In this document: positions 1 to 64,000 of the stretch, one piece after another
How positions within the stretch are numbered: the stretch's first letter is position 1
Layout of the letters: each line of letters opens with the position of its first letter
NCBI GenBank assembly: GCA_015064725.1
Contig: SVRQ01000001.1
Coordinates: forward strand, 62,001 to 126,000
Length of the DNA stretch: 64,000 bases
Reading direction: 5' to 3'
Source of the DNA: Oscillospiraceae bacterium
GTDB lineage: Bacteria > Bacillota > Clostridia > Oscillospirales > CAG-272
Notes under the pieces: generated by a model
The model's input: only the letters and a program-made list of their open reading frames with translations
The model's database searches: none
Told to the model about the DNA's origin: nothing
Made by a program: the position numbers and the translations under genes

Positions 1-1
1 A

Positions 2-910
2 AGCGGAAAGACGACTTCCGCGATCGGCTGGAAATCCACGGACTATATGTCTTTGGGCAGCTGTTACGGCATAGAATATGAGTTGCCCGCAAACGCGGCG
101 TATATGTCCGTTGCATTCTTCAATGCAGAGCTTGCATACGTCGGCGGTATCGGCACCTCCTCCAACACGTCCGTCGCAACTACCGTTCGCGGCTTTGCCG
201 TTTGCCCCGAGGACGCGGAATACGTTCGTTTCCTGCGCTTCTACGGAAATGCAAGCATGAGCGCGATGGATACATACAGCGTAACGGTTTACGCGGATAA
301 AGCCGCATACGATGCGGCGCGCGGCGCGCATAAATACGCGGACCTCACCATCGCCTGCATAGGCGACAGCCTTACGGAGGGCGACTACGGCGGCAAACCC
401 GGCGTTGCAAACAGAAAGTTTGCAAACTATCCCTACTTCCTTTCCAAAACACTTGGATGCACAACCATAAACTACGGTAAATGCGGTTATGCAGCTACAC
501 ACGTGCTGAATATAGTTAACAACGGCTCCGTTGACGTTTCCGACGCGGACGTCATTCTGCTTATGATAGGAACGAACAAGGGGCTTGAGGCAGAACAAGA
601 AAGCGCATATCGCTCAATAATATCCGCCCTTAGAGCAAAAATGAAGGACGGTGCTACCCTCGTTCTGCTTACACCTCCGCAAACAACGGTTCAAGGCAAC
701 ATTGCCTACGTGGACAGCGCGGTAAAAAAAGCGCGTGCCGTTGCCGAAGAGCTTGGGCTTCCCTTGATAGACGTTTTCGCGCATAGCCCTATCCAAAAGG
801 ATACAACAGAAAAATATCAGCCCGCGGACGGTCTGCACCTCAACGAGGAGGGCTACAAGGCTCTTGCGGAATTTATCGCGGCAGAGCTTGAAGTAATTCT
901 TGAAAAATAG
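2..910 (+). CDS. SGNH/GDSL-type hydrolase, 5' partial (frame is open to the window edge)
   Basis: ACIGDSLTEG (block I), MIGTNKG, DGLHLNEEGYKALAEFI (Asp/His block V) motifs; codons upstream of the listed ATG stay open to base 2. Confidence 0.85.
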   Translation, partial: SGKTTSAIGWKSTDYMSLGSCYGIEYELPANAAYMSVAFFNAELAYVGGIGTSSNTSVATTVRGFAVCPEDAEYVRFLRFYGNASMSAMDTYSVTVYADKAAYDAARGAHKYADLTIACIGDSLTEGDYGGKPGVANRKFANYPYFLSKTLGCTTINYGKCGYAATHVLNIVNNGSVDVSDADVILLMIGTNKGLEAEQESAYRSIISALRAKMKDGATLVLLTPPQTTVQGNIAYVDSAVKKARAVAEELGLPLIDVFAHSPIQKDTTEKYQPADGLHLNEEGYKALAEFIAAELEVILEK

Positions 911-920
911 CATATACAAC

Positions 921-956
921 AAAAAACATCGCTATTGCAATAGCGATGTTTTTTTC
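921..956. terminator. intrinsic terminator (bidirectional hairpin)
   Basis: aaaaaacatcgctattgcaatagcgatgttttttt perfect inverted repeat with A/T tracts between convergent genes. Confidence 0.9.
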
Positions 957-966
957 CTATTTAATA

Positions 967-1761
967 TTAACCGAGGAGGGCGCGGTCATTCATAAATTCA
1001 GTGCCGCTTGCCTTGGAGAACTGCTCAAGGAGCATTTCTACCGTGAGGTTCTTCTTTTCCTCTCCCTTGATATCAAGGATTATCTGACCCGCGTTCATCA
1101 TAATAAGTCTGTTGCCGTGTGCGATAGCATCCTTCATATTATGAGTTACCATAAGCGCGGTAAGCTTGCCTTCCGTAATAAATTTATCCGTAAGTTCAAG
1201 CACCTTTGCCGCTGTTTTGGGGTCGAGAGCCGCCGTGTGCTCGTCAAGCAAGAGAAGCTTCGGCTTATTCATCGTAGCCATAAGAAGCGTTACCGCCTGA
1301 CGCTGACCGCCGGAGAAAAGACCCATCTTCGTTGTAAGTCTGTGTTCAAGACCGAGGTCGAGCTGTTTGAGCATATCGCGGTATTCGTCGCGTTCCTTTC
1401 TCGTTATCGCCCAGCGGAGCGTGCGGCTTTTGCCGCGGCGCTTTGCGATAGCAAGGTTTTCCTCAAGCCACATATCCGTAGCCGTACCCATTCTGGGGTC
1501 CTGGAACACTCTGCCGAGGAACTTTGCTCTTTTAAATTCGGGCATATCCGTAATATCAACGCCGTCCACGATAACGGAGCCGCAGTCGGGAAGCCAAGTT
1601 CCCGCAACAGCATTAAGCATTGTGGATTTACCTGCGCCGTTACCGCCGATGATGGTAACGAAATCGCCTTCTTCAAGCTTCAAGTTGATGTTTTTGAGAG
1701 CAACCTTTTCGTTAACGGTGCCCGCATTAAAGGTTTTGGAAATATTCTTGAGTTCGAGCAT
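967..1761 (-). CDS. ABC transporter ATP-binding protein (aromatic amino acid/TrpXYZ-like system)
   Basis: Walker A GGNGAGKST, LSGG-like FSGGQRQAV, Walker B LLLLDEHTAALD; linked to permease and substrate-binding genes. Confidence 0.9.
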   Translation of the reverse strand: MLELKNISKTFNAGTVNEKVALKNINLKLEEGDFVTIIGGNGAGKSTMLNAVAGTWLPDCGSVIVDGVDITDMPEFKRAKFLGRVFQDPRMGTATDMWLEENLAIAKRRGKSRTLRWAITRKERDEYRDMLKQLDLGLEHRLTTKMGLFSGGQRQAVTLLMATMNKPKLLLLDEHTAALDPKTAAKVLELTDKFITEGKLTALMVTHNMKDAIAHGNRLIMMNAGQIILDIKGEEKKNLTVEMLLEQFSKASGTEFMNDRALLG

Positions 1762-2726
1762 CAGTTATTTCCTCCTTTTTTAGCGGCTTTTTTCGCTTTT
1801 TTTGCCGCGATCTTGCGCGCTTTTCTTTCCGCTTTGAACTGAGCCGTGTAAGAGAAGTACGTGCTCTTTACATAAGGAATAGCGAGGAACACCGCAACAA
1901 CGAGCGCGGAAAGCATCTTGAGGAGTTCGGGGTCAAGTCCGAGCCAAACAACGAGCTGATATACAACGTAGTATATAACGCCGCCGAGGGCAACTCCGGC
2001 AAGGCGAACGCCGAAGTTTACGGAGATATGACCGAAGATCGCATCGCCGATGATAACGGCGGCAAGACCGATAACTATCGCGCCTCTGCCCATATTGATG
2101 TCCGCAAATCCCTGGTACTGTGCAAGGAGCGCACCGGAGAGAGCAACAAGTCCGTTGGAAAGGATAAGACCGAGAATTTTGTTAAATCTGTTATTGATAC
2201 CCTGCGCATGGCTCATATTCTGGTTGCATCCCGTTGCACGCAAGGAACAACCGAGCTCCGTACCGAAGAAGAGGTAAAGCAGGAGGATAACAACCGCAAC
2301 AAAGCCGATGAGCGCCATTATCGCTTTGCTTTTATCAAGCTGTGTAACGATTACCTTTACTGCGCGCGCATTGATACCGAGGTTTGCCTTGCCGAGTATC
2401 TTGAGGTTAATTGACCAGAGCATAAGCTGTGTAAGGATACCTGCAAGGATGGCAGGGATGCCGAGCACCGTATGGAAAAAGCCCGTCAAAAGACCCGTAA
2501 GCATACCCGCAACAACAGCGGCGATAACCGCTACCCATACGTTCACACCGTTTACCGTAAGGACGGCGCAAACACAGGCACCCGTACAGATAGAGCCGTC
2601 AACCGTAAGGTCGGCAATGTCGAGTATCTTGTACGTTATGTAAACGCCTATAGCCATAATGCCCCAGATAAGACCCAGCGATATCGCGCCGGGCATTGAT
2701 CTGAGAAGACTTAAAATGAAATCCAT
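1761..2726 (-). CDS. ABC transporter permease (branched-chain/TrpY-like)
   Basis: Multi-TM protein, overlaps ATPase gene by 1 nt. Confidence 0.88.
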   Translation of the reverse strand: MDFILSLLRSMPGAISLGLIWGIMAIGVYITYKILDIADLTVDGSICTGACVCAVLTVNGVNVWVAVIAAVVAGMLTGLLTGFFHTVLGIPAILAGILTQLMLWSINLKILGKANLGINARAVKVIVTQLDKSKAIMALIGFVAVVILLLYLFFGTELGCSLRATGCNQNMSHAQGINNRFNKILGLILSNGLVALSGALLAQYQGFADINMGRGAIVIGLAAVIIGDAIFGHISVNFGVRLAGVALGGVIYYVVYQLVVWLGLDPELLKMLSALVVAVFLAIPYVKSTYFSYTAQFKAERKARKIAAKKAKKAAKKGGNN

Positions 2727-2754
2727 TTTTATAAATTACTCCGAGAAAATTTTA

Positions 2755-3738
2755 TTAGCCGAGGGGTGTGTAGCCTTCGGGGATAGCGATACCGAGAGCA
2801 TCGCAGTTTGTCTTGTTATATTTCTTTGTAGCTTTTTCAGCAGAAACGTACTGAATGGGCATCTTGGAGATCTTTTCTTCGCCCTTGAGGATCTTAACAG
2901 CCATTTCGCCCGTTGCATAGCCGAGGTCATAGTAGCTGATGGAAAGTGTAGCTATACCGCAGCCGCTGCAGATACCGGATTCGCCTGCGATGATCGGAAC
3001 CTTCTTGGGAAGGCAGATGCTGTTGATGATCTCTGTGTTAGCAGCAACCGTGTTATCCGTGGGAACGTAGATAACGTCGCTGTTTTCAGCTGCAACAGTT
3101 GTTACAGCGGCAACGTCGTTGGAGTCTGTGAAAGCGTATTCTTTGATGTTTTCTTCTTTGATGCCTTTGTCAATAAGGATTCTTGTGATCTCTTCAACCT
3201 GATACTTGGAGTTTGCTTCTGCGGAGCAGTAGAGAAGGCCTACTTTTTCTGCATCGGGGCAGAGGTCGAGGATCATCTGAGCCTGTTCGTTAAGGGGAGC
3301 AAGGTCGGATGTACCGGAGATGTTGCCGCCAACCAAGCCGTCAAAATCCTTGATACCGAGGGCAACGCCGTATTCAGTTACGGATGTGCCGAGAACGGGG
3401 ATGTCCGCTGTTGCGGAAGCAGCAGCCTGGAGTGCGGGTGTTGCGTTAGCCATAATGAGGTCAACGTTTTTTGCAACGAAGTCTGTTGCGATAGTGTTGC
3501 AAAGAGGAATATCGTTGCCTGCGTTCTGTTCGATGAACGTTACGTTTTCTTCGCCGAGAGCTTCGATAACTGCGTCCTTAAAGCCCTGTGTCGCAGCGTC
3601 GAGAGCGTCGTGTGTTACGAGCTGGCAGATACCTATCGTGTACTTGCCGTCATCGCCGCAGGATGCGAGAGATACGCAAGAGAGCGCGAGAAGCGCAAAA
3701 ACGAGTGCAAGAGAGATAGCTTTTTTGAAAAGTTTCAT
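2755..3738 (-). CDS. ABC transporter substrate-binding lipoprotein (TrpX/DUF534-like)
   Basis: Lipobox LALSCVSLASCG; YTIGICQLVTHDALDAATQGFKDA is typical of the TrpX-like family. Confidence 0.88.
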   Translation of the reverse strand: MKLFKKAISLALVFALLALSCVSLASCGDDGKYTIGICQLVTHDALDAATQGFKDAVIEALGEENVTFIEQNAGNDIPLCNTIATDFVAKNVDLIMANATPALQAAASATADIPVLGTSVTEYGVALGIKDFDGLVGGNISGTSDLAPLNEQAQMILDLCPDAEKVGLLYCSAEANSKYQVEEITRILIDKGIKEENIKEYAFTDSNDVAAVTTVAAENSDVIYVPTDNTVAANTEIINSICLPKKVPIIAGESGICSGCGIATLSISYYDLGYATGEMAVKILKGEEKISKMPIQYVSAEKATKKYNKTNCDALGIAIPEGYTPLG

Positions 3739-3814
3739 TGTTTTTTCTCCTAAAACATAATTTTATTTTTATAAACCATTCATTTGTAACCACTTTTAAA
3801 AGCGCAGAAAAATA

Positions 3815-4075
3815 AAAAGTCCGTGCAAAGAAATGCACGGACGAATAAATATCGTGGAACCACCCTGCTTCGCAGTATGCTTACGCAATACTGCCTCATA
3901 AAGCCATTAGCTTTTACGATATAACGGTCGTACCCGTCGCCAAATACTCTCCCGATAAGGGATTTCCCCGCGAAGCTCGCAGAATGTATATCGTGCCCTA
4001 CTTGCCTCCGTCTTTCACCGACCGACGTCTCTCTTTGCGCTTTGGGTACACGCCTCTTTCTGCTCCGGCGCTTTT
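3815..4075 (-). ncRNA. T-box leader (tRNA-sensing riboswitch) upstream of the ABC transporter operon
   Basis: Minus strand carries the T-box AGGGTGGTTCCACG (3853-3866), AAAGAGAGACGTCGGTCGGTGAAAGACGG typical of stem I, and a terminator hairpin GTCCGTGCATTTCTTTGCACGGACTTTTT (3815-3842). Confidence 0.92.
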
Positions 4076-4118
4076 AAAAATGAATACAAATGAATAATTA
4101 TTTATAAATTGTAGTCAT

Positions 4119-4147
4119 ATTATACATTCAGTTTTTTAAAATGTCAA
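4119..4147 (-). promoter_or_regulatory. Sigma-A-type promoter for T-box/ABC operon
   Basis: TTGACA (4147-4142), 17 nt, TATAAT (4124-4119) on minus strand. Confidence 0.85.
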
Positions 4148-4152
4148 TACTT

Positions 4153-4998
4153 TTATTTTTTCTTATATATAAATAATTCCACGTCAACTTTTGTGCAAAG
4201 TGACGAAAGCGAGGCGAGCTTTTCTTTGTCTTTTACCGAGGTATGGTAGTAATATGGCGTCATTGCAAAGAGGTTTTGTATATCCTCGTTTGTCGGAAGC
4301 TCTATGGTATATGTAAGCCTGCGCTCCTCCAAAAGCTCAAAAAGCTCTCCGGGCAGGTCGCGCCTTCCCTCGTTTTTATACACGTCGTCATAAACGGCGC
4401 GTTTAAGGTCGATAAGATGCTCTTCCGCCGCGCCGACAAGCAGGAGGATGCCGTCTTCTGCCAGCACTCTTGCATATTCCTCCTCGGCGCAGGGGGCGAA
4501 AATCGTTGTTACGGCGTTCATACTTCCCGAAATAACGGGCAGAGAATATGCGCTCGCAACGCCGAAAAAGGCATTGCCGTCCCCATTTCGCTTTGCGCTC
4601 TTTGCCGCCGTGTTTATCGCCGGCTTTGCAAGGTCGAAGCCGAAAACGGTACGGGAGCAACCTTTTGCCATTCTGTTCGTATAATATCCTTCTCCGCAGC
4701 CCGCATCAAGTACTTTTGCGTCCTGCGCGGTATATTTATCCAACAAAGCATTTACCGCGTCCGATATTTTTTCGTAATAGCCCTTGGAAAGAAAAGCGGT
4801 CCTCGCGCCAACGCACTCTCCGCCGTCGCCGCCCGATGCGCGCGAAGCGTAAAGGTTGAGGTATCCCGCAGAGGCAAAATCGAAAAGATGGCGGCGTGCG
4901 CCCGCGCAGTAAGCGCTCCTTGCATCCTCCGTAAGGAGAAGCTGCTCTTTGCAAACAGGGCAGGCAAGCACGTTTTCAATTATCTTTCTGTTTTCCAT
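4153..4998 (-). CDS. rlmA: RlmA-type 23S rRNA (guanine-N1) methyltransferase
   Basis: N-terminal Cys zinc motif LACPVCKEQL...YCAGARRHLFD, then SAM motif VLDAGCGEGYYT. Confidence 0.8.
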   Translation of the reverse strand: MENRKIIENVLACPVCKEQLLLTEDARSAYCAGARRHLFDFASAGYLNLYASRASGGDGGECVGARTAFLSKGYYEKISDAVNALLDKYTAQDAKVLDAGCGEGYYTNRMAKGCSRTVFGFDLAKPAINTAAKSAKRNGDGNAFFGVASAYSLPVISGSMNAVTTIFAPCAEEEYARVLAEDGILLLVGAAEEHLIDLKRAVYDDVYKNEGRRDLPGELFELLEERRLTYTIELPTNEDIQNLFAMTPYYYHTSVKDKEKLASLSSLCTKVDVELFIYKKK

Positions 4999-5006
4999 CT
5001 CTCACC

Positions 5007-5510
5007 TTAAAGCTCTGTTTGTACAAGCTTTCCGTCTGCGATCGCATATGCAAGATCAAATCCGCACTCCTTCGCCGCACCTTTCGCAAGCTCAAGGTCG
5101 GCATCGGGAGCAAATGTGACCTTGCCGCCAAGCTCATATACGGAGGAAAGAAGGAGCGCAGACGGGCGTACAACGCCATCGTCCGTATTTATTTCAAACA
5201 TCTTTCCTGCGGCGCAAAGACGCTCTATCGCAACGAGCGCGGGCATAACGTATTTCGGATGTGTTTCGTCGAAATATTTTCCGTCCTTATTGAATTTTGC
5301 AACGAGGTCAAAATGTGTAATTACGTTTACATCGCCCCTGTCGGCAAGGCGCGCCGCCTCCCCGAAGTATTTTCTGCAATATGCATAATGATCGCCGCGG
5401 AAATACTTTTCAACCGTATCCGCCGTATATTCTTCGGAAACGGCAACGTCTCTTTTGCCGTCCGCGGTGGGAACGAAGCGGCACTCGCCCAAAGCAAGCT
5501 CAAAATTCAT
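5007..5510 (-). CDS. Truncated PHP-domain histidinol-phosphatase-like protein (degenerate metal site)
   Basis: Aligns by eye to the C-terminal half of HisK/HisJ (THFDLVAKFN, FEINT); start overlaps hisIE stop by 4 nt. Confidence 0.7.
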   Translation of the reverse strand: MNFELALGECRFVPTADGKRDVAVSEEYTADTVEKYFRGDHYAYCRKYFGEAARLADRGDVNVITHFDLVAKFNKDGKYFDETHPKYVMPALVAIERLCAAGKMFEINTDDGVVRPSALLLSSVYELGGKVTFAPDADLELAKGAAKECGFDLAYAIADGKLVQTEL

Positions 5511-6157
5511 TTTGTCATCTTCTCCTGTTTAACTTTGTGGTCTATAACGTGACGGGAAGCAAGCTCTTCTATAATATCCTTGGAAGAGATGCCCATCTCT
5601 ATCATAAGAACGATAACGTGGTACATAAGGTCGGAAATTTCATAGATAGTTTCCTTTTTATCATCGCCCTTGCCGGCAACGATGACCTCCGTGCATTCCT
5701 CTCCGACTTTTTTAAGTATTTTATCAATTCCCTTTTGGAAAAGGTACGTTGTATAAGAGCCCTCCTGGGGATTCGTCTTTCTTCCCTCGATAAGCTTTAC
5801 AAGACCCTCTACGGTGAAATCATTGAAGCCCTCTGCGGCAAAGACCTCATCGTTGAAGCAGGATTCCGTGCCGAGGTGGCAAGCGGGGCCTTCTTTTTTA
5901 ACTATAACGGTAAGGGCGTCGCGGTCGCAGTCTGCCTTTATTTCCATAACGTGCTGAACGTTGCCGCTTTCCTCGCCCTTTCTCCAGAGCTTCTGTCTTG
6001 AACGGGACCAGAAGCAGGTTCTGCCCTCTTTCATTGTGATCTCAAGGCTTTCCCTGTTCATATACGCGAGAGTAAGCACCTCGCGCGTGTAAAAATCAAC
6101 GACGATGGCGGGGATAAGACCGTTTTCGTCAAATTTAAGTGTAGATATATCTATCAT
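5507..6157 (-). CDS. hisIE: Bifunctional phosphoribosyl-AMP cyclohydrolase/phosphoribosyl-ATP pyrophosphatase
   Basis: MIDISTLKFDENGLIPAIVVDFYTREVLTLAYMN, TCFWSRSRQKLWRKGEESGN; HisE domain VGEECTEVIVAGKGDD. Start chosen at ATG 6157 with GGAGGT SD, shorter than the listed ORF. Confidence 0.95.
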   Translation of the reverse strand: MIDISTLKFDENGLIPAIVVDFYTREVLTLAYMNRESLEITMKEGRTCFWSRSRQKLWRKGEESGNVQHVMEIKADCDRDALTVIVKKEGPACHLGTESCFNDEVFAAEGFNDFTVEGLVKLIEGRKTNPQEGSYTTYLFQKGIDKILKKVGEECTEVIVAGKGDDKKETIYEISDLMYHVIVLMIEMGISSKDIIEELASRHVIDHKVKQEKMTK

Positions 6158-6327
6158 AAGTACCTCCGCGCTTTGAAAAAAGCGCATATTTTTATTTTTT
6201 ATAGGTGTTTCCACTTTTCTTTGTTTAAAAGAAAAGTGGAGCAAAAGAAGTAAAAAAGCCTAACGCCGGCTTTGCCGACACCTTCCCCTCAAGGGGAAGG
6301 CTGCAGTGTTAAAACGCCCAAGCGTTT

Positions 6328-7086
6328 TTACACTCTTACGTTTATGCCCGCGCCCGCAAGGGTCTTTTTAAGATCCGCTATCTCCACCTCTCCGAAGTGG
6401 AAGATGGACGCGGCAAGTCCCGCGGAAATATCGGGAACTTTTCTGAAAAGGTCTATAAAATCTTCCTTTTTGCCCGCGCCGCCGGAAGCGATAACGGGTA
6501 CGTTTACAACGTTGCAGACCGCAGAAAGCATATCAACGTCAAATCCGCGCTTAACGCCGTCCGTGTCTATGCTGTTTACGACGATCTCTCCCGCGCCGCG
6601 CTCCGCGCCTGCGCGTATCCATTCTATAGCTTCAATACCCGTGTTCTCTCTGCCGCCGCGCGCAAACACCGTGTATTTGCCGTCCACAAGGGAAACATCC
6701 GCAGAAAGCACCACACATTGGCTGCCGTAGCGCTTTGCCGCTTCTTCTATAATAGAGGGGTTTCTTATCGCACCGGAATTTACGCTCACCTTGTCCGCGC
6801 CGCTGCCCAGCACGCGCTCAAAATCCGCAAGCGTGTTTATACCGCCGCCGACGGTAAGGGGGATGAACACCGTCTTTGCCGTTTCGCGCAGTATATCCGT
6901 AAATATCCCGCGTCCCTCCGCCGATGCCGTTATATCGTAAAAAACAAGCTCGTCCGCGCCGCATCTGCTGTAAAAATCCGCAAGAGTAACGGGAGAGGAA
7001 ACGTCGGAAAGCCCCTGAAATTTAACACCCTTTACAACTCTGCCGTCCTTTACGTCAAGGCAGGGGATAATTCTCTTTGTAATCAT
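6328..7086 (-). CDS. hisF: Imidazole glycerol phosphate synthase cyclase subunit
   Basis: MITKRIIPCLDVKDGRVVKGVKF signature. Confidence 0.97.
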   Translation of the reverse strand: MITKRIIPCLDVKDGRVVKGVKFQGLSDVSSPVTLADFYSRCGADELVFYDITASAEGRGIFTDILRETAKTVFIPLTVGGGINTLADFERVLGSGADKVSVNSGAIRNPSIIEEAAKRYGSQCVVLSADVSLVDGKYTVFARGGRENTGIEAIEWIRAGAERGAGEIVVNSIDTDGVKRGFDVDMLSAVCNVVNVPVIASGGAGKKEDFIDLFRKVPDISAGLAASIFHFGEVEIADLKKTLAGAGINVRV

Positions 7087-7799
7087 ATCTTTTCCGCCTT
7101 TACTGCCTCACAGAGGTCGATATTGCCGTTATAGATAGCCTTTCCGAGAATTGCGCCGAACATATTCATCCTTGCAAGCTCGAAAACCTCATCAACATTC
7201 GTAATACCGCCGGAAGCGATAAGATTTATGCTGAATTTTTCTATGAGATGGCGGTAAAGCTCCATATTTGTGCCCATAAGAGCCCCATCGCGTGAAACGT
7301 CCGTGCAGATGATGGTGGAAATACCCATATCTTGCATCATACGGAAGAACGTATCCGTATCCGTACCGCTTTTCTTTGTCCAGCCGTGCGTTGCTATCTC
7401 TCCGTCCTTGATATCCGCGCCGACAGCGATGTGTGCGCCGTATTTTTTCGCCATCTCCTCTGCAAAAGCGGGATCTTCCGCCGCAACCGTGCCGAGGATA
7501 ACGCGCACAGCACCCATATCAAGGTAGTTATATATTCTTTTTTCGTCGCGTATGCCGCCGCCGACCTCAACGGCAAGACCCGACTCCGAAACAAGTCTTT
7601 TTATCATATCAAAATTATCGGTGTTGCCCGAAAGCGCGCCGTCAAGATCAACGACGTGCAGGTTAGACGCGCCTTTCTCTCGGAAGGAGAGCGCAACCTC
7701 CACGGGGTTTTCCCCGTAAACCGTCATATTATCATATTCGCCGCGAAGAAGGCGCACCGCCTTGCCGCCGCGAAGGTCTATTGCGGGAAGTATTATCAT
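7083..7799 (-). CDS. hisA: ProFAR isomerase
   Basis: MIILPAIDLRGGKAVRL; 4-nt overlaps with neighbours. Confidence 0.97.
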   Translation of the reverse strand: MIILPAIDLRGGKAVRLLRGEYDNMTVYGENPVEVALSFREKGASNLHVVDLDGALSGNTDNFDMIKRLVSESGLAVEVGGGIRDEKRIYNYLDMGAVRVILGTVAAEDPAFAEEMAKKYGAHIAVGADIKDGEIATHGWTKKSGTDTDTFFRMMQDMGISTIICTDVSRDGALMGTNMELYRHLIEKFSINLIASGGITNVDEVFELARMNMFGAILGKAIYNGNIDLCEAVKAEKI

Positions 7800-8416
7800 A
7801 ATTGCTCTCCTTTCATTTCGCAGAATGCGCTCAGGATGTTAAGCCCCACGTCTGCGCTTTTTTCGGGATGGAACTGAACGCCCCATACGTTTCCGCTTCG
7901 CACAGCGGCGGTAAGACGCGCACCGTATTCCGTTGTTGCAATAACGCTTTCTTCGCAATCTGCACCGTAAAACGAATGAACGAAATAAACGAAATCGCCC
8001 TTTTTAATGTATTTGAAAAGCTCGTTTTCGGTGAAATCAAGCGCATTCCAGCCGATGTGCGGAACAGGGAGATCTTCTGGAATAACGTCCGTTATGGGGC
8101 GTATGCTTCCCTTTACAAGACCCAGCCCCTCGTATTCGCCGAATTCATAGCTTTTTTCAAAGAGGAGCTGCATTCCAAGACAGATGCCGAGCATCGGCTT
8201 GCCTTTTTCTATCTCCTTCATAAGGGCTTCCTCCATTCCGGAAGCGCGAAGCTTTGCGCGTGCGTCGCCAAACGCGCCCACACCGGGAAGGATCACGCGA
8301 TCGCAGAGTGCGAGCTTCTCCGGCTCGCGGATAAGCTCTGCATGAAAGCCTATTTTATCAAACGACGAGCAGAGGGAAAAGATATTTCCCACGCCGTAAT
8401 CTACAATTCCTATCAT
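7796..8416 (-). CDS. hisH: Imidazole glycerol phosphate synthase glutaminase subunit
   Basis: MIGIVDYGVGNIFSL, GICLGMQLLFE nucleophile elbow, GVQFHPEKS. Confidence 0.97.
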   Translation of the reverse strand: MIGIVDYGVGNIFSLCSSFDKIGFHAELIREPEKLALCDRVILPGVGAFGDARAKLRASGMEEALMKEIEKGKPMLGICLGMQLLFEKSYEFGEYEGLGLVKGSIRPITDVIPEDLPVPHIGWNALDFTENELFKYIKKGDFVYFVHSFYGADCEESVIATTEYGARLTAAVRSGNVWGVQFHPEKSADVGLNILSAFCEMKGEQL

Positions 8417-8478
8417 ATATATTCACTTTCTTGAAAGAAGCGGAAGCTTCTTTCAATATTTTTCTTTAGAAAAAATGA

Positions 8479-8501
8479 GTTAAAACGCCTTGCGTTTTAA
8501 C
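8479..8501. repeat. Small palindromic repeat GTTAAAACGC-n-GCGTTTTAAC
   Basis: gttaaaacgccttgcgttttaac; similar hairpins at 39544, 40024, 42993, 43508. Confidence 0.85.
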
Positions 8502-8512
8502 AGAAATTATTA

Positions 8513-8930
8513 AACTCACTTTTTCTTTTTGAAAGAAAAAGTGACAAAAAGAAGCAAAAAGTCCTTCCCTTTACTCGCTTGTGCAGATTTGAACTAAGAG
8601 TTCTTTCAGCTCCCCGAGCGATTTTCACTAAAGCAAAAATCGCTCGGAACCACGCTGAAGAGTGCCGATTTCAAGATTTAGGATGAAAACGCGAGATAGC
8701 AAAAATCAAAACTTTTACTTTTTCTTCACGCGCTTTCAGTAAAAAGCAGAATTCGAATGACCTCGGCGTTACGCCTTCAGATTCGCAGAATTTGAATTTT
8801 GCTTTGTAAAAAACTTTACTAAAGTACAAAAGGCAATAGATTTGTTCGCACTATGAGATTCCGTGCGTTTTTGTCCTCATCCGTCACTTCGTGACACCTT
8901 ACCCAAGGGGGGAAGGCTTTTAACAAAAGG
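8513..8930. repeat. MITE-like noncoding element, copy A (inside the his operon, between hisH and hisB)
   Basis: Left end aactcactttttctttttgaaagaaaaagtgacaaaaagaagcaaaaagtccttccctttactcgcttgtgc is the reverse complement of the right end of the element at 39581-40015; ends in the cctcatccgtcacttcgtgacacc...ggaaggc motif. Confidence 0.75.
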
Positions 8931-8932
8931 GC

Positions 8933-9517
8933 TTATAAAACTCCTTTTGAGGAAGGTATCTTTTCGCTTCCCGTTTGCGCCGCCGCTTTGGCAAGCGCAC
9001 GCGCGCACGCCTTGAACGCCGCTTCTATCTTGTGGTGTGTATTTTCACCGTAGAAAAGCTTTATATGAAGCGTGATGCCGCTTCTTCTCACAAATGCCGT
9101 GAAAAATTCCTTCACAAGCTCCGTATCAAAATCGCCCACCTTTTGTGTAAGCGTGCCAAGGTCAAAGGCAAGCACGTTTCTGCCCGAAACGTCCACCGCC
9201 GCAAGAACGAGAGTTTCATCCATAGGAAGCGTGATATCGCCGTATCTTGCAATACCGCGGCAATCGCCGAGCATCTCTCGCAGGGCTACGCCGAGGCAAA
9301 TACCTATGTCCTCCGCCGTGTGGTGATAATCCACCTTTGTATCTCCCGTGCATTTTACGGAAAGGTCAAAGCCGCCGTGAACGGCAAAAAGCGTGAGCAT
9401 ATGGTCAAGGAAGCCGCAGCCCGTATCAATATCGCATCTGCCCTCGCCGTAAAGAGTGAACGAAAGCTCAATATCCGTTTCCGCTGTTTTTCTTTTTATG
9501 TTTGCAGTCTGTGCCAT
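8933..9517 (-). CDS. hisB: Imidazoleglycerol-phosphate dehydratase
   Basis: GCGFLDHMLTLFAVHGGFDL, DYHHTAEDIGI. Confidence 0.97.
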   Translation of the reverse strand: MAQTANIKRKTAETDIELSFTLYGEGRCDIDTGCGFLDHMLTLFAVHGGFDLSVKCTGDTKVDYHHTAEDIGICLGVALREMLGDCRGIARYGDITLPMDETLVLAAVDVSGRNVLAFDLGTLTQKVGDFDTELVKEFFTAFVRRSGITLHIKLFYGENTHHKIEAAFKACARALAKAAAQTGSEKIPSSKGVL

Positions 9518-9528
9518 AGCTTCCTCCG

Positions 9529-10581
9529 TTAAATAATTTCGTCAAGTTTGGAAATGAGCGTATCCATCTGCTCTCTTGTGCCGATGGTTATGCGCAAAAA
9601 GTCTTTAATGCGCTCTTTTTTGAAGTGGCGCACAAGCACGCCGCGCTTTTTAAGCTCCAAGTAGAGCTCTTCCCCGTTTTTGCCGTCTTTCCTTGCAAAA
9701 ACGAAGTTTGCAGAGGACGGAAGCACACAAAATCCGCGCTTTTCAAGCTCGCGCACGGTATATTCGCGGTTTTCGATAATGGTCTGCACGTTTTTGCGGA
9801 AGTAGCCGTCATCCTCTATGCTCGCCTTGCCCGCAAGCAATGTAAGCCTGTTTATGTTATAGGGGTTGTAGGAATATTTTATTCTGTTCATATCCGCGAT
9901 AAGCCCCTCGTGCGCGATGGCAAAGCCGAGGCGCGCACCCGCAAGAGAACGGGATTTTGAAAACGTCTGGCATACGATGAGGTTATCGTATTTATGAACG
10001 AGCTCTACCGCGCTCTCCCCGCCGAAATCAACGTACGCCTCGTCGATAAGAACGACGTTATCTTTGTTTGATGCCACTATTTTCTCCACGTCCGCGCGCG
10101 AAAGCGCCATACCCGTGGGCGCGTTGGGGTTAGCGATGATGACCGTTTTGCCAACGTTCATATAATCGTTTATATCAATGGAAAAATCGTCGCAAAGCGG
10201 CGCCTTCTCGGCGTCCGTTCCCACAAGCTCTGCATAAACGGGATAAAAGCCGTAGCTTATTTCGGGGAAGATGCACTTTTCCCCCGCGCAGAACGCGAAG
10301 AAAGCAAAAGCAAGTATCTCGTCCGAGCCGTTACCGAGCAAAACATTCTCTCTTTTGTAGCCGTAATGTGCGGCAATGGCATCGCGCAGGTCCTTTCCCT
10401 CCGGGTCGGAGTAAAGCTTGAGCTTTTCAACCTCTTCGCCGGTTATCGCCTCCAACACCTTGGGCGAGGGGGGAAAGGGGGATTCGTTCGTGTTGAGCTT
10501 CACGTATTCCATATCGCGCGGCTGTTCGCCGGGCGTATATGCGTCAAGCCCTTCATATCTTTTGACCATAAAGCTTTTCAT
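9529..10581 (-). CDS. hisC: Histidinol-phosphate aminotransferase
   Basis: KLNTNESPFPPSP, PLP lysine motif QTFSKSRSLAGARLG. Confidence 0.95.
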   Translation of the reverse strand: MKSFMVKRYEGLDAYTPGEQPRDMEYVKLNTNESPFPPSPKVLEAITGEEVEKLKLYSDPEGKDLRDAIAAHYGYKRENVLLGNGSDEILAFAFFAFCAGEKCIFPEISYGFYPVYAELVGTDAEKAPLCDDFSIDINDYMNVGKTVIIANPNAPTGMALSRADVEKIVASNKDNVVLIDEAYVDFGGESAVELVHKYDNLIVCQTFSKSRSLAGARLGFAIAHEGLIADMNRIKYSYNPYNINRLTLLAGKASIEDDGYFRKNVQTIIENREYTVRELEKRGFCVLPSSANFVFARKDGKNGEELYLELKKRGVLVRHFKKERIKDFLRITIGTREQMDTLISKLDEII

Positions 10582-11861
10582 TATTTTTCATCCCCTTCAA
10601 AGCGGATGGTGGCACTCTTTGCGTGCGCGTGGAGTCCCTCGTGCTTTGCAAAGCAATCTATCTTTCCGGCAACCTCGGAAAGGGCTTCCTTCGTATAATA
10701 TATAAAGGAGGATCTTTTTACAAAATCATCCACGGAAAGCGGGCTTGAAAAACGTGCCGTACCGGACGTGGGAAGCGTATGATTGGGTCCTGCAAAGTAA
10801 TCGCCAAGAGCCTCCGGGCAGTTTCTGCCAAGGAAAATAGAGCCTGCGTTCTTTATCTTGGGAAGAAGATCAAACGGGCTGTCCACGCACACCTCCAGGT
10901 GTTCGGGAGCGATCTCGTTCGCCGTGTCTATAACGCTTGCAAGGTCATCTCTTACTATAATTTTGGATGCGTTATCTATAGACGCACGCGCGATCTCTGC
11001 TCTGGGAAGAAGAGGTATCTGCACCTCAAGCTCCTCGCTCACCTCCTGCGCAAGCTTTTCGCTGTCCGTTACAAGCACAGCACAAGCAAGCTTATCGTGC
11101 TCTGCCTGAGAGAGCATATCCGCAGCCACGAAGCGAGGGTCTGCCTTTCCGTCCGCGATGATGAGTATTTCGGAAGGACCTGCAACCATATCTATGCCGA
11201 CCGTACCGAATACCTGACGCTTTGCTTCCGCAACGAAAACGTTGCCGGGGCCGACGATCTTATCTACCTTACCAACCGTCTGTGTGCCGTATGCAAGCGC
11301 CGCAACAGCACCCGCACCGCCTGTTTTATATATCTTGTCCACACCCGCAAGGCGTGCCGCAACGAGGATCGCAGGGCTTACAACGCCGTTTTTTGCAGGA
11401 GTCGTTATAACTATTTCGGAGCAGCCGGCAATTTTCGCAGGGATCGCATCCATAAGTACCGTGGAGGGGTAGCTTGCCGTACCGCCGGGAACGTAAAGAC
11501 CCACTTTTTCTATGGGAGTTACCTTCTGACCGAGGATGACACCCTCTTTTTCATTGATGATAAATCCGTTTCTTACCTGCTTTTCGTGGAAAGCGCGGAT
11601 GTTGTCGCGCGCTTCACGCATAGCCTCGATAAGCTCCGCAGGAACTTTTGTAAAAGCTTCGTCGATCTCTTCTGCGGAAACGAGCAGGCTTTCGGGTGCG
11701 CCGCCGTCAAATTTTTCGCAGTATTCAAGCAGTGCCTTATCTCCGTTCTTACGAACGTTTTCTATAATTTCGCGCACGATGGCGGAAGCGTCGAACGTTT
11801 CCACGTCGCGCGACATAATTTCTTCTGTTGAAAGAGAAGCGTCTTTGTATATCTTTATCAT
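10581..11861 (-). CDS. hisD: Histidinol dehydrogenase
   Basis: GLYVPGGTASYPSTVLM, VDMVAGPSE, GPNHTLPTSGTARFSSPL. Confidence 0.97.
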   Translation of the reverse strand: MIKIYKDASLSTEEIMSRDVETFDASAIVREIIENVRKNGDKALLEYCEKFDGGAPESLLVSAEEIDEAFTKVPAELIEAMREARDNIRAFHEKQVRNGFIINEKEGVILGQKVTPIEKVGLYVPGGTASYPSTVLMDAIPAKIAGCSEIVITTPAKNGVVSPAILVAARLAGVDKIYKTGGAGAVAALAYGTQTVGKVDKIVGPGNVFVAEAKRQVFGTVGIDMVAGPSEILIIADGKADPRFVAADMLSQAEHDKLACAVLVTDSEKLAQEVSEELEVQIPLLPRAEIARASIDNASKIIVRDDLASVIDTANEIAPEHLEVCVDSPFDLLPKIKNAGSIFLGRNCPEALGDYFAGPNHTLPTSGTARFSSPLSVDDFVKRSSFIYYTKEALSEVAGKIDCFAKHEGLHAHAKSATIRFEGDEK

Positions 11862-11913
11862 TTTTTTGCGCCGTGCTTCCCTTTTTCAAAGGGAACGCAT
11901 CCTTTCTGTTTCT

Positions 11914-12543
11914 TTAATCCTTTTTTGAAAGCTCGCGCTTGAGCGTATCTATATCGTCCGTTTTAAAGCGGTAGCTTGCCTTGTTCGCAATGAGGTGCGC
12001 GGAAATAGGCATAATTTCCGTAATTACTTCGAGGTTGTTTTCACGAAGCGTGGTCCCCGTTTCAACAATATCGACGATAACGTCCGTCATACCGAGAATG
12101 GGAGCAAGCTCGATAGAGCCGTTGAGCTTGAATATCTCTATATTTCTGCCGATGGAGGAATAATAGTTCTTTGTAATATTTACAAATTTCGTAGCAACCT
12201 TGAGCGCGCGTTCCGGGTTATCGGAAAAATCCTTCTTACCGGCAACGGCAACGCGGCATTTTCCCATACCGAGGTCGCAAAGGTCGAAAACGTCCGGGGA
12301 GTATTCGAGGAGTATATCCTTGCCGACGATGCCGATGTCGGCAGCGCCGTGTTCCACGTATATAGCCACGTCGGAAGGCTTTACCCAAAAGAAGCTTACG
12401 CCCGCTTCCTCGTTTTCGAAAATAAGCTTTCTGTTGTTTTCCAGGATGGAGGGGCAATCGTAGCCCGCGTCGGCAAACATCTTGTACGCCTTTTCACCGA
12501 GCCTTCCCTTGGGAAGAGCTACTTTAAGCATTTCCTTTTTCAT
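11914..12543 (-). CDS. hisG: ATP phosphoribosyltransferase (short form)
   Basis: VALPKGRLGEKA, DIVETGTTLRENNL; short HisG paired with HisZ. Confidence 0.96.
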   Translation of the reverse strand: MKKEMLKVALPKGRLGEKAYKMFADAGYDCPSILENNRKLIFENEEAGVSFFWVKPSDVAIYVEHGAADIGIVGKDILLEYSPDVFDLCDLGMGKCRVAVAGKKDFSDNPERALKVATKFVNITKNYYSSIGRNIEIFKLNGSIELAPILGMTDVIVDIVETGTTLRENNLEVITEIMPISAHLIANKASYRFKTDDIDTLKRELSKKD

Positions 12544-13640
12544 ACGAGCACCTCCTTTTCTCCGTCAAATTCTATTATCTTTTTAGTTTTGGGAAGCACG
12601 CTTCCCTTTTTGCAAATGCAAACGCGGAAGCCGTTGTCGCGGTAGAATGCCGCCGCCTTTTCAAGCTCGGGAATATCCGCGCCTTCGGAATAAAGCATAA
12701 CTATGTCCGCATCGTATCCGTTTTCGCTCTCGCCGTAAAGGTCGATAAGGTCAAGATAGAGCGCAAAGCCGCACGCGCCCACGTTCTTGCCCATCTTTGA
12801 AAGCAGGTTATCGTATCTGCCGCCGGAAAGCACGCTGCGCGGTATTCCGTGGACAAAGCCCTGGAACACGATGCCGTTATAATAGCTCATATCGTTGACG
12901 ATGGAAAAATCTATATTGATAGAGGCGCGCGGGAGCGTTTCGAATATGACCTTCAGCTCCTCGTATGCTTTTTCCGTTTCTTCACAAACGGAGAAAGCGG
13001 AAAGCTTCGGAAGCTCGCCGTGAACGCTTGCAAGCTCTGCTATTTTGGCAGCACCCTCTGCGGGAACGCCGTCTGCGGTGCAGGCGGCAAAAATGCCCTC
13101 GCCGTCCTTTTTGCCAAGGCATTCAAGCACCTCTGCCTTTGCCCCCTCGGAAACACCGTAATGGTTGAAAAGCGCGTTAACAAATCCCATATGGGAAATA
13201 TCAAGGGAGTAAGAAAACTCTCCGTCGCGCGCAAAAGCCGTCTTCGCTATCTGCTTAACGCTCATTGCGGCAAGGCGCACTATCTCATATTCCGCGTAGA
13301 TATCTATATCGCCAAGGTATTCCACGCCCATCTGGGGTATCTCTTTATATTCGTGTATATTGTGTGAGGCGCGATATACGTTTTCGTTGTAATATACCCT
13401 TGTGTTTTCGCCGTTCTTTGCATTTTTGGCAATGGAAAGGGTTATATCGGGCTTGAGCGCAAGAAGACTGCCGTCAAGGTCATTGAAAGAGATGATATTC
13501 TGCGTTGTCAGGAATTTTTTATATTCCATATAAAAGGCATACTCTTCAAACTTGCTCATCTTAAAACGGCGGTAGCCGTATTTTTCATAAAGCTCGCGAA
13601 GCTTGTATATTATTTCTTCGCTTTCCGTGAATATTTTCAT
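12540..13640 (-). CDS. hisZ: ATP phosphoribosyltransferase regulatory subunit
   Basis: HisRS-like domain (LKPDITLSIAK, YYNGIVFQGFV, LSGGRYDNLLSKMG) adjacent to short hisG. Confidence 0.92.
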   Translation of the reverse strand: MKIFTESEEIIYKLRELYEKYGYRRFKMSKFEEYAFYMEYKKFLTTQNIISFNDLDGSLLALKPDITLSIAKNAKNGENTRVYYNENVYRASHNIHEYKEIPQMGVEYLGDIDIYAEYEIVRLAAMSVKQIAKTAFARDGEFSYSLDISHMGFVNALFNHYGVSEGAKAEVLECLGKKDGEGIFAACTADGVPAEGAAKIAELASVHGELPKLSAFSVCEETEKAYEELKVIFETLPRASINIDFSIVNDMSYYNGIVFQGFVHGIPRSVLSGGRYDNLLSKMGKNVGACGFALYLDLIDLYGESENGYDADIVMLYSEGADIPELEKAAAFYRDNGFRVCICKKGSVLPKTKKIIEFDGEKEVLV

Positions 13641-13812
13641 TGTTTTTTCTCTCTTTTGATATGATTATTATATATAATGATGTATTATATCACGGCTTTT
13701 TTTGTTTTTCAAGAACATTTGTGTATATTAACGGATTTTTATGCAGAAAAATTCTGCACAAACAGGCTTTGCCGCACAAAGCTTATAATGCGTGTATTTT
13801 GGTGCGTTCCAC

Positions 13813-13841
13813 TTGACAAAAATGCGGCGGCGCGTTATAAT
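13813..13841 (+). promoter_or_regulatory. Consensus promoter for riboswitch-folT-folC transcript
   Basis: TTGACA 13813-13818, 17 nt, TATAAT 13836-13841. Confidence 0.92.
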
Positions 13842-13865
13842 TACAGTATCTGAAAAATATAAACT

Positions 13866-13960
13866 GAAGAGTAAAAACACGGGCGTCAAGTGCCGATGGG
13901 ACGGGGAGTTGCCGGTTGGACGAAAGCGTATGCTGCGGTTCGTGTTTTGCATCCCGCTTC
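13866..13960 (+). ncRNA. Tetrahydrofolate (THF, class I) riboswitch
   Basis: gaagagta...gggcgtcaagtgccgatgggacggggagttgccggttggacgaa...ttgcatcccgcttc matches my recollection of the conserved THF core; next to folT-folC. Confidence 0.88.
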
Positions 13961-14001
13961 GTAAGGTAAAAGGAATTTTGGGCCGCAAATGCGGTCTGGG
14001 G

Positions 14002-14044
14002 TCCTCTTTTCCCTTGCTAAAGGCAGGGAAAGGAGGATTTTTTT
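14002..14044 (+). promoter_or_regulatory. Expression-platform hairpin sequestering the folT SD (terminator-like, U7)
   Basis: TCCTCTTTTCCCTTGC-TAAAG-GCAGGGAAAGGAGGA followed by TTTTTTT and the folT ATG. Confidence 0.85.
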
Positions 14045-14653
14045 ATGAACAACGATCAAAAAAACAAAAGCCGCCCCGAGCACGCGGGCATTGCCCTTTT
14101 CGGGAACATCCGCGTTATGGCAATAGCGGCACTGCTGACAGCTCTTTCCATAGTGCTGGGAAAATATCTTGCCATCAACGTGACGGATTCCTTACGCATA
14201 AGCTTTGAGAATCTGCCGATAATTATGGCAGGGCTTTTCTTCGGTCCGCTTATCGGCGGCGTTGTCGGCGCGGCGGCGGATATAATAGGCTGCTTTATGG
14301 TCGGTTTCTCTATGAACCCCATCATAACGCTCGGCGCGTGTCTTATCGGCGTAATATCCGGCACGATAGGCATGTACGCATTCCCAAAAAAGGAAAATTG
14401 GCGTGCAACGCCGCGCGTGTTCCTGCCCGTTGCGCTTGCCCACATAATCTGCTCCATGGGCATCAAATCCCTCGGTATGATAGTTTATTTCGGCACGCCC
14501 TGGGAGATACTCATCCTGCGAGTGCCGATATACGTTTTCACGGGTATTGCGGAGGGATATCTTATAATGCTGCTTTTCCGCAACAAGAATTTCTCCGGTC
14601 TGCTTTCAAGGATAATAAGCAAAGGTAAAACAAATTACCGAAAGAAGGTATGA
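14045..14653 (+). CDS. folT: ECF transporter S component, folate family
   Basis: ECF S-component pattern (LGKYLAI...RISFENLPIIMAGLFFGPLIGGVVGAAADIIGCF); folC and THF riboswitch context. Confidence 0.9.
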   Translation: MNNDQKNKSRPEHAGIALFGNIRVMAIAALLTALSIVLGKYLAINVTDSLRISFENLPIIMAGLFFGPLIGGVVGAAADIIGCFMVGFSMNPIITLGACLIGVISGTIGMYAFPKKENWRATPRVFLPVALAHIICSMGIKSLGMIVYFGTPWEILILRVPIYVFTGIAEGYLIMLLFRNKNFSGLLSRIISKGKTNYRKKV

Positions 14654-15993
14654 ATATGACATATACAGAAGCTCTTGAATACATCCACTCCGTCTGCTGG
14701 AAAGGCAGCCGTCCCGGTCTTTCGCGCACGGAAGAACTTATGAAAAAACTGGGAGATCCGCAGGACAGCCTCCGCTTTATCCACGTTGCGGGAACGAACG
14801 GAAAAGGCTCCACAAGTGCAATGACTGCATCCGTCCTTGCCGCCGCAGGCTACAAGGTAGGGCTTTACACCTCCCCCTTTATCGTGCGCTTTAACGAGCG
14901 TATGCAGATAAACGGCTGTGATATCTCCGACGAGGAGCTTGCGCGCGTTACGGAATACGTGCGCCCCTTTGCGGACAGTATGGAGGATTCCCCCACGGAA
15001 TTTGAGCTTATCACGGCTATCGCGTTCGTTTATTTCAAAAATCACGGCTGCGACTTTGTCGTGCTTGAAGCGGGAATGGGCGGCAGACTCGATTCCACGA
15101 ATATCATAAAAGCGCACAGCGTTGCCGTTTCCGTTATCACGGGTATCGCTATGGATCACACGGCGTTCTTGGGCGATACTGCGGAAAAGATAGCCCAAGA
15201 AAAGGCAGGCATCATCAAAGAGGGCGTTCCCGTCATCTTCGGCGGTGCGCACACGCCCGTCGGCGCAAAAGAAGGCGAATGCGAGGTAGATCCCGCATCC
15301 TGCGCCGCAGTCATCCGCGCAAAAGCGCAAGAGATGAACGCGCCTTATATCGAAGCGGATTATACCCGTCTTTCTGGCGTAAAAACGGATATGTTCGGTG
15401 CGGATTTTGATTTTGAAGAAATAAAGGGGCTTCATATCCCCTTGGCGGGAATTTACCAGCCGTATAACGCCGCAACCGTGCTTACAATACTCGAAACACT
15501 TAACAAAAAAGGCGCGAATATCACGGCGGATGCGGTAAAACGCGGTCTTGCCGCTGTAAAATGGCCCGGCAGATTTGAAATACTCTGCCGCGAGCCGCTT
15601 ATCATATCCGACGGCGGTCACAACCCCGAGGGCATAGACGCTGCCGTTGCAAGTGCAAAAGCTTACTTCAAGGGCGAAAAGATATATCTTCTCTCCGGCG
15701 TTATGGCGGACAAGGATTACCGCCATATGGCGCGCCGCATGGGCGAGGTCGCTTGCCGCGCCTTCACCGTGCGTCCCGATAACTCCCGTGCGCTCGCCGC
15801 GGACGAATATGCCAAGGTATTTGAAGACGAGGGCATCCCATCCGAAGGCTTTGCCACGGTAAAGGAAGCCGTTTTTGCTGCCGCACGCGCGTGCCGCGAA
15901 AACGGCAAGGCGCTTCTGTGCCTCGGCTCGCTCTATATGTACGGCGAGGTCCGCGCGGCTGTGGAAGAATACAAAGCGCAAAATGATAAATAA
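14650..15993 (+). CDS. folC: Bifunctional folylpolyglutamate synthase/dihydrofolate synthase
   Basis: HVAGTNGKGSTSAMTASVL, GLYTSPFIVRFNERMQING. Confidence 0.95.
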   Translation: MNMTYTEALEYIHSVCWKGSRPGLSRTEELMKKLGDPQDSLRFIHVAGTNGKGSTSAMTASVLAAAGYKVGLYTSPFIVRFNERMQINGCDISDEELARVTEYVRPFADSMEDSPTEFELITAIAFVYFKNHGCDFVVLEAGMGGRLDSTNIIKAHSVAVSVITGIAMDHTAFLGDTAEKIAQEKAGIIKEGVPVIFGGAHTPVGAKEGECEVDPASCAAVIRAKAQEMNAPYIEADYTRLSGVKTDMFGADFDFEEIKGLHIPLAGIYQPYNAATVLTILETLNKKGANITADAVKRGLAAVKWPGRFEILCREPLIISDGGHNPEGIDAAVASAKAYFKGEKIYLLSGVMADKDYRHMARRMGEVACRAFTVRPDNSRALAADEYAKVFEDEGIPSEGFATVKEAVFAAARACRENGKALLCLGSLYMYGEVRAAVEEYKAQNDK

Positions 15994-16634
15994 AGAAAAG
16001 AATGAGCGCGTAAACCGCGAGCTTGACAAGCTCTATAAAAGCTGTACTTCCGAATTTTTGGCGGAATGGAGCTGTGCTTTCAAGGATACACCCCCCCGAA
16101 AGCATCAATAATTTCGGCATCGTTGACGAGCAAAGATACGATACCGATGACGGAATTCTTTTTATCGGCAAGGAAACGAATAATTTTTCCCACGCACGAT
16201 ACCGCGATTGGCTCTTTTGGCTCTCGCGCCAAAGCTCCCTTCGCGGCACGAACATAACCCCGAATATGTGGTATAACGCAGGTCGTTGGGCTTGTCTTTT
16301 GAAAGAGCCCGAAAGATCCGAAAAAGATATTGCCGCAAAAAGGGCAGATGCGCTGTGCTTTATCGGTACGATAGCTTTTACTAACGTGAATAAAGTATAT
16401 GGTAAAAACCAAAGCAAGGAAGAGTATTACCGTGTGGCAAGGTCGGATATTGCAGGCAGGGTTCTGCGGCAGGAAATAGAGATAATACAGCCGAAAACGA
16501 TAGTTTGCTGCGGCACGGGAGATATATTTTTGCACCACGTTCAGGATTTCAGCGGAAAGGTCATATTTATGCCCCATCCCGGCGCAAGAAAAAGCACGCA
16601 AGCGATGCTTTGCAAGCTTAAAAAACAATTTTAA
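15983..16634 (+). pseudogene. Hypothetical protein (possibly uracil-DNA-glycosylase-superfamily-like), frame disrupted at a C7 tract
   Basis: MINKEKNERVNRELDKLYKSCTSEFLAEWSCAFKDTPP in one frame joins ESINNFGIVDEQRYDTDDGILFIGKETNNF... in the next frame if one C of ccccccc (16091-16097) is skipped. Confidence 0.6.
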
Positions 16635-16636
16635 AA

Positions 16637-16693
16637 AATGGCAGAGAATGGCGTTGTGTCCTTGGAACACAACGCCATTCTGTCATTTTTTAT
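16637..16693. terminator. Bidirectional terminator
   Basis: aaaaatggcagagaatggcgttgtgtccttggaacacaacgccattctgtcatttttt between convergent genes. Confidence 0.9.
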
Positions 16694-17524
16694 TTAAACT
16701 ATTCTGTCAACGCTTTTTTTATATCCCGTTGGGGAGATGCCGTATTTTTTGCTGAAAAGACCGCTGAAATAGAACTGATTTTCGTATCCGACGGCGGCGG
16801 AAACTTCTCCCACGGAAAGCTCCGTCAGCACGAACATAGCACGCGCACGGCGAAGGCGTTCCGCTATTATATAATCTTTGGGTGAATGTCCTATCACCTT
16901 TTTAAACTCCCTGTAAAAAGAGTCGGGCGAAAGACCCGCGATGCCTGCAAGTGTTTCCTGCATAATGTTTTCCGCAAGGTGCGCGCCGATGTATGAAAGC
17001 ACGTCCGAAAGAGGCGCAAAGCCATTCATAACGGCATCCACCGTTTTAAGCGGCACGCTGTTCTCTGTGATATAAGAAACGGCGGAATATATAAGAGATA
17101 CCGTTTTAACGGCGTTTTCAAGGCGTGTGCTGGTAAATTCGTTTTCCGCGCGCATAGCCGCAATATCGCGGCAAATGCCGAAGATGCTGCTGTCCGCGCC
17201 GAAAAAGATCGGATAATCGAAAAGAGAAAGTATGCGAAGCACCGTAAATATCCTTGCCTCAAAGCCGACGTAAACAAGCGCGCTTTTTTCCCTTGCCTCT
17301 ATCCGGTATTCCGTATCGCAGGGGATGAGGAGAGACTCTCCCTTAGAGAGCAAGAACTGCTCTTCGCCCACAGTAAGCGCCGCGCTGCCGTTTTCAACGC
17401 ACAAAAACATTTCAAAAGGGAGCTTTGCGCCGCTGAACTCGCTGTCGCGCTCATAATCCGCGCTGCCGGCGCAGGCGTATGTAATACTTATATTGTTTTC
17501 GGGTCTTGCCTCTCTCCATTTCAT
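16694..17524 (-). CDS. AraC family transcriptional regulator
   Basis: C-terminal double HTH: ETLAGIAGLSPDSFYREFKKVIGHSPKDYIIAERLRRAR...VGYENQFYFSGLFSKKYGISPTGYKK. Confidence 0.93.
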   Translation of the reverse strand: MKWREARPENNISITYACAGSADYERDSEFSGAKLPFEMFLCVENGSAALTVGEEQFLLSKGESLLIPCDTEYRIEAREKSALVYVGFEARIFTVLRILSLFDYPIFFGADSSIFGICRDIAAMRAENEFTSTRLENAVKTVSLIYSAVSYITENSVPLKTVDAVMNGFAPLSDVLSYIGAHLAENIMQETLAGIAGLSPDSFYREFKKVIGHSPKDYIIAERLRRARAMFVLTELSVGEVSAAVGYENQFYFSGLFSKKYGISPTGYKKSVDRIV

Positions 17525-17745
17525 AGGGGGTCCCGCCTTTCATATTGCCATATGGATATCAGTTTTCTGCATTTTTGTTTATTTTACCACATTATTTGCA
17601 AAATTACAAGAGAAAAAAGAAAAGCGCCCGCCGCGCAAAGAAATAATATTGGTATGAATTTTTAATAAAAACGGGAGGCGGAACGCCTCCCCTGCTACGA
17701 TATAATAATTAAAATCTTACTTTTTTAAAGGCTCGCCCTTTGCCA

Positions 17746-18312
17746 TCACATCGGGTTTTCGGAGTATCTTACCGTGGCATCTCCCTGTGCAATGGAAGAA
17801 AACGCGCGGCAAAGCTTTTCCGTTTCCTCTCTCTCGTCCTTTACCGTGACGATATAGCGCCCGAAAAGCATAAAAGCCATATTATCCGCGGGGTCGCAGG
17901 GCGCCCAATCGTAGTTTTCATAAAGATATTCGTAAAGCTGTTCGGCGCACGCCTCGTCCCTTGCCACTATTACGGAAAGAGTCTTTCCCATAGACACGGC
18001 AGAGGGGTAGAAAAGCGCACCTTCAAGTGCTTTTTCCTCAAATTCATCCTCGGATATACCAAGCATATAGCTGTTTCCGGCATCCACGCTTTGCTCAAGC
18101 ACGCGGGAAGAATCCTCTCCCGCCGCCTCGTATATGCGGAAAGCAACCTCGTGTGCATCCCCGTCAAGCGTATTTTCCTTCATCTGCTTGCCGCAGGAAA
18201 CGAGCACAAGCAAAGCAAGAGAGAGCAAAACGGCAAGGATCGCGCTTTTTTTATCGTTATCGTTATAAAACAAAAAACACCTCCGTTCGCGAAAAGACCT
18301 TTTCCTCCACAC
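17746..18312 (-). CDS. Small lipoprotein, DUF4358-like
   Basis: Lipobox ALLVLVSCGKQ; size and pattern resemble DUF4358. Confidence 0.6.
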   Translation of the reverse strand: MWRKRSFRERRCFLFYNDNDKKSAILAVLLSLALLVLVSCGKQMKENTLDGDAHEVAFRIYEAAGEDSSRVLEQSVDAGNSYMLGISEDEFEEKALEGALFYPSAVSMGKTLSVIVARDEACAEQLYEYLYENYDWAPCDPADNMAFMLFGRYIVTVKDEREETEKLCRAFSSIAQGDATVRYSENPM

Positions 18313-18439
18313 AGTGCCGTAAGGAGCCCCGCTTCATAAAGCTCCGCGCAAGCGGTGAGGGGGGGCTCACAATACCCTGTACAATACGGACAAGCCCTTT
18401 CGTTTACTTTAGTGTTTTACTTTTTTGTCGTTTTATGCC

Positions 18440-20965
18440 TTATTTTGCATCAAACCAGGTTTTACCTATGGCAACCTCGGCAGAAAGCTTCACGGGAAGC
18501 TTTACAGCGTGCTCCATCTCCGAAACGAGAAGCTCCTTTACCTCTTCGGCACAGCTTTCGTTTGCTTCTATAATAAGCTCGTCGTGTACCTGCATAATAA
18601 GCTTTGCGTCATATCCGCCCTCGCGCAGTTTGCGCTGTGCGTTTACCATAGCAAGCTTGATTATATCCGCCGCACTTCCCTGTATAGGGCTGTTCATCGC
18701 AACACGCTCGCCGAAAGCTACCTCCGTCTTCTTTTTGGAGGAAAGCTCCTTTATATATCTTCTTCTGCCGAGAAGAGTTGTAACAAAGCCGTCCTTTTTC
18801 GCCTGTTCAACGATATCGGAAAGATATTTTTCTACCATCGGGTAGGTTTTAAGGTATCCTGCGATATATTCCTTTGCCGCCGCAAGGGATATGTGCAGAT
18901 CCCCTGCAAGGGAGAAGGCACCCATACCGTAAACTATGCCGAAGTTTATTGCCTTTGCCCTCTTGCGAAGCTCCACGCTTACCTCGTTTTCGCCCACGCC
19001 GAAGACCTTCATAGCTGTGGACGTATGGATATCCGCGCCGCTTTCAAAAGCACTTATCATCGCTTCATCGCCCGATATTGCCGCAAGCAAGCGAAGCTCG
19101 ATCTGCGAATAGTCCGCATCGATAAGGACGTATCCGTCCTTTTCTGCGGCGAAGAATTTTCTCATCTCGCGCCCAAGCTCCGTTTTGATGGGGATATTTT
19201 GCAGGTTAGGCTCCGTAGAGGAAAGTCTGCCCGTGGCGGTAAGCGCCTGTTTGAACGAGGTATGGACCCTTCCGCGCTCGTCCGCCGCGGCGAGAAGCCC
19301 GTCCGCATAGGTGCTTTTAAGCTTTGCTACCTTACGGTACTCAAGGATCTCTCCGACGATGGGGTGGTAGGGGCGAAGCTTTTCCATAACCTCCGCGTCC
19401 GTGGAATATCCGCTTTTCGTCTTTTTGAGCGCGGGCAGTCCCAAAACGTCAAAAAGAATATGTCCAAGCTGCTTGGGCGAGTTTATATTAAAGCTTTCTC
19501 CTGCAAGCAGATATATCTTCTCGCAATGCGCCTCTATCATTTCGGAAAGTCTTGCGGAAAACGCGGAAAGCTCCTGCGTATTAACGAAAAAGCCCTCTTT
19601 TTCCATATCGAAAAGTACGCGCGCAAGGGGAAATTCTATTTTACGGTAAAGATCGCTTTGTCCGCTTTTTTCAAGCTCACCGCGAAGCTCGCCGCATAGC
19701 CCGTATATATAAAACGCTCTTTCCGCGTGGGAAGAGATCGTTTTTCCGTACAGACGCGAAACGATCTTTTCAAGAGAAAAATCGTTTTCGGAAACGGCGG
19801 CAACGTAGGACATCAGCATAACGTCCTCTCGGCACGAGATGAAATCGCAGCCGTACGGGGCGAGTGCGTGGTACGCCGATTTCGCATCGTGTACGATAAA
19901 TGCGTAATCCGCGTCAGAAAGGTAAGAAAGTGCGTTTTTCAAGCTGTCCGCAAAAACCTCTTTTTCACGGCAGAAATATATTTTTTCCGCTTCAAAGTCA
20001 AAAGATACTGCATATTCCGTGCCTTTTTCAAGCGCGGAAGCGTCCTTTTCGGAAAGAGAGAAGTTTTCCTCTGCGCTTTCTGCCGCTGTTTCGTTTTCAG
20101 TGCTTTCCGCGCCGAATTTTTTTATAAATTTAGTAAATTCAAGCCTTGTGAAAAGATCAAAAAGCTTGGCTTTGTCCATACCATTATAACGGAACGATTC
20201 AAAATCGCATCCCATATCCACGTCGCGTTTGATGGTTGCAAGGAATTTCGACATATACGCGCTTTCTTTGCCGCCGATGATCTTTGCCTTAGCCGCGGGA
20301 GCTATCTTTTTGCTCTCCGTATCCGTATAAAGCTCGTCAAGGCTTCCGTACTCCGCAATAAGCTTGAACGCGGTCTTTTCTCCAATTCCCTTTACGCCGG
20401 GAATATTATCGGAAGCATCGCCCATAAGGGATTTTACGTCAACGTATTGGTCGGGGCGCACACCGTATTTTTCCTCGAAAGCCGCGCTGTCGAAAAGTAT
20501 CGGCTCCGTATTCGTTGCAAGGATAACGCGCGTCCTTTCCGAAATAAGCTGGAGGGAATCTCGGTCGCCGGTAAGAATATACACCTCCACGTCTCCCTCG
20601 GCTTCGCCGAGCGCGGCGAGAGTGCCGAGAAGGTCGTCTGCCTCAAAGCCCTCTTTCTCCACGCAGTGCGCACCGAGCGCGGAAAGGCACTCCACGGCAT
20701 AGGGACGCTGCACGGCAAGCTCCTCCGGCATAGCGTGCCTGTTTGCCTTGTAGCCGGTGTATGCGGTGTGCCTGAACGTGGGCGCTTTAAGATCGAATGC
20801 CACAACAAAATAATCGGGTTGAAGCTCTTCAAAGTGGCGGTTTATGATATTTATAGTTCCGTAAACTGCGTTTGTGGGAAGTCCGTCCGCCGTGGAAAGC
20901 GGACGCACGCCGTAAAACGCACGGTTGAGTATTGAGTTTCCGTCAACGGCAAGAAGTTTTTTCAT
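18440..20965 (-). CDS. polA: DNA polymerase I
   Basis: 5'-3' exonuclease domain (LLAVDGNSILNRAFYG, DNIPGVKGIGEKTA) and Pol A motifs (DADYSQIELRLLA, RRAKAINFGIVYGMG, MQVHDELIIE). Confidence 0.97.
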   Translation of the reverse strand: MKKLLAVDGNSILNRAFYGVRPLSTADGLPTNAVYGTINIINRHFEELQPDYFVVAFDLKAPTFRHTAYTGYKANRHAMPEELAVQRPYAVECLSALGAHCVEKEGFEADDLLGTLAALGEAEGDVEVYILTGDRDSLQLISERTRVILATNTEPILFDSAAFEEKYGVRPDQYVDVKSLMGDASDNIPGVKGIGEKTAFKLIAEYGSLDELYTDTESKKIAPAAKAKIIGGKESAYMSKFLATIKRDVDMGCDFESFRYNGMDKAKLFDLFTRLEFTKFIKKFGAESTENETAAESAEENFSLSEKDASALEKGTEYAVSFDFEAEKIYFCREKEVFADSLKNALSYLSDADYAFIVHDAKSAYHALAPYGCDFISCREDVMLMSYVAAVSENDFSLEKIVSRLYGKTISSHAERAFYIYGLCGELRGELEKSGQSDLYRKIEFPLARVLFDMEKEGFFVNTQELSAFSARLSEMIEAHCEKIYLLAGESFNINSPKQLGHILFDVLGLPALKKTKSGYSTDAEVMEKLRPYHPIVGEILEYRKVAKLKSTYADGLLAAADERGRVHTSFKQALTATGRLSSTEPNLQNIPIKTELGREMRKFFAAEKDGYVLIDADYSQIELRLLAAISGDEAMISAFESGADIHTSTAMKVFGVGENEVSVELRKRAKAINFGIVYGMGAFSLAGDLHISLAAAKEYIAGYLKTYPMVEKYLSDIVEQAKKDGFVTTLLGRRRYIKELSSKKKTEVAFGERVAMNSPIQGSAADIIKLAMVNAQRKLREGGYDAKLIMQVHDELIIEANESCAEEVKELLVSEMEHAVKLPVKLSAEVAIGKTWFDAK

Positions 20966-21177
20966 ACGTTATCCTCCGCAGGGGTAATATAATTTTGTAA
21001 CATAATTATATTACCACAGTATCGCACAAAAAGCAAATTTTTCTTTATTGCAAGAAAAATTTGCAAAAAGGACGGGAGAAATGGCGTGTAAAATTAGCGG
21101 AGAATTATGTACGGTTGTTTAATAATTGCCCCGCTGTAAACAAATAAATAACCCCGACATCTGTCGGGGTTGTGTTT

Positions 21178-21627
21178 TTATGATCCAGCAATATAAAGCA
21201 ATCCAAAAAGCAAAAAACAAATGATAAGAATTGGCGGCATTAAAATAAACGGAATATAAATACAATACCAACTAATAGTAAATAGTGAAAAATAGTACGC
21301 AATAGCTAAAACCAAAAAAAATACAATAATCCAATAAATAATAATCGATAAGACTATTGCTAATCTTCTGTGATACCTAAACCAATATTTGCGAATAAAT
21401 AAGTGTCCTAGTTCAACATATGTATATAATATACTGAAAAAACAAAATGAAATCATAAGTGGGGCAATATGCTTATATTTTAAGTATAGATAAAAACCTA
21501 TGGCTGAAATAATTACTCCAATTATACTGAACAAAACCGTCAATACTCGTCCTTCTGAAGTATCTCCCGGAAACTTATGATACCTATCATAAACATCTTT
21601 ACACGTCTGTTTTTTATCTTTCGGCAT
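21178..21627 (-). CDS. Hypothetical multi-TM membrane protein
   Basis: Hydrophobic segments; AT-rich gene; hypothetical. Confidence 0.6.
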   Translation of the reverse strand: MPKDKKQTCKDVYDRYHKFPGDTSEGRVLTVLFSIIGVIISAIGFYLYLKYKHIAPLMISFCFFSILYTYVELGHLFIRKYWFRYHRRLAIVLSIIIYWIIVFFLVLAIAYYFSLFTISWYCIYIPFILMPPILIICFLLFGLLYIAGS

Positions 21628-21717
21628 AATGCCTCCTTTCTTTTTATCGCGAGTTTCGCCTTTGTATTACAAAGGCATAGGGCAAAGCCCATACCCCTAA
21701 AGATGCACGAACGCGTC

Positions 21718-21843
21718 CAAAGGCTCTCCCTTTGGGAGAGCTCCCGCGATAGCGGGTGAGAGGGCGGTTACAGCAGGTTTTTGCTCCATTTTGCCCTCTC
21801 CGTCGGCTTCGCCGCCACCTCTCCCAAAGGGAGAGGCTTTTTT
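21718..21843. repeat. Dispersed palindromic intergenic repeat (aaaggctctccctttgggagag...ctctcccaaagggagaggcttt)
   Basis: Long inverted ends with internal cccgcgatagcggg and gtcggcttcgccgc hairpins. Confidence 0.8.
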
Positions 21844-21954
21844 GCTGCTCCCGTTATAACACAAATCGGCAGAGAAAGCCAGTTCCCTGCCGAAGTTTTG
21901 TGCCTGCTAATCATCCGCTAAGAATGGAGAGAGAAACTCCCGTCCTTTTTATTT

Positions 21955-23016
21955 TTATCTTATAAGATTTGCAAGTCTGTAATATTCCTCTGTGCGAGCT
22001 TTGAGAACGGCGCATCTTTCGTCCATCCAAGCCTTATCCTCAGCGGGGATAGCGGCGATCTCTTCTTCTGTAAGCTTGCCCTTATAGAGTCTGTCAAGAG
22101 TAAGAGCCTTCATAATATCAACGTCGCAGATCTTGCCGTCATTCTTGCAGATAACGACGTTGGATTTACCCGCAATAAGTCTTTCTACAGCCGCAGCACC
22201 CATTTCGGAAGCTGTAAGTCTGTCTTCAAGAGAGGGGCAGCCGCCGCGCTGAACGTGAGCGAGAACGCAGAAACGAGTAATGATGCCCGTTTCTTCTTCG
22301 ATCTTCTTTGCGAGCTTTTCTGCATAGCCGGGCAATCCCTCGGAAACGATAACGATTATACCGCGTTTGCCGTTAAGACGTTGTGTTTTGATTTTTTCGA
22401 TAGCTTCTTCTTCATCGAAAGGCACTTCGGGAATAGCAACGGCGGAAGCACCTACCGCAATACCGGTGCGAACTGCAATGTGACCTGCATTTCTGCCCAT
22501 AACTTCAACTACGTTGCAGCGAGCGTGAGATTCGCACGTTGCGCGAAGGCTGTCTGCCATCTCAACTACGGTGTTCATCGCTGTATCGAAGCCTATCGTG
22601 TAATCCGTGGAAGTAACGTCCGCATCGATAGTGCCGGGAACGGCAACCGTGGGTATGCCGAGCGCGGAAAGCTTTGTTGCGCCCATAAATGTACCGTCAC
22701 CGCCGCAAACGATCATACCGTCGATATTGTTGGAACGGCAGATATAAGCAGCAAGCTCCTGATACTTGGGATCCTTAAATTCCTCGCATCTTGCGGAGTA
22801 AAGCACTGTGCCCGCTTCGGTCAAGATGTTGGAAACGCTTGTGGGGTTGGAAAGATCTCTGAACTTTCCTGCAAGAAGGCCTGCATAGCCTTCTTCAACG
22901 CCAACGACCTGAATGCCGTTTGCAATAGCCGTGCGTGCAGCCGCACGGATAAAGGAGTTCATACCCGGAGCGTCGCCGCCGGATGTAAGGATAGCGATTT
23001 TTCTTATTTTTTTCAT
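21955..23016 (-). CDS. pfkA: 6-phosphofructokinase
   Basis: KIAILTSGGDAPGMN, GGDGTFMGA, GTIDADVTSTDYTIGFDTA; start taken at MKKIRKIA. Confidence 0.95.
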   Translation of the reverse strand: MKKIRKIAILTSGGDAPGMNSFIRAAARTAIANGIQVVGVEEGYAGLLAGKFRDLSNPTSVSNILTEAGTVLYSARCEEFKDPKYQELAAYICRSNNIDGMIVCGGDGTFMGATKLSALGIPTVAVPGTIDADVTSTDYTIGFDTAMNTVVEMADSLRATCESHARCNVVEVMGRNAGHIAVRTGIAVGASAVAIPEVPFDEEEAIEKIKTQRLNGKRGIIVIVSEGLPGYAEKLAKKIEEETGIITRFCVLAHVQRGGCPSLEDRLTASEMGAAAVERLIAGKSNVVICKNDGKICDVDIMKALTLDRLYKGKLTEEEIAAIPAEDKAWMDERCAVLKARTEEYYRLANLIR

Positions 23017-23057
23017 TTTTATCACCTTCAAATTTTAAATTCTTTTATTTTTAATAA

Positions 23058-23762
23058 TTATCTTTCGGTTTTTCCGCCGGAAAGGAAATCCAGCGCACGG
23101 GGAACGGAGTCCTTTGCATTGCCCCAAGGCTCGTTATCATAGCGGTAATCGAATTTTTTGCAGAACCAGCTTACGTCCTCGTTAAGGGAGTCGATATATT
23201 TTCTTTCTATTCCCTTTGCAACCTCGAAAAAGTCCGCAAAGTCCTTTTTGCCAAGACCGGAGCGTCCGTATTCGAGAAGCCTTCTGTAATGGGGCAGGCA
23301 GAAGCAGCGTTGCTTTTTGAATTTGCGCCTGAACTCGTCATCCGTTTCCCAAATGTAGATGGTGTTGGAAAACATTTTGGAAAGCGAGCCGGAAATTTTG
23401 GAGCAAAGATAGCAGGTGCCGGATATTTTTTCTATAGCGCTTTCGGATTTTTCGCCTTTTGCGTCGAAAAGTATTTTTTTGAAGACCTTATCGTTGACCT
23501 CTGCAATGTGGCTTTCCAATATCAGCGCAAGGCCGAGGCGGTTGCCTTTTTCGTACATTTTGTTAAAATGTCCGCGGCAGAACCCGAGCCTGTTCGTTTC
23601 TATACGGATATCGGGCTCCATCATAGCCGCGCCGAGCACCGCGTCGAGCGCGTTGTTCTCCAGCATATCGTAAAGCTCGCAGAACGGACAGCACGGCGTT
23701 TCGCTTTCGGAGGTTTTATCGAACGCTTCGTTTATCGGTATGGTATATATGGTTTCCGGCAT
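23058..23762 (-). CDS. DUF6062-like Cys-rich protein
   Basis: CCPFCELY, LGFCRGHFNKMY, CYLCSKI, RCFCLPHYRRLL: repeated CxxC/CxxxH pairs. Confidence 0.65.
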   Translation of the reverse strand: MPETIYTIPINEAFDKTSESETPCCPFCELYDMLENNALDAVLGAAMMEPDIRIETNRLGFCRGHFNKMYEKGNRLGLALILESHIAEVNDKVFKKILFDAKGEKSESAIEKISGTCYLCSKISGSLSKMFSNTIYIWETDDEFRRKFKKQRCFCLPHYRRLLEYGRSGLGKKDFADFFEVAKGIERKYIDSLNEDVSWFCKKFDYRYDNEPWGNAKDSVPRALDFLSGGKTER

Positions 23763-23788
23763 TTGTTTTCTCCTTGTAATTTATTTTG

Positions 23789-24598
23789 TCAGATAACGAG
23801 GTCTGCGTAGTAGGGGAAGTGGTCGGATGCCTGCGTTACGGGAACATCCGCATCTTCAACGGTAAATTCATCGGACACAAAGATATAGTCTATGCGGATA
23901 CCCTTGCCGCCGTTGATCTCCTTGGGAGCAAGCGCGGAAATATCGAATCTTGTGGGGAAAGTTCTCTTTGTCTGATCTTTGCAGAACTTGAACGTATCCG
24001 TCATAAGCTCATAAAGCTCTTTGATCTCCGCAGATCTGTCCCATTCCGGGTTGACAGCGCCGTCCCATACGTTGAAGTCACCCATAATGATAAGGGGGCG
24101 TGTTCTTTCTTTGATAAGCTTTGTGAGTATCTTCATAGTTTCGGCTCTTTCCGTCTTTGCAAGACCGAAGTGAGTTACGATGACCTCGATCTCTTTATCC
24201 TCTTCAACAAGGATGATATTGCGGAAAATGCCGCGTGTTTCATAGTAAGTGGGCTCGGATTTATCCTCGGGATCGGGAACGGCGATAGCCTCGGAGTAAA
24301 GAACGGCATATTTGGAAAGGATCGCGTTGCCGTAGTCACCGCGCGCACCGGGTCTGCCCAGAGTCGTTGCTTTTCCAAAGCGGCTTTCATAGGGAATGCC
24401 GGAATGTCTTGCGATCTCTGCGGCGATATTGACGTTGCCGCTGCGAGGATGGTTGAAGTCTATTTCGTTAAGGCCGACGATAGCGGGCGAATACTCTCCG
24501 ATTATCTTCGCGCAAGCCGCGGGATTGGGCTTTGCGGGCAATTCTCCGCTGTAATCTCGTCCGCCTGCCACGTTGTATGTCATAACTCTGAGTTTCAT
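23789..24598 (-). CDS. Endonuclease/exonuclease/phosphatase family protein
   Basis: MTYNVAGG, IVGLNEIDF, IMGDFNVWDG, ASDHFPYYADLVI. Confidence 0.92.
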   Translation of the reverse strand: MKLRVMTYNVAGGRDYSGELPAKPNPAACAKIIGEYSPAIVGLNEIDFNHPRSGNVNIAAEIARHSGIPYESRFGKATTLGRPGARGDYGNAILSKYAVLYSEAIAVPDPEDKSEPTYYETRGIFRNIILVEEDKEIEVIVTHFGLAKTERAETMKILTKLIKERTRPLIIMGDFNVWDGAVNPEWDRSAEIKELYELMTDTFKFCKDQTKRTFPTRFDISALAPKEINGGKGIRIDYIFVSDEFTVEDADVPVTQASDHFPYYADLVI

Positions 24599-24739
24599 AA
24601 TGGTACAACCCCTTTTCTTTAAATAAATTTATACATAATTATTTTAACACTTATATAGATAATTGTCAACTTTTTCTTGCTTTAAAGAAAAAAAGAAGCA
24701 CACACGAAAAGTTTTTGCCAAAACGCGCTTTATATGCAA

Positions 24740-24765
24740 AAAAGCAGAGGTCGCCCTCTGCTTTT
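24740..24765. terminator. Terminal hairpin of lipoprotein array
   Basis: aaaagcagaggtcgccctctgctttt; same core as array spacers. Confidence 0.85.
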
Positions 24766-24778
24766 GTGTAGATATTTT

Positions 24779-25339
24779 TCAAGCGGGAACGGGATGATGA
24801 ATGCAAAAATCAGAGAGTAAGACTCTTTTTACATCGTCATTCTGCGCGATATGATATAGCAATTCGGAGAGCTTCTCGCAGTATTCGTCCTGCGGCAAAT
24901 CAGAATCATTCATACTGAAGTGAAAAATTGTGGTACGCTTGAATGCGCAATCTCCGCCATTAACGGGAAATTCGGATTCAATATTTGAAATCAGATCCGC
25001 ATTTTCTTCTCCGCGCCATTCAATACATACGCTAAATCCAACATGTTCTTTATATATTTTTAAAGTCTCAATAAATTTTTCGGTCAATTTTTTAAGGGAT
25101 TCTTTGCTATTGGGAGATTCATTTTCTATCTTCGTATCCGGATATACGTAGTAAGCAAATAACACCGTATTTACAACTACCTTGTAGCACGTTTGTATTT
25201 CCCGTCTTACCGCTGCTTGCGGATCTTCAGTAGTTTGCAGACCTTCGGTAGTTTGCGTTTCGCCCGTGTTGTTGTCACTACAGGATGTGAACGTCAATAG
25301 CATCGCCAAAGCAAGAAGTATAGATATAAGTTTTTTCAT
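24779..25339 (-). CDS. Small lipoprotein, array member 5
   Basis: MKKLISILLALAMLLTFTSCSDNN lipobox. Confidence 0.75.
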   Translation of the reverse strand: MKKLISILLALAMLLTFTSCSDNNTGETQTTEGLQTTEDPQAAVRREIQTCYKVVVNTVLFAYYVYPDTKIENESPNSKESLKKLTEKFIETLKIYKEHVGFSVCIEWRGEENADLISNIESEFPVNGGDCAFKRTTIFHFSMNDSDLPQDEYCEKLSELLYHIAQNDDVKRVLLSDFCIHHPVPA

Positions 25340-25360
25340 ATGTGCCTCCTTATGGGTGAT

Positions 25361-25391
25361 AGCAGAGGGCGTGCGCCCTCTGCTTTTGTGT
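25361..25391. repeat. Array spacer hairpin
   Basis: agcagagggcgtgcgccctctgcttttgtgt. Confidence 0.85.
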
Positions 25392-25419
25392 GGTGGTGTT
25401 AAGCCTATCCAAATATCCT

Positions 25420-26103
25420 TTATTGTATATAGTATTTATCAAAAGACAAGCTATTAACAAAATCAATAATATCGCTCTCGCTTACAGATGAACGCACCAC
25501 AGCGTAGTGGCTTTCATCCACAAAAAAACTCGCTGTCATTTTTTCTGTCAAAGTATCCGTCCGTCCTATATTTTTTATATAAACGTCAAAATTGCCCGAG
25601 TTTTTGGTCTGAGCCGATCTAATGTAATAATTATCCCATCCAAACCTGCTTTTGCTATAATCCAAAAAATTAGTTTTGGATGAATCTTCACTAAAAAGAT
25701 TCTGTGTATTTGCGATATAAACTACCACTTGAAACATTTTTTCATCACATTCAAAAAAATAATGTACGCCAATATCCTCATAAGCAGCTTCGGGATATAA
25801 TGCAACGTTATCTTCAATTCTTTTTGCTATAGTGCTATCAACTTGATAGAGAAAACCGTCATTTTTGAAGCTGTAAAACATATTTTCATATATGGATATG
25901 AATTTTTCATTCAATCCGGAACGATCATCAGCTCTTATAAAATCAACAGCTTCTTTCAAGGAATAAAATCTAATAGGTTGAGCAGTGACGCTCATAGGTT
26001 CACTCTGCGTTAACGTAGTCGTTTCGTAATTGAAGTCATCGTTACCGCAGGATGCGAGCAACAGCATTGATAAAGCAAGAATTATTGTTAAAATTTTTTT
26101 CAT
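25420..26103 (-). CDS. Small lipoprotein, array member 4
   Basis: MKKILTIILALSMLLLASCGND lipobox. Confidence 0.75.
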   Translation of the reverse strand: MKKILTIILALSMLLLASCGNDDFNYETTTLTQSEPMSVTAQPIRFYSLKEAVDFIRADDRSGLNEKFISIYENMFYSFKNDGFLYQVDSTIAKRIEDNVALYPEAAYEDIGVHYFFECDEKMFQVVVYIANTQNLFSEDSSKTNFLDYSKSRFGWDNYYIRSAQTKNSGNFDVYIKNIGRTDTLTEKMTASFFVDESHYAVVRSSVSESDIIDFVNSLSFDKYYIQ

Positions 26104-26125
26104 ATGTACCTCCTTATGGGGGGAT

Positions 26126-26158
26126 AGCAGAGGGCATATGCCCTCTGCTTTTGTGTGG
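26126..26158. repeat. Array spacer hairpin
   Basis: agcagagggcatatgccctctgcttttgtgtgg. Confidence 0.85.
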
Positions 26159-26159
26159 G

Positions 26160-26885
26160 TTATTCCGTTACTGTTTCCAATGCCACTTCAAACTGTGCCA
26201 AAGCTTCACTTGCCGTATTGGGAGAGAGCAAACGGCTTATAAACGTATCCGTACCATCTACGGGGTAATCCGAAAGTACCGAGTTACCCGTTATTGTAAT
26301 AGTCACATTTTCATAAACCATTTTTATGGATAGAAGTTTTCCCGACGCATAAGTATATTTTACGTTATCAACAAATGTACAACAAGCTATTTCCGAAGTA
26401 ACCATTCTGAAATCGTCAATGTTTTCTGTAATCAATATATTTTCCGCTTCAGAAAAGCCCTCCTCGTTTAATTTAAATCTAATGTTTACGTTATAACCGT
26501 TTTCGTCCATTAAACTATACATATACGTACTGTTATCGCCCGAAATTACATTAGATAAGTATATAAAACTTTCAAATTCCCCCATATGCGAAATTTTATC
26601 GTAAGTTATGAAATCTTCGGGCAAACCCTTGTTTTCCGCACAAGTTTTCTTGTAAGTTTCATTATAAAAAGAGTAATTTTCGGGTAACTTGTTTTTATAG
26701 ATAAAATCTTCATATTCGTTATAGTCTTCTATTGTCAAACTTACAGTGTCGCCACAGTTAACAATAATTTCTTTTGTTTCTTTGGAATTTTGTAAACCGG
26801 TCAATTCATTTTTGGAATTTGAACAAGAAACAGTAAAACATAATACAGTCATAACTGTAATCAACAAAGAAAAAAATTTTTTCAT
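26160..26885 (-). CDS. Small lipoprotein, array member 3
   Basis: MKKFFSLLITVMTVLCFTVSCSNSK lipobox. Confidence 0.75.
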   Translation of the reverse strand: MKKFFSLLITVMTVLCFTVSCSNSKNELTGLQNSKETKEIIVNCGDTVSLTIEDYNEYEDFIYKNKLPENYSFYNETYKKTCAENKGLPEDFITYDKISHMGEFESFIYLSNVISGDNSTYMYSLMDENGYNVNIRFKLNEEGFSEAENILITENIDDFRMVTSEIACCTFVDNVKYTYASGKLLSIKMVYENVTITITGNSVLSDYPVDGTDTFISRLLSPNTASEALAQFEVALETVTE

Positions 26886-26905
26886 ATGCAGCCTCCTTTG
26901 AAGGT

Positions 26906-26938
26906 AGCAGAGGGCGTGCGCCCTCTGCTTTTGTGTGG
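26906..26938. repeat. Array spacer hairpin
   Basis: agcagagggcgtgcgccctctgcttttgtgtgg. Confidence 0.85.
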
Positions 26939-26939
26939 T

Positions 26940-27449
26940 TTACTCAGCTGAAGGTATCGGATATTGCCGCAACACTATTCTGGATATATCGGAATATCTT
27001 GTCAACTGTTCCAGCGCATCCGCAAACCGTTCAACATCAAGACCCTCGGTATATATCAAAAAGTGTGTGTATGTGTCCTGTTCTATATGTTTGTAAAATG
27101 AATAATTTAGCATATCCAAAAATCTTTCTTCTTCAATATGCCCGGGTATATACATACGGATGTTTCCAGGACTCTCAATCGCAATGTGACTATTGAGCAA
27201 TTCGATCAAATCTTCTCTGTTAACAGGAATTTTATCTCCTTTTTGTCCTAACGGCACTATTATCTTGCCATAATTGATTTCGCCAACAGTAACGGGAGCT
27301 TCTGTTGGCGCTTCTGTCGTTGCAGCAGTTTGTGTTGACGTTGATTCAGCCGTGGTAGTAGAATTAGACGTTGTATCTGATATGTTACCGCAAGAAACAG
27401 TCAATAACAAAATAGATAGAACAATGCCTATGCAATATAATTTTTTCAT
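26940..27449 (-). CDS. Small lipoprotein, array member 2
   Basis: MKKLYCIGIVLSILLLTVSCGNIS lipobox, Thr-rich linker. Confidence 0.75.
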   Translation of the reverse strand: MKKLYCIGIVLSILLLTVSCGNISDTTSNSTTTAESTSTQTAATTEAPTEAPVTVGEINYGKIIVPLGQKGDKIPVNREDLIELLNSHIAIESPGNIRMYIPGHIEEERFLDMLNYSFYKHIEQDTYTHFLIYTEGLDVERFADALEQLTRYSDISRIVLRQYPIPSAE

Positions 27450-27468
27450 ATGTACCTCCTTTGGGTGT

Positions 27469-27500
27469 AGCAGAGGGCTTGCGCCCTCTGCTTTTGTGTG
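27469..27500. repeat. Array spacer hairpin
   Basis: agcagagggcttgcgccctctgcttttgtgtg. Confidence 0.85.
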
Positions 27501-27506
27501 GTGTGG

Positions 27507-28409
27507 TTATTCTTCGCTTTTCTTTCTATCTTTTTTAGTGCGAATTATCGCATATATCACAGCGGCAAGGAGTATCAAGATCACCCACAAAGAGGGGCTG
27601 TCTTTAAGCATTTCAAGCAAAACCCGCGACAGCGGAACACCCGAGGGGGCATTATCTTCAATATACGCTTTGCGTTTTACAGCGTAATCCTCTGCGGAAT
27701 ACCAAGTTTCTTCAAAACTTTCGCTGTATTCGTAAAAAATATTATTAAAGTCATACACACCGTAAACGCCGTCTTTTTCTGTAAGCAGAACGGGAGCGGC
27801 GTGATGATAGACGTTATCGCTTACCAAAATGCAATCATCCCAGCCGTGCTTTTCCGTAAGGAACAATATCTTATCGTAAAGACGCATATGCTCTTTATTT
27901 AAGAAAGACTCGTTCGGCTCGGTAATGCTCCAGCGCGTATAGCGAAATTCTTTATCCCTCGAATCGTAATAAAGAGAGGCTTCCGCTACAACCCTCTGCT
28001 CGCCGTCAACATCCGCAAAAACGGGAATGTATATATACTCCAATCCGTTAAAAAGAGCACCATCATATCCGTTTTCATCAAGGCAAAGAAGACCGTCGAG
28101 GAAATCCTCCGCCGCCCAATATCCTATGTAATATCTGTCGGGGTAAACTCTGATGTTTTTGTAAACATCGCCATATCCGCCGCGCTCAACATCATCCTCA
28201 TAAGATTTTGCTATATCGTATGTGAAAATAGCCTCTTCCACAAGGCTCTGCACGTCATGAACCTTTCCGCCGACGTATATCTCCTTTGCAGAAACGGAAT
28301 ATTCAACGGATGGAGGAGCTTCGGAATCGGAATTTGAACACGCCGCGCACAAGATCGCAATTATCAGCGCAAAAAAAGCGCAAGCAATTTTTTTGAAAAT
28401 TTTATTCAT
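27507..28409 (-). CDS. Lipoprotein with C-terminal TM, array member 1
   Basis: MNKIFKKIACAFFALIIAILCAACSNS lipobox; C-term LWVILILLAAVIYAII; start at 28409 preferred (GGAGGCTGTGACA-ATG). Confidence 0.75.
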   Translation of the reverse strand: MNKIFKKIACAFFALIIAILCAACSNSDSEAPPSVEYSVSAKEIYVGGKVHDVQSLVEEAIFTYDIAKSYEDDVERGGYGDVYKNIRVYPDRYYIGYWAAEDFLDGLLCLDENGYDGALFNGLEYIYIPVFADVDGEQRVVAEASLYYDSRDKEFRYTRWSITEPNESFLNKEHMRLYDKILFLTEKHGWDDCILVSDNVYHHAAPVLLTEKDGVYGVYDFNNIFYEYSESFEETWYSAEDYAVKRKAYIEDNAPSGVPLSRVLLEMLKDSPSLWVILILLAAVIYAIIRTKKDRKKSEE

Positions 28410-28591
28410 TGTCACAGCCTCCTTTGAGGGGAGCAGAGGGCAGACCGCCGTCAACAATAAACTAAAAATTTTGTTGAACTTCTTACACCTCATAAGAAAT
28501 TCCTCCTGTAATATAAATATTTTACCACACTATCGCATTTTTTGCAATAGTGCGATAATTTCAAAGTAAAACGGGATGTCGTGCCGCCCTC

Positions 28592-28620
28592 TTGACAAAA
28601 CGCGCAAAATAAAGCATAAT
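28592..28620 (+). promoter_or_regulatory. Promoter for ogg-like gene
   Basis: TTGACA 28592-28597, 17 nt, CATAAT 28615-28620. Confidence 0.75.
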
Positions 28621-28653
28621 ATTTTATCATAGAGCAAGAAACGAGGCGGTTTT

Positions 28654-29562
28654 TTGAACAAAACTTCATATATATCCTCTTTCGGCAAAACGGAAAACGG
28701 CACGGATTTTGTCACGCTTTCGGGCGTACCGTATTTTTCCGCGGCGCAGACATTTGACTGCGGTCAATGCTTCCGCTTTGACGTTACGGAAGACGGCGTT
28801 TCGGGGGTTGCCTTCGGAAAGCTTATAAAAATAGAGCAGGACGGCGAAAACGTGACGATCATCGGCATTTCCGCGGACGAATACGAAGAAAAATTCGCCG
28901 CATACCTCGGACTTGACGAGGATTACGGCGAAATAAGAGATGACATCGGCGCACATTTCGGTGTGTACGGGGACGTTATATATAAAGCGATGGAATGCGC
29001 GAACGGCATCCGCATTCTGCGCCAGGACCCATGGGAAGCGCTTGCATCTTTCATCATTTCCCAGAACAACAACATTCCGCGCATAAAAAAGATAATAGAA
29101 AATATGTCCGCAGGACTTGGAGAGCCTTTCGTCGGATTTGACGGCGCAACTTATTACTCCTTCCCCACGGCGCGCGCCGTGCTGGACGCAGGCGCAGAGG
29201 GGCTTGCCCCTTTCAAAATGGGCTTTCGCGCGCGTTATCTTTTGGATGCGGCACAAAAATACCTTTCGGGCGAGGTGGATTTTTGCAAAGTTTTCACCGC
29301 CGCACCCGAGGAAGCCGAAACCGCACTTCTATCCATCTGCGGCGTGGGCAAAAAGGTTGCCGCCTGCACGCTTCTTTTCGGCTTTCACAAGCTGGAGTTT
29401 TTCCCCGTTGACGTTTGGATAAAGCGCGTGCTGGAAAAATATTATCCGGGCGGCATAGACCTCTGTGCGCTCGGTGCATATGCCGGCGTAGCACAGCAAT
29501 ATTTATTTTACTATGAACGATACATAGCCGCAAAAAGCGGCGGAGAGGAAGATAAAAAATGA
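28654..29562 (+). CDS. ogg: 8-oxoguanine DNA glycosylase/DNA-(apurinic) lyase family (TTG start)
   Basis: TFDCGQCFRF, DPWEALASFIISQNNNIPRIKKII, CGVGKKVAACTLLFGF...FPVDVWIKRVL (HhH-GPD). Confidence 0.92.
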   Translation: MNKTSYISSFGKTENGTDFVTLSGVPYFSAAQTFDCGQCFRFDVTEDGVSGVAFGKLIKIEQDGENVTIIGISADEYEEKFAAYLGLDEDYGEIRDDIGAHFGVYGDVIYKAMECANGIRILRQDPWEALASFIISQNNNIPRIKKIIENMSAGLGEPFVGFDGATYYSFPTARAVLDAGAEGLAPFKMGFRARYLLDAAQKYLSGEVDFCKVFTAAPEEAETALLSICGVGKKVAACTLLFGFHKLEFFPVDVWIKRVLEKYYPGGIDLCALGAYAGVAQQYLFYYERYIAAKSGGEEDKK

Positions 29563-30209
29563 TCCTTAGACCCAAGGAAACAACGATCGCATACCGTTGC
29601 CCCGCCTGCGGCAAATCCGTCATCAGTGTGACAGGCGTTTTCGCCCTTTCGGGTGACCTCATCAAGCTCAAATGCGACTGCGGTGCAAGCGAGCTTACAA
29701 TTAAAAACGAGGATGCGAACAAGGTACGCATAACGGTCCCCTGCCTTTTCTGCGCGCGTCCGCACGCCTACGTCGTGTCCAAAGACGTCCTCCTTGGCAG
29801 AGAGTGCTTTGCTTTCTCCTGCAAATATGCAGGGGCGGACGTATGCTTCTCCGGCACGAAAGGCGCCGTACTCAAAGCGCTTGAGGACTCCAACGCGGAG
29901 ATAGCTTCCCTCATCGACGATACGGAGCTTGCCCACATCTACGAGGGCAACGAAACGGAAAACGAGCACCTCTATAACGACGAGCACGTGCGTGATATGA
30001 TACTTTTCGTACTCGGCGACCTTTGCGAGGAAAAAAAGATAGAGTGCGACTGCGGTATGGGAGAGGGCGATTTCCTCGTTGAAAACGACATCGGAACGGT
30101 TCGCATCTCCTGCAAAAAATGCGGCTGCGAGCGCACGTTCTTCTGCCGCGAATGTATGGAAACGCGCCTGCTCCTCGACGCGGCACAGATAAAGCTTATA
30201 AAAGAGTAA
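29559..30209 (+). CDS. Zn-ribbon-rich protein of unknown function
   Basis: CPACGKS, CDCGAS, CLFCARPH, CKKCGCER; 4-nt overlap with ogg. Confidence 0.7.
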   Translation: MILRPKETTIAYRCPACGKSVISVTGVFALSGDLIKLKCDCGASELTIKNEDANKVRITVPCLFCARPHAYVVSKDVLLGRECFAFSCKYAGADVCFSGTKGAVLKALEDSNAEIASLIDDTELAHIYEGNETENEHLYNDEHVRDMILFVLGDLCEEKKIECDCGMGEGDFLVENDIGTVRISCKKCGCERTFFCRECMETRLLLDAAQIKLIKE

Positions 30210-30278
30210 AAGAATTTGCAAAAAGGACGAAGAATTGTAAAAATTCCTCGTCCTTTTTTGCGTTATAAAATCAATATA

Positions 30279-31262
30279 TCAATTTGTTTGTGCTTTCGTT
30301 AAATTGCCATCAATGCAGTACACAGTATATTCTCCCGTATTTGCGTCCCAATCACTGTCCTTTTGTATAGCTACCCATTCCTCTTTTGTACCATCGAAAT
30401 TGATAGCCGAAAGAGCTGTACATCCGCTGAATGTACCCGAATATATCTTCCTTAAGCTTTTAGGCATATCAACACTTACAAGGCTTTCGCACCCGTGAAA
30501 AGCATAACTTCCAATACTTATAACTCCGTAAGGTATCTCTATTTTTTCAAGATTTACACAATATTCAAATGCACGATTCATCATAAGAGACAAGCCTTCG
30601 GGAATAAATACTCTTTCAAGACTATCACAATGTTGAAACGCCATCGCCCCTATTTTTCTGGCACCTGACGGAATAATTACGCTTTCAAGCTTTGTGCATT
30701 TTAAAAATGCGGAATTACCTATGCTTATTACGCCCTCGGGAATAACAACGCAGGTTATGGTATCGCAATTTTTGAAAGCTCCGTTATTTATTCCCGTTAC
30801 GGGCAGACCGTAATAATAGCGCGGGATAATTATTTTCGAATCCGTGCACCTTCCGATGCCGTCAGCAGAATAGCCCTCATTGTTATATATGTATATCAAG
30901 CCCGCGGAGTCGGGATACAGAGTTTTTGTCTCCAGTACTTCTCCACAGAATTCGCACAGCTGATGAAGCACTCCTTTTTCCGTTTCGGCGGCTCCCTCCG
31001 CAGCTACCCAATCCCCCTCCTTGTGTCCCGTAGCCTCGATTGGAAAAAGCTCAAATTCACCGCATTCGCAAGCAACAGACCGATATCCGTCCTCCATACA
31101 GGTCGGAAAACGTGTCAACCATTCTTTCCATTCGTGCGTATGGGCTTCCGCCGTATTCGCCGTTGTACTGCCCACAGCATCCTCCGCGCAAGAGGAAAGC
31201 ATCATCGCGCAAGCGATGAAAAGAGAGCAAGATAAAATTATATTTTTGAGTATATTTTTCAC
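30279..31262 (-). CDS. Leucine-rich repeat (BspA-like) lipoprotein
   Basis: Repeats GVISIGNSAFLKCTKLESVIIPSGARKIGAMAFQHCDSLERVFIPEG; lipobox MMLSSCAED; GTG start 31262 with aGGAGG. Confidence 0.88.
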   Translation of the reverse strand: MKNILKNIILSCSLFIACAMMLSSCAEDAVGSTTANTAEAHTHEWKEWLTRFPTCMEDGYRSVACECGEFELFPIEATGHKEGDWVAAEGAAETEKGVLHQLCEFCGEVLETKTLYPDSAGLIYIYNNEGYSADGIGRCTDSKIIIPRYYYGLPVTGINNGAFKNCDTITCVVIPEGVISIGNSAFLKCTKLESVIIPSGARKIGAMAFQHCDSLERVFIPEGLSLMMNRAFEYCVNLEKIEIPYGVISIGSYAFHGCESLVSVDMPKSLRKIYSGTFSGCTALSAINFDGTKEEWVAIQKDSDWDANTGEYTVYCIDGNLTKAQTN

Positions 31263-31318
31263 GGCAAAATCCTCCTTGTAAAAGTTCGGTAAAAATATTT
31301 TTATCACAAGATTTTGGC

Positions 31319-31642
31319 TTATTCTGTTTCAAATTGCTCGATCAGCCAAGGAATATCGTTCGTTAAAGTTGCATATACCACTCCAAGGTCAACATTACCG
31401 TAATCGTGAACTATACGATTTCGCAAGCCCGAAATATCCGTCCAAGGAATTTCATCGTGCTCCATTTTATAGGCATCGCTAAGTTTCTTTGAGGTTTCCT
31501 GTATCTGTATCAAGCGGAACAACATAGAGTCCAAAAGAACCTCTTCTGCCTCAAGGGCTTGACGTGACACACCCTCCATATGATTTACAATAAACCGAAG
31601 ATCGGTCAAAATTTTTTGAATATAATAGTTGTCATTTTTCAT
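31319..31642 (-). CDS. hepT: HepT-like HEPN toxin (DUF86)
   Basis: RNRIVHDY = Rx4HxY motif; pairs with MNT gene, 11-nt overlap. Confidence 0.88.
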   Translation of the reverse strand: MKNDNYYIQKILTDLRFIVNHMEGVSRQALEAEEVLLDSMLFRLIQIQETSKKLSDAYKMEHDEIPWTDISGLRNRIVHDYGNVDLGVVYATLTNDIPWLIEQFETE

Positions 31643-32108
31643 ATACCTTGATACCGTCCTTTAAAATTTCGTCAAGCAATTCGCGGTTGCCAAGAAGCTG
31701 GTTCAGATCCAAAAGATCAACCTTTTTACACAACCTATTTCGCAGACGTTCGGCAATTCCGTAAAAACGCAGACCCGTAACGCCCGTAGATACCAAAAGA
31801 TCAACGTCGCTTTGTTCCGTCGGATTCCCCTTGGCATATGAACCAAAAAGAATGCAATATTCTATCTCATATTCTTTAAATACATCTTTGCACGCAGCTC
31901 GAATATCTTCTATAGAGAGAAGTCCGTGTTCTTCATCAACTGCAACGTATTTTTCAAGCTCCTCCATCATAAAACGATATTTCAAAGTATCGACTTTACT
32001 TTCATCGTTCTCATATTCTTTATAAGAACGCAAAGAAACCCCTAAAATTTTACACGCCTGCTGCTGTGTTAATTTTTTGGATATACGCAAAGCTTTTAAT
32101 GCGGACAT
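31632..32108 (-). CDS. mntA: XRE-type HTH fused to MNT-family nucleotidyltransferase antitoxin
   Basis: N-term ISKKLTQQQACKILGVSLRSYKEYEN HTH; GSYAKGNPTEQSDVDLLV = GSx10DxD. Confidence 0.88.
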   Translation of the reverse strand: MSALKALRISKKLTQQQACKILGVSLRSYKEYENDESKVDTLKYRFMMEELEKYVAVDEEHGLLSIEDIRAACKDVFKEYEIEYCILFGSYAKGNPTEQSDVDLLVSTGVTGLRFYGIAERLRNRLCKKVDLLDLNQLLGNRELLDEILKDGIKVYEK

Positions 32109-32145
32109 ACAATCATCTCCTTCCGCTTATATCATAACACATTTT

Positions 32146-32217
32146 GCACTTTCTCGTCAACACAAAAGTGCAAAATGTGCACTTTTCTTTTTTGCTAAGG
32201 TGCAAATCTTGCACTTT
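32146..32217 (-). promoter_or_regulatory. Putative operator repeats of the HEPN/MNT operon
   Basis: AAAAGTGC-7nt-GCACTTTT (32164-32186), AAGGTGC-7nt-GCACTTT (32197-32217), half-site GCACTTT (32146-32152). Confidence 0.7.
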
Positions 32218-32332
32218 TTTACATTTAATATTGCCAAGCATACCCACACAAAAGAAAAAACGCCGTTTACGACGTTTTTTCTTTGCCTTTCGGCAACTAT
32301 ATTATGGAGAAATGGAAAAACCTGTAGACATT

Positions 32333-33721
32333 TTAAGCGTTGGGATTAAACTCCACAAACGTAAGGCTTACCGTAAGCTCTTCGCAGTTGCGAAGGTAGA
32401 AATTGAGGTTTGAGGTCTTGCCAGCATTCTCGTTGGGGCGGTAAACCGTAAACTCTACAGTGTCACCGATGGAGTATGCCGTAAGCATCTTTTTGAGCGT
32501 GCTGAATGAATCGACCGTCTGTCCGTTGATGGCATAGATTATATCGCCCGCTTTAAGACCGGCGAGCTGTGCGCTGCCGCCCTCCGTAACGGCGGAGATC
32601 ACGTTCACACCGCTGTACTTATATCCGCCGAGCTCGATATAATTCTGAACCTGAACGCCAAGACGCGCAACGCCCGTAACGTAGCCGTATTCACGAAGAT
32701 CGTTTACGCAGCGCAGCACCGTGGACATAGGGATGGCAAAGCCGATATTGTCTATGGAAGCACCAGCAGAGGTAGTTCCGGAAAGCTTCGCGTTGACGAT
32801 GCCGACAAGCTGACCCGCCGTGTTGAAAAGACCGCCGCCGGAGTTACCGTTGTTTACAGCCGCGTCTATCTGAACGAGCGTCATAGTTTCATATGTGTTG
32901 GAGAAAGTGACCTCTCTTTCGGGTGCGCTGACGTAGCCGCTTGTAAGAGTGAAGCCATTGCCAAGCGCATTGCCCACAACGATTATCTGCTCGCCGTAGT
33001 TAAGTCCGTCCTCGCAAATTTCAACGGAGGTGCAATCGTCCTTTTCTATCTTGATAACGGAAACGTCAAGGCTTTCGTCGCCGTAGATATATTTTGCGGG
33101 AAGCTCCTCGCCGGAAAAGAGCGTTACCGTCACGCTCTGTGCATCCGCGCCGACAACGTGATAATTCGTGATGATATAGCCGTCCTTGGTGTATATAACG
33201 CCGGAGCCGGAGCCCGTGCCCGTGCTTGTCGTTACCTTGATAAGAACGCTTGCGTTAAGGCATTTTTCCGCAACGGATTCTATCTTTCCCTCCGTTGCAG
33301 AGGAAACCTCGCCCGTGATACCGGGGGCTGTGGCTGTTGTTGCCGCTGTTGTTTGCTTCTGTTCCGTTGTTGCTTCCGTTTGTTCCGTACCCGTATCGGA
33401 GCCGCTTGTAGCAGCCGCGTCCGTTGTGGTCGTTTGTGCGCCGTAGCCGCCGAGCGCGATCTTGCCGCCGCCCATCGTATATCCTATAAGCAGCGTTCCT
33501 ATTATCACTACCGCGCAAAGCAGCAGCGCGGGGATAAGTCCGCCTTTTTTATTCTTGTTTCCGCCGTTCGACGGTCCGTAGGGGTTATTGTAAGAGCCCA
33601 TTCCGCCGTTTTCGGTATAATTATAACCTGTGTCGCCATTTCCGCCTTTTGCGCCGCCGTCATTGCCGCCGACGTTTTCTTCCGGCGTTTCGTTTTTGTT
33701 TTCTTCATCAAAAGACCACAT
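32333..33721 (-). CDS. HtrA/DegP-like membrane-anchored serine protease with PDZ domain
   Basis: GSGVIYTKDGYIITNYHVV (His), DVSVIKI (Asp), NNGNSGGGLFN (Ser), PDZ C-term. Confidence 0.93.
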   Translation of the reverse strand: MWSFDEENKNETPEENVGGNDGGAKGGNGDTGYNYTENGGMGSYNNPYGPSNGGNKNKKGGLIPALLLCAVVIIGTLLIGYTMGGGKIALGGYGAQTTTTDAAATSGSDTGTEQTEATTEQKQTTAATTATAPGITGEVSSATEGKIESVAEKCLNASVLIKVTTSTGTGSGSGVIYTKDGYIITNYHVVGADAQSVTVTLFSGEELPAKYIYGDESLDVSVIKIEKDDCTSVEICEDGLNYGEQIIVVGNALGNGFTLTSGYVSAPEREVTFSNTYETMTLVQIDAAVNNGNSGGGLFNTAGQLVGIVNAKLSGTTSAGASIDNIGFAIPMSTVLRCVNDLREYGYVTGVARLGVQVQNYIELGGYKYSGVNVISAVTEGGSAQLAGLKAGDIIYAINGQTVDSFSTLKKMLTAYSIGDTVEFTVYRPNENAGKTSNLNFYLRNCEELTVSLTFVEFNPNA

Positions 33722-34003
33722 AGAATATATCTCCTTAATTGTTTATTTTTCTACACTGTTCACATTATACCGTCATTTTGTTACAAATGTGTGAATTCAA
33801 AGTTTATTTCGTGTAAACATATCCATAAATATCAGTAAGAATTTTTCCCTAAGTGCAAACAAACGATTTTATTTATAAACCTTATGAATTCATAGTTTCC
33901 CTTGAATCAGACAAAAAAATGAAGTATAATATAACCAAGGACGCATTTTTGCGCGTTACGTAACTATTATATACTTTATTTTAAAAAAATAAAAGGGGAT
34001 TTT

Positions 34004-34600
34004 ATGAATAAATCCAAATTTTCCGTGTTTAAAAAAATACCCTCTGTCACCACACCGCGTCTGATAATGCGAAAAATGCTGCCATCCGACAGCGAAGATA
34101 TGTTCGAATATGCAAAAAATCCCGCCGTCACGCGCTATCTGCTTTGGGAGGAGCACGTAAACAAAAAATTTACGCACAGCTATCTTAAATTTATACAGTC
34201 GCAGTATGCCGCGGGCAACTTTTACGATTGGGCGCTGACACTTGCCGAAAGCGGAAAAATGATCGGGACCTGCGGCTTTTCCTCCTTTGACGAAAGCAAC
34301 AACGCGGCGGAGGTGGGTTACGTTCTCTCCCCGGACTATTGGAGGCAGGGGATAGCAACGGAGGCTCTTTTTCGCGTGATGCGCTTCGGCTTCGAGGAGC
34401 TGGAGCTTCACAGGATATATGCGCGCATTATGGAGGGCAACACCGCAAGCGAGGCAGTCGCACGCAAGTGCGGTATGCGGCACGAAGCGACCCTTTGCAA
34501 GGCTCTGCTTGTAAAAGGAGAGTACAGGACGATAAAGATATACGCCGTGCTCCGGGAGGAATTTCAGAAGCTTTCATTTTCTTTTGAAACCGAAAGCTAA
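34004..34600 (+). CDS. GNAT N-acetyltransferase (RimJ/RimL type)
   Basis: TPRLIMRKMLPSDSEDMFEYA; EVGYVLSPDYWRQGIATEAL; ARKCGMRHEA. Confidence 0.92.
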   Translation: MNKSKFSVFKKIPSVTTPRLIMRKMLPSDSEDMFEYAKNPAVTRYLLWEEHVNKKFTHSYLKFIQSQYAAGNFYDWALTLAESGKMIGTCGFSSFDESNNAAEVGYVLSPDYWRQGIATEALFRVMRFGFEELELHRIYARIMEGNTASEAVARKCGMRHEATLCKALLVKGEYRTIKIYAVLREEFQKLSFSFETES

Positions 34601-34737
34601 AACGCAAAGTGTTTTGAATTCTCTTTTCAGCACATCATCCACCGCAAAGCGGTCTCCCTTCCCCTCAAGGGGAAGGCACCGAGGTGCTGAAACACGCTGT
34701 GTTTTAACGCCTTTTTCATATTTTTAGGCGAATAAAG

Positions 34738-34767
34738 TTGACAATCGCGCGCGAAATAATATATAAT
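34738..34767 (+). promoter_or_regulatory. Promoter upstream of yicC-remA-gmk block
   Basis: TTGACA 34738-34743, 18 nt, TATAAT 34762-34767. Confidence 0.8.
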
Positions 34768-34847
34768 ATAATTATTAACTATATCCTTTTGAGAACGATA
34801 CAAAAAAACGATCGGCGCAGACGCGCCGCAGGCGAAAGGAAAATCTT

Positions 34848-35732
34848 ATGATAAGAAGTATGACAGCATTCGGTCGCGCAACCGGAAAAGCCCCGGGGCG
34901 CGATATTATTGTAGAAATAAAATCCGTTAACAACCGCTTCTTCGATTGTTCGGTAAAGCTTCCCCGCATCTTCGCTTTCCTTGAAGAAAAGGTTAAAAAA
35001 CGCCTCTCGGAACGCGGCATCTCCCGCGGCAAAGTTGATGTTTTCATCACCATCGACGTGACCGACACGGCAGGGCTCGAGGTAGCCATCGACAAAACGT
35101 ATGCGAAAAGCTACATAGAAGCACTTAAAAATCTTTCCGAAGAGTTCGGTCTTCCCTGCGACATCACGACGATGCGCGTGGCGCAGAACCGCGATATCTT
35201 CGCCGTAAAACGCGCCGAAGAGGACGCGGAAGCGGAATGGCAGGCTCTTCTTCCCACGCTTGACGAAGCACTCGACGCATTTATCGCGGCAAGAAACCGC
35301 GAGGGCGAAAATATGCGCCGCGACATCTGCGCGAAAAAAGCACGCGTTATGGAGCTTGCGGCAATGATCCCTCCCCTTTCCAAAGCGGACAAGGAAAATC
35401 AATACTTGAAAATGAAGGAGCGTATCCTGGAGCTTGTGGGAGATGCGGCAACGCTCGACGAAAGCAAGCTTATAACGGAATGTGCCGTTTTCGCAGACAA
35501 GATAGCAGTGGACGAAGAAACGGTGCGCCTCGCTTCCCATTTTGAAGCTTTCGACAATATTCTGGAGGCAAACGAGCCCGTCGGCAGAAAGTTAGACTTC
35601 CTGCTCCAGGAGATAAACCGTGAAACCAACACCATCGGCTCCAAGGCGTGCGATCTTGAGATAGCCCGTATAGTTGTCGAAATGAAATCCGAGCTTGAAA
35701 AGATACGAGAGCAGATACAGAACATCGAATAA
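34848..35732 (+). CDS. YicC/YloC family endoribonuclease
   Basis: [13 protein letters not shown]...[12 protein letters not shown]-term [16 protein letters not shown]. Confidence 0.93.
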
Positions 35733-35752
35733 GCTCACAAGAAAGGTTTAAT

Positions 35753-36028
35753 ATGAAATTTATAAATATCGGTTTTGGTAATATGGTTGCTTCCCACAGG
35801 GTCGTAACGCTCGCAAGCCCCGATTCCGCGCCCATCAAAAGACTTATACAGGACGCGAAGGACGCGGGCAGAGTTATCGACGTTTCCTGCGGCAGACGAA
35901 CAAGATCCGTAATAGTTACGGATTCGGAACACGTTATCCTTTCCGCCATCCAGCCCGAAACTATCGCCGTACGCCTTAACGGTCAGAGCGATGACGCAGA
36001 CGATGAAGCGGAATCCACGGAGGAATAA
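35753..36028 (+). CDS. remA: RemA-like regulatory protein (DUF370)
   Basis: [36 protein letters not shown]. Confidence 0.92.
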
Positions 36029-36032
36029 ATCT

Positions 36033-36638
36033 ATGAATAAAAAAGGTTTGCTTTTTGTAATTTCCGGCCCTGCGGGCACGGGAAAAGGTACGGTGGTAAA
36101 GCACCTGCTTGAAACGGGAGAGTTCTTCTTCTCCGTTTCCGCCACGACACGCGCACCGCGTGACGGCGAGGTTCACGCTATAAACTATTACTTTATCACC
36201 AAAGAAGAATTCGAAAAGAGAATAGCCGCAGGCGAAATGCTTGAATACGCACAATACGTCGGCAACTATTACGGCACGCCCAAAAGCGCCGTTGAAGAAG
36301 CGCTTGACGCAGGCAAAAACGTAATTCTCGAAATCGAAACGCAGGGTGCTTTGCAGATACGAAAAATTATGCCCGAAGCGATCCTCATCCTCATCCTCGC
36401 GCCCGATATAGAAACGCTTGAAGCGCGCCTTGTCGGCAGAGGCACGGAAAGCGCAGACATCGTTGCAAAGCGTATGGCAGAAGCGCGCCGCGAGGTAACG
36501 CTTATCGATAAATACGATTACGTCGTTATCAATGAGGACGGAAAGAGCGAAGAAGCAGCAAAAGACATACTCGGTATAGCAAAAGCGGAAAAAATGCGCG
36601 CTTCCCGCAATACAGAGCTTAAAGAAAAATTTATTTGA
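36033..36638 (+). CDS. gmk: Guanylate kinase
   Basis: LLFVISGPAGTGKGTVVKHL, SATTRAPRDGEVHAINYYFIT; start M at 36033. Confidence 0.96.
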   Translation: MNKKGLLFVISGPAGTGKGTVVKHLLETGEFFFSVSATTRAPRDGEVHAINYYFITKEEFEKRIAAGEMLEYAQYVGNYYGTPKSAVEEALDAGKNVILEIETQGALQIRKIMPEAILILILAPDIETLEARLVGRGTESADIVAKRMAEARREVTLIDKYDYVVINEDGKSEEAAKDILGIAKAEKMRASRNTELKEKFI

Positions 36639-36710
36639 TCGGCGGAAAATATATTTTTTCCGCACAAACAACTTAACATATATACATTTACTTATCGGAG
36701 GTACACCACT

Positions 36711-37061
36711 ATGATGATAAAACCGTCTATCGACCAGCTTACACACGGCGGAGAGATCAACCGCTATGAACTCGTTATCGCAACTTCCAAGGTTGCGCGC
36801 GCTATCACGGACGATTACTGCGAACAGCGCGAAAAAGCAGAAAGTATGATCCGCGACGGACAGACGGACAAGAGCCTTGCTTCCCTTATCAAGGGCAATA
36901 TCCGCGATAAAAAGGCAGTTGAAAACGCAGTTCAGGCTCTTGCGGCGGGCGAATACGAAATTATCGTTCCCGCAAACACCGAAGAAAAAACAGAAACAGC
37001 GGATACCGCAGAAGAAAGCGCTCCCGTTTCCGAAGAAGCCGCAAACGAAGAGATCGGCTGA
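36711..37061 (+). CDS. rpoZ: RNA polymerase omega subunit
   Basis: YELVIATSKVARAITDDY, size, gmk-priA context. Confidence 0.9.
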   Translation: MMIKPSIDQLTHGGEINRYELVIATSKVARAITDDYCEQREKAESMIRDGQTDKSLASLIKGNIRDKKAVENAVQALAAGEYEIIVPANTEEKTETADTAEESAPVSEEAANEEIG

Positions 37062-37063
37062 TA

Positions 37064-39505
37064 ATGGAGGCCTATGTAAAAACGGTGGGCGTGCGTCTTC
37101 TTGACGTACCGTACCACCTTGACATAGAGTACACGTATTACCTTCCCGAGGGCACGCCCGAGGTCTGCCGAGGAGATTTCCTCGTTGTTCCTTTCGGCGC
37201 GGGCAACAAAAAGTTCTGTGCCGTGGCGCTTACGCTCGGAACAACGAACGATATCGAAAATTTAAAGCCCGTTTTCAGGGTCTATGGGAAGGAAAGCCAC
37301 CTTACCGAAAAAATGTTGCGCCTTGCCGACTTTCTCTGCGGGCGCACATTCTGTTCTTTCGGGGATGCCACGCGCCGCCTTATACCGCAGGATCTTATAC
37401 CGCAGACGAGCGAATATTTTGCCGTTTGCGAAAATTACGAGAACACGGCTTACGCCAAACGCCACGCCGCGGTTATCGCTTATATAGAAGAGCACGGTGC
37501 GGTACTGCGCGAAAAGCTTATTTCTGACACGGGTATCTCGCAGGCGACGCTTACAAGGCTTTGCCGCGAGGGTGTGCTTATGAAAACGACTCGCTCCGCC
37601 GTTTCCGACGGAGCAAGCATCACGCTGGTTATGCCCGTCGAGGGCGCGGACACCTCCGTTTTGGAGAAACCGCGCACCCCCATCTCCCACATAGATCTTT
37701 ATGCATACGTCGCGGAATGCGGCGTTATAGAGAAAAAAACACTTCTTGCAGAGGGCTTCAAGCCCTCGCAAATATCCGCGCTTGAGAAAAAGCGCCTCAT
37801 CCGCCTTGAAAAGCAGGAGGTGCTGCGCGATCCATACAGAAATATTGAGGCGGACGACGTAAAAATAGAGCTTTCCGCACAGCAGGAGGCGGCAAAAGAA
37901 AAGCTTCTCTCCCTCTGTGACGGAACACCGCACGCAGCTCTTCTTCACGGAGTCACGGGCTCCGGCAAAACGAGCGTTATGATCTGCGTTTGCGAGGAGC
38001 TTGTGAAACGCGGCAAAAGTGCCATCGTCCTCGTTCCCGAAATTGCGCTGACTTGGCAATCCGTCTGCGTTTTTGCGGGGAAATTCAAGGACAGGCTTGC
38101 GGTTATCCACTCAGCGCTCTCCGAGGGAGAGAAAGCGGATACGTACAAAAGAATACTCCGCGGCGGTGTTGACGTTGTGCTCGGCACGCGCTCCGCGCTT
38201 TTCGCGCCGCTTGAAAACCTCGGCGCCGTCATCATCGACGAGGAGCAGGAGCATACCTATAAATCCGAAATGTCGCCGAAATATCACGCACGCGACGTTG
38301 CGCGCTTCCTGTGCAAGGAGCACGGCGCGCTTATGCTGCTTGCAAGTGCCACGCCGAGCGTGGAAACGTACTACAAAGCAAAAAGCGGCGTTTATTCGCT
38401 CGTTACGCTCTCCTCCCGCTACGGAAAGGCAAAGATACCGCCCGTTTTTATCTCCGATATGCGAAGCAATATGAGCATTTCGGGAGAGGAGAACATCGGC
38501 AACGAGCTTGCTTGTGAGATCGAGGCAAACCTTGAACACGGCTTTCAATCCATCCTATTCCTTAACAGGAGAGGGTATAACAGCTATTATTCGTGCCGTT
38601 CCTGCGGCAAAGCCGTGCTCTGCCCCAACTGCTCCGTAACGCTCACCTACCATTTATATAAAAAAAGCGAAAAAAGCTACCTGCAATGCCACTACTGCGG
38701 ACACAGGCAGACCGCCCCGCTTCTCTGCCCCTCCTGCGGCAGCGAACATATTTCCGGCGGCGGATTTGGCACGCAGAAGATAGAGGAAGAACTTGCAATG
38801 CGCTTCCCCGAGGCAAGGGTGCTTCGCCTCGATGCAGACTCCACAAAAACGAAATTTGCGCAGGACAGGATACTTTCCGATTTCCGCGAGGGAAAAGCAG
38901 ATATACTCATCGGCACACAGATGGTTACAAAGGGGCATAACTTTCCGCGCGTCACGCTCGTCGGCGTTGTGAACGCGGACGGCTCGCTCTTTATGAACGA
39001 TTTCCGTTCGGGAGAGAGGACCTTCTCCGTTATCACGCAGGTCGTCGGCAGAGCCGGCAGAGGGGACTTTCCCGGAAGAGCCCTTATCCAGACGTTCAAC
39101 CCGGATAACGAAACGCTCGCCCTTTCCGCCGCGCAAAACTACGAAAAGTTTTACGAAAGCGAAATTTCAATACGCAAAAATTTCGTTTTCCCTCCGTTTT
39201 GCGATATTGCGCTGTTTCTTTTCTCCTGTACGGAGGAGACCGCGCTTTCGGATTTCGCCGCGGATTTCGCCGCGGAGCTGAGAAAGCTGCAAAAAACGGA
39301 ATTTTCCGATATACCCCTGATAGTTTTCGGTCCGTTTGATGCGCCTATTTATAAAATAGGCGGCAAATTCCGCAAACAGGTTATTGTAAAGCACAAAAAT
39401 ACCGTTCGCACCAGAGAGCTCTTTGCGCGCCTGCTGCGTCAGTACGGAAAGATCGCAAAAGGGAAAGTGACGATTTCGGTGGATATAAATCCGGGGAATA
39501 TGTGA
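37064..39505 (+). CDS. priA: Primosomal protein N' helicase
   Basis: LLHGVTGSGKTSVMI, VIIDEEQEHTYKSEMSPKYHARDVA, zinc motifs CRSCGKAVLCPNCS / CHYCG..CPSCGSEHI. Confidence 0.96.
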   Translation: MEAYVKTVGVRLLDVPYHLDIEYTYYLPEGTPEVCRGDFLVVPFGAGNKKFCAVALTLGTTNDIENLKPVFRVYGKESHLTEKMLRLADFLCGRTFCSFGDATRRLIPQDLIPQTSEYFAVCENYENTAYAKRHAAVIAYIEEHGAVLREKLISDTGISQATLTRLCREGVLMKTTRSAVSDGASITLVMPVEGADTSVLEKPRTPISHIDLYAYVAECGVIEKKTLLAEGFKPSQISALEKKRLIRLEKQEVLRDPYRNIEADDVKIELSAQQEAAKEKLLSLCDGTPHAALLHGVTGSGKTSVMICVCEELVKRGKSAIVLVPEIALTWQSVCVFAGKFKDRLAVIHSALSEGEKADTYKRILRGGVDVVLGTRSALFAPLENLGAVIIDEEQEHTYKSEMSPKYHARDVARFLCKEHGALMLLASATPSVETYYKAKSGVYSLVTLSSRYGKAKIPPVFISDMRSNMSISGEENIGNELACEIEANLEHGFQSILFLNRRGYNSYYSCRSCGKAVLCPNCSVTLTYHLYKKSEKSYLQCHYCGHRQTAPLLCPSCGSEHISGGGFGTQKIEEELAMRFPEARVLRLDADSTKTKFAQDRILSDFREGKADILIGTQMVTKGHNFPRVTLVGVVNADGSLFMNDFRSGERTFSVITQVVGRAGRGDFPGRALIQTFNPDNETLALSAAQNYEKFYESEISIRKNFVFPPFCDIALFLFSCTEETALSDFAADFAAELRKLQKTEFSDIPLIVFGPFDAPIYKIGGKFRKQVIVKHKNTVRTRELFARLLRQYGKIAKGKVTISVDINPGNM

Positions 39506-39543
39506 TTTTTTATAAAAAATCAATTTTCACACAACAAAAAGGT

Positions 39544-39566
39544 GTAAAAACGCTTTGCGTTTTTAC
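39544..39566. repeat. Small palindromic repeat
   Basis: gtaaaaacgctttgcgtttttac. Confidence 0.8.
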
Positions 39567-39580
39567 AAAAATATTATATA

Positions 39581-40015
39581 CCGCTTTTTCTTGTTTAAAG
39601 AAAAAGCTCGCAAAAAGATAAAAAACCTTACAGGTTTATCGTTATCGAAAATTTGAATGGTTCGTTATCCGCTACCACGCAATTTTCACTCACCAAGGCT
39701 CGCAAAAATCACGTGGAATCCCGCGGAGGTCATTTGCTATGCGGCTTTTTACTAAAAGCGCGTGATAGCAAATCAAAAATCTTGATTAAAAATATCACGC
39801 GCTTCCATTTAAAGTCTGACTTTGCTTCCCTACGTTCGAGTTGAGCGCAAATACATCGACTATTGAAATAAATTTTTGCACAAACTGCACGTCGATGTGT
39901 GCAGCGCGATCGTCTGAGAACGCTATATAGAGCCAAAGTCAGCACAAGCGAGTAAAGGGAAGGACTTTTTGCTTCTTTTTGTCACTTTTTCTTTCAAAAA
40001 GAAAAAGTGAGTTAA
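39581..40015. repeat. MITE-like noncoding element, copy B (hybrid ends)
   Basis: Left end ctttttcttgtttaaagaaaaagctcgcaaaaagataaaaaacc matches copy C; right end matches copy A inverted. Confidence 0.75.
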
Positions 40016-40137
40016 ATAAATCTGTTAAAACACACAGCGTTTTAACACCTTTTTCTTCAAAAAATGAACATTACAAACCTCTTTTGAGGAAAGCTTTTGC
40101 GTCGCTTTTCTCGAAAAGCGACAAAAGGAGAATTTTT

Positions 40138-40626
40138 ATGGCAAAACTCAGAATCTTAAAAGATACCGATCCCACCTTGCGCAAAAAGAGCCGCGCGGTG
40201 GACACGATCACAAAAAGAACTCTCACGCTTCTTGACGATATGGTAGAAACGATGAGAAAAGCAAACGGCGTTGGTCTTGCAGGTCCGCAGGTAGGCGTGC
40301 TGCGCAAGATAGTTGTTATCGAGGTGGTAGAGGGCGAAGTGTTGGAGCTCATCAACCCCGAGATCATCGAAAGAAGCGGAAGCCAGACGGGATACGAAGG
40401 CTGCCTCTCCCTCCCCGGCAGAACAGGCATCGTTACACGCCCGGATTACGTTAAGGTAAAGGCTCTCGACAGAAACGGAGAGGAAAAGATCTACGAAGGC
40501 ACAGGTCTTCTTGCCCGTTGCTTCTGCCATGAGCTCGATCACCTCGACGGCACTCTTTACCCCGACGTGGCAGACAGAATGCTTTCCGATGAAGAATACG
40601 AAGAATATATGGAGAGCGATGACTGA
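40138..40626 (+). CDS. def: Peptide deformylase
   Basis: GLAGPQVG, EGCLSLPG, CHELDHLDGTL (HExxH variant HELDH); start at 40138. Confidence 0.96.
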   Translation: MAKLRILKDTDPTLRKKSRAVDTITKRTLTLLDDMVETMRKANGVGLAGPQVGVLRKIVVIEVVEGEVLELINPEIIERSGSQTGYEGCLSLPGRTGIVTRPDYVKVKALDRNGEEKIYEGTGLLARCFCHELDHLDGTLYPDVADRMLSDEEYEEYMESDD

Positions 40627-41570
40627 TGAAGATACTTTTTATGGGAACGCCAGACTTCGCCGTAACGGCGCTTCGCGCGCTCCACGCTAAATACGGCGCA
40701 GATATCGTCGGCGTCGTTACAAGAATAGATATGCCCAAAAACCGCGGCCACGCGCTCACTCCCCCTCCCGTAAAGGTGGCGGCACAGGAGCTTGGTCTTC
40801 CCGTTTACCAGCCGCAGAACCTCAAAGCCGAAAATTTCAAGGAAACTCTCGAATCCCTTGACCCCGATATAATCGTGGTTGCGGCATACGGCAAAATTTT
40901 GCCCGAATACGTTCTGACATACCCCAAGCACGAATGTCTTTGCATCCACGCATCTTACCTTCCCGAATACCGAGGCGCGGCCCCCATAGCAAGAGCTATA
41001 ATGGACGGCAAAAAAGAGCTTGGCATCACTATTATGTATATGGACAAGGGTATCGACACGGGCGATATGCTCGTGCGCGAAAAGCTTGCGTTTGAAAACG
41101 AAAACAAGGGCGAGATAGAAAACACTCTCTCCGAGCTTGGCGCAAGAATGATAATCGAAACGCTTGAAAAGATAGAAAACGGCGAATCCCTCCCCCGTGA
41201 GAAGCAGGACGATACACTCTCCTGCTATGCCGAAAAGATAGAAAAAGAAGATTGCAAAATAGATTTCGCGGCAAGCGCGGAAGCTATCCGCAACAAGATC
41301 CGCGCCCTTGCCCCTGCTCCCTACGCTTTTTCCCGTATCAACGGCAAAAGCGTTAAGATAACGCTTGCAAGCCTTACGGGCGAGCAGACGGATAAAGAGC
41401 CGGGCACGGTCGTTGACGTTTCGGCAAAAGGCACGGGCAAGCTCCTTGTTGCAACGGGAAACGGCGTGATCTCCATTGACCGCCTTATCCCCGAGGGTAA
41501 AAAGGAAATGTCCGCAGGCGATCTTGTCCGCGGAAGAGGTGCCGCCATCGGCGATAAATTTGAGTTTTAA
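40626..41570 (+). CDS. fmt: Methionyl-tRNA formyltransferase
   Basis: MKILFMGTPDFAVTALRAL, HASYLPEYRGAAPIARAI. Confidence 0.97.
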   Translation: MKILFMGTPDFAVTALRALHAKYGADIVGVVTRIDMPKNRGHALTPPPVKVAAQELGLPVYQPQNLKAENFKETLESLDPDIIVVAAYGKILPEYVLTYPKHECLCIHASYLPEYRGAAPIARAIMDGKKELGITIMYMDKGIDTGDMLVREKLAFENENKGEIENTLSELGARMIIETLEKIENGESLPREKQDDTLSCYAEKIEKEDCKIDFAASAEAIRNKIRALAPAPYAFSRINGKSVKITLASLTGEQTDKEPGTVVDVSAKGTGKLLVATGNGVISIDRLIPEGKKEMSAGDLVRGRGAAIGDKFEF

Positions 41571-41663
41571 ACCTCTCCCGTCACGGCAAAAAGCCGCGGC
41601 ACCCTCCCCAAAAAAGGGAATGCAAATATACGCTAACAACCTAATTAAATTAAGAGGAATATT

Positions 41664-42971
41664 ATGAACGCACGCGAAGCGGCTTACAACGCACTGCTAC
41701 GGCACGAAAACAACTCATCCTACTCTAACATAGAGCTTGACGCAACGATAAAAAAATACGGTCTTGAGGGAGTGGAACGCTCATTTTGCACGGCTCTCTT
41801 TTACGGCGTTATCGAGCGAGCCATCACTCTTGACTATTACATTTCGCTGCTTTCCGACCGCAAGGATATAGACACCAACGTGCGCGTTATCCTGCGTATG
41901 GGGCTATACCAGATAATTTATATGGATAAGGTTCCCGATTCCGCCGCAGTAAACGAAAGCGTGAGCCTTGCCCGCAGATTTTGGGCAAGAAAAAACAGCG
42001 AAGGCTTTATAAACGCCATTTTGCGCTCATATCTGCGCGAAAAGGACAAGCTTTCGCTCCCCGACAAGAAAAAAGACCCTATAAAGCACATCAGCGTTAA
42101 ATATTCTATGCCGGAATGGCTCTGTGCTATGTTCTGCGAAAATTACGGTGCGGACACGGCGGAAAAGATATTTGACGAATTTAATAAAGTTCCTGCACTC
42201 ACCCTGCGGGTAAACACTCTCAAAACAACGCGCGAAAGCCTTATGGAAAGACTCTCTGCGGCAGGTATAAAGGCAACGCCCACAAAAAATGCACCGAACG
42301 GGCTTTTGCTCGCCGGCGGTACGCCGTACTCCGCGCTTGAAGCGTTCGAGGGCGAATTTTTCGTACAGAACGAGGCTTCTCAGATATGCGTGGAGGTGCT
42401 CGGAGCAAAAGAGGGCGAAACGATACTCGATGCCTGCGCTTGCCCCGGCGGAAAAAGCTTCGGCATTTCAATAAATATGAAAAATGAGGGTGCGGTCCAC
42501 TCCTGCGACCTGCACAAAAATAAGCTCTCCCTTATCGAGCGCGGTGCGAACAGCCTCGGCATCTCCATTATAGAAACGATGGAGCGCAACGCCGCGAAGG
42601 AGGACGTGCGCGGCGTGAAATATGACCGCATACTTTGCGACGTTCCCTGTTCCGGTCTTGGCGTTATCGCGCAAAAGCCCGATATAAAGCGCAAGAACCC
42701 CTCCGATATAGAAAGACTACCCACAGTTCAGGCGGCGATCCTTTGCGAGAGCGCAAAGCACCTTAAAAGCGGCGGCGTGCTCGTTTATTCCACCTGCACG
42801 CTCAATCCTCGTGAAAACGCAGACGTTGTGGATGCTTTTCTTGCAGAGAACAAGGATTTCTCCCTCGTTCCGTTTGAGGTGGGCGGGGTAAGATCAGACG
42901 GAAAAGCAGAGCTTTTCCCACATATACACAAGACTAACGGGTTCTTTATCGCAAAGATGAAGAAGGCTTAA
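41664..42971 (+). CDS. rsmB: 16S rRNA (cytosine-967-C5) methyltransferase
   Basis: DACACPGGKSF, CDVPCSGLGVIAQKPDIK, YSTCTLNPREN; NusB-like N-term. Confidence 0.95.
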   Translation: MNAREAAYNALLRHENNSSYSNIELDATIKKYGLEGVERSFCTALFYGVIERAITLDYYISLLSDRKDIDTNVRVILRMGLYQIIYMDKVPDSAAVNESVSLARRFWARKNSEGFINAILRSYLREKDKLSLPDKKKDPIKHISVKYSMPEWLCAMFCENYGADTAEKIFDEFNKVPALTLRVNTLKTTRESLMERLSAAGIKATPTKNAPNGLLLAGGTPYSALEAFEGEFFVQNEASQICVEVLGAKEGETILDACACPGGKSFGISINMKNEGAVHSCDLHKNKLSLIERGANSLGISIIETMERNAAKEDVRGVKYDRILCDVPCSGLGVIAQKPDIKRKNPSDIERLPTVQAAILCESAKHLKSGGVLVYSTCTLNPRENADVVDAFLAENKDFSLVPFEVGGVRSDGKAELFPHIHKTNGFFIAKMKKA

Positions 42972-42992
42972 AAGCCTTCCGCAAAATAAGGA

Positions 42993-43015
42993 GATAAAAC
43001 GCTATGCGTTTTATC
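42993..43015. repeat. Small palindromic repeat
   Basis: gataaaacgctatgcgttttatc. Confidence 0.75.
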
Positions 43016-43096
43016 GAATTATTTATTATACTAACTTTTTCTTGTTTAAAGAAAGAGGAGTAAAAACGATAAATCGTTTTTATAAAAAATTATTTA

Positions 43097-43495
43097 ACTA
43101 ACTTTTTCTTGTTTAAAGAAAAAGTTACAAAAAGATAAAAAACCCTGCAGGTTTATCGGCTATCGAAAATGAGATCGGTTCGTTATCCGCTACCGCACGT
43201 TTTTCACTCGCAAGCTCGCAAAAAACGCACGGAATCCCGCGGAGTTCACTCAAGTTCAGCTTTTTACTGAAAGCGCGTGCATATTAAAATTATAATTTTG
43301 ATGAAAATAGCCCGCGTTTTAAACTTAAACTTTGAAATCGGCACTCTTCAGCGTGGTTCCGAGTAGTTTTTGCGAGCTTGCGAGTGAAAACTACTCGGGG
43401 AGTCGAAATTGAATTGCTCTTGCTTTCGATAACGATAAACCGGAACGGTTTTTTATCTTTTTGCGAGCTTTTTCTTTAAACAAGAAAAAGCGGTA
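43097..43495. repeat. MITE-like noncoding element, copy C (matching inverted ends)
   Basis: Left actttttcttgtttaaagaaaaagttacaaaaagataaaaaaccctgcaggtttatcg; right cgataaaccggaacggttttttatctttttgcgagctttttctttaaacaagaaaaagcgg. Confidence 0.8.
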
Positions 43496-43507
43496 TAAAA
43501 TAAATTC

Positions 43508-43530
43508 GTTAAAACGCAAAGCGTTTTAAC
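43508..43530. repeat. Small palindromic repeat
   Basis: gttaaaacgcaaagcgttttaac. Confidence 0.85.
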
Positions 43531-43569
43531 TCCTATAAAAATCCACACTCTATCAATATAAACGTAATT

Positions 43570-44610
43570 ATGGAAAACAAAACAGATATTTTAAGCCTTT
43601 CCCACAAGGAAATGCAGGACTTCATAGTTTCGCTCGGCGAGCCGCGCTACCGTGCGGACCAAATATACACTTTCCTTATGCGCGGAGCTTCCTCCTTTGA
43701 GGAAATGAACAACATTCCCAAAAAGCTTATAGAAAAGCTGAACGAACACGCCTTTATTGCCACGGCAAAGCAGATAGAAAAGCTTACCTCCAAGGACGGC
43801 ACGGCAAAATACCTCTACGAAATGTATGACGGAGAAAAGATAGAAAGCGTTATTATGCGCTACCATTACGGAAACACCATCTGCATCTCCTCGGAGGCAG
43901 GCTGTGCTATGGGCTGCGCATTCTGCGCTTCCACGCTGAACGGAATTTCAAGAAAGCTTCTGCCCTCCGAGCTTCTTTCCCAGGTCATACAAACGCAGAA
44001 GGACATCGGAGAGCGTATTGACGGCATAGTTCTTATGGGTATCGGAGAGCCGCTTGACAATTACGACAACGTAATAAAATTTTTGCACCTTGTAAACGAA
44101 GAAAAGGGGCTCAACATCGGGCTTCGCCATATCTCGCTTTCCACCTGCGGAATCGTTCCGCGCATTTACGATCTTGCAAAAGAGGAGCTTCCCATAACCC
44201 TTTCCATTTCCCTGCACGCGGCAAACGACGAAACGCGCTCTGCGCTTATGCCCGTCAACAAAAGATGGAACGTGGAAGCGCTCCTCACAGCCTGTGCGGA
44301 CTATTTTGCCGCAACGGGCAGAAGAATATCTTTTGAATATACGCTTATAAACGGCAAAAACGATAACGAGGACACCGCGCGAGAGCTTGCGTCGGTCCTT
44401 CGCAAATACTGCAAAAATATGCCGCTTCACGTAAACCTCATTCCCGTAAACGCCGTTAAAGAAAGCGGCTTTGCGCCAAGCAGCAAGGACGGCATTAAAA
44501 AATTCGTTGCGGTGCTTGAAAAAAATCATATCGTTGCAACCGTGCGCCGACATCTGGGCTCGGACATAAACGCCTCCTGCGGACAGCTCAGGGCGAAAAA
44601 AGCAGAGTGA
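43570..44610 (+). CDS. rlmN: 23S rRNA/tRNA (adenine-C2) methyltransferase (radical SAM)
   Basis: SSEAGCAMGCAFCAST (CxxxCxxC), HVNLIPVN, VRRHLGSDINASCGQL. Confidence 0.96.
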   Translation: MENKTDILSLSHKEMQDFIVSLGEPRYRADQIYTFLMRGASSFEEMNNIPKKLIEKLNEHAFIATAKQIEKLTSKDGTAKYLYEMYDGEKIESVIMRYHYGNTICISSEAGCAMGCAFCASTLNGISRKLLPSELLSQVIQTQKDIGERIDGIVLMGIGEPLDNYDNVIKFLHLVNEEKGLNIGLRHISLSTCGIVPRIYDLAKEELPITLSISLHAANDETRSALMPVNKRWNVEALLTACADYFAATGRRISFEYTLINGKNDNEDTARELASVLRKYCKNMPLHVNLIPVNAVKESGFAPSSKDGIKKFVAVLEKNHIVATVRRHLGSDINASCGQLRAKKAE

Positions 44611-44730
44611 GCCCGCCCTCTGCGGCTATGAAACGGGAGAACGCCGTTCTCACCCTGCGAATACACTATAATTCCTATGGCATAAAAACCACTCCCACGC
44701 ACACATAAACTTCACGAAAGGACAAAACGT

Positions 44731-45513
44731 ATGTTGCTTCATTACGGAAAAAGCGACGTTGGTATGCGGCGCAAAATAAACCAGGACTCCTTCAAAGCAC
44801 TTCCCGTATGGGACGGGGATGCGCTTCTTCTCATCGTCTGCGACGGTATGGGCGGTCACAAGGCGGGAGAGATAGCCTCTCAAACGGCGGTAGAAAAATT
44901 CTGCGCCGTGGTTTCTTCGCGCCCCTGCAAAGCGGATGACCCCGTTCTTCGCGCCGACAATATAAAAAACACGCTTATTGCCGCCGTTAAGGAGGCAAAC
45001 GAGACCGTATATCGCCTTTCTATCTCCTCGGAGGAATACCACGGTATGGGCACAACGCTCGTTGCCGCGATAGTTTCCCGCGGTATGCTCTATGCAGTTA
45101 ACATAGGGGACAGCCGCCTCTATATAGTAACGCGCCACGAGGCAAAGCAGATCACACGCGACCATTCTTTCGTGCAATTTCTTATTCAGACGGGTCAGAT
45201 CACGCCGGAAGAAGCGCGCACAAATCCGCGCAAAAACGTCATTACGCGAGCTGTGGGTGTTGCCTCCAAAACAGAGGTGGATTTCTTCAATATAAATCTT
45301 CGCAAATGGGGCAGCGGCTACATACTTCTTTGCACGGACGGACTCACCAACTACCTTGATGACGCTATGCTTTTCGAGCTTATCTTCAACAGCCGCGAAA
45401 AGGTGCGCCCCACCCCGGAGCAGGAGCTTTCCAGAAAAGCAGACTCGCTCGTTTCATTCGCAAACAGATCCGGCGGCAGCGACAACATCACCGTCCTGCT
45501 CGCTAAATTTTAA
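44731..45513 (+). CDS. PP2C-type Stp1/PrpC protein phosphatase
   Basis: NQDSFKALPVWDGDALLLIVCDGMGGHKAGEIAS, NIGDSRLY, GGSDNITVLL. Confidence 0.95.
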   Translation: MLLHYGKSDVGMRRKINQDSFKALPVWDGDALLLIVCDGMGGHKAGEIASQTAVEKFCAVVSSRPCKADDPVLRADNIKNTLIAAVKEANETVYRLSISSEEYHGMGTTLVAAIVSRGMLYAVNIGDSRLYIVTRHEAKQITRDHSFVQFLIQTGQITPEEARTNPRKNVITRAVGVASKTEVDFFNINLRKWGSGYILLCTDGLTNYLDDAMLFELIFNSREKVRPTPEQELSRKADSLVSFANRSGGSDNITVLLAKF

Positions 45514-45533
45514 GTAAACGAAAGGAAGGCACT

Positions 45534-47165
45534 ATGGACGATTCCAAAAAGTATATAGGCGCTGTCTTTGACGGCAGATACAAGATCGAACGTGTTGTCG
45601 GCATAGGCGGTATGGCTTTCGTTTACGAGGCAACAGACCTTACCCACAACAGAAAAGTTGCAATAAAGCTCCTGAAAGATAAATTTTCGGACGATACAAG
45701 AGCTGTTAAACGCTTTATAAACGAATCCAAATCCCTGGAGCTTTTAAACCACCCCAACATTGTAAAAATTTACGATATATCCGTAAATACCCCCCACAAA
45801 TATATCGTAATGGAATATATAAACGGTATAACTCTGCGTAAATATATGAACTACAAGCTTCCGCTGGAATGGCGAGAGGCTGTGGAGTTTACGGAGCAGA
45901 TACTCCTCGCCCTCGACCACGCGCACACAAAGGGCGTTATCCACCGCGATATAAAACCGCAGAACATTATGATAATGCAGGGCGGAAAAATAAGAGTTAC
46001 AGACTTCGGCATCGCAAAGATACCGAAATCCGAGTCCCTCACGCTCGTTGACAAAGCCATCGGCACGGTATATTACATATCCCCGGAGCAGGCGAGCAGC
46101 AGAAAGATCGATGCGCGAAGCGACATATACTCCCTCGGCGTTATGCTTTACGAAATGGTAACAGGTAAGCTCCCCTTTACGGCGGACACGCCAATAGCCG
46201 TTATCTTCAAGCACATCAACGACGGCGCTGTCGCCCCCTCCAAGCTCAACCCCGCGATCCCTCGCGGACTTGAGCAGATAATCGTTTGCGCTATGGAGAA
46301 AAATCCGCAGAACCGCTACCAGAGCGCAGCTCAGATGCTGCGCCACCTGCGCAGGCTCAAGCTCGATCCCAACACGGTGTTCCTCCAGCCCAAGCCCGCA
46401 CCCCGCACGCCCACAAGCGAGACCGTACTTAAACGCACGGCGCGCGCGCACAGAGATACCTCGGAATTTGATTTTGTTTTGAACGAGGGCGACCGCCAGC
46501 AGTCCCACGCGCAGCCGCGTCCGCAGCAGATGCAGAAGCCGCAGAGCACGCAGGCTTCCTCCTCACAGCAGACGCAGGCACAAAGAACGCAGCCGCAGGC
46601 TCAAAAGCCGCAACCTGCTTCCGTACCAAGGCAGAATCAACAGCAAAGAGTTCAAAGCACGTCTGCGTCCTCCGCACGTCCGCAGAATATGGGCGATCCT
46701 TACAAATATCAGAACCCCTCCCAGCGCGTTTCCAACAGAACTATTCCCCTTTCCCAAATGTACAAGCCAACGTCCAACCAGGCGTTGATGGAAGAAGAAT
46801 ACGCGCGGAGAAGACAAGCGCAGGAGGCACTGCGCCGTCAAAGCGCACAGCCGCAGAGAACGCAAAGCGGCGCGCAGGCAACGCGCACCCCCTCCCCTCA
46901 AACGAACCGTTCGGGCGCGCAAAATCCGCAAGCGGGACAAGCCGCACGTCCGCAAAGCAACAGAGCAAAGCAAGCGCAAAAGCAACAGAGCAGCTCTTCC
47001 GCGCTCCTTCTCATAATAATGATACTCCTCATCGCTCTTGTTTGTATGCTCCTGCTCTTTGTAACGCTTTCCAACACGGATACAGCACCCATACTCCCCG
47101 AATTTATGAAAACGGCAGATAAAGCGGACACAGCCCTGCTATATCTGAAACAGGTTATTTTATGA
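45534..47165 (+). CDS. Membrane Ser/Thr protein kinase (PknB/PrkC kinase domain, no PASTA repeats)
   Basis: VVGIGGMAFVYEA, VIHRDIKPQNIMI, TDFGIAK; Q/P/S-rich linker; C-terminal TM LLLIIMILLIALVCMLLLFVTL. Confidence 0.95.
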   Translation: MDDSKKYIGAVFDGRYKIERVVGIGGMAFVYEATDLTHNRKVAIKLLKDKFSDDTRAVKRFINESKSLELLNHPNIVKIYDISVNTPHKYIVMEYINGITLRKYMNYKLPLEWREAVEFTEQILLALDHAHTKGVIHRDIKPQNIMIMQGGKIRVTDFGIAKIPKSESLTLVDKAIGTVYYISPEQASSRKIDARSDIYSLGVMLYEMVTGKLPFTADTPIAVIFKHINDGAVAPSKLNPAIPRGLEQIIVCAMEKNPQNRYQSAAQMLRHLRRLKLDPNTVFLQPKPAPRTPTSETVLKRTARAHRDTSEFDFVLNEGDRQQSHAQPRPQQMQKPQSTQASSSQQTQAQRTQPQAQKPQPASVPRQNQQQRVQSTSASSARPQNMGDPYKYQNPSQRVSNRTIPLSQMYKPTSNQALMEEEYARRRQAQEALRRQSAQPQRTQSGAQATRTPSPQTNRSGAQNPQAGQAARPQSNRAKQAQKQQSSSSALLLIIMILLIALVCMLLLFVTLSNTDTAPILPEFMKTADKADTALLYLKQVIL

Positions 47166-48085
47166 CAGAAAAAAACGATCTTTACGGAACGATAATCTCC
47201 TGCGTAGGCGGTCTTTACACCGTTATGAACGCAAACGGAGAACGCATTCCCGCCCGCGCACGCGGCTCTTTCCGATATGAAAAGACCTCTCCCCTTGCCG
47301 GCGACAGCGTATTTTTGCACAAGGAAAAAGATTCCTTCGCTATAGATAAGATAGACGCGCGCAAAAGCTCCCTTTTGCGCCCGCCCATTGCAAATCTTGA
47401 TACGCTTTTCGTTTCCTTTGCCGCAACGGACCCCGAACCGAACCTTCTTTGCGTGGACAAGCTCATCTGCGTTGCTCAGGCGGCGGGGGTCGGCGTTGCC
47501 GTCGTGATCACCAAAAGCGACCTTTCCGCGCCGCTTACGGAAAAATACAAGTCCATATACGAAAAAGCGGGATACCCCGTGTTCGTAACCTCCTCCGAAA
47601 AGGCAGAGGGGCTTGAAAACGTGAAGGAGTTTATTCGCAAGGGCGGCACAGGCAAGATATATGCGTTCGCAGGAGCTTCCGGCATCGGAAAAAGCTCCAT
47701 TATGAACGCGCTATTCCCCGACCTTTCGCTTAAAACAGGCTCTCTTTCGGAAAAAATAAGCCGCGGCAAGCAGACCACGCGCACCGTGGAGCTTTTCCCT
47801 GTTTCTCTCTGCGAAAACGGGGAGACCGTCTTCGTTGCGGATACACCCGGTTTTTCCGTTTTGGAATTTACGGCGCTTTCGGGTTTTCACAAAGAAGACC
47901 TCGCCGCAACCTTTCCGGAGTTTGAACGCTTCAAGGAAAATTGCCGTTGGCGAGACTGCACCCATACCAAAGACGGCGATTGCGCCATTATCGAAGCGGT
48001 GAACCGCGGAGATATTGCAAAAGAACGCCACGAAAGCTTTCTTCTTATGTACGAGGAGCTTTCCAAAATACCTAATTGGAAATAA
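47162..48085 (+). CDS. rsgA: Ribosome small-subunit-dependent GTPase A
   Basis: ASGIGKSSIMNAL, KQTTRTVELF, DTPGFSVLEF, CRWRDCTHTKDGDCAI. Confidence 0.95.
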   Translation: MTEKNDLYGTIISCVGGLYTVMNANGERIPARARGSFRYEKTSPLAGDSVFLHKEKDSFAIDKIDARKSSLLRPPIANLDTLFVSFAATDPEPNLLCVDKLICVAQAAGVGVAVVITKSDLSAPLTEKYKSIYEKAGYPVFVTSSEKAEGLENVKEFIRKGGTGKIYAFAGASGIGKSSIMNALFPDLSLKTGSLSEKISRGKQTTRTVELFPVSLCENGETVFVADTPGFSVLEFTALSGFHKEDLAATFPEFERFKENCRWRDCTHTKDGDCAIIEAVNRGDIAKERHESFLLMYEELSKIPNWK

Positions 48086-48195
48086 ATTCAACAAAAAAGC
48101 GGGCAGTGCCCGCCTCCACTCGTTCGCCAATTGATGCTTTTCATCTGTATAAAAAGCCAAACGGCGAAGTCTGTTTTTTCGCAATTTCCTATTAT

Positions 48196-48237
48196 ACAAA
48201 AAAGGCTTACGGTAAAAATTTACCGTAAGCCTTTTTT
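48196..48237. terminator. Bidirectional terminator
   Basis: aaaaaaggcttacggtaaaaatttaccgtaagcctttttt. Confidence 0.92.
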
Positions 48238-49607
48238 TACGCAAGCGCGGGAACAAAGCTCGATGCTATTGTGAAGTAAACAATAAGAGAAAGCGCGTCC
48301 ACGATAGCCGTGATAAAGGGGCTTGCCATAACCGCAGGGTCAAGGTGAACGATCTTTGCAAGTATGGGCAAAACAGCGCCCACAAGCTTCGCCACAAGCA
48401 CCGTGACAACGAGCGTGGCAGAGATAACGAGCGAGATCACCACGCCGTCAGGCTCGCTGTAAAGCCCGTCAAGGTACATAACTTTAAGAAAGGTTATTGG
48501 TGCAAGAGTCACGCCGATGATGATAGCGGCGCGCATTTCCTTCCACGCAACGCGAAAAGCATCGCGCACGCGGATCTCCCCAAGGGAAATACCGCGGATG
48601 ACAGTAACGGAGGATTGGCTTCCCGCGTTACCGCCCGTACCCATTATCATAGGGATGAATGAGTTAAGTACGATGCAGGCGGAAAGCGCCGTTTCGTACA
48701 TTCCGATTATTTTTGAAGTGAGCGTGGCAAGTATCATAAGCAGAACGAGCCACGGGAAGCGTTGCTTCCAAATTTTAAACACGCTCAGGCGAAGATAGGG
48801 ACTTTCGTCCGGCGTGATAGCCGTCATTTTCTGAATATCCTCCGTAGCTTCTTCTTCGATGACCTCAATAGCGTCGTCGATGGTTACGATACCAACGAGC
48901 TTGTCATCTCCGTCAACAACAGGGATTGCGAGATAGCCGTATTTTTTGATCTGCCCCGCAACAAATTCTTTATCGTCCGTAGTTTTTACGGAAATAAAGT
49001 TTTCGTGCATAAGTTCCGCTACAGTTGTCGTCTTTGCGGCAACAAGAAGGGAGCGCACGGAAATAACGCCCACAAGACGGCGGTTTTCCGTTACGTAGCA
49101 GGTATATATCGTTTCTTTGTCGTGCCCTACCCTGCGTATCTTATCAAACGCTTCCTCCACCGTCATAGACGGGCGCAGGGAAACGTATTCGGGCGTCATC
49201 ATACTGCCCGCGCTGTCCTCGGGATAGAGCAATATTTCGTTTATGCTCTTGCGCGTTTGCGCGTCCGCGCTGCGAAGTATGCGTGCAACTACGTTTGCGG
49301 GCATCTCGCCAATGATATCGACCGTATCATCGACACTGAGGTCCTCCACGATGGCAACAAGCTCCTTATCCGTAAAGCTGCGGATAAGAAATTCCTGCTC
49401 CTCGTGCTCCATTGCAACAAAAGCGTCCGCCGCCTGATCCTTGCCAAGCAGGCGAAAAGCCATACGCATACAGCCATCCGGAAGCCCGTTCAGCGCTTCT
49501 GCTATATCGATCGCGTTGACCTCCGACAGGATGGCTTTTAGCTCTTTATAGCGGCGTTCCTCTATCAAGGTCTTGATCTGTTCGTGAAGCTCAATAATTT
49601 CGTCCAT
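48237..49607 (-). CDS. mgtE: Magnesium transporter MgtE
   Basis: MgtE N domain + CBS pair (TVEEAFDKIRRVGHDKETIYTCYVTENRRLVGVIS) + TM domain NSFIPMIMGTGGNAGSQSSVTVIRGI. Confidence 0.96.
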   Translation of the reverse strand: MDEIIELHEQIKTLIEERRYKELKAILSEVNAIDIAEALNGLPDGCMRMAFRLLGKDQAADAFVAMEHEEQEFLIRSFTDKELVAIVEDLSVDDTVDIIGEMPANVVARILRSADAQTRKSINEILLYPEDSAGSMMTPEYVSLRPSMTVEEAFDKIRRVGHDKETIYTCYVTENRRLVGVISVRSLLVAAKTTTVAELMHENFISVKTTDDKEFVAGQIKKYGYLAIPVVDGDDKLVGIVTIDDAIEVIEEEATEDIQKMTAITPDESPYLRLSVFKIWKQRFPWLVLLMILATLTSKIIGMYETALSACIVLNSFIPMIMGTGGNAGSQSSVTVIRGISLGEIRVRDAFRVAWKEMRAAIIIGVTLAPITFLKVMYLDGLYSEPDGVVISLVISATLVVTVLVAKLVGAVLPILAKIVHLDPAVMASPFITAIVDALSLIVYFTIASSFVPALA

Positions 49608-49690
49608 TTTCCTGTTTGCGAATAAAAAATATTCGCTCCTCCTCTCTTTGATGTTTTCAAGAGGCAGAAACGAATGTGCGCAAAGCGGAA

Positions 49691-49777
49691 TTATCTGTCT
49701 TCGCGTGAGAAAAAGACAGACTTTTTCGTTCTACTTCGGGCACACGTACTGCCGCCGTTACCGTTACCGGAATCCAT
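49691..49777 (-). CDS. 28-aa upstream leader ORF of mgtE (MDSGNGNGGSTCARSRTKKSVFFSREDR)
   Basis: ATG at 49777, SD-like GAGGTG 6 nt upstream, TAA at 49691; lies between the predicted promoter (49827-49855) and mgtE. Confidence 0.65.
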   Translation of the reverse strand: MDSGNGNGGSTCARSRTKKSVFFSREDR

Positions 49778-49826
49778 CTTTTTCACCTCTGTTTATTTAT
49801 TATGCGTAAAATAATCGCATATAATT

Positions 49827-49855
49827 ATTTTATACCTAAAAAAGGAATTTGTCAA
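49827..49855 (-). promoter_or_regulatory. mgtE promoter
   Basis: TTGACA (49855-49850), 17 nt, TAAAAT (49832-49827). Confidence 0.8.
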
Positions 49856-49968
49856 GAGGCGTTAAAACTCACACAAAATTATCATATTCAAGTTTTTCCC
49901 GTTTAAAGCAAAGAAGAGAGGGCATCCCGGCGATACGCCGAAACGTCCTCTCTTTTACGTTATCTTAT

Positions 49969-50718
49969 TTACTTGCTCTGTGCAAAGAGCCAATCCACAA
50001 GGCCCTCTGTCTTGTACGCGGGGATCCAGCTATCGTGCCATACGCCGGGGAAATACGTTGCTTTCATCTTCGTACCACCTGCCGCTTTGATAGCCTCTTC
50101 CATATCCTTTGTGCCTTTTGCGGGAACGGTATTATCTCTTTCGCCGTGGAAAGCCCAGATAGGCATATTTACAAGTCTGTCCGCCTTGGAGGGTATGCCG
50201 GAGCCGCAAACGGGGATAGCCGCCGCGAAAACGTCCGATCTGCGTGTTATAAGCTCCCATGTGCCGTAGCCGCCCATAGAGATACCTGCCGCATAAACGC
50301 GGGATGTGTCAACCTTGCCGCTGTCAAGGAATTTCTGCAATATATCCATAGCCGCCGCAAGACCCATCGTGGGGTTTTCCGTAAGCTCGCGAGAGCCTGT
50401 GTCCCATTTATGGTTTACGGGAACCCATTCGTATTTTACGTTGCAGGGGCATTGGGGAGCCACGATAATGCAATCGTCCCTCTCTATAACCATATTTATA
50501 AGTCTGTTTTCTTTTTGCAGAACGCGGATCTGAAGCTCGTTATCCGTGCCGCATTCGCCGTGACCGTGGAGGAAGAAAAGCATAGGATATTTCGCGCCGT
50601 CCGCTTCGTTATAAGAGGAAGGATAGTGGACTCTGTAAGGGAGCGTAAATTTTTCTCCCGTTTCACCGTCAGTATATTCATATGCAAACCTTAACATTTT
50701 ATCAACATCAACCATCAT
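49969..50718 (-). CDS. Alpha/beta-hydrolase (carboxylesterase/dienelactone-hydrolase-like)
   Basis: LFFLHGHGECG oxyanion region, GISMGGYG nucleophile elbow, WHDSW His; no signal peptide. Confidence 0.85.
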   Translation of the reverse strand: MMVDVDKMLRFAYEYTDGETGEKFTLPYRVHYPSSYNEADGAKYPMLFFLHGHGECGTDNELQIRVLQKENRLINMVIERDDCIIVAPQCPCNVKYEWVPVNHKWDTGSRELTENPTMGLAAAMDILQKFLDSGKVDTSRVYAAGISMGGYGTWELITRRSDVFAAAIPVCGSGIPSKADRLVNMPIWAFHGERDNTVPAKGTKDMEEAIKAAGGTKMKATYFPGVWHDSWIPAYKTEGLVDWLFAQSK

Positions 50719-50755
50719 TATATCTCCTTTATACGTAAAATATTTCTGTAATTAT

Positions 50756-50784
50756 ATTTTACACTTTATTCCGCGGTTTGTCAA
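50756..50784 (-). promoter_or_regulatory. Promoter of esterase gene
   Basis: TTGACA (50784-50779), 17 nt, TAAAAT (50761-50756). Confidence 0.8.
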
Positions 50785-50897
50785 TATGCGCAAAAACACA
50801 AAAAACGGGCAGCGCCCGCCTCCGAACGCTTGCCTTTCGCGGCTTTTCATCCGCAGAAAAAAACTGCTATGTTACCATAGCAGTTTTTCTGTCTTAA

Positions 50898-52472
50898 TTA
50901 TTTTGCGCTGTCTGCGATCTTATCTGCATCGAAAGCGTAGTTGTAGATATTGAATTCGTCAATAGCACCAACGAAACGCTGGAACGTTGTATCGTTGATC
51001 TTACCGCCGATGTAAAGATCGTATGCGGATGTGTAATCCTGCGCTGTCAAGGGCTTGCCTGCAACACCGTCGATGTATGTTGTGATAGTACCCTTTTCAG
51101 CATCCTGAACGATGAGGATCGTGTGCCAATCCGTATCCAATACATTGTTGTTTTCATCCTTTGCAAGGTCGCTCTTGATAGCGAAGTTGCCTGCCTGACC
51201 GCCCCAATGGATAAACGTCTTGTTGAACCAGATGCCGTACCAGCCTGTGCCGCTTGCACCCTTCTGGAACATGCAGGGCCAGCCGGATTTATCTTCTGTC
51301 TGGAAAAGACCTGCGTCAGCCTTGTAAACGATCTCTATTGTGAAGTTCTGGTTCTTCTTGAGGTCAAGAAGATCGTTGTCTGCAATAGTAAGAAGGTCGT
51401 TTTCGCTGTCGAATATAGCTGCGTTGCCGTTCTTGCCTTCGCCAACCGTTACTGTGCCGGAAATAACTGCTTCAAGACCGGAAGCGCTGTCGATAAACTT
51501 ACCGTCTTTGATCTCGTTGAAATCGAATTTTACGATAGCTTTTTCTTCATCGGGCTTTTCAACCTTGATACCTGTGATAGCCTGATAATCAAGAGCTGCG
51601 GAATAGATCTTGAATTCATCGATGCAGCCGTAGAACTGCTGTGTAACGTCCGCGCCCTTATCTCTGCACTTACCGCCGATCCAAAGATCGAAATCGGAAG
51701 TGTAATCTACAGCGGCAACAGTTGCGCCTGCAAGACCGTCAACGTATGTAGAAACAACACCGTCCTTCTGAACGATAGTTACGAGCTGCCAATTTGTGTT
51801 TACCTTGGACGTAGCAAAGATGTTGCCTGCGTCGCCGCCCCAAGCAATACCGTTTTTGGGAACCCAAACGCCGTACCAACCGTCGCCCTTTTCACCCTTC
51901 TGGAATACGCAGGGCCAGCTGGAGTTGGAAAGGTTGTAAAGGTTTGCATCGGGCTTGTACCAGAACTGGATAGTAAATTCATCGCTCGTTGTGAAGTTGA
52001 GCGCATCGCTGTTCTTTATAGTAAGAAGGTCGCCGTCGTTTGCAAATTCAGCTGCATCGCCAAAACCATCGGGACCGTTAGCAATGTTAACTCTCTTTGT
52101 AGCCTGAGCATCGTGACCATTGCCTGTAATATCCTTGATGATATTTGTGTCAAGATCCCATTCGTCAAAGTCGAGGTGCATTACAAGAGAGCCCTCGTAT
52201 TTTGCCAAGGGATTTGCTTCTGTAGTTGCAACAGTTGTAGCAACAGTTGTAGCCGTAGTAGCTGTTGTACCGACTGTTGTAGCCGTTGTGCCTACTGTAG
52301 GAACAGTTGTTGTCGCAGCGGTTGTAGCCGTTGTGTTTGTTGTTGTAGTTGCTTCTGTTGTAGCATCTGTTGTTTTTGCAGCTTCGGTCGTTGTTTCGCC
52401 GCCACCGCCGCAAGCAGCAACCATAAGCATAACCATTACGATGGTCAACATAAGCGCGATCAATCTTTTCAT
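50898..52472 (-). CDS. Lipoprotein with Thr-rich linker and two LamG/concanavalin-like domains
   Basis: Start MKRLIALMLTIVMVMLMVAACGGGG (52472); two repeats each containing FTIQFWYKPDA/WYGVWVPKNGIAWGGDAGN and DLWIGGK..FYGCIDEFKIY. Confidence 0.85.
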   Translation of the reverse strand: MKRLIALMLTIVMVMLMVAACGGGGETTTEAAKTTDATTEATTTTNTTATTAATTTVPTVGTTATTVGTTATTATTVATTVATTEANPLAKYEGSLVMHLDFDEWDLDTNIIKDITGNGHDAQATKRVNIANGPDGFGDAAEFANDGDLLTIKNSDALNFTTSDEFTIQFWYKPDANLYNLSNSSWPCVFQKGEKGDGWYGVWVPKNGIAWGGDAGNIFATSKVNTNWQLVTIVQKDGVVSTYVDGLAGATVAAVDYTSDFDLWIGGKCRDKGADVTQQFYGCIDEFKIYSAALDYQAITGIKVEKPDEEKAIVKFDFNEIKDGKFIDSASGLEAVISGTVTVGEGKNGNAAIFDSENDLLTIADNDLLDLKKNQNFTIEIVYKADAGLFQTEDKSGWPCMFQKGASGTGWYGIWFNKTFIHWGGQAGNFAIKSDLAKDENNNVLDTDWHTILIVQDAEKGTITTYIDGVAGKPLTAQDYTSAYDLYIGGKINDTTFQRFVGAIDEFNIYNYAFDADKIADSAK

Positions 52473-52521
52473 TGTGATCATCCTCCAAAAATTTTTTATG
52501 AGAAAATTCTCCGTTATATTT

Positions 52522-52550
52522 ATTTTATACCAATTAAGCCGTATTGTCAA
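52522..52550 (-). promoter_or_regulatory. Promoter of LamG lipoprotein
   Basis: TTGACA (52550-52545), 17 nt, TAAAAT (52527-52522). Confidence 0.8.
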
Positions 52551-52596
52551 GAAAATACAAAAAACTGCTATGAAAACATAGCAGTTTTTTAATATC

Positions 52597-54276
52597 TTAG
52601 TCAGCTTTTGTCTGCTGGAGGAGCCACTGTGCGGCTGTGAGTCCGTCCGCATTCTTTGCGTTATAAGCATTGTTCCAAACGGAGTGTCCAACACCGGGGA
52701 AATACGTTGCGTGGATCTTTGTGCCGCCTTCCGCTTTGATAGCCGCTTCCATATCTTTGGAACCGTCGGGCCATACCGTGGGGTCTGTAAGACCGTGGAA
52801 CGTCCAGATATCGATGTTAACAAGGTCTTTTGCCGAGCTTACGATACCTGCGCCGCATACGGGTACAGCAGCCGCAAAGAGATCGGGTCTGCGTGCGATA
52901 AGCTCCCAAGTGCCGCAACCGCCCATAGAGATACCGCCGATGTAAATTCTGTTTTCGTCAACTCTGTTCTTTTCGATAAAGTCAACAAGAAGAGCCTCTG
53001 CCGCCTGCAAGCCGAGAGTGTAAGTAATTTCTTCAAGTGCGCCTTTGCGGGAGTGCAAACCGCCTGCCGAGCTGTCCCACTGATGAACACCGGGGGTACC
53101 GGAGCCGGATGCTACCCATTCCGTTACGTTTGTAGCACCGTCGCAAGTGGTCTGGGGAGCGAGGATGATACAGTTATCCATTTCCGCAATATCGTCAAGA
53201 AGCTTATTGGCACCAAATACCTGGAGCTGCTTTGCGTTATCCGTGCCGCATTCGCCGTGACCGTGGAGGAAGAAGAGAACGGGGTATTCTTTATCTGTAT
53301 TTTCCTTATAATCCGTGGGGAAATATACTCTGTAAGGAAGTGTGATGGATTTGCCGTCCTTATCCGTATATGTAAAGGAACCTGCATCTGCCGCGTGAAT
53401 AGATTTTGCAGTTACTTCAAAAGCGTAATCGTAGATCTTGAAATCGTCGATAGCACCGTTGAACTGAGCTGTAGCGATGTCTGCCGCATCGGAGCTGTTT
53501 CTGCCGCCGATGTACATAGGACCTGCGGACGTGTAGTTCTTAGAGGATGTTTCGTTAACAAGCTTACCGTCGAGGTACATAAAGAGCGCACCGTTCTTGT
53601 GAACTACGGTGATGTGGTGCCAAACGTACTTGGAGTAGATACTGCCTATCTTGTAGTTGCCTGTGTCGCCGCCCCAGCAAACGCCCTGGTTTGCAGAATC
53701 GTTAGTGCCGAGCCATACACCGTACCAACCGTTGTTCTGAGAGCCCTTGGAGAAGAGGTTTTCCCAACCGCTTGCATCTTTATCGAGCATATACCAGAAG
53801 TCAACAGTAAATTCATCGCTCGTTGTGAAGTTAAGTCTTTCGTCGTTAGCGATAGTAAGGAAATCGAATACGTTTGTTGTGCCGAAGCGGATAGCGCTGC
53901 CGCCCGTGGGGCTTGTCATATATTCGGGGTTGCCCGTGACAGTTGCATCAAGTCCGCCGCCAACAACGTTTTTAATAACGTTGCCTTCGATGTTTTCAGG
54001 CTCGAAGTCAAGGTGAAGGATAGGATCCTTATCGCCCTGAACAGGACCTGTGGGGTCGATATCGGCAACCTTGGGAGCCGCCGTTGTTTTTACCGTTGTA
54101 GCCAAAGTAGTAGCCTCCGTAGCTTTTGTTGTTACAGCGGTTGTAGCCGCCGCAGTTGTTGTGTCTGTTGTTATGGGAGCAGTAGTAGTTGCATCGCCGC
54201 CACCGCCGCAGGCTGCCACTGCAAGTATTGTCATAGCCAATACGATGAGAAGGGATATAACTCTTTTCATTTGCAA
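52597..54276 (-). CDS. Lipoprotein: Thr-rich linker + LamG domain + esterase domain
   Basis: MKRVISLLIVLAMTILAVAACGGGG; LamG block; YPVLFFLHGHGECGTDN...GISMGGCGTWELIARRPDLFAAAVPVCGAG. Confidence 0.85.
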   Translation of the reverse strand: MQMKRVISLLIVLAMTILAVAACGGGGDATTTAPITTDTTTAAATTAVTTKATEATTLATTVKTTAAPKVADIDPTGPVQGDKDPILHLDFEPENIEGNVIKNVVGGGLDATVTGNPEYMTSPTGGSAIRFGTTNVFDFLTIANDERLNFTTSDEFTVDFWYMLDKDASGWENLFSKGSQNNGWYGVWLGTNDSANQGVCWGGDTGNYKIGSIYSKYVWHHITVVHKNGALFMYLDGKLVNETSSKNYTSAGPMYIGGRNSSDAADIATAQFNGAIDDFKIYDYAFEVTAKSIHAADAGSFTYTDKDGKSITLPYRVYFPTDYKENTDKEYPVLFFLHGHGECGTDNAKQLQVFGANKLLDDIAEMDNCIILAPQTTCDGATNVTEWVASGSGTPGVHQWDSSAGGLHSRKGALEEITYTLGLQAAEALLVDFIEKNRVDENRIYIGGISMGGCGTWELIARRPDLFAAAVPVCGAGIVSSAKDLVNIDIWTFHGLTDPTVWPDGSKDMEAAIKAEGGTKIHATYFPGVGHSVWNNAYNAKNADGLTAAQWLLQQTKAD

Positions 54277-54309
54277 AATTCCTTTCGTGGATAAAGTTTT
54301 TATACATCT

Positions 54310-54338
54310 ATTTTACACCCATTTGTGAAATATGTCAA
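54310..54338 (-). promoter_or_regulatory. Promoter of LamG-esterase lipoprotein
   Basis: TTGACA (54338-54333), 17 nt, TAAAAT (54315-54310). Confidence 0.8.
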
Positions 54339-54382
54339 CATAAAATTAGCATAAGCGTGAGTAATAGGTGAAAATTCACATA

Positions 54383-54413
54383 CAAAAAGGAACCCTGTTG
54401 GGTTCCTTTTTAT
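54383..54413 (-). terminator. Terminator downstream of lipoprotein 54425-55801
   Basis: aaaaaggaaccctgttgggttccttttt. Confidence 0.85.
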
Positions 54414-54424
54414 ATTAAATTTAA

Positions 54425-55801
54425 TTATGCTTCGGGTTCGGGATATTCAGGGGAAGCCTTGAAATCTTCATAGTTGAGGTATGTGCCGAAAACGAGAGAA
54501 CCGGGTGTGTTGTCTGTTACGAATACTGTATAAGTATCTGTTGCAACGTCATAGTAGTATGTGTATGTGAGAGCTTCAACTGTTTCGCCTTCTGCAAGAG
54601 CTGCTGTAGCTGCATCCCAGTATTCCTTAACGGGAGAATCAGCAATATCTTCGCCCCAAAGTTTGCAGTTTACAACTTCTTCATAGTAGCCAACGAATTC
54701 GTCATATTTAGCAATAGCTGCTTCGAGTTCTTTCTGAGCTTTTGCTTTTTCAACTACGGACAAATCTTCCTTGTTAGCGGCATTCTTTTTCTGGTGGAGA
54801 TACCAAGTGGGAACTGCTTCGTAACGAGCTGTGTCGGGGTCGCCGTTATTGAGTGTGGAGCCGGAGGGGTTGTAAGCCTTCCAAGCAGCAGCTGTGGAGC
54901 CCTGACCGTCTGCGTTTGTTTCGTCTTCAGCAGCAGCGATGTTGCCAACTGTGTTTGTCTTAAGACCGAATACGCTGTAGTCTTCTGTAGCTTCCTTGAG
55001 CTCGTCGCCAAGGTATGTAACGTAAACGAACTTAACTTTGAGTTCAGCAGCGTTAACTTCTTTGTCACCCATCATAGCTGTGATAGCATCGTCTGTAACG
55101 TCGATAATGCTCATTGTGCCGAAGTTACCAACTGTTGCAGCATAGTCTGCAAGAGCTGCGTTTACATTGTCAACTTCGATGTGGTTTACGATATAAGTAA
55201 CGTCATCGAAGTAGTAAGCATAAGTACCGGACTTAACGCCTGTCATAAGAGCTGTATCCGTGAAAGAGTCTTTTTTGCCGAATCTGTTTACGGAAGCATA
55301 GTTCATAGCCTTACCGAGATCTTTTACAACTGTTGTTGCACCGTCTTTTGTTTCAACGAGGTAAAGGTGACCTGTTGTTACGTTAGCAACTTCAACTGTT
55401 TCAAGTGTAGCAACGTTAACTGCTTCCGCTGTTTCTACTGTTTTGTAGAGTGCGGGGATCATAACGTCTGCAGTAACCGTACGATACTGGTTAACTACGT
55501 CCTGAGTGTTATCGATAGCAAGGGGAATATAAACTACAGCCTGTGCGGGAGCTTCGGGCTTGGGAGCTTCTGTTGTTGTAGCAACTGTTGTTGCCTGAGT
55601 AGCTTCTGTTGTAGCCTTTGTAGCTTCTGTTGTAGCGTTGCCGGCTGTTGTAGCGTTGCCCGCTGTTGTTGTTTTGCCCTCTGTTGTTACGTCTGTAGCT
55701 TTTGTGCCTTCTGTTGTTGTTTCTGTTTCGCCGCAAGCAACGAACATACAAGCAACCATTACAAGTGCAAGAACAAGAGCAAGAATTTTCTTAATGTTCA
55801 T
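54425..55801 (-). CDS. Lipoprotein, Thr-rich linker, unknown C-terminal module (paralogue of 56001-57362)
   Basis: MNIKKILALVLALVMVACMFVACGE; shares long identical stretches with the neighbour, e.g. VGNFGTMSIIDVTDDAITAMMGDKEVNAAEL. Confidence 0.8.
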   Translation of the reverse strand: MNIKKILALVLALVMVACMFVACGETETTTEGTKATDVTTEGKTTTAGNATTAGNATTEATKATTEATQATTVATTTEAPKPEAPAQAVVYIPLAIDNTQDVVNQYRTVTADVMIPALYKTVETAEAVNVATLETVEVANVTTGHLYLVETKDGATTVVKDLGKAMNYASVNRFGKKDSFTDTALMTGVKSGTYAYYFDDVTYIVNHIEVDNVNAALADYAATVGNFGTMSIIDVTDDAITAMMGDKEVNAAELKVKFVYVTYLGDELKEATEDYSVFGLKTNTVGNIAAAEDETNADGQGSTAAAWKAYNPSGSTLNNGDPDTARYEAVPTWYLHQKKNAANKEDLSVVEKAKAQKELEAAIAKYDEFVGYYEEVVNCKLWGEDIADSPVKEYWDAATAALAEGETVEALTYTYYYDVATDTYTVFVTDNTPGSLVFGTYLNYEDFKASPEYPEPEA

Positions 55802-55851
55802 GGTGAAATTCCTCCATAATTTTTTAGAAATCTTATTTCTTCGTTATACTT

Positions 55852-55880
55852 ATTCTATCGCATACAGCCTTTTTTGTCAA
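55852..55880 (-). promoter_or_regulatory. Promoter of lipoprotein 54425-55801
   Basis: TTGACA (55880-55875), 17 nt, TAGAAT (55857-55852). Confidence 0.8.
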
Positions 55881-55959
55881 CATAAGAGAGTGCTGTAAAT
55901 TGATTTTTGACTTTTTGGACAAATTTCATCATCTTAAACTATTATCTTTGACCAAACAA

Positions 55960-55988
55960 AAAAGGGACCCGATTGGGTCCCTTTTTGA
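55960..55988 (-). terminator. Terminator downstream of lipoprotein 56001-57362
   Basis: aaaaaagggacccgattgggtcccttttt. Confidence 0.85.
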
Positions 55989-56000
55989 TATTAAATTTAA

Positions 56001-57362
56001 TTATGCTTCGGGATATTCAGGGGAAGCCTTGAAATCAGCATAGTTGAGGTATGTGCCGTAAACGAGAGAACCGGGTGTGTTGTCTGTTACGAATACAACG
56101 TATGTGTCTGTTGCAACATCATAGAAGTATGTGTATGTAAGAGATTCAACTGTTTCGCCTTCTGCAAGAGCTGCTGTAGCTGCATCCCAGTATTCCTTAA
56201 CGGGAGAATCAGAGATATCATCGCCCCAGAGGTTGCAGTTTACAACTTCTTCATAATAGCCAACGAATTCTTCGTATTTAGCCATAGCTGCATCGAATTC
56301 CTTCTGAGCTTTTGCTTTTTCAACTACGGACAAGCCTTCCTTGTTGATAGCAGCCTTCTTAGCGTTGAGCCACCATGTGGGGAAGTATTCGTTCTTGGAA
56401 TCAGCAAGCTCTGTAACGAGCAAAGAGCCGGATGTGTTGTATTCTTTCCAAGCAGCGAGTGTGGAGCCCTGACCGTCTGCGTTTGTTTCGTCTTCAGCAG
56501 CTGTGATGTTGCCGAGTGTGTTTGTCTTAAGACCGAAGATGCTGTAATCTTCTGTAGCTTCGTTGATAGCATCGCCAAGGTATGTCATATAAACGAACTT
56601 AACGTTGAGTTCAGCAGCGTTAACTTCTTTGTCGCCCATCATAGCTGTGATAGCATCATCTGTAACGTCGATAATGCTCATTGTGCCGAAGTTACCAACT
56701 GTTGTAGCGTAGTCTGCAAGAGCAGCATTTACCTTTTCGGAATCGATAGCGTTCATAAGATATACGCAGTCATCGAAGTAGTAAGCCCAGTAACCTGTCT
56801 TAACGCCTGTCATAAGAGCTGTATCTGTCCAACCGTTCTTTTTGCCCTGTCTGTTGGAGTTAACGTATGTGATAGCTCTGCCGAGGTCAGTAACAACTGT
56901 GCCGTCAGCTTTAACGAGGTAGAGGTGACCTCTTGTTACGTTAGCAACTGCAACTGTTTCGCCTGTTACGATGTTGATAGCATCAACTGTTTCAGCTGTT
57001 TCGTAAAGAGCTTCGTACATAGCGTCGGAAACGCTGTCATAGTTGCATACAACTTCTGTGTATTCAACTTCTGTGGGAACGTAAACAACTACTTCTTCAG
57101 CGCCCTGGGGTTTGGGAGCTTCTGTTGTTGTAGCCTGTGTAGCCTGTGTTGTAGCTTTTGTAGCTTCTGTTGTAGCTGTTGTAGCATCTGTTTTGCCTGC
57201 TGTTGTAGCATCTGTGGCATCTGTTTTGCCCGCTGTTGTTGCATCGCCTTCTGTTGTTACGTTGTTTACAGTTGTTGTTTCGCCTTCGCCGCCGCAAGCA
57301 GCAACCATACCAACTACCATAACGAGTGCAAGAACAAGAGCAAGAATTTTCTTAATGTTCAT
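56001..57362 (-). CDS. Lipoprotein, Thr-rich linker, unknown C-terminal module (paralogue)
   Basis: MNIKKILALVLALVMVVGMVAACGGEGETTT lipobox; see neighbour. Confidence 0.8.
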   Translation of the reverse strand: MNIKKILALVLALVMVVGMVAACGGEGETTTVNNVTTEGDATTAGKTDATDATTAGKTDATTATTEATKATTQATQATTTEAPKPQGAEEVVVYVPTEVEYTEVVCNYDSVSDAMYEALYETAETVDAINIVTGETVAVANVTRGHLYLVKADGTVVTDLGRAITYVNSNRQGKKNGWTDTALMTGVKTGYWAYYFDDCVYLMNAIDSEKVNAALADYATTVGNFGTMSIIDVTDDAITAMMGDKEVNAAELNVKFVYMTYLGDAINEATEDYSIFGLKTNTLGNITAAEDETNADGQGSTLAAWKEYNTSGSLLVTELADSKNEYFPTWWLNAKKAAINKEGLSVVEKAKAQKEFDAAMAKYEEFVGYYEEVVNCNLWGDDISDSPVKEYWDAATAALAEGETVESLTYTYFYDVATDTYVVFVTDNTPGSLVYGTYLNYADFKASPEYPEA

Positions 57363-57419
57363 CGGGTGTATCCTCCGTAAATTTTATTTGAGAGTTTATG
57401 TTACTCTCGGTTTACTTTT

Positions 57420-57448
57420 ATTTTACTGCAAATCGCTTTTTTTGTCAA
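57420..57448 (-). promoter_or_regulatory. Promoter of lipoprotein 56001-57362
   Basis: TTGACA (57448-57443), 17 nt, TAAAAT (57425-57420). Confidence 0.8.
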
Positions 57449-57528
57449 CATTTCGTTTAAAACTTATTGATGTTTGTGGTTTTTGTTAAAAAGCTTCAGC
57501 TAAATTGAACATATTGAACAAAACTTTT

Positions 57529-58218
57529 TTAGTCTTTTGCGCCCAAAAAATATTTTTGTGTACGTGCGCCGAGGATTATGACGGCATACGTCAAAAGAGC
57601 TATGGCAAGCTTCACGCCGAGTGCCGCAAAATCCTCTCCCTCGTAAAAACCGCCGAACGTGAACGTTACCGTATCGAGCAGAGCAAGCGCGCCGCCGACG
57701 ATAAGCGCGGCAACGCTCGGCACGCTGAACGGCGCAATATACGGGCGCATAAAGCGGGATTCTCTTTTGGTAAGTTTGAAAAACGCGAACGTAAGCGCGC
57801 ATACGGCAAGGGCGACCACGGCTTTTATACTTGCCGCAGCGGCATTTATATAGTCCTCATAAAGATATTCCGCCAGTATCATCTCCGTTGAGATGGGAAT
57901 AAGAAAAGCGGAGCGCACAAAAAATTGCACGAACGGCAAAAGAGAAGCGTGGAACATAGCGATAACGCCGGAGAAAACGGAAGCGCCCGCCTTTTTCTGT
58001 GAAAGAGCAAAAGCAAAACCGCCAACGGCGAAAAACATTGCAAACTCTCCGGCATAAGCCGCAAGATTATAAAATAACACGCCCATTCCGTCCAGCCACG
58101 CAGGAAGATACTCATAGTTGACCGTGGCTACGGAAAATATAACGGTAAACATACTTACAAAAAACAGCGGACAAAGGAAAAGCCCGAAAATATGATATAA
58201 AACAGCTTTATTTTTCAA
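57529..58218 (-). CDS. Hypothetical multi-TM membrane protein
   Basis: About six hydrophobic segments. Confidence 0.65.
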   Translation of the reverse strand: MKNKAVLYHIFGLFLCPLFFVSMFTVIFSVATVNYEYLPAWLDGMGVLFYNLAAYAGEFAMFFAVGGFAFALSQKKAGASVFSGVIAMFHASLLPFVQFFVRSAFLIPISTEMILAEYLYEDYINAAAASIKAVVALAVCALTFAFFKLTKRESRFMRPYIAPFSVPSVAALIVGGALALLDTVTFTFGGFYEGEDFAALGVKLAIALLTYAVIILGARTQKYFLGAKD

Positions 58219-58350
58219 AATGACCTCCGAAAATAATTATTACACAATAAGCATACCACAAAAGCCGTGGAAATGGAAACAAAATTTTGTAAATTTTTTA
58301 TTATTTACGCCATAAGGTTTGACTTTACTGCTCTGTGACTATATAATATA

Positions 58351-59004
58351 ATGGAAAGAAACAAATTTCAACATTTTTTGAAAGCGAATAATATGAAAAA
58401 AATAAAAATATACAGCCCGATCAAGCGGCTATGCGATATTGTCCTTTCCGCCGCCGCGCTGATCGTCCTATTCCCTTTTTTTATCGTGCTTTGTCTTATT
58501 TGCGCGATAGATACAAAAGCCTCCCCTCTGTTTTTGCAGGAGCGCATCGGCAAAGGCTCAAAGCCGTTTAAAATTATAAAGTTCCGTACAATGAAAAAGA
58601 GCGCCCCTGCCCTCACGCCCGCGCGCGACATAAGCCACCCGGAGGAATACGTTTCCCGGCTGGGTGCTTTTCTTCGTAAAAGCGGCGCGGACGAGCTGCC
58701 GCAGCTTATAAATATCCTTATCGGTCAAATGAGCTTTGTCGGGCCGCGTCCGCTTATGAAAACAGAAGCCGCACTCCACCGTGTCCGCGCCTCTCTCGGT
58801 GTTTACACCGTCCGCCCCGGACTTACGGGGCTTGCACAGATTAAATCCGATACAATCAATTCCCACGAAGAAAAAGCAAAGCTCGACGCAGAATATGTAC
58901 AAAAAATGTCCCTCTTTTATGACGTAAAGCTTCTCTTCCTTACCGCCACACTTTTCTTGGGCGGCAAGCACATTGACGAACACTTCAACTCCCCGCTTTC
59001 TTGA
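58351..59004 (+). CDS. Bacterial sugar transferase (initiating glycosylphosphotransferase, EpsL/WecA-like)
   Basis: KRLCDIVLSAAALIVLFPFFIVL; PLFLQERIGKGSKPFKIIKFRTM; SGADELPQLINILIGQMSFVGPRPL; RPGLTGLAQI. True start may be 58393. Confidence 0.93.
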   Translation: MERNKFQHFLKANNMKKIKIYSPIKRLCDIVLSAAALIVLFPFFIVLCLICAIDTKASPLFLQERIGKGSKPFKIIKFRTMKKSAPALTPARDISHPEEYVSRLGAFLRKSGADELPQLINILIGQMSFVGPRPLMKTEAALHRVRASLGVYTVRPGLTGLAQIKSDTINSHEEKAKLDAEYVQKMSLFYDVKLLFLTATLFLGGKHIDEHFNSPLS

Positions 59005-59172
59005 AAGAAAGCTTGGCAAAGAACTTTACTCGAATATCCCAATTCCCTTTTTATTTAATTGCTCTTTTTATTTCCTTGTAGGGACCGGCGTCCCCGACGG
59101 TCCTAAAACCCCAATACATACCAACACATAATCCCCTCCAAGATGGATATACTATCCTTGGAGGGGATTTTT

Positions 59173-59337
59173 ATGTTGCCAAAAATAAGGAACGGCGTAT
59201 TTCTCATATACGCCGTTCTTATCTCATTTTTCATTTCGCTTCTTGCGGGGGCGGCGGTAGAAGCGCGCCAAAACGCGCTCTCACCTCTTGATTACATTTC
59301 AATGAAAACTATATCAGAGGTTTTGGAAGAAAACTAA
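59173..59337 (+). CDS. Small single-TM protein
   Basis: MLPKIRNGVFLIYAVLISFFISLLAGAAVEARQNAL...; SD GGAGGGG lies in a hairpin just upstream. Confidence 0.5.
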   Translation: MLPKIRNGVFLIYAVLISFFISLLAGAAVEARQNALSPLDYISMKTISEVLEEN

Positions 59338-59364
59338 GCCTTCTCCGGAGGGGAAGGCTTTGAC

Positions 59365-59397
59365 AAAAAAAGAAACTCCCGAAGGAGTTTCTTTTTT
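59365..59397. terminator. Bidirectional terminator
   Basis: aaaaaaagaaactcccgaaggagtttcttttttt. Confidence 0.9.
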
Positions 59398-59410
59398 TAT
59401 ATTACATCAA

Positions 59411-62400
59411 TTATTTAGTAACGATAGAGTTGTTAAATACGATGTATGTTTCTGTTGCGTAGTCGTAGTAGTATGTGAATTCAGGATATACTACGTCTGC
59501 TTCAGCAACACCGGATGTGATCTGCTGTACCTTGTACTGGTAGAGCTTGGAGTTCTGAACGTCTGCTGTCCAGTAGATATCGTTCATGATATCGTTGAAG
59601 TTTTCGTTAGCTTCTGCATAGAACTTCTTGCACTTTTCAACCATAGCGAATGCAGCGTCGATTTCAGCAGCGGACTTACCAGCAACGAGAGCTGTGTTGT
59701 AAGCTTCTGTGAAGTAGTCAAGAACTGCAGCAGGTGTGTACTCAGCCATCCATTCGTATGTCATCTGGAGCCACTGAGGAACGAGTGCCTTGTAAGAGTT
59801 GTGTGTAGCATATCTCTGCCATACGTACTTGTTCCAGCTGGGGAAGTTAGCCGCAGCCCAGTCACCGTAGAGACCGGATTCGGAGATGTTTCTAGGCAAG
59901 CCACCCTTTTCAGCTCTGAACATTGCGTCAGCCATGTGCTTGGGAAGGTCGTGAGCAACGTCCTGATCTTCTGCTACGTAGAAGTTGTTACCTTCGTAGT
60001 CGAAGTATGTGAACTGGAACTTGAGGTTTGTGATATCAACGTTTGTATTGGAGTTAACAGTAGCGATGATAGATGTAGGTGTTACGTCTGTGATTGTCAT
60101 CTTACCGAAGTAACCGAGGTTTGTGCCTTCAGCGAGCTTGGAGATGTCAATGTTGTAGTTTGTTTCGTTCATTACGGATACTGTGTAATCCTGGTTGTTA
60201 GCAGTATATACCCAGTAGTTGCCGTCGTACTTACCATTTGCGTGGAGGTAGCACCAGCCTGTGCCTGTTACATATACGGAGCCACGAGAGTATTCGTCAG
60301 AAGACTGACCGGACTTGGAAAGACCGAGACGTGTGAATTCCTGTGTACCGTAGATAGGACCGAGATCCTGGAGGATTGCGTTGTTTGTAAGGTCGATGAG
60401 GTAGAAGTGACCTGCGGGAATTGTTACGTTAGCTGTGCCTGTAGCAGAGTGAACGTAGTTAGCGCCGTGATTCCATGTGGAGTAGTAGTATCTAAGTGTA
60501 CCAACCTTAGCGCCTGTTGTGATGTTAAGAGCCTGGTAAGAAGATTCTACGTAGTAGATATCGTCGCCTGTCTTAACGTATGCTGTTGTGATAGAAGAAG
60601 CAGGGAGGTAAACAACTGCCTTTGTTGTATCAACAACAACTTCTGTGGGATCCTGAGGCTGAGAAGGTGTAGGATCGGAGTTCTTGCCGGCTGTAGCGTA
60701 TGCACCGAATACAACGAGGTATGTTACATAGCCCTTAGCAGGATCGAGGTAGTAGTCATAAGCTGCAACTGCGAGTTCGCTGCCGGAAGCCTTGAGAGCG
60801 CCGAATGTTGTTTCTGTGTATGTGTATGTGAGTTTGTCGAGAGCACCAACCTGAAGTTCAGAAGGTGTAGCGATTACGATTACTGTATCGTCCTTAACGT
60901 TGATTGTTTCAGCACCCTTAACTTCGAGTCTGTACCAACCGGGAACGTACTTGTAACCAGCGTCTTTAGCGTGTGCCTTGTATTCTGTGTTAGAGGGAAG
61001 TGCGGACTTGATGTAAGATTTTGTGAGTTCGGGGATGTTGCCTGCGAGAGCGTCTGTTGTTACGTCTGTTGTTGCAACAGCTTCTGCTTCGAGTGTTTCA
61101 ACTACGAGTGTGCCGTCAGCCTTTGTCTGATATACAAGACCCTTGTAGTCAAGGATTGTGTAAACAGTGTTGTTAGCGTCAACGTAGTATCTTGTGTATG
61201 TGCAGCCTGCGTTGAGGTTGCCGATGTAACCGTTAGCGTCTGTGTAGAAGAGGCCGTAACCCATTGTTGTGTCAAGAGCGCCTGTTGTTGCATCGTAGTA
61301 CTTGTGTGTCTGGTATGCAGCGATCTGAGCGTATGTGGGGTTAGTGATTACGTCATATGTGCTTGTTACAGGGTTTACTGTTGTGGAGTAAACTGTGAAA
61401 GGAACGAGAACCTTTGTTGCGCCTGTAGCGAATGTGTTGCCATCATATACAACCTGGAGTGTGTAAGACTTTGTGAAGTCAACAGCGAGCTTGGAAACCT
61501 GGCTGTACTTAACCTGGTTGATACCGGAGGGAACTTTTACGTAAGCGTACTTTGTAGCAACGAGGTTGTTGTTAGCATCGTACTGAGGATATGCTTCAAC
61601 TACCCACTTGTAGTTTGTAGCTGTGTAAGCATTGTAGTAGTTTGTAACTTCGGGAACGAGAACTGTAGGAGCCAAAGCAGCTGTCTGTGTTGTATATGTA
61701 AGGCCTGCTGCTGTGTATGTGTAAGGAGCATCGAAGATGCGGTTTGTGATGTCACCGCTGATTTCAGCAGCTGTCCATGTATTTGTCCAGTTACCAGCAA
61801 CGATGTAGTTGTTTGTATCGTTCTTAACTTCAACGTAGAGAACGTTTGTAGGAGCTGCAACGTAGTTTACGCCGTAGATAACAGCTTCGTTACCTGCAAG
61901 AACCTTGTGGTAGAAGATCTTGTTGATGAGTGCGAGTGTAGCGTCGTCGTATGCACCGGAGAGGGATGCGATTACGTCAACTGTTGTTGTGCCCTTGTCA
62001 CCAGCGAGTGTAACCTTGAACTGGTTAGCGTTTGCACCAGCCTGAACCTTTGTTACGAAACCTTCTGTTTCTGTAGCGGAGTCAAGGAGGTCATAACCGG
62101 ACATTGTGAGAACGTTAGCATATTCGTCAACAGCAACTGTAACTGTTCTCTGGAGGAGCCATGTAGGCTTGTTAGCTTCTGTTGCGGGGAAGTGGTCAGC
62201 TGTCTGGCCGTTGGAGTACTGAGACTTGTAACCGTTGATGAGGTATGTGTACCAAGAAGCAGCACCGCAGTTTGTATCAACTGTAACCTTGTTTGTGGAT
62301 TCGCCAACTGCATACTGGAATGTCTTGTTAATAGCAATGGAAGCACCATTAGCGTTTTCAAGAGCGCTGTATGCAGGGATCGTAACTACTGTTGCTGTAC

Positions 62401-64000
62401 CGTCAGCAGCTGTGATTGTCATCTTGTAGTAGTTAGTAACAGCACCGCCGAGTGTTTCAACGTTTGTTACCATACCTGTAACTGTCTTGATAGTGTCGCC
62501 TGTTTCACCGTCGAGAAGAGCAACCTGCTTGTAGTAAGGAAGGTTTTCAACAGGGTTCATAAGGAGCATTGTAAGACCGTTGTTTGCAGCCTTGAGTGTG
62601 GAGTAACCAGCAGCAGAAGAAGCGATTACTTTTTCGTCAACGTATGTTTCGCCCTGACGAAGAGGTGTCTTGTTGAAGAGGAAGTTGGAAGCATCTGCAT
62701 TAACAGATGTAGCAGCGAGGTTGAGACCTACTTTAGAGTAGTCAGGAACTTCATTGCCGTTTGCATCAAGCTTTGTAGCAACTGTCTTGAATTTAACAGA
62801 ATCTCTGTTCTGTGTAAGGATATCGTAGTCACCGTCGCCGTCTGTATCAGCGAATGTGAACTTCATCTGACCTTCAGCGATGTTGAGGATGTCTTCGTAG
62901 ATGGAAGCGATAGCGCCCTTAGCGATTTCCTTGCCGTCTACGTCGTAAACGTAGATTACGTTATCTGTAGCGGAAGCTTCGATACCTGCGGAAACCATTG
63001 TCTTGCCTGTTGTTGTATCAACTGTAGCGAGAACGTAGTCTGTGCCGAGGAAGCTGATCTTGTAAACTGTCTGCTTTGTTGTTGTGCCGGGAACAGTTCT
63101 GGATTCTGTGGATTTTGTGATAGCGAGTACTTCATCGTAGTATGCGGGAAGTACAGGTGTCTTGTTGAGTTTCTGGCCTGCAGCAGCAGGGTTGTGAGCG
63201 AGTTCGTTGTAGAGGTGGTTGTACTTGTAACCGCCGTTGGAACCAGCCCAGCCGTATCTGTAAACGAGGAAGGAGTCAACGATTATTGTGTTGTTGAGCT
63301 CGATGGATGTGAGGTTTGTAGCGTTGTAAGGAAGAACGCCGTTTACGGATTCTGCATAAGCGTTGCCGTTGTAGGAGATCTTAACCATTGTACCAACTGT
63401 GAAGTCTCTTACGGAAACGTATGTGTTTGTGGAGTTAGCTGTACCAACGTTGTCTGTCTTTCTTTCGTTAGCGTCAACGATCTCTGCCTTAGCCTGAGAT
63501 TTGTTGAGTGTAAGTGTAACGAATGTGTTAGCAGCAACCTGAACTTCGATAACGAGTTCGTTAACTTCGTCAGTGTTAGCGCCGTTTACTTTAGAAACTA
63601 CACCGTAGTATGTACGGTTGATCTTAGCGTTGAGCTTGTTGAGCTTTTCAGCGATTGTACCTGCAACGCCGTTTGCACCCTTGTCAAATTCAGAGGATGT
63701 CTTAGCTTTGGAAGCAGCGTTCCAGATGAGGTAAGCAGCTTCGCCGTATGTAAGAGCAGCACCGTCTGCGAAGGATGTGCAGTTTGCTTTGTAAACGTCA
63801 TCGATAACGTTTACGTCTTCCTGCTGTGCCCACCACATATATGCAGCGTATTCAGTTGTATCAAATGTATCTTTGAATTCCTGAACGTTCTTGAGGTATG
63901 TGGAAGAAAGGCTACCCTTGTCGCCGAATCTGGAGAGGAGGCGGATTACGATAACCGCGCCCTGGCCGAGCTTAAGAGCATCGTCAGGTCCGAACTGGTA
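59411..64000 (-). CDS. Giant secreted/surface protein with SLH-like N-terminal repeats, 5' partial (frame open to window edge)
   Basis: Upstream in-frame reading gives YQFGPDDALKLGQGAVIVIRLLSRFGDKGSLSSTYLKNVQEFKDTFDTTEYAAYMWWAQQEDVN..., then CTSFADGAALTYGEAAYLIWNAASK: SLH-like. More than 1500 aa visible. Confidence 0.8.
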   Translation of the reverse strand, partial: YQFGPDDALKLGQGAVIVIRLLSRFGDKGSLSSTYLKNVQEFKDTFDTTEYAAYMWWAQQEDVNVIDDVYKANCTSFADGAALTYGEAAYLIWNAASKAKTSSEFDKGANGVAGTIAEKLNKLNAKINRTYYGVVSKVNGANTDEVNELVIEVQVAANTFVTLTLNKSQAKAEIVDANERKTDNVGTANSTNTYVSVRDFTVGTMVKISYNGNAYAESVNGVLPYNATNLTSIELNNTIIVDSFLVYRYGWAGSNGGYKYNHLYNELAHNPAAAGQKLNKTPVLPAYYDEVLAITKSTESRTVPGTTTKQTVYKISFLGTDYVLATVDTTTGKTMVSAGIEASATDNVIYVYDVDGKEIAKGAIASIYEDILNIAEGQMKFTFADTDGDGDYDILTQNRDSVKFKTVATKLDANGNEVPDYSKVGLNLAATSVNADASNFLFNKTPLRQGETYVDEKVIASSAAGYSTLKAANNGLTMLLMNPVENLPYYKQVALLDGETGDTIKTVTGMVTNVETLGGAVTNYYKMTITAADGTATVVTIPAYSALENANGASIAINKTFQYAVGESTNKVTVDTNCGAASWYTYLINGYKSQYSNGQTADHFPATEANKPTWLLQRTVTVAVDEYANVLTMSGYDLLDSATETEGFVTKVQAGANANQFKVTLAGDKGTTTVDVIASLSGAYDDATLALINKIFYHKVLAGNEAVIYGVNYVAAPTNVLYVEVKNDTNNYIVAGNWTNTWTAAEISGDITNRIFDAPYTYTAAGLTYTTQTAALAPTVLVPEVTNYYNAYTATNYKWVVEAYPQYDANNNLVATKYAYVKVPSGINQVKYSQVSKLAVDFTKSYTLQVVYDGNTFATGATKVLVPFTVYSTTVNPVTSTYDVITNPTYAQIAAYQTHKYYDATTGALDTTMGYGLFYTDANGYIGNLNAGCTYTRYYVDANNTVYTILDYKGLVYQTKADGTLVVETLEAEAVATTDVTTDALAGNIPELTKSYIKSALPSNTEYKAHAKDAGYKYVPGWYRLEVKGAETINVKDDTVIVIATPSELQVGALDKLTYTYTETTFGALKASGSELAVAAYDYYLDPAKGYVTYLVVFGAYATAGKNSDPTPSQPQDPTEVVVDTTKAVVYLPASSITTAYVKTGDDIYYVESSYQALNITTGAKVGTLRYYYSTWNHGANYVHSATGTANVTIPAGHFYLIDLTNNAILQDLGPIYGTQEFTRLGLSKSGQSSDEYSRGSVYVTGTGWCYLHANGKYDGNYWVYTANNQDYTVSVMNETNYNIDISKLAEGTNLGYFGKMTITDVTPTSIIATVNSNTNVDITNLKFQFTYFDYEGNNFYVAEDQDVAHDLPKHMADAMFRAEKGGLPRNISESGLYGDWAAANFPSWNKYVWQRYATHNSYKALVPQWLQMTYEWMAEYTPAAVLDYFTEAYNTALVAGKSAAEIDAAFAMVEKCKKFYAEANENFNDIMNDIYWTADVQNSKLYQYKVQQITSGVAEADVVYPEFTYYYDYATETYIVFNNSIVTK

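Follow-up and report, generated by a model that had tools for sequence, protein, structure and literature searches.

A domain of no described family, located at the C-terminus of a giant SLH-family surface protein, is repeatedly displayed on lipoproteins as well, and this pairing is real and recurrent, though not obligatory. We describe it from the window, i.e., the whole 64,000-nucleotide stretch of DNA analysed (G000:C4:62001-126000), whose parent assembly (G000) comprises 1.6 Mb and is 70% complete. Here the domain, or module, occurs three times, on the giant and on two lipoproteins, all encoded on the minus strand (Table 1). The giant gene starts 378 nt past the window edge, leaving its first 126 codons outside the window, and lies directly downstream of rny, whose product we take, from its sequence, to be RNase Y. 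Between the giant and the lipoproteins lie genes for a sugar transferase (PF02397; 58351-59004) and a 229-aa membrane protein (57529-58218). Further lipoproteins, with LamG (concanavalin-like) and esterase-like hydrolase domains, come after at this locus.

Table 1. Positions of the giant, the two module lipoproteins and their associated elements in the window
Feature	Position	Strand	Basis
Lipoprotein 1, 458 aa: lipobox (Cys 23, or Cys 18), Thr-rich linker of ~65 aa, module	54425..55801	-	
Module of lipoprotein 1	54428..55540	-	BLASTP; structure model
Predicted promoter of lipoprotein 1, TTGACA-17-TAGAAT	55852..55880	-	11/12, near-consensus; consensus match only
Predicted terminator after lipoprotein 1	54380..54415	-	16-pair stem
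Lipoprotein 2, 453 aa: lipobox VAAC, 67-aa Thr-rich linker, module	56001..57362	-	
Module of lipoprotein 2	56004..57092	-	BLASTP; tree
Predicted promoter of lipoprotein 2, TTGACA-17-TAAAAT	57420..57448	-	11/12, near-consensus; consensus match only
Predicted terminator after lipoprotein 2	55959..55986	-	12-pair stem, then T run
Giant SLH-family surface protein, 1655 aa (stop at 59411)	59411..64000, start at 64378	-	ORF on own contig; PF00395 homologues
C-terminal module of giant, 403 aa, AVVYLP... to ...IVFNNSIVTK	59414..60622	-	BLASTP with both lipoproteins; profile hits
Pro/Asp-rich linker (KNSDPTPSQPQDPTEVVVDTT) ahead of giant module	60623..60690	-	Translation; boundaries approximate

The first-pass annotation had proposed that the C-terminus of the giant aligns with both Thr-linker lipoproteins, each copy following a linker, and all the motifs it quoted were found where it had placed them. 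Direct BLASTP with the C-terminal 412 aa of the giant as query bore this out, matching lipoprotein 1 at E 1e-11 (25% identity over 342 aa) and lipoprotein 2 at E 6e-13 (25% over ~340 aa). The aligned stretch leaves out the linkers, which do precede every copy, and since these E values are compositionally adjusted, a low-complexity artefact is excluded. An aromatic motif, Y.NG.FWG..NSP.Y.Y, is conserved across the modules. That the resemblance reflects a shared composition of Thr/Ala/Tyr-rich surface proteins, not homology, could be argued from the low identity within the window (~25%) and from the most independent of the small profile comparisons: a shallow one of the two window lipoproteins with four giants of other genera, which gave a weak match (E 0.0067, probability 6%), so that other genera are tied in by a chain through the window's genus. 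However, the lipoprotein of the congener G005 (P0006) matches both window lipoprotein 1 (1.1e-28) and the C-terminus of the window giant (7.9e-57), thereby linking the set. This bridge and the adjusted E values rule out compositional chance, a lipoprotein model agrees with a giant model in the order of predicted strands and helices over its C-terminal half (see below), and a non-homologous resemblance is extremely improbable. As judged from these alignments, then, the giant and both lipoproteins almost certainly share one homologous module.

Structure prediction with AlphaFold2, using 16 of our own or locus sequences, yielded a confident model for the module of the G010 giant (254 aa; pLDDT 90.4, pTM 0.85), in which a beta-rich part leads into a helical hairpin and a beta hairpin closes the fold. 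The model for the module of window lipoprotein 1 was of lower confidence (73.9, pTM 0.76), and in its C-terminal half strands and helices follow one another as they do in the G010 module. Foldseek returned no PDB match at E 0.001 or better for either model, nor any viral structure at that threshold for the G010 model. Likewise, no significant match to the module was obtained in Pfam and NCBIfam searches of the module, the lipoproteins and the giant, in agreement with the first reading, or in a PDB sequence-profile search with the module. DUF5105 (PF17118) was matched by 1 of 16 module sequences at E 0.0089, below significance, and was not accepted as a relative. The titles and abstracts of the open-access literature contain no description of a giant/lipoprotein module pairing. 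The module is thus an undescribed domain family whose structure, predicted with confidence, has no PDB match.

The giant carries a secretion signal, MKNFKRSLALVLALVMIVGTFASVSA. It had been called 'SLH-like', a label that its homologues uphold and that the window protein itself bears out only marginally: PF00395 (SLH) matches near the N-terminus of homologous giants at 2.5e-12 (G031), 9.1e-12 (G213) and 2.3e-12 (G010), whereas on the window's own giant, whose SLH repeats are degenerate, it reaches E 0.098. Residues 1-821 of the window giant are homologous to the G031 giant (E 1.5e-12). These comparisons establish it as a predicted wall-anchored surface protein of the SLH family. The window genome also encodes CsaB, the pyruvylating enzyme for the wall-polymer ligand (TIGR03609, 228.6 bits against an NCBIfam cut-off of 213.1), a PF04230 enzyme is present in all nine genomes tested, and most genomes scanned hold one additional small SLH-repeat protein of ~230 aa. 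No Omp85 match above cut-off was found in the six genomes searched, which is consistent with a monoderm cell and leaves an outer-membrane location unsupported.

Sap and EA1 of Bacillus are examples of SLH-domain S-layer or S-layer-associated proteins. The giant resembles such proteins in being secreted, large, acidic and poor in Cys, with N-terminal SLH-type repeats and a beta-rich body, and in having a CsaB-type pyruvyl transferase in its genome; it differs from them in its undescribed C-terminal module and, in the window, in the degeneration of its repeats (E 0.098). It is probably an S-layer protein, in which case it would form a two-dimensional surface lattice.

Both window lipoproteins have a lipobox Cys at residue 23 (VAAC/VAC), the G005 lipoprotein has VSAC, and a lipobox Cys was seen by reading the sequences of the G010, G213 and G101 lipoproteins. 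In their signal peptide, lipobox Cys and Thr-rich linker, the two window proteins are like the Thr-linker lipoproteins that are generic in this genome; unlike those, their cargo is the giant's C-terminal module and not an enzyme or a solute-binding protein. They are 75% identical to one another. Each gene has its own predicted promoter and terminator, indicating separate, probably well-expressed units and ruling out an operon for the window genes.

As the first-pass annotation had suggested, we looked for the module in other genomes. Of 398 family genomes subjected to profile searches, 16, spanning five genera, had it; among 298 genomes sampled from the order, family members included, matches were confined to the window's own genus. 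A genome-contig scan with a single window module as query found no relative; the same scan with a four-giant alignment did return relatives. The module-bearing relatives are uncultured Clostridia MAGs, from the gut of water deer, roe deer, goat and horse. Most matches lie at the C-terminus of a giant of 1500-2000 aa with a common leader, MKNFKR...LALVLA, and the giant adjoins rny in G000, G005, G127 and G213. The module is shortened or eroded in G162 and G217 and interrupted by an insertion in G175, and some giants in other genera match in their N-terminal part only.

Module lipoproteins occur in four of the five genera (g1, g6, g22 and g91). Within the window's genus they were found in G005, G001, G002 and G003 beside the window's two, and G002 has a protein with two tandem modules after CSVCGE repeats; in other genera they were found in G010 (g6), G213 (g22; L131:6316-7260) and G101 (g91), the last split over two contigs whose ends have 33 identical residues in common. 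In G005, rny is followed by a 1615-aa giant and then a 438-aa lipoprotein, both carrying the module, and the sugar transferase and 229-aa membrane protein genes again lie beside the pair. G000 and G005 have giant and lipoprotein next to each other; ~33 kb separates the two in G010, and in G213 and G101 they lie on different contigs. No lipoprotein copy was detected in six giant-bearing genomes that are 91-97% complete (G031, G131, G175, G217, G116 and G127), and no giant was detected in the congeners G001, G002 and G003, which have lipoprotein modules. Neither partner, then, strictly needs the other, and a strict dependence is ruled out. Thus, of the envelope system with matched modules that had been proposed, the pairing was recovered in four genera, but it is not fixed, either partner being found alone; similarly, the module does sit mostly on the C-terminus of an SLH giant, but co-localisation of lipoprotein and giant is inconstant.

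Phylogenetic analysis of the modules grouped lipoproteins with giants. The lipoprotein and giant modules of G010 paired with support of 98/98, those of G101 with 100/99 and those of G213 with 91/83, and the G005 lipoprotein grouped with the G005 and G000 giants (100/99), meaning that the lipoprotein modules of these four genomes cluster with their own genome's giant and not with other lipoproteins. The two window lipoproteins form an old branch of their own. When the module halves were analysed apart, the G010 and G101 pairings appeared in both halves and that of G213 in the C half. AU tests rejected a clade of all lipoproteins plus the tandem-module protein (p 4.5e-7) as well as a clade of the four named lipoproteins (p 9e-24), ruling out a single ancestral lipoprotein. 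Since own-genome grouping goes together with rejection of a single lipoprotein clade, the module was very probably copied repeatedly, or else gene conversion keeps the copies alike.

Protein identity between giant and lipoprotein modules is 69% in G010, 51% in G005, 40% in G101, 39% in G213 and 23-25% in the window. In the G010 pair, third-position identity is 0.44, dN is 0.25 and dS is saturated, with dN/dS below 0.1; for comparison, the giants of two species in G010's genus have 45% amino acid identity at a third-position identity of 0.42. With 69% amino acid identity at a third-position identity of 0.44, the G010 pair is not a fresh copy, and selection has kept both members alike, a finding of matched constraint that comes from this one genome.

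These observations bear on whether the copies share a function at all. Domain shuffling, in which a mobile or recombination-prone end of a surface protein is fused repeatedly to generic leaders and the copies are unrelated in function or serve antigen-like diversity, would account for the patchy distribution of the module, for the tandem double module of G002, for the conversion-like patches between window lipoproteins 1 and 2 (nucleotide identity ranging from 0.57 to 0.97), and for a leader and Thr linker that are generic in the window genome, where many proteins match residues 1-88 alone. Yet in four genera it is this module that was repeatedly combined with this kind of anchor, and purifying selection on the old G010 pair is strong; we therefore consider shuffling without shared function unlikely.

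With copies on giant and lipoprotein, one cell displays the module on two kinds of anchor; the lipoprotein copy, preceded by a leader and a Thr-rich linker of generic type, would place it at the cell membrane as well. The reading that we prefer, tentatively, is that the module is a binding domain whose two copies recognise a common partner, which could be an envelope glycan or a neighbour in the lattice, perhaps the module itself, and so join the S-layer-type protein and the membrane. Acting across the wall, the lipoprotein would then serve to dock or seed the S-layer-type layer or to fasten it to the membrane, and its linker, which has ~50-70 aa in the window and in G005 and is longer in G010 and G213, could span roughly 18-25 nm when extended. 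The homology of the copies, the signs of wall anchoring in a probably monoderm cell (SLH homologues, CsaB, no Omp85 above cut-off), the confident fold, the recurrence of giant/lipoprotein pairing across four genera, the grouping of lipoprotein modules with their own genome's giant and the protein-level constraint on the G010 pair speak for this reading; against it speak the occurrence of each partner alone in some genomes, the distance between the window modules (23-25% identity, too low for close matching) and the arrangement of the genes, which in some genomes lie apart and in the window are transcribed separately. In a narrower version, which seems rather improbable, the module would be a new self- or co-recognising envelope domain: through matched copies, the lipoprotein and the SLH giant would bind directly or at a common node and so form a dedicated membrane-to-S-layer link across a monoderm wall, one at which several genera arrived anew by copying the giant's domain.

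Nearly as likely as binding of a shared partner is the separate display of a ligand-binding domain. Here the module would face outward and bind a ligand or substrate, such as a carbohydrate, and the two anchors would present a lectin-like function at two depths, with the proteins making no contact. The conserved aromatic motif would suit such a role, as would the persistence of lipoprotein modules in G001-G003 without a detected giant, and the LamG and esterase-like lipoproteins nearby suggest that the locus may serve polysaccharide use. However, LamG lipoproteins are common surface proteins whose proximity may be incidental, and the module matched neither a Pfam carbohydrate-binding family nor a known fold, leaving this alternative doubtful in its own right. 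Cellulosome cohesin/dockerin scaffolds on SLH anchors offer a parallel in the general idea of matched modules on different surface anchors; unlike there, a single domain type is found on both anchors here, and neither cohesin, dockerin nor any other Pfam family was matched in the modules, the window lipoproteins or the giant.

Whichever partner the module has, it defines a new domain family in uncultured herbivore-gut Clostridia, and recombinant modules from the G010 and G005 pairs would allow a direct test of whether both copies share a partner. If they do, they would connect the outer protein layer of a Gram-positive-type cell to its membrane at the molecular level, and evolution would have had a simple route to such a link in copying one domain again and again onto a second anchor.

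Genes for a PF02397 sugar transferase and for a membrane protein of 229-232 aa without a known family adjoin the giant SLH-family surface protein and the module lipoproteins both in the genome of the window (G000) and in G005, a genome of the same genus. Membrane proteins of similar look were also seen close to giants in G213 and G171. Among the other neighbours in the window, one of the two LamG lipoproteins is a fusion with an esterase/DLH-type hydrolase, and a 771-aa relative adjoins the giant/lipoprotein pair in G005.

Locations of the features discussed
Feature	Location	Strand
Two parts of one module lipoprotein of G101	L132 and L100 (contigs C364 and C52)	
1697-aa open frame	window 59360-64000	plus
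Small SLH protein	G000:C7:17680-17811; equivalents in other genomes	
Two LamG lipoproteins with Thr linkers and a separate hydrolase	window 49969-54276	
CSVCGE-type repeat protein with double module	L053:2-3610 (G002 contig C7)	
Sugar transferase (PF02397) and membrane protein	window 57529-59004 (G000); L048:12264-13764 (G005)	

The module also occurs in tandem: a protein of G002 (same genus), incomplete since its start lies beyond the contig, carries many CSVCGE-type repeats followed by two module copies, accompanied by a long coiled-coil insertion. In G101, from another genus of the family, one module lipoprotein appeared split. The ends of the two contigs encode an identical 33-aa stretch from mid-lipoprotein; the split is an assembly break, not a broken gene.

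Separately, most scanned genomes encode a small SLH protein (~230 aa, one to three SLH repeats) as a single, separate gene. The plus-strand frame, antisense to nearly the entire giant gene and Cys/Val-rich in translation, most probably arises as a side effect of codon usage.

As for lipoproteins 1 and 2 themselves (window 54425-57362), their module DNA is 81% identical, yet unevenly so, with patches ranging from 0.57 to 0.97. Such patchiness is the pattern expected from partial gene conversion following tandem duplication.
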